From contig DAOUTI010000002.1 in assembly GCA_030626795.1 (NCBI GenBank), positions 1-40,087 on the forward strand: a stretch of DNA of 40,087 nt, given 5' to 3'. Source of the stretch: Flavobacteriaceae bacterium. Lineage in GTDB: Bacteria > Bacteroidota > Bacteroidia > Flavobacteriales > Flavobacteriaceae. A program made the translations under genes and the position numbers. The first letter of the stretch is position 1, and each line of letters begins with the position of its first letter. Positions 1 to 40,087 of this stretch are shown one piece after another. Below the pieces are notes generated by a model. It was not told the origin of the DNA, made no database searches, and saw nothing but the letters and a program-made list of their open reading frames with translations.

Positions 1-2
1 TA

Positions 3-548
3 AAAATTATAGCAAAAAAAGAAGACTATCAAGGTTCAGAATATACTTCTGCCCGAATAAAAACTCAAGGAAAATTTGATTTTAAATATGGCAAAGTTGA
101 AATTAGAGCGAAATTACCTGAAGGTGGCGGAACTTGGCCTGCTCTTTGGATGCTAGGGTTAAACATAACTTCAGTCGGTTGGCCAGCTTGCGGTGAAATT
201 GATATTATGGAACATAAAGGAAATGTTCCAGGTAATGTTTCAAGTGCAATTCATACGCCTTCAAGTTATGGAGGTACAATCAATAAAGGAAATAAATTTG
301 TTTCTGATGTTTCAACAGAGTTTCATATTTATACAGTTAATTGGACTGTAGATAAAATTGAATTCGCAATTGATGACACCATTTTTTATACCTATAACCC
401 ATCAAATAAAGATAGTAATACATGGCCATTTGATGCCAATCAGTTTATTATTTTTAATGTAGCAATGGGAGGAACTTTTGGAGGTGCAATTGATTCTGAT
501 TTTACTGAAGGAACGATGGTAGTAGATTATATTAGGGTTTATCAATAA
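3..548 (+). CDS. GH16 family beta-glucanase (laminarinase-like), 5' truncated by the window edge
   Basis: The frame is open from nt 3 (KIIAKKEDYQGSEYTSARIKTQGKFDFKYGKVEIRAKLPEGGGTWPALWMLG...). It carries the GH16 catalytic motif GEIDIMEH and the C-terminal MVVDYIRVYQ. The listed ATG at 150 is internal. Confidence 0.93.
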   Translation, partial: KIIAKKEDYQGSEYTSARIKTQGKFDFKYGKVEIRAKLPEGGGTWPALWMLGLNITSVGWPACGEIDIMEHKGNVPGNVSSAIHTPSSYGGTINKGNKFVSDVSTEFHIYTVNWTVDKIEFAIDDTIFYTYNPSNKDSNTWPFDANQFIIFNVAMGGTFGGAIDSDFTEGTMVVDYIRVYQ

Positions 549-635
549 AATATTTTTAAGAGAATAAGTTTTCAACTGAACTTTTCTTTTTCTCAAACAA
601 AAAATAATAGTTAAATACAATATGTTTTTTTACAG

Positions 636-2456
636 ATGTTTAAATATTTCCTTTTAAAAATTTTATTTTTTATTCCTTTAATCAGTCTATCTCAAGATTT
701 GATAACAAATACATTTAACAGAGACACAAAATCTTTAAATGGAACTTGGCATTATATAGTTGATCCATATGAAACAGGCTATTATAACTACAGATATAAA
801 CCTTATGACCAATTAAAGGAAAATAATAACTCTGCTTTTTACAACAATTATCATACTGATAATAAAATGGCATTGGTTGAATATGATTTTGATAAATCTC
901 CTACTTTAACAGTACCTGGTGATTGGAATTCACAGGCAGAAAAACTCTTTTATTATGAGGGTACTATATGGTATAAACGCTCTTTTGATTATACAACTAC
1001 TTCAAAATCAAATAGACAATTTATTTACTTTGGAGCTATAAATTACAAAGCAGAAGTTTATTTAAATGGAATAAAATTAGGAACACACGAAGGTGGTTTT
1101 ACACCTTTTAATTTTGAAATTACATCAATTGTAAAACCAACAGATAATTACTTGGTAATTAAAGTGGATAACAAACGTTTTAAAGAAGCCATACCAACTA
1201 TAAATACAGATTGGTGGAATTATGGCGGAATTACTAGAGATGTGAAAATTATTGAAGAACCAGCAACTTTTATTCAAGACTATTTCATTCAATTAAAAAA
1301 GGATTCGCCAAAAATAATTAGCGGTAGTATTCAATTAAACAATTCTACTAAAAAAGAAAAAATAACACTTTCAATTCCGGAATTAAAAATTAATCAGGAA
1401 TTAATAACAAATGAAAATGGAATTGCTGTTTTTGAAATTGTATCAAAAAAGATAAATTATTGGTCGCCAAACTCACCAAAATTATACGATGTATATATCA
1501 AAACAGAATATCAAACATTAAAAGATGAAATTGGATTTAGAACTATTGAAACCAATGGGCCAGATATTTTATTAAATGGGAAATCTATCTTTTTAAGAGG
1601 AATTTGTATTCACGAAGAAAATGCAATGCGAGGTGCTAGAGCATATAATGATGCCGATGCTTTAGTCGCACTAACTTGGGCTAAAGAATTGGGCTGTAAT
1701 TATGTTAGACTTGCACACTACCCACATAATGAATATATGGTCAAACTTGCCGATAAAATGGGAATCATGGTTTGGGAAGAAATACCCGTGTATTGGACCG
1801 TTGATTTTACCAATAAAAACTCACTTGATAATGCTAAAAATCAGTTAACAGAAGCTATAACAAGAGATAAAAATAGAGCATCAATAATCATTTGGTCGAT
1901 GGCAAATGAAACCCCACCATCAACTCCAAGAAATGTATTTTTAAAAGAATTAATACTACATACAAAAAGTATGGACAGTTCAAGACTTATAAGTGCAGCG
2001 CTTGAAAAACATTATAAAGACGGTTTTAATATTGTTGATGATGAAATAGGAAACTATTTAGATATAGTTGCATTTAATCAATATACGGGTTGGTATGGAG
2101 GTTCACTTGAAAACGCACCAGATATGAAATGGGATATTAAGTTTAACAAACCGGTTGTAATATCCGAATTTGGCGGTGGAGCCCTTCAAGGTTTACATGG
2201 AACTATAGATGAGCGTTGGACAGAAGAATACCAAGAATATTTATACCAACAAAACTTAAAAATGATTGAAAAAATTCCAAATATTAGAGGAACTAGCCCT
2301 TGGATTTTAAATGATTTTAGATCTCCAAAAAGAGTGTTACCAGTTATTCAAGATGGATGGAATAGAAAAGGCTTAATATCCAATCATGGTATTAAAAAGA
2401 AAGCCTTTTTTACAGTAAAAGATTTTTATAACAAAATAGAAAAACAATACAGGTAA
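636..2456 (+). CDS. Glycoside hydrolase family 2 protein, secreted
   Basis: N-terminal signal peptide and GH2 sugar-binding/Ig/TIM-barrel layout. Acid/base region IIIWSMANE and nucleophile region KPVVISEFGGGA. Confidence 0.9.
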   Translation: MFKYFLLKILFFIPLISLSQDLITNTFNRDTKSLNGTWHYIVDPYETGYYNYRYKPYDQLKENNNSAFYNNYHTDNKMALVEYDFDKSPTLTVPGDWNSQAEKLFYYEGTIWYKRSFDYTTTSKSNRQFIYFGAINYKAEVYLNGIKLGTHEGGFTPFNFEITSIVKPTDNYLVIKVDNKRFKEAIPTINTDWWNYGGITRDVKIIEEPATFIQDYFIQLKKDSPKIISGSIQLNNSTKKEKITLSIPELKINQELITNENGIAVFEIVSKKINYWSPNSPKLYDVYIKTEYQTLKDEIGFRTIETNGPDILLNGKSIFLRGICIHEENAMRGARAYNDADALVALTWAKELGCNYVRLAHYPHNEYMVKLADKMGIMVWEEIPVYWTVDFTNKNSLDNAKNQLTEAITRDKNRASIIIWSMANETPPSTPRNVFLKELILHTKSMDSSRLISAALEKHYKDGFNIVDDEIGNYLDIVAFNQYTGWYGGSLENAPDMKWDIKFNKPVVISEFGGGALQGLHGTIDERWTEEYQEYLYQQNLKMIEKIPNIRGTSPWILNDFRSPKRVLPVIQDGWNRKGLISNHGIKKKAFFTVKDFYNKIEKQYR

Positions 2457-2457
2457 A

Positions 2458-3339
2458 ATGTTTAATAAAATTTCATATTTCATAGTTTTTATTAATTTGA
2501 GTTTGCTACTTTCTTGTCAAGAGGATAAGAAAGTAGCTATTAATCAAATTAATTATAAACTGGTTTGGGCAGATGAATTTGATACTTCTGGGAAACCAGA
2601 TGCAACAAAATGGAATTATGAAATAGGGTTTATTAGAAATAATGAAAAACAGTATTATACTGATAATTTTAAAAATGTAAGAGTAGAAGATGGTAATTTA
2701 ATTATTGAAGCTCATAAAGAAAAAATTGCTAATAAAGATTTTAAAAGTGATAAGTTTAAAGATAAAAGCTGGTTACACTATATTTCAAAAACAGACACTG
2801 CTCAATATACTTCTGCCAGTTTAACAACAAAAGGCATTGCTGAATGGACGTATGGTAAAATTGAGATTAAGGCAAAACTACCAAAAGGTGTTGGGCAATG
2901 GCCAGCAATTTGGATGCTAGGAGAAAATAAAAAAGAAGTAGGCTGGCCTAAATGTGGTGAAATTGATATAATGGAACATGTCGGTTTTGAAAAAGATTCA
3001 ATTTTCGGAACTATACATACCCAAGCGTATAACCATATGAAAGGAACTCAAAAAGGTAAAAATGTATTTATTGATGTCCCTTATGATTCTTTTCATATCT
3101 TTTCTATAGAATGGACTCCTAAAAAAATTGATTTTTTGTTAGATGGCGTAGTTTATAACCATGTTAAAAATGAGTATAAATCTGTTGATGAATGGCCTTT
3201 TGATCAAAACTTTCACCTTAAACTAAATGCTGCTATTGGTGGAGGATTAGGCGGTATTAAAGGTATTGATGATTCCGTGTTCCCACAACAAATGGTTGTT
3301 GATTATGTAAGAGTTTATCAATTAAAATTAGTTAAATGA
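2458..3339 (+). CDS. GH16 family beta-glucanase, lipoprotein
   Basis: Lipobox-like LLLSCQ. KLVWADEFDTSGKPD, IEIKAKLPKGVGQWPAIWMLG, GEIDIMEHVG and MVVDYVRVYQ motifs. Confidence 0.95.
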   Translation: MFNKISYFIVFINLSLLLSCQEDKKVAINQINYKLVWADEFDTSGKPDATKWNYEIGFIRNNEKQYYTDNFKNVRVEDGNLIIEAHKEKIANKDFKSDKFKDKSWLHYISKTDTAQYTSASLTTKGIAEWTYGKIEIKAKLPKGVGQWPAIWMLGENKKEVGWPKCGEIDIMEHVGFEKDSIFGTIHTQAYNHMKGTQKGKNVFIDVPYDSFHIFSIEWTPKKIDFLLDGVVYNHVKNEYKSVDEWPFDQNFHLKLNAAIGGGLGGIKGIDDSVFPQQMVVDYVRVYQLKLVK

Positions 3340-4187
3340 AGAAAATTATAATTCATATATTTTTATTGTTAATGATAACTAGCTGTATGTCAGATGTTAA
3401 AACTAATATTTCTGTTATGACTTATAATGTTAGATATGGTTTAGCAGATGATGGTGAAAACTCTTGGGAGTATCGTAAAAAAGAGTTGTCTAATTTAATA
3501 AAGTCTAAAGAGCCCGATTTTTTAGGTACACAAGAAGGTTTACCTTTTCAAATTAGTTATATAAACAATGCCATGCCAAATTATGAATTTATTGGTACAG
3601 ATAGAGATGGTAATGGTAAAGGCGAAAATACTGCTATATTCTATAATACATCTAAATATAAAGTCCTAAAACAACACACATTTTGGTTGTCTCCTACTCA
3701 AAATAAAGTGTCTAAAGGATGGGATGCAGCATATCCCCGAATTTGCACTTACGGCTTATTTACAAATAAATTAACTAAACAAAATTTTTGGGTAATCAAC
3801 ACGCATTTTGACCATATTGGTGTTGAAGCAAGAAAAGAAAGTGCGCTTCTAATACTAAACAAAATAGAAGAAATAAATACTAAAAATTACCCTCTAATTT
3901 TTATGGGTGACTTAAATGCAGAACCTGAAAGCAAACCTGTAATAAGTTTAAAAACACATTTAGTAGATTCTAAGGAAGTATCGATAGAAAAACCTAAAGG
4001 GCCTGATGGTACTTTTAATGCCTTTCAATTCGAAATTCCCGTTACAAAACGAATAGATTATATATTCATTTCAAATAACAACACAATACAAGTAAATAAT
4101 TATACGGTTTTAAATGACTCTAAAGAATCAAAATATCCTTCAGATCATTTACCCGTGTTTGTAGAATTAACAATAAAAAAGAACTAA
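3336..4187 (+). CDS. Endonuclease/exonuclease/phosphatase (EEP) family lipoprotein
   Basis: Lipobox-like ITSCMS. EEP motifs MTYNVRYG, GTQEG, THFDHIG, MGDLNAEP and PSDHLPVFVEL. Overlaps the stop of the upstream GH16 gene. Confidence 0.88.
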   Translation: MKKIIIHIFLLLMITSCMSDVKTNISVMTYNVRYGLADDGENSWEYRKKELSNLIKSKEPDFLGTQEGLPFQISYINNAMPNYEFIGTDRDGNGKGENTAIFYNTSKYKVLKQHTFWLSPTQNKVSKGWDAAYPRICTYGLFTNKLTKQNFWVINTHFDHIGVEARKESALLILNKIEEINTKNYPLIFMGDLNAEPESKPVISLKTHLVDSKEVSIEKPKGPDGTFNAFQFEIPVTKRIDYIFISNNNTIQVNNYTVLNDSKESKYPSDHLPVFVELTIKKN

Positions 4188-6490
4188 TGATTAAAATGCA
4201 TAAAATATTTATTCTCTTTATCTCAATTATTTTGTTTTCCAATTGTAAAACTAGAGAAATTAGTATCGTAGATACGAATGGCAATACTATGGAACAAAAA
4301 GTGGATTCTGTTTTAGCCTTAATGACATTGTATGAAAAAGTTGGTCAAATGAATCAATACAATGGTAGTTGGGATGTAACGGGCCCAGCATCAGGCAAAA
4401 GCGATAAAGATAAACTAGAAAGGCTTAAAAACGGGGGAGTTGGTTCTATGCTAAATGTTCTTTCAGTTAAAGCCACAAGAGAAGCACAAAAACTAGTAAT
4501 GGAAAACTCTCGTTTAAAAATCCCATTAATCATAGGTTACGATGTAATTCATGGTTACAAAACAATATTTCCAGTACCATTGGGAGAAAGCGCAAGTTGG
4601 GATTTAGATATTATGCAAAAATCGGCAGCAGTAGCAGCTAGTGAAGCTTCGGCAGCTGGTATAAATTGGACGTTTGCGCCAATGTTAGATGTTTCTAGAG
4701 ATGCTCGTTGGGGTAGAATAATGGAAGGCTCTGGTGAAGACCCATATCTTGCATCACAAATAGGTGTTGCTAGAGTAAAAGGATTTCAAGGTGACGATTT
4801 AACAAAAAATAATACCATTGCAGCATGTGCAAAACATTTTGCAGGCTATGGTTTCGCAGAAGCAGGAAGAGATTACAATACGGTAAATATAGGTGAGTAT
4901 GAATTGCACAATGCTATTTTACCTCCGTTTAAAGCTGCTGCAGAAGCAGGAGTAGCAACCTTTATGAATTCATTTAATGAAATTGATGGGATTCCAGCAA
5001 CAGGGCACAGAGAGTTACAAAGAACTATTTTAAAAGATAATTGGAGTTGGGATGGATTTATTGTTTCTGATTGGGGGTCTGTTGGTGAGATGATAGCGCA
5101 CGGTTATGCTAAAGATATGAAACAGGCTTCAGAAATTGCTGCAAATGCTGGTAGCGATATGGATATGGAATCTTATGCTTATGAAGGATATTTAGAAGAA
5201 TTAGTTAATGAAGGAAAAGTGGATATTGCATTAATAGATGATTCTGTAAAACGAATTTTAAGAATAAAATTTAGACTGGGGCTTTTCGATGATCCATATA
5301 AATATTGTAATGAAGAAAGAGAGAAAACTGAAATTTATACGCAAGAAAATCAGGATTTTGCACGTGAGGTTGCAAAAAAATCAATTGTTTTACTTAAAAA
5401 TGATAACCATATCTTACCTTTAAATAAAAGTATAAAAAGCATTGCCATTATTGGTCCTTTGGCAGATGATAAAGATTCTCCAATAGGTAATTGGAGAGCA
5501 AAAGGAGAAACAAATTCGGCAATTTCATTATTAGAAGGAATTAAGAATGCTGTGAGCCCAAATACGAAAGTAATATATGAAAAAGGAGTAAGTATTTTAA
5601 CGGAAGAATATCCAAGAGGAAGAGGCTTTTTAATGCCTTTAAATTTTAACACAACAGATGTATCAGGAATACCTGCTGCCGTTAAAGCAGCGAAAAATGC
5701 TGAAATAGTTGTGTTAGCAATTGGAGAGGTCGCATTGCAAACAGGTGAAGGTAGAAGCCAAACAAATATTAAATTAGTAGGAAAACAACAAGAATTATTA
5801 GAAGCCATTTATAAAGTAAATAAAAATGTGGTAATCGTTTTAATGAATGGGAGGCCTCTAGACATTTCATGGGCGGCAGACAATGTGCCATCTATTTTAG
5901 AATGTTGGCTTTTAGGTTCACAATCAGGAAACGCAATAGCTGATGTGCTATTTGGAGATTATAATCCATCGGGAAAATTACCAGTATCATTTCCTCATAA
6001 CGTTGGTCAAGAACCATTATATTACAATAAAAAAAATACGGGAAGACCTTATAATGAAACTCATGTTACCTTTTCGGCTTACAGAGATGCTCCAAATACT
6101 GCTTTATACCCATTCGGTTTTGGTTTGAGTTATACAAACTTTACTTATAGCAACTTAAAATTAAATAAAAAAGAAATTACTTTAGACGGAAAAACCACAG
6201 TATCAGTAGAGGTAACAAATACAGGAGGAGTTGATGGAGAAGAAGTAATTCAATTATACATTAGAGATTTAGTAGGAAGTATTACTAGACCTATTAAAGA
6301 GTTGAAAGGGTTTCAAAAAATATACTTTAAAAAAGGAGAGACTAAAACTGTAACGTTTGAAATAAATTCAAAAACATTAGAATTTTATACCGTAAATAAA
6401 AAATGGGAAGTAGAACCAGGTGATTTTAATATTTGGATTGGTGGAAGTTCAACTGCAGAATTAAAAGCATCATTTACTGTTGTAAAATAA
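4187..6490 (+). CDS. Glycoside hydrolase family 3 beta-glucosidase (BglX-like)
   Basis: Lipobox-like LFSNCK. GH3 nucleophile region WDGFIVSDWGS, KHFAGYG, GH3 C-terminal domain and FnIII-like tail. The ATG overlaps the upstream stop. Confidence 0.94.
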   Translation: MIKMHKIFILFISIILFSNCKTREISIVDTNGNTMEQKVDSVLALMTLYEKVGQMNQYNGSWDVTGPASGKSDKDKLERLKNGGVGSMLNVLSVKATREAQKLVMENSRLKIPLIIGYDVIHGYKTIFPVPLGESASWDLDIMQKSAAVAASEASAAGINWTFAPMLDVSRDARWGRIMEGSGEDPYLASQIGVARVKGFQGDDLTKNNTIAACAKHFAGYGFAEAGRDYNTVNIGEYELHNAILPPFKAAAEAGVATFMNSFNEIDGIPATGHRELQRTILKDNWSWDGFIVSDWGSVGEMIAHGYAKDMKQASEIAANAGSDMDMESYAYEGYLEELVNEGKVDIALIDDSVKRILRIKFRLGLFDDPYKYCNEEREKTEIYTQENQDFAREVAKKSIVLLKNDNHILPLNKSIKSIAIIGPLADDKDSPIGNWRAKGETNSAISLLEGIKNAVSPNTKVIYEKGVSILTEEYPRGRGFLMPLNFNTTDVSGIPAAVKAAKNAEIVVLAIGEVALQTGEGRSQTNIKLVGKQQELLEAIYKVNKNVVIVLMNGRPLDISWAADNVPSILECWLLGSQSGNAIADVLFGDYNPSGKLPVSFPHNVGQEPLYYNKKNTGRPYNETHVTFSAYRDAPNTALYPFGFGLSYTNFTYSNLKLNKKEITLDGKTTVSVEVTNTGGVDGEEVIQLYIRDLVGSITRPIKELKGFQKIYFKKGETKTVTFEINSKTLEFYTVNKKWEVEPGDFNIWIGGSSTAELKASFTVVK

Positions 6491-6495
6491 ATTAA

Positions 6496-7953
6496 ATGAA
6501 AAAAGTAATACTATATATCCTATTTGTTTATTCTGTAACAATAACATCTCAAACAACATTGCCTTCATTTTTTGGAGACAATATGATATTGCAACAAAAC
6601 GATTCAGTTAATATTTGGGGAACAGATAAACCAAATACAAAAATAAATATTACCGCAGGTTGGGGAGAAAAAGCAGTTACAATTACTGATAAATCAGGTA
6701 AATGGAAAACAAAAATAGTAACGCTTAAAGCAGATAAAAAACCGTACACATTAAATATAAAAGGAAACGATGAAATTATATTTAAAAATGTGGTTTTTGG
6801 TGAAGTCTGGTTTTGTGCAGGACAATCAAATATGGAAATGCCAATAAAAGGCTATCCTAATTCACCAATTTTAGGTGGAAATGAAGCAATGCTATACGGT
6901 ACAAACAAATTTATCCGTTCTTTCCATGTAAACAGAAATGCCATTGAAACACCACAAGAAGATACAAAAGGAGGGCAATGGCTAGAAGCAAATCCCTTAT
7001 CTATTAAAGATTTTAGCGCAACAGCATATTTCTTTGCTAAAGAATTAAATAAAGTATTAGATGTGCCAATTGGAATTATAAATTCGTCTTGGGGTGGAGC
7101 AGCAGCTGAAGCATTTGTAGATAATGAAACCTTAAAAACTCAATTTCCACAAGTATTTACACGAAAAAAAGGAAAATATGAATACGGAATAATGCATAAA
7201 CCAAGTTTTATTTACAATGGTATGGTTGCACCATTTGAAGGCTTTAATATGCAAGGTGTAATTTGGAATCAAGGAGAAACTAATAGAGATCGTTTTAAAG
7301 AATATAAAACCTTATTACCTGCAATGTTTAATCATTGGCGTAAAAAATGGAATGATGATTTTTCTTTTTATATGGTTCAAGTTGCGCCATTTTATTATGG
7401 AGATGGTAGGTATGTTACTTTTATTGGAGAATCTATTGTAGATATTACCAAAAATGAAAAAAACACAGGTTTTGCATCAACAATTGATATCGGAAAATGT
7501 AGTGATATTCATGCCCCAGATAAAGAAACTATTGGTAAACGTCTTGCTTTAGTTGCTTTTGCTAAAGATTATGGTTTTAAAGGAATTACTTACAGCGGAC
7601 CAATATATAAATCAATGGAGATTGACAACAATCAAATTAAAGTTTACTTTGACGAACTTGCAAGAGGTTTAATAACCAAAGAAGGTAAAAAAGGGATGCC
7701 GTTAAATAATTTTGAAATTGCTGGAGCGGATAAAATATTTTATAAAGCAGACGCAATTATAAAAGGTGGAGATGAAAAATCGCATATTATTGCATCAAGT
7801 AATAAAGTTTCCACTCCTGTAGCTGTTCGTTATGCTTTTGAAAATTGTATTAAAGGAGATATATACAATACAGCTGGATTACCATTAATGTCTTTCCGTA
7901 CCGATAATTGGGATGATGTAAATTATAAAAACCCTCCTAAAGAAAAAAATTAA
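6496..7953 (+). CDS. Sialate O-acetylesterase-like (SGNH) carbohydrate esterase
   Basis: Signal peptide. LPSFFGDNMILQQ, VWFCAGQSNMEMPIKG, GVIWNQGETNRDR and CSDIHAPDKETIGKRLA motifs. Confidence 0.92.
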   Translation: MKKVILYILFVYSVTITSQTTLPSFFGDNMILQQNDSVNIWGTDKPNTKINITAGWGEKAVTITDKSGKWKTKIVTLKADKKPYTLNIKGNDEIIFKNVVFGEVWFCAGQSNMEMPIKGYPNSPILGGNEAMLYGTNKFIRSFHVNRNAIETPQEDTKGGQWLEANPLSIKDFSATAYFFAKELNKVLDVPIGIINSSWGGAAAEAFVDNETLKTQFPQVFTRKKGKYEYGIMHKPSFIYNGMVAPFEGFNMQGVIWNQGETNRDRFKEYKTLLPAMFNHWRKKWNDDFSFYMVQVAPFYYGDGRYVTFIGESIVDITKNEKNTGFASTIDIGKCSDIHAPDKETIGKRLALVAFAKDYGFKGITYSGPIYKSMEIDNNQIKVYFDELARGLITKEGKKGMPLNNFEIAGADKIFYKADAIIKGGDEKSHIIASSNKVSTPVAVRYAFENCIKGDIYNTAGLPLMSFRTDNWDDVNYKNPPKEKN

Positions 7954-7962
7954 ACATCAATT

Positions 7963-10665
7963 ATGTTAAAAAAAATCCTTCTACTTTTTTTCATTGTTAT
8001 AATATCTTCTTGTAATGTCCAACAAAAAGTTTTGAATTTAGAAAAAAAAAACAATCAAGAATTTTATTATTTTTCTAATGGGCATTTAACCAAAAGTAAT
8101 TACGAATTTAAAACACTTCAAAAAGAAAGTAAAACTGCAGGTGAAATTGTTAGAGCTTCTGATGCTAGCGTATGGTCTGGTGTTGCAACTACACTTAAAA
8201 GCCCAATAGAAATAAAGAATGGTACTAAATTTACAGTTGATGTTTTTATGGATCATTTAGGAGCCTTTAGTTTTAAACTAGAAGGTTCACAAGATGGTGG
8301 TTCAAATAGGAATATTTCAGTAAAAAACACAAGAATTAACGAATGGGAAACATTAATTTTTGATTTTAAAGACGCCATCTTTAACACACCTACCTACCCT
8401 AAAATTGCATTATTTGTAGATCTAAATAAAAAGCCAACGGGAAAAGATGTTGTGAGTTACTTTGCAAATATTCGGCAAATACCTAACGATTATAAAAGAG
8501 TAATTAGCGGTAATAAAAAAGATGCCATCAAAATTATTGTTATTGGTTCTTCAACAGCAGCAGGAACCGGACCTACAGATTCTAAAAACGCATGGGTTAA
8601 CAGATATAGAAGAAAAATAGTAGAGAAAAACGGATATAATGAAGTCATAAATTTAGCAGTTGGTGGTTATACAACCTATCAATTACTTCCTACAGATGCA
8701 AAAATTATTGAGAATAGACCAATACCTTCCATAGAGCACAATGTAACAAAAGCAATATCTTTTAAACCAGATGCTGTTTTAATTAACTTACCAAGCAACG
8801 ATGTTAGCTCAGGTTTTTCTCTAAAAGAACAACTAGATAATTATACTCAAATCACGAATGCTTTAAACAGACAAAACATTCCGTATTGGATTAGTACCCC
8901 ACAAGGTAGAAATTTTTCAAAAGAAAAAAGAAACCTACAAGAAAAATTAAAAGATTCTACAGATACTAGATATGGTAAAAACACGCTTGATTTCTGGAAA
9001 GGGCTTGCGAGTTGGAGTGGAGAAATTAGAGAGGAATATAATAGTGGAGATGGTGTACATATGAATGATGAAGCCCATAAATTATTGTTCGAAGAAGTAT
9101 GGAGTAAAGATATTTCAGGAAAAATATTAGATAAAAGAAAAGGAATTGTTAGAAAAGATAGTGCTTATACATCTCCCTTAGAATACAAAAATTATTACTT
9201 GGCTTGGCAAGATGAATTTAATGGCGATGCTTTAGATAAAAATTCTTGGTCACACGAACTTGGTAATGGCTGTCCAAATTTATGTGGTTGGGGAAACAAC
9301 GAAAAAGTATGGTATCGTAAAGAAAATTCCGTTGTAAAAAATGGAATCTATACAATAAATGTAAAGAAAGACAAAGAACATAAAGAGTACTGGTCTTCAT
9401 CTAGAATTATTACAAGTAATAAGGTTAATTTTAAAATGGGTAGAATTGATGTAAGAGCAAAATTACCTGAAACACGTGGTTTATGGCCTGCAATATGGTT
9501 ATTGGGAGAAAATAGAGCAGATATTGGTTGGCCACAATGTGGTGAATTAGACATTATGGAAGAAGTTGGGCATATGCCTTTTAGAGTTAGAGGAACGGTA
9601 ATTTTTAATGATAAAGACAAACAATTAAAATTTATTGGAGAAAAAAAGGAATTGCTTCACAGTAATTTTTCTGATGATTTTCATGTGTACTCCATTGAAT
9701 GGGATGAAAAAGGAATTAGATATTTAGTTGATGATAAAGAATATTTTAATAAAACCTATAAAGAATTAAACATCGGAAAAGATAACAATCCGTTTTTAAA
9801 ACCAATGTATCTGATTTTAAATTGCGCCGTTGGAGGAAACCTACCTAAAAATCCCGATTATACATCTGTTTTTCCACAAACTTTCGAAATTGACTATGTG
9901 CGCTATTTCAAAGAAAATAGAACAAAATATTACCCAAAAGTAGTTGAGAAAGTAACCAAGTTACCAAAAAAAGATAAAGTTTGGGTATATTTAATGGCAG
10001 GTCAATCAAATATGGAAGGTAATGGGCAAATAATGCCTCAAGACACTATTCCAAATACTCGTTTAATTACTATAAACACAAAAGGTGAATGGGTAAAATT
10101 AAAAGAACCGATAAACTTAAATTTTCCTTGGTATCGTAAATTAGATTGTGGACATAGTTTTGGTAATGAAATGTTAAAAAAAGTACCTAAAGATGTTACA
10201 ATTGCAGTTATTTCAACTGCTGTTGGAGGTAGTAGCGTTGACCATTGGTTAGATGATTCTGAATTTAGAACAATGCATCTTTGGTCTAACATCACAAAAA
10301 TGATAGGCAAAGCAAAAGAAATAGGTGTTATTAAAGGAATGATTTGGCATCAAGGAGAAACAGATGCTAAACCAGAACGATTTGAAACATACACAACTAA
10401 ATTAGATACCTTATTTACAAAAATAAGAAAGGAAAGCAATAATAAAAATATGCCAATTATAATTGGAGAATTAGGTGATTTTGGTTTTGATAGACCAGAT
10501 TGGAAAACATTTAATAAAATATTAGAAAAGTATAGTTTAGAAAACAGCAATATTGAAATGATCAAAACTTCCGATTTAGATGATATGGGAGATAAAGTAC
10601 ACTTTAATAATGTAGGATTACGTTTAATGGGAAAACGCTATTCAGATTTAATGCCTATTGATTGA
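7963..10665 (+). CDS. Multimodular lipoprotein: SGNH/GDSL esterase - GH16 - SGNH carbohydrate esterase
   Basis: Lipobox-like IISSCN. First SGNH module has IKIIVIGSSTAAGTGP and SGDGVHMNDEAHKLL. GH16 module has YYLAWQDEFNGD and GELDIMEEVGH. Second SGNH module has VYLMAGQSNMEGNG, GMIWHQGETDA and DKVHFNNVGLRLMG. Confidence 0.88.
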   Translation: MLKKILLLFFIVIISSCNVQQKVLNLEKKNNQEFYYFSNGHLTKSNYEFKTLQKESKTAGEIVRASDASVWSGVATTLKSPIEIKNGTKFTVDVFMDHLGAFSFKLEGSQDGGSNRNISVKNTRINEWETLIFDFKDAIFNTPTYPKIALFVDLNKKPTGKDVVSYFANIRQIPNDYKRVISGNKKDAIKIIVIGSSTAAGTGPTDSKNAWVNRYRRKIVEKNGYNEVINLAVGGYTTYQLLPTDAKIIENRPIPSIEHNVTKAISFKPDAVLINLPSNDVSSGFSLKEQLDNYTQITNALNRQNIPYWISTPQGRNFSKEKRNLQEKLKDSTDTRYGKNTLDFWKGLASWSGEIREEYNSGDGVHMNDEAHKLLFEEVWSKDISGKILDKRKGIVRKDSAYTSPLEYKNYYLAWQDEFNGDALDKNSWSHELGNGCPNLCGWGNNEKVWYRKENSVVKNGIYTINVKKDKEHKEYWSSSRIITSNKVNFKMGRIDVRAKLPETRGLWPAIWLLGENRADIGWPQCGELDIMEEVGHMPFRVRGTVIFNDKDKQLKFIGEKKELLHSNFSDDFHVYSIEWDEKGIRYLVDDKEYFNKTYKELNIGKDNNPFLKPMYLILNCAVGGNLPKNPDYTSVFPQTFEIDYVRYFKENRTKYYPKVVEKVTKLPKKDKVWVYLMAGQSNMEGNGQIMPQDTIPNTRLITINTKGEWVKLKEPINLNFPWYRKLDCGHSFGNEMLKKVPKDVTIAVISTAVGGSSVDHWLDDSEFRTMHLWSNITKMIGKAKEIGVIKGMIWHQGETDAKPERFETYTTKLDTLFTKIRKESNNKNMPIIIGELGDFGFDRPDWKTFNKILEKYSLENSNIEMIKTSDLDDMGDKVHFNNVGLRLMGKRYSDLMPID

Positions 10666-10698
10666 AGTTTTTATTTTAGAGATAATAAAATTTAAGTA

Positions 10699-10897
10699 CA
10701 AAGTTGGTCAAAAATTATGCCTACGGGAAGGGTCAACTGATAAAAAAATAAAAAATTGGTTTAATGCGGGTGTTACTTGTACAGGGATGGGTTCTAAATT
10801 AATTACGAAAGATATAATTGAAATGATGGTATTTAAAAATTTAAAGAATAAAGTAAAAAGTACATTACCGCTAGTTCAACAAATCAGAAACTACTGA
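10699..10897 (+). pseudogene. Frameshifted C-terminal remnant of a KDPG/KHG aldolase (Eda-like)
   Basis: One frame reads VQSWSKIMPTGRVN*, matching the aldolase ...SKIMPTGGVN signature. After a frame change the adjacent frame reads TDKKIKNWFNAGVTCTGMGSKLITKDIIE...VQQIRNY, matching the aldolase C-terminus. No upstream two-thirds of the gene is present. Confidence 0.75.
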
Positions 10898-10954
10898 TTT
10901 TGAATCAATATATAATACTAAAAACAATATTTATAAATTAACTAAATTTAAATT

Positions 10955-12403
10955 ATGACCAATTCGTCCAACAAAAGAATCAATATTTATTTTATCACTA
11001 TTATAATAACCTTAGGTGGTTTGTTATTTGGTTATGACACAGGAGTTATAAACGGAACGCAATTTTATTTTTCAAAATATTTTGAATTAACAGGAGCGAT
11101 CAAAGGCTTTATTGTAAGTAGTGCGCTACTTGGTGCATTGTTTGGTGCTGCGATTTCTGGTTTGTTAAGTAAACGTATTGGTAGAAAAAACTCGTTGATA
11201 ATTTCAGCAGTCCTTTTTGCAATTTCTGCTTGGGGATCTGGAATGCCATCCATGTTACCAGAAACGACAACTTTGCTAGTTATTTTTAGAGTTATAGGAG
11301 GTATTGGTATAGGTATCGCCTCGATGAATGCACCAATGTATATTGCCGAAATCGCCCCTGCAAAGAAAAGAGGAACGTTGGTTACATTTTATCAATTGGC
11401 CATTGTAATTGGTTTTTTTGTTGTGTTTTTAGCAACCTACATAATTGGAAATAATCTTACAGAAGCACAAAATATTGAATATGGTTGGAGACAGATGTTT
11501 TGGTCAGAATTAATTCCGGCAGGATTGTTTTTAGTACTATTATTTTTTGTTCCAAAAAGTCCACGTTGGTTAATGATAAAAGGAAGAGAGGAAGAGGCCA
11601 AAAACATTTTAACACAAATACACGGGGAAGAAATTGCTGATAAAGAATTTATTGAAATTCAAGAGTCTATTCATAAAGATAGTAAATCAGAAAAAGTATC
11701 CATATTTAGTAAATCAATGTTGTCAATTATCATCATCGGAACAGTTCTTTCTGCACTTCAACAATTTACGGGTATCAATGCTGTATTATATTATGGAGCT
11801 GATATTTTTGAACAAGCCCTAGGTTTCGGACAAGATGATGTGCTGAAACAGCAAATATTACTGGCAACAGTGAATCTAATTTTCACCTTTATTGCAATGT
11901 ATGCTGTAGATAAATTTGGAAGAAAACCACTATTAATGATTGGTGGTTTTGGTATGTTGATTGGTTTTTTAATGATGGGCTTTACCCTATATTTTAGTGA
12001 TTATTCGGCTATCAATGCTGCTGGAAATCCTTCCATTTCATCAACCGAAGGAATTATAAGTTTAATAGGAGTATTGATTTTTATAGGTGCTTTTGCCATG
12101 TCTATGGGGCCAGTTGTTTGGGTGATATTATCAGAAATTTTCCCTAATAAAATACGAAGTATTGCCATGTCTATTGCAGTTGCAGCACAATGGTTGGCCA
12201 ATTATTTTGTATCACAAACTTTTCCAATAATTGTAGAGAGTGATGCTAATAAATTACAATTAGACGGTGGTGTTTGGAATAACGCTTTACCCTATTTTAT
12301 TTTCTCAGCATTTATAGTAATCATCATTGTTTTTGTATGGAAATTCATTCCTGAAACAAAAGGAAAAACATTGGAAGAAATGGAAACTTTGTTCGAAAAA
12401 TAG
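10955..12403 (+). CDS. MFS sugar porter (XylE/GalP-like)
   Basis: LGGLLFGYDTGVINGTQ, GLLSKRIGRKN, AEIAPAKKRGTLV, QQFTGINAVLYYG, DKFGRKPLL and PETKGKTLEEME motifs. Confidence 0.95.
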   Translation: MTNSSNKRINIYFITIIITLGGLLFGYDTGVINGTQFYFSKYFELTGAIKGFIVSSALLGALFGAAISGLLSKRIGRKNSLIISAVLFAISAWGSGMPSMLPETTTLLVIFRVIGGIGIGIASMNAPMYIAEIAPAKKRGTLVTFYQLAIVIGFFVVFLATYIIGNNLTEAQNIEYGWRQMFWSELIPAGLFLVLLFFVPKSPRWLMIKGREEEAKNILTQIHGEEIADKEFIEIQESIHKDSKSEKVSIFSKSMLSIIIIGTVLSALQQFTGINAVLYYGADIFEQALGFGQDDVLKQQILLATVNLIFTFIAMYAVDKFGRKPLLMIGGFGMLIGFLMMGFTLYFSDYSAINAAGNPSISSTEGIISLIGVLIFIGAFAMSMGPVVWVILSEIFPNKIRSIAMSIAVAAQWLANYFVSQTFPIIVESDANKLQLDGGVWNNALPYFIFSAFIVIIIVFVWKFIPETKGKTLEEMETLFEK

Positions 12404-12558
12404 ATTTGTAAACTTACGTTGTATGCAGCTTTAAAAAAAGCAATTGTTTATGTTGGAGGATGTATTGCCCTTGGTAGTGTAGCGGTAAATGAGTGGGGTA
12501 AAACAGTTGCAAAAGCGAAGTGATGAAACGGGTTTTAGTAAACCAATAATTGGTGAGT

Positions 12559-13149
12559 TTAAGAAGCTCTTTTGACCAATTCTTTTATTTCGTTGATGCG
12601 CTTTTCTTTTTTTGGTTGCCTGTTTGTTTTTGCAAATGGGGTATGATATTGATGAGCCTCTAAAAATTTGACTTGAATTTTATTCCATTCATTAATATCA
12701 TTGATAACAGAAAAGGCTCGTAATTCATTAAAAAGTTGATTGCTTATTGCGTAAAAATCATCTCTTCCTAAATAATCAAGGTCTGCATCACAAATCATTT
12801 TTTCTAAATAATTTTCAGGAGTTTGAGGTATATGAGTAGCCATAATAAGCCCTTTTACAATCGTTATCTCTTTTTTAGTAAAACCATACTCAATCATATA
12901 TTTTTCAACAATTTCACAACCTAGCTTTTCATGTTCTATATTTGAAATGGCAAAACCAATGTCATGATAAAGCGCTCCTATTCGTAAAAGTTTGGCTGTG
13001 TATATATCAATTTTTTCTCGTGTGATGGATTTATTAATCACTTTGAGTACGTCATAGGTGTGGTGAGCACCATGATAATATAACTTTTGAGGTAATTTTG
13101 AATTTAATATCTCAAAAGCTTTTTTTCGTATTTTAATATATCCTTTCAT
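12559..13149 (-). CDS. HD-domain phosphohydrolase
   Basis: HHTYDV, ALYHDIGF (HD) and CDADLDYLGRDDFY metal-ligand motifs. The C-terminal WNKIQVKFLEAHQYHTPFAKTNRQPKKEK segment resembles the HD half of HD-DUF5706 fusion proteins (from memory). Confidence 0.82.
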   Translation of the reverse strand: MKGYIKIRKKAFEILNSKLPQKLYYHGAHHTYDVLKVINKSITREKIDIYTAKLLRIGALYHDIGFAISNIEHEKLGCEIVEKYMIEYGFTKKEITIVKGLIMATHIPQTPENYLEKMICDADLDYLGRDDFYAISNQLFNELRAFSVINDINEWNKIQVKFLEAHQYHTPFAKTNRQPKKEKRINEIKELVKRAS

Positions 13150-13174
13150 TTATTTAAACTGATAACGTATTTAT

Positions 13175-13684
13175 TTATAAATTTATTACCCAAAACCCAA
13201 TTATTAATATTATAAAAATAAAACTAATAGCAAAATATTTTATTGACTTTTGCACACTTTTAAATTTTTGATCAATAATAGTACTTTCAATAAAGACTTG
13301 ATGGCTTAATTGTATAAAAAGCTCTTTTTCATCGGTACAAATTTCGGTTAATTTTTTACTGTATTCATCAATATTACCAAATGAATAAACAGCATCTCTA
13401 AAAAAAAATACATTTTTTTTAAATTTTAATTCTATTCTAGGCATAAAACATTTAAAAGCATAAAATATTGAAATTAATACGAAAATAATCCAAAGACCAA
13501 TCAATATTAGAAAAATATAGTTTCCGTGAAACACTTCATTAAAATAATCTAACCTATCAACAAAGAGACCTAAAATAAGACTGTGAAAAGAAAAAATAAT
13601 ACCTGCTTTAAGCTCAGATGATCTTATTAATTTTTCTAACCTTTCTAATTGTTCCCAAAAATTATTAGGATCTTGTTGTATCAT
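13175..13684 (-). CDS. DUF5706/PycTM-like (Pycsar-effector-type) membrane protein
   Basis: Layout: short amphipathic start (LEKLIRSSELKAGIIFSFHSLILGLF), second TM (YIFLILIGLWIIFVLISIFYAF), CFMPRIE...FFFRDAVYSFGNIDEYSKKL...LSHQVFIESTIIDQKFKSVQKSIKY, C-terminal TM. This follows the D/E-x-KA...PR...FF-D...EY...Q...K pattern I associate with DUF5706. Needs an HMM check. Confidence 0.68.
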   Translation of the reverse strand: MIQQDPNNFWEQLERLEKLIRSSELKAGIIFSFHSLILGLFVDRLDYFNEVFHGNYIFLILIGLWIIFVLISIFYAFKCFMPRIELKFKKNVFFFRDAVYSFGNIDEYSKKLTEICTDEKELFIQLSHQVFIESTIIDQKFKSVQKSIKYFAISFIFIILIIGFWVINL

Positions 13685-13737
13685 TATTGTTAAGTCTTGG
13701 TTTTTAATTAATTGATGTATAAATATAATAAAAAATA

Positions 13738-15636
13738 TTACAATTCACTTTTTTGTTTAACTAGTTTAGTTTTATCGTTTTCAATTTCTTGTCCTTGAAC
13801 AAAATACATTTTCATCATTCCTTTGTTTTTAACACTAATTTCGCCTCTATATTCGCATTCGTATTTGTCTTTAATTAATTCATAAGTAGTTTCAGATATA
13901 TTAATTTTTCCTGGTAAAGAAGTTGATTCCATACGTGAAGCTACATTAACGGTGTCTCCCCAAATATCATAAGCAAACTTTTTTGTACCTACAACTCCGG
14001 CAACTACAGGTCCGGTATTAATTCCAATACGAACTTCAAAAGATTTAATATTTTCAACATTCACCTTTTTAGAAATTTCCATAAAATCAGCAATTTCAAA
14101 AGCAGCTTGTATCATTTTATCTGCATGGTCAATGGTAGGGAAAGGTAAGCCTCCGGCACACATATAGGCATCGCCAATGGTTTTTATCTTTTCTAGGCCA
14201 TGTTTTTCTATAATACTATCAAATTTCGAAAAATAATAATCCACACTTTTTACCAATTCTTCTGGAGATAAATTTTGCGAAATATTTGTAAACTCTTTAA
14301 AATCGGTAAACATAACACTTACGGATCCAAATTGTTTTGCTTGTACTTTTCCGTTTTGTTTTAATTCTTTGGCGGTTTCTTCGGGTAATATGTTCAACAA
14401 TAATTTCTCAGACTTATTGGTTTCTTTTTGAATAATTTTATTTGTTTTATTTATAAAACGATATCTTCTATAAATACCTATGGCTATCATTAAAAATAAA
14501 AATGAGCTTATAGCAGTTGCATAGGTAATCGTTTTGTTTTTTTTATCTTTCAGCTGATTTATTTCTGCTTCTTTTTCTAAAAACCCTATTTTATCTTGTT
14601 TTTTTTGCACCTCAAAATCTGTGCGTAGATTTGCCATTTGTTGCACCGTTTTAATATTTGTAACACTATCTCTATATAGGATATAGTTTTTATAATATTT
14701 AAATGATTCAGGAAGGTTATTATTTAATTCATAAAGTTTTGAAAGCTTTAAATTGGCATCGCTTATCTGTTTTTTTAATCCATATTTTTTTGCTAAATCT
14801 AAACTTCTAAGCGCGTAATTAAATGCATTTGGTAAATCATTTTGCTTTACATAGATATCAGACATATACGTTAGGTAAACACAAATAGGATAATAATCAT
14901 TTTGTTTTTCTAGAATTTCAATGGCTTTATTCATGTTGTTTTTTGCCATATCATTTTTTCCTTGCTGAGCATAAGCGATCCCTACATTACCCAAATTATA
15001 TGCGATTCCTAATTCATAATTCAAGGCTTTGAAAATTGCACCCGACTCATTTAAATAGATCAAAGCAGAGTCGGGTTTGGAAACATTTAAATACTCATCA
15101 CCAAGGTTCTCAATCGACGCAGCAAAACGTACAGAATCATTATTTTTTTTTAAAGCGTTTATTGCAATTTGATAATAATGTACTGAGTTGTTATGATTTC
15201 CCATTTCGGAATAAGTGCCAGCTATGGCATCATTTATGCGTCCTATTTCACGATTAGTTTTTTTATCATCTGTAATCTTTGCTGAAATTAAATAATTTTC
15301 TAAGGCTTGAGAAAGATTTCCTTTTCGTTGAAATGCATTTCCTTTATTTAAGTATGCATTAAACAAATATTGTATAGAATCTAATTTACTTGCAGTTTCA
15401 ATAAGTTCTATGCTGTAGTTTAATTTTTTTTCTGGATCAATTGATTTATCAGACAATTGACTTAGTATATTTAACCTATTTACTTCTTCAAAATCACCAT
15501 TATAAACTATTTCCAGGCTGTCAACTAGTTTTTGATTTTGACCGTATATTCCAGAATATATAAACAAAATAAATCCCAGTCTAAAATATACTTTCTTAAA
15601 GTAAAAGATTCCCATAAATGATAAAGTAATTTTCAT
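13738..15636 (-). CDS. Signal peptide-TPR-TM-class III adenylate cyclase
   Basis: N-terminal Sec-type segment, multiple TPR-like helical pairs, TM (TITYATAISSFLFLMIAIGIY), then a CHD cyclase with FTDFKEFT and IGDAYM (metal Asp), IKTIGD (Lys) and YDIWGDTVNVASRMES (Asp, Asn, Arg). Confidence 0.92.
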   Translation of the reverse strand: MKITLSFMGIFYFKKVYFRLGFILFIYSGIYGQNQKLVDSLEIVYNGDFEEVNRLNILSQLSDKSIDPEKKLNYSIELIETASKLDSIQYLFNAYLNKGNAFQRKGNLSQALENYLISAKITDDKKTNREIGRINDAIAGTYSEMGNHNNSVHYYQIAINALKKNNDSVRFAASIENLGDEYLNVSKPDSALIYLNESGAIFKALNYELGIAYNLGNVGIAYAQQGKNDMAKNNMNKAIEILEKQNDYYPICVYLTYMSDIYVKQNDLPNAFNYALRSLDLAKKYGLKKQISDANLKLSKLYELNNNLPESFKYYKNYILYRDSVTNIKTVQQMANLRTDFEVQKKQDKIGFLEKEAEINQLKDKKNKTITYATAISSFLFLMIAIGIYRRYRFINKTNKIIQKETNKSEKLLLNILPEETAKELKQNGKVQAKQFGSVSVMFTDFKEFTNISQNLSPEELVKSVDYYFSKFDSIIEKHGLEKIKTIGDAYMCAGGLPFPTIDHADKMIQAAFEIADFMEISKKVNVENIKSFEVRIGINTGPVVAGVVGTKKFAYDIWGDTVNVASRMESTSLPGKINISETTYELIKDKYECEYRGEISVKNKGMMKMYFVQGQEIENDKTKLVKQKSEL

Positions 15637-15642
15637 TAAAGC

Positions 15643-16125
15643 TTAATTTCCCACAAATATTTTAGGGTCAATTTGAAAAGTACCATTTCTTTTAACCCCA
15701 TTATTCAAAACTTTAAATTTTATGGTGTATTTATAAGTTTTTTTATTTTCACCTACTGTGGTGTTTAGTACTTCTCCAATCACTAACTCCGGAGTTTCTC
15801 CATTCCCTTTTAAAGTATTTACACCAAAGATATTGGTTCCCCCATGGTGATTGATAGAAGTGATATTAACAATATCTGTATCTGGTGCACTTGAAGAAAT
15901 ACCTTGCCATACTATGGTATCTCCAATATTTGCAGTAATGGTAAAATCTTCGTTAGAAACACCATCTTCTTGCCCAAAATCACAATATTGGTTTACTTCG
16001 TGCTTTACAATATTTCCAGTATCTACATTTAAAGTTATGATATGTTCTAGTTGCGCATGCATACTATTGCTAAAAGATAAAAATGAAATAGCAATTAAAA
16101 ATTGAAATAGTTTAGTTGTTTTCAT
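15643..16125 (-). CDS. Small secreted protein, possible cupredoxin-like beta-sandwich
   Basis: Signal peptide (MKTTKLFQFLIAISFLSFSNSMHAQ). FTITANIGDTIVWQGISS...TYKYTIKFKV pattern recalls cupredoxin folds, but no complete copper-ligand set is visible. Confidence 0.5.
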   Translation of the reverse strand: MKTTKLFQFLIAISFLSFSNSMHAQLEHIITLNVDTGNIVKHEVNQYCDFGQEDGVSNEDFTITANIGDTIVWQGISSSAPDTDIVNITSINHHGGTNIFGVNTLKGNGETPELVIGEVLNTTVGENKKTYKYTIKFKVLNNGVKRNGTFQIDPKIFVGN

Positions 16126-16153
16126 AATATTTAGTTTTGATATTCATTAAACT

Positions 16154-18115
16154 TTAAATATTTATTACTTTTTCTTTAACACCTTGAACAAAATACATTT
16201 TCATCATTCCTTTATTTTTTGCATTAATTTCGCCTCTATATTCGCAGTCATATTTGTCTTTAATCAATTCATAAGTGGTTTCCGATATATTAATTTTACC
16301 TGGTAAAGAAGTAGATTCCATGCGTGAAGCTACATTAACGGTATCTCCCCAAATATCATAGGCAAACTTCTTAGTGCCAACAACTCCAGCAACTACTGGT
16401 CCGGTATTAATTCCAATACGAACCTCAAAAGATTTAATACTTTCATCATTCTTATTTTTAGAAGCTTCCATAAATTTTGCAATTTCAAAAGCAGCTTGTA
16501 TCATTTTATCAGCATGGTCAATGGTAGGAAAAGGTAAACCTCCGGCACACATATAGGCATCACCAATAGTTTTGATCTTTTCTAAGCCATGTTTTTCTAT
16601 TATTTCATCGAATTTTGAAAAATAGAAGTCCACACTTTTTACCAATTCTTCTGGAGATAAATTTTGCGAAATATTTGTAAACTCTTTAAAATCGGTAAAC
16701 ATAACACTTACGGATCCAAATTGCTTTGCTTGTACTTTTCCGTTTTGTTTTAATTCTTTGGCGGTTTCTTCTGGTAATATATTCAATAATAATTTTTCTG
16801 ATTTTTCGGTTTCTTTTTGAATAAGAATATTAGTTTTTTTAATAAATCTATAACGTCTATAACTTGCTAATGCCAATAAGAAAACTAAAAAAGCCCCTAT
16901 AATAGAAGTGTAAGTTATACTTTTTTGTCTTTTACCTTGTAACTGATTAATTTTTGCTTCTTTTTCTAATAAACTTATTTCGTCTTGTTTTTTATCTAAA
17001 TCAAAATCAAATTGGAGTCCACGAATTTTATCGTCAGTTTGCATATTAAATACCAAATCTTTTTGCCTAAGGTATTTTTCTTGATATGTGTACGCATTTT
17101 TGTAATCGCCTTTGTAGGAATAGGTTTTGGATAACCCTTGGTATATATCACGTAATTCATCACTAGTTTCTAATTCTTTAGCCAATTGTTCAGCTTCATT
17201 ATAGTTGCTAAGGGCTTTTTCAAAATCATTTTTTTGATAAATACTTCCCAAAGCAATTATAGATTGAAGTAGGTCTAACTGTAAATTATTATTTTTTGCA
17301 ATTTGATACGCTTCAACCAAATGATTATTGGCTTTCTCAATATCTCCTTTTTTAATTTCTACTATTCCAATCATTGTTAAATTATGCGCATAATTGGATG
17401 TGGATTTATTAATTGGTAGGGCTTTATTATAGTAATTTAATGCTACAACATAGTTTTCTTTTTTATCATAAATTTCACCAACTCCCATCAAATAGGATGC
17501 TAATATTTGTGAGTCATTTAATTCTGGTAAATATTTTTCAATTTGTTTAAAATAGTTTAATGCCTTGTCATAGTTTTCCATTTCACCATAAACGCCACCG
17601 ATATTTAATAATGCAGAAGAAATAAGAAAAGTATCCTTTTGTTTTTCAGATATGCTCAATGAACGCAAAAAATAATCTAAAGCTTTGGCATGACTACCCT
17701 GACTATAATAAACGGCTCCTAAATTATTTACAAGGTTTGCAATACCTAAGGTGTCATGAATAGTTTCGAAAGTGTATAAAGATTTTGTCCAATTATCTAG
17801 CACAGCCAAAAAATCAACTTGGTAATACTGAGCTAATCCAATATTTTTTAAAGCATACGCTTTCCCTTTTTTATAATTCAATTGATCTGCAAGCGCATAA
17901 GCTTGCTCAGAATAATGAATAGATTCCGAAATATTTTCATTGTTTAATATTTCAATACTTAAAGCATTTAATGTAGATACCATTGCGGTATCTTTTGTTC
18001 TAGTTTCCACAACACTTTTTAAGCTGTCTATTTTCGCGTTTTGTGAAAAAACAGGTAAAGACAATAGTAAAAAAAGAATTACTGAAACAAAAGATACTTT
18101 ATGGTTTATAATCAT
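16154..18115 (-). CDS. Signal peptide-TPR-TM-class III adenylate cyclase (paralogue of 13738-15636)
   Basis: Signal peptide, TPR repeats, TM (SIIGAFLVFLLALASYRRY). The catalytic domain is nearly identical to the downstream paralogue. Confidence 0.92.
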   Translation of the reverse strand: MIINHKVSFVSVILFLLLSLPVFSQNAKIDSLKSVVETRTKDTAMVSTLNALSIEILNNENISESIHYSEQAYALADQLNYKKGKAYALKNIGLAQYYQVDFLAVLDNWTKSLYTFETIHDTLGIANLVNNLGAVYYSQGSHAKALDYFLRSLSISEKQKDTFLISSALLNIGGVYGEMENYDKALNYFKQIEKYLPELNDSQILASYLMGVGEIYDKKENYVVALNYYNKALPINKSTSNYAHNLTMIGIVEIKKGDIEKANNHLVEAYQIAKNNNLQLDLLQSIIALGSIYQKNDFEKALSNYNEAEQLAKELETSDELRDIYQGLSKTYSYKGDYKNAYTYQEKYLRQKDLVFNMQTDDKIRGLQFDFDLDKKQDEISLLEKEAKINQLQGKRQKSITYTSIIGAFLVFLLALASYRRYRFIKKTNILIQKETEKSEKLLLNILPEETAKELKQNGKVQAKQFGSVSVMFTDFKEFTNISQNLSPEELVKSVDFYFSKFDEIIEKHGLEKIKTIGDAYMCAGGLPFPTIDHADKMIQAAFEIAKFMEASKNKNDESIKSFEVRIGINTGPVVAGVVGTKKFAYDIWGDTVNVASRMESTSLPGKINISETTYELIKDKYDCEYRGEINAKNKGMMKMYFVQGVKEKVINI

Positions 18116-18133
18116 ATACTAAAACAAATTTAT

Positions 18134-21100
18134 TTATTCTTTTATTATATTAAATGTTCTTACTTTAGAAGAGCTAACAATTCTGACAATATATAATTCA
18201 CTTGAGTACCCCGACATATTAACAGTTATGATTTCTTTAATTCCATCAAAACTATTACCACTGTATACAATACTGCCATACATGTTCAAAATAGTAACAT
18301 CACTTACCTCAGGTACATTTTGAAGAATATTCAAATCAATGCTAACTGGGTTCGGATAAATCGTATAGGCTCCATCCAACTTAGCATCGCATTTGCCAGA
18401 TTCGGAAGTAGAAGATGAGGAAACCGAACTTTTATGCGTACTGCCAAATGTAGTCAGGTTCCAGACCAATCTTTTTCCATCAAATCGGATATCAAATGTG
18501 CCACTACCGGGAAGAAAAACAGTAGGTAACTGACCTTCATAATCTGCTGGACCCGATAAATAATTATCTGCACCATCTAAAACAAAAACAGTATCCTCAT
18601 TATCGTTTTCATACCGATAAACAACCGTATAGAATAATCCATCGGAGGCATTTGCATCATAAGCAACGCATTCTGCATAGGTGCGAATTTTATCTGTATT
18701 ACTGGAAGAATTAATATACAATTTTGCAACATTAGAATTGATTAAATAATTTTTAGGATCTCTAATCCTAATGGTAAATACGCCGGTATCACTATAGTTT
18801 CGTTCAATTCCTGCCTCATCAACAATATAATAAGAGATACCATTAGGGAAAACAGAAGTCTCAGTGTCACCAAAAACAAAACCATCAAAATGAGATATGA
18901 ATAAAGGTGTATCCCCTTGATCGATAACTAAATTATCAATACTTACCGATAAGATTTTTGGTGAAATTGATAATACATTGGCTGAATTATCATATTCAAA
19001 AATATAATGATTATTAGTCTCTTCAATTTTGATATTGTAATTACCAACTTCCAGTTCGTCATCTAAATTATAAATCGATCCGGTAGTATCTTCAAAATAA
19101 TAAGAGATACCAATTGAGCCAAAAATATCAGTTGATGTTTCATTCGGTGCAAATTCTATAAACTCCGTTGTTAAATTTGCAGAGTTTGTATTATAACCAT
19201 AATCCTTTGTTAAATTATCTGTTTTGACTATTACATGGCGAGGAGAAATCATTAAAATTCCATGGTCAACAGCATACAAAATTTCATAATTAACTGATGT
19301 TGTTGGTGCTAAAACATTGACAATATAAATACCTAATTCCTTAACGGATTCTATGTCTAATTCTGCATCAAGTCCATCAATAAAAAGATACGATATTCCA
19401 TCAGGAAAAACAGTCTCTCTTGTTTCACCAAAAGCAAAACCTGAAATAACGGTTGAAATAGCTGTCTTAAGATCATCTCCATATTCTATTTCTAATTCCA
19501 TTGTTTTTACGGTTAAATGTGCGGGTATAATGGTTAATAAACCATGATTCAAGCCATACTCCATAAGATATTTCTCTGTTCCTCTAATTTTAATCTGATA
19601 CGTGCTAACATTCATTTTATCACCCAGTTCGTATTCATTTAAGTCAGCATCAACAAAATAATAAGGTACATCATCTGGAAAGACAGTTTCCTCTGACTCA
19701 TCAGTATATGCAAAATCACCAAATACGGTTGTTAAATCGCTTGCTTCAAAGTTTTCACCATAACTTGCTTCAAAATTTACTGTTTCTGCGATTAGATTTG
19801 TTTGCGAAATAGTTACTATACCATGCGTTTCATCATTGGTGAGATTCATTATATAATTCTGAGAATTTTTTATTCCAGTTTTATAATCACCTAGTTCCTT
19901 CAATTCATTTAATTCTAACTCTGTGCCATCTCCTCCTACTTTTATAAAATAATAAGGTATGCCATCAGGGAAAACAGTCTCTACGGATTCTTGAAATTCA
20001 CCTTCAAAAGCCCAACCATCAAAGTTAGTGATCAAATTTAATTTTTCTTCAGTAAGCAATTCCCCATAAGGGATAGTCAAATTATCGATATTTACATTCA
20101 GCTCTTTATGTAAAATAATCAAGCTTCCCGCTTCATATGTGATGTTAAAATTAGCAGACGTTGCATTTAGAAAAGCTCCCGGATATACATAGTGACCTTG
20201 AGGGTCGGATGTTACCTCTAAACCAGTAATCATATTTAATGAAAACATATTTGAAATTGCTCGCTCACTATCAGAACCATCCTCAGGTGGAGCATCTTCT
20301 GCGTCAATAATTGCAAATGCTGAACTATATGCACTATATGGATTTGAAGGATTATCAGTACTTACTACTGCCCTAAACTTACTTACTACTGCTCTAAATT
20401 TATTATCAATACTTAAATCTACTTCTCCAGAAAATAATTCTTCGGCGCTCACAACAGCTCTAAATTTACTTACTACTGCCCTAAATTTATTAATAGTTGG
20501 ATCTGTTTCAAAATCAGACTGAGCATCAATAAAATTAGTAAAATGTTCATTATCCAATTCTATAATATTCATACCGCTTACTACTGCTCTAAATTTATTT
20601 TCAATGGTACGTTCGGAAGCACTCCAGCTTGATCCATTTAATAAATCTAACAAATCATAATCACTTACGACCGCGCGAAATTTACTAACAACTGCGCGAA
20701 ATTTATTAGGTAAGCCATCCTTAAAATCACTAGCATGACTGGTTTTTATTAAACTATAAAAACCAGTTTCAGGAGAATTATTTGTTATATCACTTATATC
20801 ATAGGAGTATAATAATGGAAGATCTATTGCTTCACCATAGGTATATGTAACATCTTCAGTTGTAATAGTCAAGTCTTTCTTGGTAACAGTCAAATAACCA
20901 GTTTTACCTAGTTCAGTATCAATAAAACCGGAAATAAAATTTATTTGGAACAAATCATGGTCATAATCAACTACTCCAAAAGATGGAGTTATAACATAAT
21001 CAAAAACAATCGGAAAACCTCCTTCTGCTAATTTAATATCTGCAGGAGAATTCAATACCACCTCAGGAAGTCCTAATGATGCCATAATTTCCGGAAAGGA

Positions 21101-23722
21101 CTGGGTCATATCTGTACCTTCTGGAAGACCTTCAACTACAAACTCTTCAAGGTTTATATCTTGTCCGTATTCCACTTCAACATTGTTAGCAATAATACTT
21201 AAAGCTATTTTACCTTCATCAAAGAAAAAAGCCGGGTCAGATGCACCACCATCAGTATCTCCCGGAGTCGTGCTTTTTGCAACAACGACCAACTTAGGAT
21301 TTCCAGAGAACGTAGGCACAGTGGCAGTAATTATAGTCGTACCATCTTCTGCTGTTGCAAAGGTAACATCCTCCAAAGGCTGTCCGTTAAATAAAACAGA
21401 AACATCTTCTTGATTTTCAGGAAAAAATTCACCGATGATAGTTACTGTAAATGGCTCGGAACTAGGTGTTTTACCATCTTCAACAATTAGTTCGGTTATT
21501 CTTGCAGTTTGTGCTGCGATACTTTTAAAAGCGGCAAGGGTATTGATGAACCCACCGTTAGAACCATCAGCGGCAGAGAAACTGGTTGCTGTAGTTTTTA
21601 ATGTTTGCAAAGCGCTATTTGCCGTAAAAGATCCATCTGGATACCAAGATGGTGCAGCAGACATTAATAATGCCGTTGCTCCTGCAGCATGCGGTGCTGA
21701 TGCCGAAGTACCATAAAAATTTAAAATTCCATCATTATCGCAAGTACTACAATTAGCATCTTGACCTATTGTAGTGGAAGCAGTATTACCGCCATCGGGT
21801 GCATAAATATCAACTTCGAGGTTTGTACCATCAGATAAAAGACCACCATAAGACGAAAAACTTTCAGCTACTGGATTAAGAGCATTACGATAATCAACAG
21901 CACCAACAGTTACAGATTCTGGGGTCATAGCATGCCCGCTAACTGTAGCAGCTCCACTTCCAAAATATTCAAGAAATTTCAAACCATCGGGGGTATGGTC
22001 TTCTGCCGCTGTTCTAAATGCAATATATCTTAAAGGTACATTTGTTGGCCCATTTGCACTGGTAATTAAAATATTAGCTTCTCCAGTTCCAGTTGCCCGA
22101 AAAACAATGATCTCAGTTGGGTCTCCTGCAATATTTATACGGTTGCTCCCTACGAGTAATCGACCTAAATCATCCACTATATAAATATCTAAATCGTCTA
22201 ATGCCCCCAACTGGTTTTGTTGAGAAGCTGCGTTTTCTTTCCATTGCAAAGCAATTAAATAGGTTCCAGGAACAACACTTATTTTTTGCATATAATCTTC
22301 AGAACCATCAGAATTTATTCCAAATACATGGGCTTTGCTCGGGCTCCCTTCTGTGATAAAATTGGTAACCGGTAAATTTGTAGAAGCTTTAAAAATACTG
22401 CTGTAAGCTTTGTTTGCGATATTTCCAGCCGATGTAAAATGCATTTTCCCGGGTAAACTTAAAAAAGATTGTATGGCTTGAGAAATACGACCAGTACCAA
22501 AAAAAGGTTCTGTAATAAAAGTAATATCATCTACTATAATGTCGCTTTCTAAGGCTAATACATTAAAACCAACTTCAAATTGACGAGGGGAAGCTGTTGC
22601 GGTATGGAACTGTAATTCAGCACGTGGTGCCACATCATGTATAATTTGCATCATGGCTCTTCCTTCATCGGTAGCTTTAAATTCATTATCTTTTAACACC
22701 ACAACTCCCTCGGGTAATTCGCCATTTGCAACATCAATTGCAGCAAGTGACTCTCCGGGAATTGCCATATCATAGCTGTCGGACAAAACACCAATTGTAA
22801 TATCGTTACCTTCCACCTTTACTAGATCCCCCGAACTGTTTTTTACACGAAATGATTCACGTACAATATCTGAGGTTTGTGCTGCATCACCTTGTGTGAG
22901 AACCCCACCCGAGTTTAGAATAGTAGGGGGTACAGGTCGTGCAAAGTTTATAATATCCGTAAAACCTACTAAATTACATATATCATCCTTTTTTAAATAG
23001 ACATCAAGAGATGCTAAGCTATTATAAAGAGAAAGATCCAATAAAAAGTCTGATGCAGGTATATTAAATGGAGATCCTGTTAATAAGGAGATTAAATTTG
23101 GCATTTTTTGATCATTTGGTACAATTTCAACAAGCACCTTGTCTGCATTAACTTGAAAAATAAATTCAGAAGGAGTTATACCGGCAACATCTTCACACCA
23201 GGCTGTAAGCTCTTGTCCAATATTCTGATCCGATTTTCCATTTCCAATAACTGGTTCAATAAATCCATCATCAGGTGCACATTTTTTTGCTGAATTGGCA
23301 TTGGCAATTACCGTATGTGTATTGCCATTACTAATTATCGTCCATTCTACATAATCGTGAGAACCAAATTCCTTAGTAAAAACTTTATCATTAGATCCTT
23401 TTTTAAATTTAGTTAAGCCTTTTGCTATTCTTTTACCATTATTGGATTTAATAATACTACCATCATCATTAATGGTTACTTCTTTTTTAGTGGGGTTTTC
23501 ATATCCAAAACTTGCTTGAAATAAACCATTGCCTAATTCTTTGACACAATAAACAACAGGAATAATATCTTTTGTTCCGTTTTCCCCTCCTTTTTTTTGA
23601 GAATAACTTAAAAAAGTAATTCCTAAAATCAATGCGAGTGTTAAAGAAATTTTAGTGTTTGACTTATAATTAAAATTTTTAAATATTTTGAAAATCCAAT
23701 TTAAAAAGTAATTATTTTTCAT
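18134..23722 (-). CDS. Giant secreted subtilisin-like (S8) protease with IPT/TIG-like domain, MBG-like repeats and T9SS type A sorting domain
   Basis: S8 triad motifs: ITIGVLSDSYD (Asp), MMQIIHDVAP (His), GTSASAPHAAGATALLMSAAP (Ser). TIG-like ITELIVEDGKTPSSEPFTVTIIGEFFPENQEDVSVLFNGQP. Repeated 'LTI....L.V.....L.I.YG' MBG-like units. C-terminal YTIYPNPVSIDLNI...VRIVSSSKVRTFNIIKE. Confidence 0.9.
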   Translation of the reverse strand: MKNNYFLNWIFKIFKNFNYKSNTKISLTLALILGITFLSYSQKKGGENGTKDIIPVVYCVKELGNGLFQASFGYENPTKKEVTINDDGSIIKSNNGKRIAKGLTKFKKGSNDKVFTKEFGSHDYVEWTIISNGNTHTVIANANSAKKCAPDDGFIEPVIGNGKSDQNIGQELTAWCEDVAGITPSEFIFQVNADKVLVEIVPNDQKMPNLISLLTGSPFNIPASDFLLDLSLYNSLASLDVYLKKDDICNLVGFTDIINFARPVPPTILNSGGVLTQGDAAQTSDIVRESFRVKNSSGDLVKVEGNDITIGVLSDSYDMAIPGESLAAIDVANGELPEGVVVLKDNEFKATDEGRAMMQIIHDVAPRAELQFHTATASPRQFEVGFNVLALESDIIVDDITFITEPFFGTGRISQAIQSFLSLPGKMHFTSAGNIANKAYSSIFKASTNLPVTNFITEGSPSKAHVFGINSDGSEDYMQKISVVPGTYLIALQWKENAASQQNQLGALDDLDIYIVDDLGRLLVGSNRINIAGDPTEIIVFRATGTGEANILITSANGPTNVPLRYIAFRTAAEDHTPDGLKFLEYFGSGAATVSGHAMTPESVTVGAVDYRNALNPVAESFSSYGGLLSDGTNLEVDIYAPDGGNTASTTIGQDANCSTCDNDGILNFYGTSASAPHAAGATALLMSAAPSWYPDGSFTANSALQTLKTTATSFSAADGSNGGFINTLAAFKSIAAQTARITELIVEDGKTPSSEPFTVTIIGEFFPENQEDVSVLFNGQPLEDVTFATAEDGTTIITATVPTFSGNPKLVVVAKSTTPGDTDGGASDPAFFFDEGKIALSIIANNVEVEYGQDINLEEFVVEGLPEGTDMTQSFPEIMASLGLPEVVLNSPADIKLAEGGFPIVFDYVITPSFGVVDYDHDLFQINFISGFIDTELGKTGYLTVTKKDLTITTEDVTYTYGEAIDLPLLYSYDISDITNNSPETGFYSLIKTSHASDFKDGLPNKFRAVVSKFRAVVSDYDLLDLLNGSSWSASERTIENKFRAVVSGMNIIELDNEHFTNFIDAQSDFETDPTINKFRAVVSKFRAVVSAEELFSGEVDLSIDNKFRAVVSKFRAVVSTDNPSNPYSAYSSAFAIIDAEDAPPEDGSDSERAISNMFSLNMITGLEVTSDPQGHYVYPGAFLNATSANFNITYEAGSLIILHKELNVNIDNLTIPYGELLTEEKLNLITNFDGWAFEGEFQESVETVFPDGIPYYFIKVGGDGTELELNELKELGDYKTGIKNSQNYIMNLTNDETHGIVTISQTNLIAETVNFEASYGENFEASDLTTVFGDFAYTDESEETVFPDDVPYYFVDADLNEYELGDKMNVSTYQIKIRGTEKYLMEYGLNHGLLTIIPAHLTVKTMELEIEYGDDLKTAISTVISGFAFGETRETVFPDGISYLFIDGLDAELDIESVKELGIYIVNVLAPTTSVNYEILYAVDHGILMISPRHVIVKTDNLTKDYGYNTNSANLTTEFIEFAPNETSTDIFGSIGISYYFEDTTGSIYNLDDELEVGNYNIKIEETNNHYIFEYDNSANVLSISPKILSVSIDNLVIDQGDTPLFISHFDGFVFGDTETSVFPNGISYYIVDEAGIERNYSDTGVFTIRIRDPKNYLINSNVAKLYINSSSNTDKIRTYAECVAYDANASDGLFYTVVYRYENDNEDTVFVLDGADNYLSGPADYEGQLPTVFLPGSGTFDIRFDGKRLVWNLTTFGSTHKSSVSSSSTSESGKCDAKLDGAYTIYPNPVSIDLNILQNVPEVSDVTILNMYGSIVYSGNSFDGIKEIITVNMSGYSSELYIVRIVSSSKVRTFNIIKE
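20360..20704 (-). repeat. Seven in-frame copies of the heptapeptide KFRAVVS (three tandem doublets and one single copy)
   Basis: Copies at 20684-20704, 20663-20683, 20576-20596, 20468-20488, 20447-20467, 20381-20401 and 20360-20380 (minus-strand order). All translate to KFRAVVS but differ at synonymous positions. Each doublet or single copy is preceded by Asn. Confidence 0.97.
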
Positions 23723-23793
23723 GATAAGGGGAATTAATTGTTGTTTAGTTTTTTTAATATTTCAAAGTTAGTTTTTAAATTAGGGTATTAGTT

Positions 23794-23823
23794 GTACTAT
23801 TTTTTCATTAGCTAGTACTATTT
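23794..23823. promoter_or_regulatory. Direct repeat GTACTATTT x2 with 21-bp period, upstream of the S8 protease gene
   Basis: GTACTATTT at 23794-23802 and 23815-23823, about 70-100 bp upstream of the protease start codon. Operator function is inferred from position and spacing only. Confidence 0.3.
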
Positions 23824-23995
23824 GGTTTTTAGTATAAATTTGCATTCATAATCTTGTTCAATTAAGAATTGAAATCCAAAACAGAATAATTAATGAATTT
23901 TATAATAAATAATCAATAGATGTAGGACGAAGTCATTTGATTATTGTCCGAATGATAGATATTATTTATCAAAGCAAAAAAAGTTTAGAAGTTAA

Positions 23996-25039
23996 TTAAC
24001 TATTTACTTCATAAACAACAAGTGGTAATTTTTTATTTTTCATTTCTATTTCACCAACTTTTTTACAGTTAAAGGAATCTTTTACTTTTAAATAATTTGC
24101 TTCACTAATTAAAATTTGTCCTCTATTTGCAGCCGATTGAAGCCTTGAAGCTACATTAACCGCATCACCTATAACAGTATAATCTAATCTTTTTAAAGTA
24201 GAGGAACCTATATTGCCCCAAACCATATCTCCACTATTAATTCCAACTGAAACTTTTGGTTTATAGGATTCATTTCCAATTCCAATATCAGCATTTTCTA
24301 TAACTTTTCTTATCCTAAGGCAGGCTTCAATGGCTCGATCAATATGATATTCTCCTTTAAAAGTAGCCATTACTGAATCACCTAAAAATTTATCAATAGT
24401 ACCGTCTTGTTTGATGATTTCATTCACCATAATATCAAAATAAGCATTCAACATTTCTACCACTTTATTAGCTGGTTCTTTTTCACTTATTGAAGTAAAT
24501 CCACAAATATCAACAAACACCGCTGTTCCATCAATCGTCTCATTATCAAAAAGAGAAGTCTTCATTTCTTTATTGCCCATAAAATTAATTACGGTTTCAT
24601 CAACATACATACGAAGAATATTATTTTCTTTTACGGCTTGTAAGGTTTTTTTAATGGCATTTACATGTTCAATCGTCTTTTCAATGGTTAATTCGAGATC
24701 TTTAAAATCAATGGGTTTGGTTATAAAATCAAAAGCTCCACGGTTCATTGCCGTTCTAATGTTTTCCATATCTCCATAAGCCGAAACCATAATTGATTTT
24801 AACAAGGAGTTTTGCTCTTTGATTTTTGTTAACAAAGTAAGCCCATCCATTTCAGGCATATTTATATCACTCAAAACCAGATCAATATCGGTATGTTTTA
24901 AAAGTTGTTCAAGAGCATGCCTCCCGTTTTCGGCAAAAACAAACTCGTATTCATTCTGCCTTATTTTTTGTCTAAATTTTTGTTTGATCAAGATTTTTAA
25001 ATCTTCTTCGTCGTCAACAACAAGTATTTTAGTAATCAT
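23996..25039 (-). CDS. Response regulator (REC) fused to class III adenylate cyclase
   Basis: [78 protein letters not shown] (Lys/Thr pattern typical of class IIIb). Confidence 0.93.
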
Positions 25040-25056
25040 AGTTAATAGATTCTTAA

Positions 25057-25431
25057 TTAATTCATCAATGCTTTTATTTCTTCTTTAAGCGAATTGAAAT
25101 CAATGGGTTTGGTAAAAAATTCTTTTGCTCCCGATTCTTTAGCTTTGTCAAAATTATCCTTATCACCATAAGCCGAAATCATACTTACTTTTATTTGTGG
25201 ATACCGTAATTTTACTTTATCCAATAATTCTAAACCTGTCATTCCGGGCATATTGATGTCCGAAAAAATATAAACTACTTTTGGTGGTTCAGTTTTTTCT
25301 AACATATCTAAGGCCTCCTGACCCGAAAAAGCGAAGACCAGATCTAAACTTTTATTTTTTACTTCTTTTCTAAATTTTTGACGGAATAGTATTTCTACAT
25401 CTTTTTCGTCATCAACAACAAGGATTCTCAT
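25057..25431 (-). CDS. Single-domain response regulator (CheY-like)
   Basis: [40 protein letters not shown]. No output domain. Confidence 0.93.
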
Positions 25432-25757
25432 TATTTTATTTGTTTAATAGTTAGTAGTGTTTTGTTTCAATCGATACCTATTTTTTTTTGGTTCTACTAT
25501 TATTTTAATTTAGCAGAGTCTTATTAATTTAGATTGTTATACTTTTTTGGATAAAAAAGAATCAAAAAATCTTTGCTGCACAAGGTGATTGCTACGCACC
25601 ATTCATTCTCGTGCCTTCATGCTATTTTTACCTGCGTTTTACTTCGGTAAACGCAATTTCGGCTCTCCATTCATTATCACTGCGACCAGCCCACACCATT
25701 AGGAAACAAATACATCGTTTAATAATATTTATTTGCTTCATCTAATTTATTTAAAAA

Positions 25758-28700
25758 TTATAAAGGGATATAAATAGAAAATTTAGTTCCTTTACCTGCC
25801 TCTGTATCCAATTCAATGGCTCCTCCATGGCCTTGGGTTATAATATCATAAGCCAATGACAAGCCCAACCCTGTACCTTTACCTGTTGGTTTCGTGGTAA
25901 AGAAAGGTTGAAAGATTTTTTCTTTGATATCATCCGGAATACCGGTACCGTTATCTTGAACTGTTATCAATACTTGATCGTCTAATTTTTTAGTACTTAC
26001 TGTTACCAGAGGTTTATAGTCTTTAATTTGTCCATCTTCGGCAGCAGAGGTAACCGCATAAAATGCATTATTGATTAAATTTAATAATACCCTACCTAAA
26101 TCTTGAGGTATCACTTCCACTTTTGGTAAGCTCTCATCCAAATCGGTTTTAAAATCAGCATTAAACGATTTATTTTTTGCACGTAAACCATGGTAAGACA
26201 ATCGCAAATATTCATCTGCCAGTACATTGATGTCGGTCAATTCTTTTTTACCCGAAGTATTTCTAGAGTGCTCTAACATACCTTTTACAATACTGCTGGC
26301 TCGTTTGCCATGATGGGTGATCTTATCTAAATTTTGTGATATATCTTTTGAAATTGTCTTTGCTTCGTCATAATCTCCTTTGTCTAATTCTTCATGCATT
26401 TCATCGATCAACTCCATACTCACTTCCGAAAAATTAGTGATAAAATTCATTGGGTTTTGAATCTCGTGTGCTATACCAGCGGTGAGTTCACCTAAACTTG
26501 CCATTTTTTCAGAATGAATCAATTGACTCTGGGTGTTTTCTAGCTCTTCAATTGTTTTATTTAATTTGGCAGTTCTATGATTTACCTTTTCTTCTAAAAT
26601 TCGATTCTCTTTTTTTAGATATTGAGAACGATAATGTAAAATAACCAAGCCCAAGCCCAAAAATAGAGCTACGAAAATGGTATATGCCCACCAACTTTGC
26701 CACCATGGGGGAGTTATTACAAATTTAAATTCGGTAGTTTTACTCCAAACCTCATTAAAACCTTTTGAAGCTACTTTAAAAGTATAGTCGCCAGATGGTA
26801 AATCTCTATAATTTTCACTTTCTGTTTCTGTTGTAATCGGACTCCAATTTTTATCAATGCCCTCTAAAATATATCGATAAACCAAATTATTTGGATTGGC
26901 AAATTGCCCTCCGTTAAAATTAAAACTTAAATAATTTTGGGTATAGGGTAGCGTAAGACCAACCGGAATATTATGGGCGCCTTTTACGGTTGACCATTGA
27001 ATATTATTAAGGGTAAGATAACTGGAATCTTTGGCTGTTTTATTGTATAAATAAGGTTTGTTTCTAACCCATAGAGTATCTAAATCAGCTCGTTTTTTTT
27101 GCAATAAGTTTACATCTTTAAAAACCCTTTTTTTATCCATGATATTGATACTAGTAATAACTGCTGGATAAGCTGCAGTATCTTCTACTAATTTATCAAT
27201 TACCATAATTGATCTTAATGGATTACCTCCAGCCCATAATCTTCCATTTTTATCAAAATCAATACTGTTTTGAGAAATGTCAGGCCCCATAATTCCTTGA
27301 TTTTGATCTAGAGTTCTAACTTTCCATTGGGTTTTATTCTCCTTATTAATTGCAGGTGTTAAAATGCTTATTCCTTTTGAAGATCCTAAAAAGAATTCTC
27401 CTTTTTGTAAAATAATATCGTAAATATCATTGGCAGCAAGGCCTTCTTCTGTTGTAAAAGTGGTTAACACTTTATTTTTTAAGTCAATTTTTTGAACTCC
27501 ATTTATTGTGGCTACCCAAATATTTTGCTGCTCATCTTCAATAAGAGCCATGATTTGATCGCCAACTAAACCATTATCAGTTGTTAATCTTACACGTGTA
27601 TTGCTTGCTGGGTCTATTAATTGAAGGCCATTACTATTTGTCCCAACCCAAATATTTTTTTTGCTATCTTCAAAAATCACAATATTTTGATCTGGAGTTC
27701 GTGTTGTATCAATAGCTATACTTTGATAAGTAGCATTTTTTAAATCAAATTTGTGTAATTCACCCGGGTTACCTCCCAACCAGTAGTTACCATTTGAATC
27801 TTCAATAATATATCTGCCAGAGTTTGCTTTTAAGCCTTCTGTTTTTGTTAATTTTTCAATGGTTTCGTTTATTGGATCAATAATACTTACACCAAAATTG
27901 TTACCCGAAACCCAAATTCTACCTTTACTATCTTCACTTAGATGGTAGGTATAATCAGCCACCAAGCCCTGTTCTATACCAAAATGTTTAATCGTTTCAT
28001 TTTTTGGGTTATAAACATCAACACCCCTTTCGGTTCCAATCCAAACCCTACCATCTTTGGCTACTAAAGTTCTCCATACACTATCATCTGTCAAACCATT
28101 AGCTTTGGTAAAATTACCTGTTTTACCAGAATTTACATCTATTTTAAACAAACCACCTTGGGCAATAGATGCCCAAATTTGACCTTGATTGTCTTCTAAT
28201 AAATTAAAAACAAATTGACTATTGTTATTACTAAGTTTATATTTTTCTAATATCTTATTAGGTTCATCATAAGAAAAAAGTAAACCATTTACAGAGCCAA
28301 TCCAAAAATTATCATATTTATCTTGAAATATATCTGCTGCTCCACCAATACCATCAAGACCTTCATTGGGTGTAAAATAAGACATTTCGGTTTTATCTTT
28401 ACTTAAAATATTAATACCTCCACCGCCTGAAATCCATATTTTACCTTCTCTATCTTCGTAAAAAGAACTAACAAAATTTTGCATTAATCCCTGATCTTGA
28501 GTAAGTGTAATATTTTTTCCTGATTTTAGATCTAAAATATTACAACCACCACCTGAAGAAAGCCAAATACGACCACCACTATCTTGAAATGGATCAATAG
28601 TAAAGGTTCCTAATAAACCATTTTTTGGTTTGAACTGTCTTGACCAATTTTCATTTAAATCAAAAATGATATATCCAAAATCTCTGTTTGCAAACCACAT

Positions 28701-29453
28701 TCTACTTTGGTCATCCTCAAACATACCATAAACATCTAAAGGATCTTTAGTAGTTAGTTGATATATTAGTTTTACTTCAAAATCAATAATAAAGATGGAG
28801 CTGGAATTATCTGAAACCCATAACCTATTTTTACTATCAAAAATCAAGCTAAATACTCTTGTCGCATTTAACCCTTGTTCTGATCCATAAATTTCGATAT
28901 TTTCTGAATCATATCTGGCAATACCATTACTTGTACCAAACCAAAGCATACCATCTTTGTCTTTTGTGCTACAATAATTAATTCCGGGTAAACCAAAATT
29001 TGCATCTAATTGCATAACCCCTGGTGAAAATAAGGAGTTGATTACAGGGTTATTGGCTTTTACAATTTTTGGGTCTCCTAAAACAGAAATTTTAATTTTT
29101 AAATCTTTTTTGGGTAAATTTTCTAAGCTAAACGGTGTTGATGGTAAACTGTCCCAATTAAATGGTTTAGATGTTAATGGCTTTTTTAATTTATATGGCA
29201 AACCAATATCAAGAGGTTTGGATGGAAGTTTATTCCATGAAAATTTGGTTTTAGGTAAAGCCTTTAATTTTGAAGTAACCCATTGTAAAGTATCGGGCTT
29301 AGAAAACTCAAAACTTTTGGTTTGGGGTTGTGCATATTCATTTTCATGATAAGGAAAAGGAGGTGCTTCTTTTGTATTGTTGCAAGAGGTGATAAATAGG
29401 ATTAAAGAAAAAATAAATACTTTTAAAGTAAAAGCCTTAGTAATTTGATGCAT
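25758..29453 (-). CDS. Two-component sensor histidine kinase with N-terminal lipoprotein-like signal, Reg_prop beta-propeller and Y_Y_Y domain
   Basis: FITSCNN lipobox-like start. Many 'D..G.IW.G....G....' propeller repeats. Y_Y_Y-like [18 protein letters not shown]...[32 protein letters not shown]. HisKA [14 protein letters not shown]. HATPase [48 protein letters not shown]. No REC or AraC domain. Confidence 0.93.
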   Translation of the reverse strand: [1231 protein letters not shown]

Positions 29454-29679
29454 ATTTTAATGATTAGTTAGTAATAATAGCAAGATAAATTTTAAATTAT
29501 TTTAATATTAGCATTTTAGGATGAACAGCCCGAAATGTTATCCGAAGGGTATGATTTATTTATCGAAGGAGAAATAAAATTGTGGAATCAATTTATTCTT
29601 TGAAAATTAAACTTTAAAATTGGATGATAATAAGAGTAAAAACATTCTTATTTTTGTATTTAATAATTCAAATACATTT

Positions 29680-31374
29680 ATGTCCAATTTTCCTAAGAAA
29701 CAACTAGCCCAATTATTACTGCAGCAATTGGTAGCTCATAAAATTGAAAATGTTGTTATTTCTCCAGGATCTCGTAATGCGCCTTTAACCATTGGTTTTG
29801 TCCATCACCCAAAAATAAATGCTTTGCGTGTTGTTGATGAGCGTTGTGCTGCGTTTTTTGCTTTGGGTATGGCACAGCAAACTCAAAAACCAGTCGCAAT
29901 TTTATGTAGTTCTGGCTCGGCTTTGTTGAATTATTATCCCGCTATAGCGGAAGCTTATTACAGTAAAATTCCATTAGTCGTAATTTCAGCTGATAGACCT
30001 AAACATTTGATTGATGTTGGTGACGGTCAAACTATTAGGCAAGAAAATGTATTTGCTAATCATATTTTATATTCAGCTAATTTATTGGAAAACGAAAAAG
30101 ATTTTGATAAAAATAATGAAAACATAACTCAGGCTTTTTTAGAAGCAAATTCAAAAAAAGGGCCTGTACATATCAATGTTCCTTTTGATGAACCATTGTA
30201 TGAAACCGTTGATGCGTTGTATAAATTTAACTTTGAAATAGTAACTGTTCAAAGTAATAATATAGAAAACAGTTTGTTAAATGAAATTCCGTTAGATGTT
30301 GGTGCGTTACAAAAGTTCGCAAATATTTGGAATAAATCAACAAAAAAAATGGTGCTTATTGGTGAGAATTTCCCTGATGCTTTAATTCAAACACAGTTGG
30401 ATCATCTTATTAAAGATCCTTCGGTTTTGGTTTTAACCGAAACGACTTCGAATGTTTATCATGCCAATTTTATCAATACAATTGACCAATTAATTTTTCC
30501 GCTTGACGAAAATGCGTTTCAAGATTTAAAACCAGAGGTATTATTGACTTTTGGAGGCATGGTGGTTTCAAAAAGAATAAAGCAATTTTTAAGAAAATAC
30601 CAGCCGAAACAGCATTGGCATGTAGATAAATTAAATGCACCAGACACTTATCATTGTTTAAGCCATCATTTTAAAATATCGGCAGCCTTGTTTTTTAGTC
30701 AGTTTTTCTTTTTAACTAAAAACAAAGAGAGCACCTATCAAAAATATTGGTTAGATGTGAAAGCAGAAAGAAAAACAAAACATCAAGCGTATTTAAATGG
30801 TATTGATTTTTCGGATTTGAAAGCTTTTGATAGGGTGTTAAGCTCTTTATCAAATGATGTGCAATTGCAAGTAGCTAATAGTTCGATAATTAGATATACG
30901 CAACTTTTTGATATTAATAAAACCTTACAAGTATTTTGTAATAGAGGCACTAGTGGTATTGATGGAAGTACATCAACAGCAATAGGAGCTGCTTATGTAC
31001 AACAAAAACAGACCGTTTTTATAACGGGTGATATTAGTTTTTTTTATGATAGTAATGCCTTGTGGAATAACTATTTAAAAAATAATTTTAGAATTATTTT
31101 AATCAACAATTCAGGTGGAGGAATATTTAGATTTATCCCTGGGCCACAATCATCAAATGCTTTAGACTATTTTGAAACGCCTCACCAATTAAATGCATCG
31201 CATTTATGTAAAATGTACGACTTTGAGTATTTTACAGCAAATAATGAGAGCGATTTAGCAACGCAATTAGAAACGTTTTATAAAACTTCTAATAAACCTA
31301 AGTTGTTAGAAATTTTTACTTCTGCTAGTGAAAATGCAATGGTGTTAAAAAAATATTTTTTAAATTTGAAATAA
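29680..31374 (+). CDS. menD: 2-succinyl-5-enolpyruvyl-6-hydroxy-3-cyclohexene-1-carboxylate synthase
   Basis: ISPGSRNAPLTIGF, DERCAAFFALGMAQ, CSSGSALLNYYPAIAEAYYS, SADRP, NRGTSGIDGSTSTAIGAA, GDISFFYDSNALWN, LINNSGGGIFRFIPG. The internal ATG at 29680 (MSNFPKKQLAQ) is the likelier start; the open frame extends to 29620. Confidence 0.95.
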   Translation: MSNFPKKQLAQLLLQQLVAHKIENVVISPGSRNAPLTIGFVHHPKINALRVVDERCAAFFALGMAQQTQKPVAILCSSGSALLNYYPAIAEAYYSKIPLVVISADRPKHLIDVGDGQTIRQENVFANHILYSANLLENEKDFDKNNENITQAFLEANSKKGPVHINVPFDEPLYETVDALYKFNFEIVTVQSNNIENSLLNEIPLDVGALQKFANIWNKSTKKMVLIGENFPDALIQTQLDHLIKDPSVLVLTETTSNVYHANFINTIDQLIFPLDENAFQDLKPEVLLTFGGMVVSKRIKQFLRKYQPKQHWHVDKLNAPDTYHCLSHHFKISAALFFSQFFFLTKNKESTYQKYWLDVKAERKTKHQAYLNGIDFSDLKAFDRVLSSLSNDVQLQVANSSIIRYTQLFDINKTLQVFCNRGTSGIDGSTSTAIGAAYVQQKQTVFITGDISFFYDSNALWNNYLKNNFRIILINNSGGGIFRFIPGPQSSNALDYFETPHQLNASHLCKMYDFEYFTANNESDLATQLETFYKTSNKPKLLEIFTSASENAMVLKKYFLNLK

Positions 31375-31447
31375 CTTATTGATTTTGAAAGATATATTTC
31401 TTAAATTTGAGACAATAAATTATTTTAATCAAATAAATATTTAAATT

Positions 31448-31771
31448 ATGAGTAGAGAAAAACACGTTGCACTTAGTGCAAAACAATTGAAAGAAAAATG
31501 TGGCATCGATGCAGATATGGATTTGTTAAACAATATTGCTAAAGGTTTAGGGATTGCTCTTATGGGTGATGATTCTTCTTTAGTTTCTTGTGGTGACGCA
31601 TCTGAATTGGAAACAATTAAAAATGGGTTTATGAAAAAGAAATTAGGCTTGAGTGATAGTGATGATTTGGATGGTGCTCTTAACAAAGCTTGTGAAGATT
31701 TAGGTAAATCAAATCCGTTAAAAAGAAGAGCTGCATTTTATTATTTATTGACTAAACATTTTGGTAAATAA
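31448..31771 (+). CDS. DUF2853 family protein
   Basis: Small protein with ...SDDLDGALNKACEDLGKSNPLKRRAAFYYLLTKHFGK, recognised as DUF2853-like. Confidence 0.75.
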   Translation: MSREKHVALSAKQLKEKCGIDADMDLLNNIAKGLGIALMGDDSSLVSCGDASELETIKNGFMKKKLGLSDSDDLDGALNKACEDLGKSNPLKRRAAFYYLLTKHFGK

Positions 31772-31795
31772 TTAGGTGTTAAACATTTTACAAAT

Positions 31796-31828
31796 AAAAA
31801 AAAGCTCCAAATTTTGGAGCTTTTTTTT
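31796..31828. terminator. Rho-independent, probably bidirectional terminator
   Basis: Perfect palindrome AGCTCCAAAATTTTGGAGCT (31803-31822) flanked by an A run on the left and a T run on the right, between convergent genes. Confidence 0.85.
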
Positions 31829-31839
31829 ATGGAATTAAT

Positions 31840-32943
31840 TTACAATTTTAGTTGCTTCTTTATTTTTAACGAAACAGCATCTTTATGAATCATTACTGAA
31901 ATGGATTTTAATTGCATAAATGCTTCAGAAATATATACATAACCACCATTTGCCAAAGAGGTTCCCCAAGAGTTTTTTACCTTGTAGTATTTATTTCCTT
32001 TTTGATCTTTTAAAATACCTGTAATGTGCATCAAATGATCGTCAGTTGTATTGTAGTTTTCAAATTCCGCTTGACGGAAAGTAGATGTAATAGTCATTTC
32101 ATCAACAATTTCGGTCATTCCTTTTTTATTATCATCTTTGTTTTTAGGAATAAATGCCACACCATTTTTTGAAGAAAATGTAGGTTCAGAAACATCAATA
32201 TCCAATTCAATAGTATAACCATTTTTTAATGCGTTATCAATGATCTCCATATAAGTGTTTAGTGGTAAGTTATAAAAACTTCCGTAAGAAAAATTATCCG
32301 GAATATCTAAAATAAATTTTGAATATTTAGGTCTATGTGTAAAAGTAGTTAGTGTGATATAATCATTAGGATTTAACTTGGTCATTGCTAAAAAACTTTG
32401 CGGAGTGTAAGATTTTCCTTTGTATTCGAATTGATTAATATAGACTCCAATATTTTTGTCTAGAATTGTTTTAGTTGGTGTTTTCCAGTTAATTACAGTA
32501 GAATCTTCTTTGATGAATTTATCTAAAATAACTTTAAGTTCGGGTACTATTTTTGAATGATTATAGCTTACCGCTTGTCCGAATAAACCTGTAAAGGCTT
32601 CTTGAGGTACTAAGCCATTTTTATGGATCGCATTCATCACATCGTGAGCTAAGCCACCTTCGCTAAATTGTGCTTTGCCTTGGCGCATTACATAGTTCCA
32701 TGCCTTATCATCGTAGGTAGTTCTTACCGAATACATTTCTGAAATGTCAATTTTTTGACCAGATATTCTTTCAATTTCAGATTCAAGAAAAGAAGATGAG
32801 GAGAAACTCCAGCAAGTACCCGTATTCCCTTGACTTTTAACTGATGAAGCTTCCAAATCTACAACGGATGTAAATTCATATTTTTGCGCAGTTGCGTAAT
32901 TGTAGCTTATAATTGCTAATGCAAATAAGATAATTTTTTTCAA
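31840..32943 (-). CDS. Secreted C1 family (papain-like/bleomycin hydrolase-like) cysteine peptidase
   Basis: Signal peptide. QGNTGTCWSFSSSSFLESE (Cys), DDHLMHITGI (His), YYKVKNSWGTSLANGGYVYIS (Asn). Confidence 0.9.
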   Translation of the reverse strand: MKKIILFALAIISYNYATAQKYEFTSVVDLEASSVKSQGNTGTCWSFSSSSFLESEIERISGQKIDISEMYSVRTTYDDKAWNYVMRQGKAQFSEGGLAHDVMNAIHKNGLVPQEAFTGLFGQAVSYNHSKIVPELKVILDKFIKEDSTVINWKTPTKTILDKNIGVYINQFEYKGKSYTPQSFLAMTKLNPNDYITLTTFTHRPKYSKFILDIPDNFSYGSFYNLPLNTYMEIIDNALKNGYTIELDIDVSEPTFSSKNGVAFIPKNKDDNKKGMTEIVDEMTITSTFRQAEFENYNTTDDHLMHITGILKDQKGNKYYKVKNSWGTSLANGGYVYISEAFMQLKSISVMIHKDAVSLKIKKQLKL

Positions 32944-33094
32944 AATTCTGAAGGTTTTATTTTTTTATATAATTATAAAAGCAAAAATAGATTTTAATTT
33001 TTGTTTTTAAAAGTCCTTTAAATAATTAAAAAATAACATAAAACTTGCAAATATGATAGTAATACTATTATATTTGCAATTAATAATATTAAGC

Positions 33095-33766
33095 ATGAAA
33101 AATCTTCAAATTATTATTGATGTAAGTTCTAAAACTTTTTTAAAAGACCCAAATGCTTCTGAGCTTGGACGTTTGATCATTTCTAACAGTATTGAATTAA
33201 TTGATGAATTAGGTTTTGAAGCTTTTACATTTAAAAAGTTGGGTATTAAAATTGGTTCGCCAGAAAGCTCAATTTACAGATATTTTGAGAGCAAGCACAT
33301 GCTTTTGATTTATCTAACATATTGGTATTGGAGTTGGATAGAATATAAATTAGTTTTTGCTACATCCAATATAGAATCTCCTAAAGAAAAATTGGAAAAG
33401 GCAATAACGGTTTTAATTGAATCGGTAAAGAAAGGGGATTCCTTTTCTCATATAAATGAATTTCTTTTGGATAGAGTTGTCATGAATGAAGGAGTGAAGA
33501 CCTATCATATTAAAGATGTAGACAAAGAAAATAAAAAAGGATATTTTAAAATATATAAAAGAGTGGTTCAAAGAATTAGTGAAATGGTATTGGAAATAAA
33601 TCCAAATTTTGAATTTCCACATATGTTAATTTCTACTGTGATAGAGGGAGCTCAACAGCAAAAGTATTATGCAGAACATCTACCAGCACTTACTGATATG
33701 GAGCAAGGGGAAAATACTATTTTAAAATTTTATAGTCAATTGGTATTTAAAACTATTGCAAAATGA
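33095..33766 (+). CDS. TetR/AcrR family transcriptional regulator
   Basis: N-terminal HTH: GRLIISNSIELIDELGFEAFTFKKLGIKIGSPESSIYRYFESKHMLLIYLTYWYW. The internal ATG at 33095 is the likelier start; the ORF begins at 33053. Confidence 0.85.
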   Translation: MKNLQIIIDVSSKTFLKDPNASELGRLIISNSIELIDELGFEAFTFKKLGIKIGSPESSIYRYFESKHMLLIYLTYWYWSWIEYKLVFATSNIESPKEKLEKAITVLIESVKKGDSFSHINEFLLDRVVMNEGVKTYHIKDVDKENKKGYFKIYKRVVQRISEMVLEINPNFEFPHMLISTVIEGAQQQKYYAEHLPALTDMEQGENTILKFYSQLVFKTIAK

Positions 33767-33920
33767 GAGTAGATGAAATTTAAAAATAAATTATTACCTT
33801 GATTTTTTAGAAGGTAATCAAAAAATGTCTTTTATCAATTTTTTAATAAAAAAAATCCTTTAGGATTAATTAACATAGCTTTTAAGAAAACTTAATGGCT
33901 TAAAAAAAAATAATTATATA

Positions 33921-35753
33921 ATGAAAAATCTATTCAATTTTAAGCATTTTAAAGGTGATATGTTTGGCGGAATTACAGCCGGAATTGTTGCTTTACCTTT
34001 AGCATTAGCCTTTGGTGTAAGCTCTGGTCTAGGGCCAAGTGCAGGACTCTATGGAGCCATTTTCGTGAGTTTCTTTGCTGCATTATTTGGAGGAACAAAC
34101 ACGCAAATTTCAGGGCCAACCGCTCCAATGACTGCTATAAGTATGGTAGTAATTGCAGGTATACTTGCAACATTTGATGGAGATGTTTCAAAAGCTTTAC
34201 CTGTAATTTTAACTGTATTTTTATTAGCTGGTTTAATGCAAGTTGGACTTGGATTAATGGGGCTAGGAAAATACATTAAATACATACCTTATCCGGTGGT
34301 CTCAGGATTTATGACCGCTATTGGAGTCATAATTTTGTTAACTCAAATTTTACCTTCTGTAGGTTATTATCCAAAAGAAGATTCAGAATATGTAAATCAA
34401 TTTAAACCTCACGCCGAAGAAATCATTTTAGATAATATTTTAAAAGAAGAAGCAGGTGAGGGAATTTTAGTTTTAGAAGATTTTAAAGAAACTATAACAA
34501 GAGCAGAATTAATTACTGAAGAACAAATATTAAAAGAATCACAAACGCTTGCGGGCAAAGAAGCCTCAGGTGTATTGGGAGCATTAAAAGTTTTGCCAAG
34601 AGCTTTAACAAATATAAACTGGTTAGAATTATTACTAGCTTTAGGTACGGTAATCATTATTTACGGATTTAAACGAATTACCACCGCTATTCCAAGTGCT
34701 TTAGTTGCTCTATTAGTTATGTCTGGAATTGCTTTTGGCTTTGGGTTGGATTATAGACCTATTGAGGAAATCCCAAGTGGGTTGCCACTTCCCAATTTTA
34801 AGATATTTACCGGTTTTAGTTTGGGTAATATTACTCCATACATTTTTACTGCTCTAACATTAGCTTTATTAGGGGCAATAGATTCTTTACTAACTTCAGT
34901 TGTGGCAGATAATATGACCAAAACCAAACACAAGCCCAATAAAGAATTAATAGGTCAAGGAATTGGTAATAGTATTGGTGCCATTTTTGGAGGTTTGCCA
35001 GGAGCTGGTGCAACCATAAGAACAGTTGTAAATATTAATGCAGGTGGTAAAACAAGACTGTCAGGTATGATAGCAGGTGTGCTGCTTTTAATAATACTGT
35101 TAGCATTAGGGCCAGTTGCATCGCAAATTCCAGCAGCAGTTTTAGCAGGAATATTGATTACTGTTGGTATTGGTGTAATGGATTATAAAGGATTAAAAGC
35201 AATACCTAAAATGCCAAGGCCAGAAGTTATAATTATGTTGGTTGTTTTAGTACTGTCATCAGTTTGGAATCTTGTATATGCAGTGGGTATTGGTCTGGTT
35301 ATCGCTTCATTAATGTTTATGAAAAAAATTGGAGATTTGACCGCAGAGCGTTCAAGTATAGAATCATTTGACAGATCTAAAGCTTGGCCTGATGAAGTCG
35401 ATTTACCAACAAGCTTAATCGAAAATGTTTTTATCAAACACATTAGAGGCCCATTATTTTTTGGTTCTACAAGTTATTTTCAACAATTAGTTAAACAAAT
35501 TCCAGAAACTACATCAACAATAATTATAAGAATGGGAAGAATGCAGTATATAGATCAATCTGGTCTATATGCTATGGAAGATGTATTGGCTGACTTGGTA
35601 AACCAAGGTAAGAAGGTGTTGTTGGTAAAGATTATTGAACAACCTCGATATATGATGGAAAGTATTGATATTATTCCAGATTTAATACCAAAAGACCAAA
35701 TATTTGACAATTTTAAAGATTGTATTAATTGGATTAAAGAAAATGAAAAATAA
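33921..35753 (+). CDS. SulP family inorganic anion transporter with C-terminal STAS domain
   Basis: GDMFGGITAGIVALPLALAFGVSSGLGPSAGLYGAI, SGPTAPMTAI, GAIDSLLTSVVADNMT, GLPGAGATIRTVVNINAGGKTRLSG. STAS: MGRMQYIDQSGLYAMEDVL. Confidence 0.95.
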   Translation: MKNLFNFKHFKGDMFGGITAGIVALPLALAFGVSSGLGPSAGLYGAIFVSFFAALFGGTNTQISGPTAPMTAISMVVIAGILATFDGDVSKALPVILTVFLLAGLMQVGLGLMGLGKYIKYIPYPVVSGFMTAIGVIILLTQILPSVGYYPKEDSEYVNQFKPHAEEIILDNILKEEAGEGILVLEDFKETITRAELITEEQILKESQTLAGKEASGVLGALKVLPRALTNINWLELLLALGTVIIIYGFKRITTAIPSALVALLVMSGIAFGFGLDYRPIEEIPSGLPLPNFKIFTGFSLGNITPYIFTALTLALLGAIDSLLTSVVADNMTKTKHKPNKELIGQGIGNSIGAIFGGLPGAGATIRTVVNINAGGKTRLSGMIAGVLLLIILLALGPVASQIPAAVLAGILITVGIGVMDYKGLKAIPKMPRPEVIIMLVVLVLSSVWNLVYAVGIGLVIASLMFMKKIGDLTAERSSIESFDRSKAWPDEVDLPTSLIENVFIKHIRGPLFFGSTSYFQQLVKQIPETTSTIIIRMGRMQYIDQSGLYAMEDVLADLVNQGKKVLLVKIIEQPRYMMESIDIIPDLIPKDQIFDNFKDCINWIKENEK

Positions 35754-35770
35754 ATTTAAAACTTTATAAA

Positions 35771-36388
35771 ATGAAAACACAAACACAAATTACACAAGAC
35801 AAACTTACACCAAATGATGCATATAGAATTTTGGTTGAAGGGAATGATAGGTTTGTACAAAACTTAAAAGCACAAAGAAACTTACAAGAACAAGTAAAAG
35901 AAACAAGTAAAGGTCAATATCCGTTTGCAGTAATTCTAAGTTGTATAGATTCTAGAGTACCGACAGAATTAGTCTTTGACCAGGGAATTGGAGATGTATT
36001 TAGTACTAGGGTTGCAGGAAATGTAATAAATGAAGATGTTTTAGGGTCAATGGAGTACGCTTGTAAAGTTGCTGGCTCAAAACTTTTATTGGTATTGGGG
36101 CATACAAAATGCGGTGCAGTAACTGCTGCTTGTAAACATGTAGAGCTAGGAAATATAACTCTTTTACTAAATAAAATACAACCCGCTGTAAAAGCTATTG
36201 AAGCTAATGTTACTGAAATGGATGATGTAGCAATTGAAGAGGTTTCTATATTGAATGTTAAACTCTCTATGGAAAGGATTAGAGAAGAAAGTTCAATTTT
36301 ATCTGAATTAGAAGAAGCCGGAACAATTAAAATATTAGGTGGAATTTATAATGTAGCTACAGGTAAAGTCGATTTTTTTGAAGAATGA
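35771..36388 (+). CDS. Beta-class carbonic anhydrase
   Basis: ILSCIDSRVPTELVFDQGIGDVFSTRVAGNVIN, GSMEYACKVAGSKLLLVLGHTKCGAVTAAC. 17 bp after SulP. Confidence 0.95.
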   Translation: MKTQTQITQDKLTPNDAYRILVEGNDRFVQNLKAQRNLQEQVKETSKGQYPFAVILSCIDSRVPTELVFDQGIGDVFSTRVAGNVINEDVLGSMEYACKVAGSKLLLVLGHTKCGAVTAACKHVELGNITLLLNKIQPAVKAIEANVTEMDDVAIEEVSILNVKLSMERIREESSILSELEEAGTIKILGGIYNVATGKVDFFEE

Positions 36389-36621
36389 AAACTACAGTTA
36401 AAATAAAAGTAACAGCCAGTTAATTAGGGTTATACACAAATAGATAGGATAATGAAAACCCAATTAAATAAACAGGTTGAAAGTAAACAGTCAATAAGTA
36501 TTTTTTAAAAAAAATTAAACCTTATGTAAGTGATACAGTTTATATTTTAATTGGAATTATTTTAGCGGGTTTTGGTTTAAAAGGGTTTTTACTGCCCAAT
36601 TCATTTATTGATGGAGGTGTT

Positions 36622-37362
36622 ATGGGGATTTCCCTATTAATATCAGAAACAACAAATACATCATTATCTATTCTTATTGTAGTTATCAATTTACCATTTC
36701 TTATTCTTGGGTTTTCACAAATTGGAAAACAATTTGTTATTAAAAGTATTATTGCTATTATTGGTCTTGCACTAATTATTCACTTTATACCTTTTCCTTT
36801 AATTACTTCAGATAAATTATTGATTGCTGTTTTTGGAGGCTTTTTCTTAGGAATAGGAATGGCAATTAGAGGTGGTGCCGTAATAGATGGAACGGAAGTA
36901 CTGACAATTTATTTAAGTAAAAAAATAGGACTAACTATTGGAGATGTAATTTTACTATTCAACATTTTAATTTTCTTATTTGCATCTTATATTTTATCTG
37001 TTGAGATTGCCATTTATGCGATGTTAACCTATTTGGCAGCTTCAAAAACTATAGATTTTATTATTGAAGGTGTTGAAGAATATACAGGTGTAACGATCAT
37101 ATCAGATGATAGTGAAAAAATTAGATTAATGATTACTGAAAAATTAAAAAGGGGTGTAACAATTTATATAGGAAAAAGCGGATTTAGAAAAAAAGGAGAA
37201 AAATTATTGGAGTTTGATATAATTTATACTGTTATAACGAGGCTTGAAGTTGCAAGATTACAAACAGAAATTGATAAAATAGATCCAGACGCATTTATCA
37301 TAATGAATAGCATAAAGGATACAAAAGGAGGAATGATAAAGAAAAGATCATTAAAAAAATAA
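36622..37362 (+). CDS. YitT family membrane protein with C-terminal DUF2179; N-terminus probably lies upstream across a frameshift
   Basis: FGGFFLGIGMAIRGGAVIDGTEVLTIYLSKK and the C-terminal domain are YitT-like. In-frame upstream sequence encodes KIKPYVSDTVYILIGIILAGFGLKGFLLPNSFIDGGVMG, which is conserved-looking but has no ATG in frame. Confidence 0.85.
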   Translation: MGISLLISETTNTSLSILIVVINLPFLILGFSQIGKQFVIKSIIAIIGLALIIHFIPFPLITSDKLLIAVFGGFFLGIGMAIRGGAVIDGTEVLTIYLSKKIGLTIGDVILLFNILIFLFASYILSVEIAIYAMLTYLAASKTIDFIIEGVEEYTGVTIISDDSEKIRLMITEKLKRGVTIYIGKSGFRKKGEKLLEFDIIYTVITRLEVARLQTEIDKIDPDAFIIMNSIKDTKGGMIKKRSLKK

Positions 37363-37504
37363 TTAATTTAATCCAGTTCGTAAGTATGTTGGGTAAACAA
37401 AAAAACAAACAATGCTTAAAATTATTTTAGAAAAATTTCCAAAAAATAAGAATAATAGCTAGTTTAATTTTAGTGTCAAAATAAAAATAATATTGTGGAT
37501 TAAA

Positions 37505-38719
37505 TTAATTATTTTTATCTTCTTCCTCAATAATTTCTTCACCAACAGGAAAACCTAATTTTTCTGAACGCTGTTTGTCTAAAACGCGTTCGATATTGGC
37601 ATAATAGGCATCAGCATCAGGATTGTCGGAGCCAATTTTAGCATAACCATTTTTATAATATTTTAAAGCTTTTCTATAATCAAAACCAGTTTCATGGTAC
37701 AAGCCAATATAATAATCACCAATAGGTGAATCAGGGTATAAACGTAAAATCATTTGACCAAATTCTTCTAAATAATCACCATTTGATTTTTCAATAATAA
37801 TAGGTTCAATTTTATAGATATCTTTTTCTCTAATTTTAACATTTGAACCATATAAATATTCAATTTCAACATATTTTTTTTCTAAATATGCGATGGCTTC
37901 AGCAGGTGGAAGTTCAGCAATATTTTTATCGAATTCTTTTTTTGATATGGCAGCAAATAATTTAAAAATAAAACCCATAGCACTTGAGGTTGCCATACCC
38001 AATGAAGCGGTTTTGGTTGCATTTGAAAAATCATCTACCTGATAATGGAAAAACACATTTTCAGATAGTTTTAATAGATTGTTTGCTTCATTAATAGATT
38101 TGATTCTTTTATCAGTATTAAAGCTACCCTTGCTTAGATAATAGAAATAGTCTGAAGTAATAGATTGACTTTTAGCTTCTAATTTCTCATGCATATTAGG
38201 CGCATAGCTAGGATTAATATTTATATAAGCATTAAACATGGGGTTGTTATCTATAAAAAAGTAATTGATAAAATTTGCGGTAATTGTTTGACCAATTATG
38301 GTTTTAAAAAGTGAAGTTCTATAATTTTCATCCATATAGGCTAATAGTTCATCTCTTATAAAACCATAAAATTTTGAACTTTCTTGATTTGGTAAACCAG
38401 TATCTGTGCTGTAATCACAATCCGCATATCTTTCTTCATTTTGATTTTGAAAAACTCCCACGACAATTTGTTCTGGAGCCTTGTCTCTTGCAGCAAATAG
38501 TTTGGCATTTGCAACATAAATATCAAATAAATATTCGGCATCAAAAACAACAGCTACGGGGTAGGTATTGTCTTTTTCGGTTTCATAAGAATCTGGTAAA
38601 TAGATTTTTAATATTCGCTCAGTACCTAATTGAGTGGAGTTAAATTTTTTGTAAATAATATTGTCTTGGGCAAATCCTAAAGAGGAAATAAATAATAGTA
38701 AGAAAACTATTTTTTTCAT
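37505..38719 (-). CDS. Secreted alpha/beta-hydrolase (putative esterase, IroE/Fes-like fold) protein, possibly catalytically inactive
   Basis: Signal peptide. RILKIYLPDSYETEKDNTYPVAVVFDAEYLFD and FIRDELLAYMDENYRTS match the putative esterase fold. The nucleophile-elbow position reads IIGQTITANF. A TPR-like C-terminal stretch follows (GDYYIGLYHETGFDYRKALKYYKNGY). Confidence 0.75.
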   Translation of the reverse strand: MKKIVFLLLFISSLGFAQDNIIYKKFNSTQLGTERILKIYLPDSYETEKDNTYPVAVVFDAEYLFDIYVANAKLFAARDKAPEQIVVGVFQNQNEERYADCDYSTDTGLPNQESSKFYGFIRDELLAYMDENYRTSLFKTIIGQTITANFINYFFIDNNPMFNAYININPSYAPNMHEKLEAKSQSITSDYFYYLSKGSFNTDKRIKSINEANNLLKLSENVFFHYQVDDFSNATKTASLGMATSSAMGFIFKLFAAISKKEFDKNIAELPPAEAIAYLEKKYVEIEYLYGSNVKIREKDIYKIEPIIIEKSNGDYLEEFGQMILRLYPDSPIGDYYIGLYHETGFDYRKALKYYKNGYAKIGSDNPDADAYYANIERVLDKQRSEKLGFPVGEEIIEEEDKNN

Positions 38720-38875
38720 GTTTTGTATTTTTGATTTTCGGTCTAATTAAACGATAAAAATTACCAACAAGAAGTTTAATTTGTAAACTTTTGTTAATTT
38801 CGCTTTTCATATACAATATACCAACGATATTATATTGTAAATATTTTATTGATATAGAAATTAAAACCCATAAAA

Positions 38876-39715
38876 ATGAAGCACCCCAATTGGAAAACGG
38901 TTAAAGAATATGAAGATATTACCTATAAAAAATATAATGGTGTGGCTAGAATCGCTTTTAACCGACCAGATGTTCGCAATGCTTTTAGACCCAAAACAAC
39001 TAAAGAGCTATATGATGCTTTTTATGATGCACAGGAAGATGTAAATATTGGTGTTGTTTTGCTTAGCGCGGAAGGGCCTTCGTCAAAAGACGGAGTTTAT
39101 TCATTTTGTAGTGGTGGTGATCAAAAAGCAAGAGGTCATCAAGGTTATGTAGGTGAAGACGGAATGCACAGGTTAAATATTTTAGAGGTACAGCGACAAA
39201 TTAGATTTATGCCTAAGGCTGTAATTGCAGTAGTGCCAGGTTGGGCAGTAGGCGGAGGTCATAGCTTGCATGTAGTTTGTGATATGACATTAGCAAGTAA
39301 AGAACATGCAATTTTTAAGCAAACAGATGCTGATGTTACTAGTTTTGATGGTGGTTATGGCTCTGCGTATTTAGCTAAAATGGTGGGGCAAAAAAAAGCT
39401 CGTGAGATTTTCTTTTTAGGAAGAAGTTATTCTGCACAAGAAGCTTTTGAAATGGGAATGGTAAATGCGGTAATACCTCACGATGAATTAGAAAATACAG
39501 CTTATGAATGGGCACAAGAAATTTTAGGAAAATCACCAACATCTATAAAAATGCTTAAATTTGCAATGAATTTAACGGATGACGGTATGGTCGGTCAACA
39601 AGTTTTTGCTGGTGAAGCAACACGTTTAGCTTATATGACTGATGAAGCTAAAGAAGGTAGGGATGCTTTTCTAGAAAAACGTAAACCAAATTTTGAGAAA
39701 AAATGGTTACCATAA
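38876..39715 (+). CDS. menB: 1,4-dihydroxy-2-naphthoyl-CoA synthase
   Basis: RIAFNRPDVRNAFRPKTTKEL, YSFCSGGDQKARG, VPGWAVGGGHSLHVVCDMTLAS, TDADVTSFDGGYGSAYLAKMVGQKKAREIFFLGR, EKRKPNFEKKWLP. Confidence 0.97.
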   Translation: MKHPNWKTVKEYEDITYKKYNGVARIAFNRPDVRNAFRPKTTKELYDAFYDAQEDVNIGVVLLSAEGPSSKDGVYSFCSGGDQKARGHQGYVGEDGMHRLNILEVQRQIRFMPKAVIAVVPGWAVGGGHSLHVVCDMTLASKEHAIFKQTDADVTSFDGGYGSAYLAKMVGQKKAREIFFLGRSYSAQEAFEMGMVNAVIPHDELENTAYEWAQEILGKSPTSIKMLKFAMNLTDDGMVGQQVFAGEATRLAYMTDEAKEGRDAFLEKRKPNFEKKWLP

Positions 39716-39765
39716 AAAGAAGTGAAAAGAAAGAAGTCAAAAAGGCGAGAGTAGGTAGTCAAATA

Positions 39766-39965
39766 GTCAGAAGCTGAGTTTTAATTCAACATTTTACTTT
39801 TAACTTTTATGGTCAACATTAGTCAGGGTTGTTCAAGAAGTAAGAAGAGAATAAGTCGAGAGTCGAGAGTCGAAAGTCAGAAGTTGAGTTGTAATTCAAC
39901 ATTTTACTTTTAACTTTGTGCTTTTATGTTCAACGCTAGTCTGAGTTGTTCAATAATTAAGAAGT
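39766..39965. repeat. Two imperfect ~85-bp direct repeats with 110-bp period, separated by a GTCGAGA-type heptad tract
   Basis: GTCAGAAGCTGAGTTTTAATTCAACATTTTACTTTTAACTTTTATGGTCAACATTAGTCAGGGTTGTTCAA (from 39766) versus GTCAGAAGTTGAGTTGTAATTCAACATTTTACTTTTAACTTTGTGCTTTTATGTTCAACGCTAGTCTGAGTTGTTCAA (from 39876). AGTCGAGAGTCGAGAGTCGAAAGTC lies between them. Confidence 0.88.
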
Positions 39966-40040
39966 AAAAATGTAAACTGATGACTCCTGACTCTCGACTT
40001 TTGACAACAACCAATAACCATTAACACTAATCAATAATAC

Positions 40041-40087
40041 ATGAAAATAATCTGCATAGGAAGAAACTACACAGAACACATAGAAGA
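40041..40087 (+). CDS. Fumarylacetoacetate hydrolase (FAH) family protein, truncated by window end
   Basis: ATG followed by MKIICIGRNYTEHIE, which matches the typical FAH-family N-terminus. Only 15 codons are visible. Confidence 0.55.
   Translation, partial: MKIICIGRNYTEHIE

Follow-up and report, generated by a model that had tools for sequence, protein, structure and literature searches.

Why would a secreted bacterial protein hold seven identical copies of a heptapeptide, KFRAVVS, whose codons differ from copy to copy? The copies lie in a 40,087-nt stretch of DNA from a Flavobacteriaceae bacterium (assembly GCA_030626795.1, contig DAOUTI010000002.1, positions 1 to 40,087 of the forward strand), here called the window. 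A sequence-only reading had placed them in an MBG-like region of a secreted protease and had offered three roles: a multi-copy precursor released by the subtilisin domain of the same chain, a ligand-docking or self-assembly beta-strand, or a recognition tag for another surface protein. We compared the array, the protein that carries it and the neighbouring genes with homologues across Bacteroidota, sampled at one genome per species and including several MAGs.

The KFRAVVS array and the protein that carries it

All seven perfect copies, three doublets and one single at aa 1007-1121, were present with the letters and coordinates reported earlier. On the minus strand of the window, copies 1 and 2 (doublet 1, aa 1007 and 1014) lie at 20684..20704 and 20663..20683, the single copy 3 (aa 1043) at 20576..20596, copies 4 and 5 (doublet 2, aa 1079 and 1086) at 20468..20488 and 20447..20467, and copies 6 and 7 (doublet 3, aa 1108 and 1115) at 20381..20401 and 20360..20380. 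Seven identical heptapeptides within 115 residues are not a matter of chance. The scrambling of the codons was likewise as described, with Arg as CGC, AGA or AGG, Ala as GCA, GCG or GCT, Val as GTA, GTT, GTC or GTG, Ser as AGT or AGC, and Lys as AAA or AAG. No other KFRAVV-coding site was found in the genome, which is 83.5% complete, and this, together with the scrambled codons, rules out a mobile DNA repeat. Among 398 genomes of the family, KFRAVVS arrays occurred only in the window protein and one homologue, and the remaining matches were isolated. The AF2 model of the repeat region had a pLDDT of 34, so that the region is not folded in the model, which supports no structural reading. We saw no shared cleavage motif or processing site around the units.

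The gene (18134..23722, minus strand) encodes 1862 aa with a signal sequence, an S8-fold domain, TIG-like and MBG-like modules (the TIG match being weak), the repeats and a T9SS type A tail. This tail (Por_Secre_tail/TIGR04183, aa 1788-1853, 18164..18361, minus strand) scored above the curated cut-offs of both profiles, with 30.0 for PF18962 (cut-off 27) and 26.6 for TIGR04183 (cut-off 23). The Pfam Peptidase_S8 match (aa 577-714, 21581..21994, minus strand) contains the serine motif GTSASAP. The histidine motif HGTHVAG of the canonical Asp-His-Ser triad was not found in the S8-fold domain; at about its place stands ASDEGRAM, in which E353 was invariant in eight aligned relatives. The invariant DEGRA (aa 352-356), where subtilisins have their histidine motif, marks an S8 protein family with an altered active site. 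The description as a secreted protease thus held for the S8 fold, the serine motif and the T9SS tail, and is doubtful for the proteolytic activity, since the canonical HGTHVAG motif is absent. For the same reason, self-processing by this domain is not to be assumed.

The repeat insert covers aa ~1003-1140 (20303..20716, minus strand) and has spacers homologous to those of close relatives. Its assignment to an MBG-like region is indirect. The 1862-aa protein itself gave no Pfam MBG match (PF18676, MBG_2), and among the homologues MBG_2 scored above the cut-off only in Flavihumibacter L113 and below it in others. In distant homologues, however, the match is split around the insert, which sits between two MBG_2 halves (profile positions ~1-26 before it and ~29-72 after it). 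The proposal that the motif is an ordinary core strand of an MBG domain is ruled out, because the repeats lie outside the MBG profile, interrupt the domain and have a unit that varies between lineages. In Lutimonas halocynthiae (L086), and not in the window protein, the insert is followed in the same chain by three MBG modules that are long and almost identical.

Homologous inserts carry other units

In homologues across Bacteroidota, an insert occupies the corresponding site; its spacers are recognisably homologous to those of the window protein, and its unit, another one of 6-9 aa, is usually uniform within each protein. An automatic count over 58 proteins gave 32 best units, and 290 of the 352 near-copies were identical to the consensus of their own protein. 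The 7-mers ended either in Ser (KFKAVVS, KFQAVVS, KFKAIVS, KFQALVS) or in Asn (KFQAVVN, KFRAVVN, KFQAIVN, SFKALVN, [SA]FKGLAN, KLRAIVN, RFKAVVN, RFVAVVN, RFRTVLN, GFKALVN, RARALVN, KSRAVVN). Longer units were the 8-mer NGQALGII and the 9-mer NDFRQSAIM, and Chitinophagaceae and others had 6-mers (LRGIVS, GYALVN, GK[QA]AVN, GRALSN, SKAVAN). The window protein has seven copies and other proteins about 4 to 17, with long tandem arrays in some homologues (GYALVN, NGQALGII).

Free divergence of the copies was not what the orthologues showed: most were uniform, and mixed or degenerate units were confined to a few proteins (L095, L117 and the GKQAVN/GKAAVN mixture). L095 (from genome G415) and L117, with their degenerate, non-uniform units, still have the adjacent TPR-cyclase gene described below and may be decaying or relaxed cassettes. 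Several genomes (G820, with L174 and L178, as well as G813, G812, G402 and G415) contain two cassettes each, whose units frequently differ, as do RFKAVVN and RFVAVVN.

Copies are kept alike without current DNA homogenisation

We examined whether the codons of the copies are more alike than the codon usage of each gene predicts. In the window, codon sharing between the KFRAVVS copies was 0.54 compared with 0.45 for draws from the gene's own codon usage (P = 0.08), not clearly above expectation, which bears out the earlier view that the peptide is held constant while the DNA has drifted. Across 13 genes, the codons of the copies resembled random draws from the codon usage of the gene, with a weak excess in two genes and a deficit in one. 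Codons also followed the position of the copy in two close species pairs with the same unit: Flavihumibacter L105 and L121 (0.67 vs 0.37, P = 0.0005), and L100 and L106 (0.68 vs 0.44, 0 of 20,000 permutations). The third same-unit pair was more distant and uninformative, and in the remaining species pairs tested the synonymous sites were near saturation. These results indicate that the copies evolve separately, with the peptide held by selection, and that ongoing homogenisation of the DNA is not the cause of their identity.

Concerted evolution by gene conversion, acting on a peptide of no special function, would account for units that are uniform within a protein and different between proteins, which is its classical pattern, and some local tandem copies in L086 do share codons. 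As a current force it is rejected, because codon sharing between copies mostly does not exceed expectation and position-specific codons are kept in the two close pairs; it would also leave the coupling to the TPR domain, described below, unexplained. We consider this explanation extremely improbable. Older gene conversion followed by synonymous saturation is possible where four-fold sites are saturated.

The adjacent gene encodes a TPR-cyclase

The next gene on the minus strand (16154..18115), 18 nt downstream, encodes a protein with a signal peptide, a periplasmic TPR domain, a transmembrane helix (aa ~398-419) and a class III adenylate/guanylate cyclase, as assigned by Pfam and hydropathy. 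The TPR domain (aa 40-360, 17036..17998, AF2 pLDDT 88) is the proposed receptor for the repeated peptide, and a domain match places the catalytic domain at aa 461-644 (16184..16735). A TPR-cyclase gene lay directly downstream of the repeat gene, usually within 20 nt or overlapping it, in 48 of the 54 loci with enough contig, or in 51 of 54 if overlapping or frameshifted frames are counted (L174, L175, L178); these counts are indicative, as the 54 include several duplicate entries of one locus. L098, L115 and L116 lacked an adjoining TPR-cyclase; the contig of L116 runs on for just 0.9 kb.

In the loci examined by Pfam, the genes that follow encode PycTM-like proteins, HD proteins or both. In the window, these are a PycTM-type 2TM protein (13175..13684, minus strand), a possible cyclic-nucleotide effector also found after the pair in L092, L093, L136-L139, L169 and L170, and an HD-domain protein (12559..13149, minus strand), a possible cyclic-nucleotide phosphodiesterase with counterparts after the pair in many Flavobacteriaceae loci. 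Lying one after the other (12559-13684), the two may form an effector and reset pair. The PADLOC models for PycC and PycTM matched the cyclase and the 2TM protein, the latter being detected downstream at some of the loci only.

The window contains a second TPR-cyclase (13738..15636, minus strand), possibly the receptor for another ligand, whose cyclase domain is 94% and whose TPR domain only 30% identical to that of the first. This comparison suggests homogenised catalytic domains and diversified sensors. Between the two genes lies one for a PixA-like protein (inclusion body protein family, 15643-16125), which was not seen near other cassettes. Just upstream of the repeat gene lie genes for a response regulator-cyclase fusion (23996-25039) and for a sensor histidine kinase that is large and beta-propeller-like (25758-29453); they might feed into the same second messenger as well.

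Unit and TPR domain change together

The closest view of a change of unit came from Aestuariibaculum G807 (locus L165, unit KFQAVVN) and M13 (locus L166, the same as L084, unit KFQALVS). Their S8 proteins are 95% identical, with differences at 11% of four-fold sites, and two residues differ in each of the seven units. The differences amount to 14 of 49 repeat residues, compared with 27 of 1185 residues outside the island. In the receptor, the cyclase domain is 100% and the TPR domain 75% identical. Identity along 9 kb of DNA stands at about 98% except in two main islands. One covers the repeats (L165 positions 2341-2880, mostly 76-84%), the other the TPR domain (about 4141-5031, mostly 60-82%), and the 1.2 kb between them is for the most part 96-99% identical. 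There are lesser dips as well, such as those near 3871 and at the far end. In four close pairs whose members share their unit, no comparable island was seen over the repeats; two of these pairs (L168/L169 and L100/L106) showed a modest drop in identity within a part of the receptor gene. The joint replacement of repeats and TPR domain was thus seen in one species pair.

Across pairs, unit identity was tracked by TPR identity and not by cyclase identity. The TPR and cyclase identities were 0.52 and 0.98 between RFKAVVN and KSRAVVN, 0.85 and 0.78 for a pair sharing GFKALVN, and 0.93 and 0.87 for a pair sharing NGQALGII. Between L085 and L165, which both have KFQAVVN, TPR identity is only 72%. 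A partial Mantel test of unit against TPR domain given the MBG flank, over 26 taxa, gave 0.44 with a permutation P < 1e-4 that is optimistic because many of the taxa are closely related, and the cyclase control gave -0.01. An earlier partial correlation over 12-13 taxa had given 0.33-0.36 (P about 0.065-0.08).

We then compared TPR residues between loci with the same unit. L084 and L092, which share KFQALVS and are not sisters, have 14 TPR sites in common when set against three relatives, and none in the linker or cyclase; seven of the 14 sit at residues 159-168. L088 (KFQAVVS) has A166-Q167 as in these two, a combination seen in no other row of the 34. Over the whole receptor, covariation was strongest in the 12-aa window 164-175 (max-statistic P = 0.02), although the statistics of this hot spot are partly post hoc, since sites and windows had been explored before some of the tests. 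R164 occurred with none of the four Ser-ending units and with nearly all Asn-ending 7-mers, the exceptions being L086 and L142 (Flavobacteriaceae). A general code in which R164 of the TPR domain pairs with a unit-terminal Asn failed its preset prediction, as Flavihumibacter with LRGIVS keeps the arginine.

The hot spot (aa 159-168, 17612..17641, minus strand) takes in a loop and the first part of helix A in the fourth TPR; in the AF2 model this helix begins with residues 162-168. Helix A of TPRs is the type of helix that lines the inner groove. A Foldseek search with the TPR model returned LGN/Pins complexes and then the pheromone receptors Rap and NprR, at a TM of about 0.6; this likeness of a predicted structure to peptide-binding TPRs is supportive only, since TPR arrays resemble one another.

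Discussion

Taken together, sequence comparison makes it probable (we would put it at about 0.74) that KFRAVVS is the specificity determinant of a multi-copy, lineage-specific ligand which would bind the TPR receptor-cyclase of the adjacent gene, the two making up a pherotype-like pair. The physical binding between unit and TPR domain, the direction of signalling and the cyclic nucleotide output are what we infer. The T9SS-tailed protein would display or supply a 6-9-aa peptide particular to its lineage, in several identical copies. The periplasmic TPR domain would bind this peptide on its inner face and control the cytoplasmic class III cyclase, and the PycTM and HD proteins would be the likely output and reset. 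We propose that no copy can depart from the others, since each of them has to match a single receptor. When the specificity of the receptor shifts, all copies would shift along, or the array and the TPR domain would be replaced together by recombination. The ligand might be cut peptides or an intact multivalent array that pairs receptors, and the latter would suit both the doublets and the dimerisation of cyclases. Because the ligand is addressed outside the outer membrane and the receptor is periplasmic, either re-entry or capture in the periplasm must be assumed. Of the roles offered at the outset, the recognition tag is favoured, with the partner being the periplasmic TPR domain of the next gene's cyclase and not a surface protein.

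The ligand-receptor reading has two sub-variants, whose likelihoods overlap with its own. In one, the units would be excised by proteases, diffuse away, return to the periplasm and switch on the receptor in the manner of quorum sensing. We regard this as a real possibility, though clearly short of even odds. Identical short peptides in many copies, their lineage-specific versions, a TPR receptor and an S8-fold domain in the same chain all fit it, and in RRNPPA systems a propeptide may contain 1-4 copies of the pheromone (PMC11343458). The earlier idea of a precursor released by the subtilisin domain keeps the support of copy number and lineage-specific units, and loses it on processing: no shared cleavage motif is seen around the units, the canonical histidine motif is absent, no importer or density dependence is known, and the conserved, homologous spacers suggest that the array matters as a whole. 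In the other sub-variant, the repeats would be bound by the TPR domain of the cell that makes them, while their protein awaits T9SS export in the periplasm. The cyclase would then signal how much cargo there is or how secretion stands, and the pair would co-evolve without passing any message between cells. Capture of this kind would solve the topology of a periplasmic TPR domain and a T9SS cargo, and would suit an operon of overlapping or near-adjacent genes; it is nevertheless rather unlikely, as the diversity of units between lineages and the allele swaps would go unexplained, and so would the genomes that keep two cassettes with different units.

Other explanations dispense with a ligand and receptor altogether. 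Both islands could be independent targets of diversifying selection, for example by phages or predators, and not partners. Both variable domains do lie outside the cytoplasm, and joint replacement was found in a single close pair; yet unit identity predicts TPR identity over 26 taxa after correction for the flank, and the non-sister pair with the same unit has clustered TPR residues in common, so that this explanation appears improbable. A self-assembling beta-strand or adhesive repeat, whose identical copies would be needed for pairing among themselves or with this protein on other cells, is suggested by the alternating residues and by the long tandem arrays of GYALVN and NGQALGII. It predicts no coupling with the neighbouring receptor domain, which was found, and it sits poorly with a unit length that varies from 6 to 9 aa and with the like-charge stacking of K/R that pairing would presumably entail. 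We therefore disfavour this role and rate it very improbable.

The ligand-receptor reading describes what looks like a previously undescribed private signalling system. A search of open-licence full texts returned nothing on these peptides or this gene pair, and no description of matched switching of peptide and receptor alleles in Bacteroidota, although such switching is well studied in Bacillota. What is new is the system; its working principle has analogues in Rap-Phr and in tandem pheromone propeptides. More tentatively, with the odds slightly against it, the pairs may serve private communication between kin cells throughout Bacteroidota, from T9SS-exported arrays through TPR receptor-cyclases to a PycTM effector, with HD reset and joint switching of pherotypes. 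If the reading is true, a testable ligand, receptor and second messenger would follow from sequence alone, T9SS proteins of unknown function and a class of TPR-cyclases would gain a role, and some 30 cognate peptide-TPR pairs would form a natural series for the study of specificity rewiring. The case also shows how the repeats of a protein can shift together while their DNA has not recently been homogenised.

Several known systems share features with this pair. Polyubiquitin is a familiar case of repeats that are identical as protein, have diverged at synonymous sites and owe their sameness to selection and not to DNA homogenisation. Ubiquitin is nearly invariant between species, whereas here all copies change between lineages. 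Yeast alpha-factor and neuropeptide precursors likewise hold identical units and spacers in one secreted chain and co-evolve with a receptor; here, in contrast, no processing sites were recognised, the spacers are conserved, and the receptor is the next gene, with TPRs. T9SS-tailed proteins with MBG_2 are a further parallel, in that the insert interrupts an MBG_2 domain in distant homologues; the repeats themselves form no part of the MBG_2 profile.

The RRNPP(A) systems (Rap-Phr, NprR-NprX, PlcR-PapR, AimR) are alike in their short, lineage-specific peptides and TPR-array receptors, and in Rap-Phr the alleles of ligand and receptor diversify and are transferred together (PMC5199041). Their receptors, however, are cytosolic regulators with an HTH or a Spo0F/ComA-binding output, while the receptor here is a membrane cyclase with periplasmic TPRs. 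The candidate ligand is part of a multidomain T9SS protein of more than 1,400 aa and not the product of a small propeptide gene, and the phylum is Bacteroidota, not Bacillota. No importer is known, and a periplasmic receptor would not need the re-import by oligopeptide permease on which RRNPP(A) systems depend. With Pycsar (PycC and PycTM), the loci share class III-type cyclase genes near a 2TM protein of the PycTM family. Unlike in Pycsar, the cyclase is part of a transmembrane receptor with TPRs, whose gene accompanies that of a secreted repeat protein, with an HD gene in addition. Pfam assigns the cyclase to the general class III cyclases, and PycTM is not always there. Pycsar is further defined by cCMP/cUMP production and abortive phage defence. 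By the defining features tested, the pair is neither RRNPP nor, as far as tested, Pycsar.
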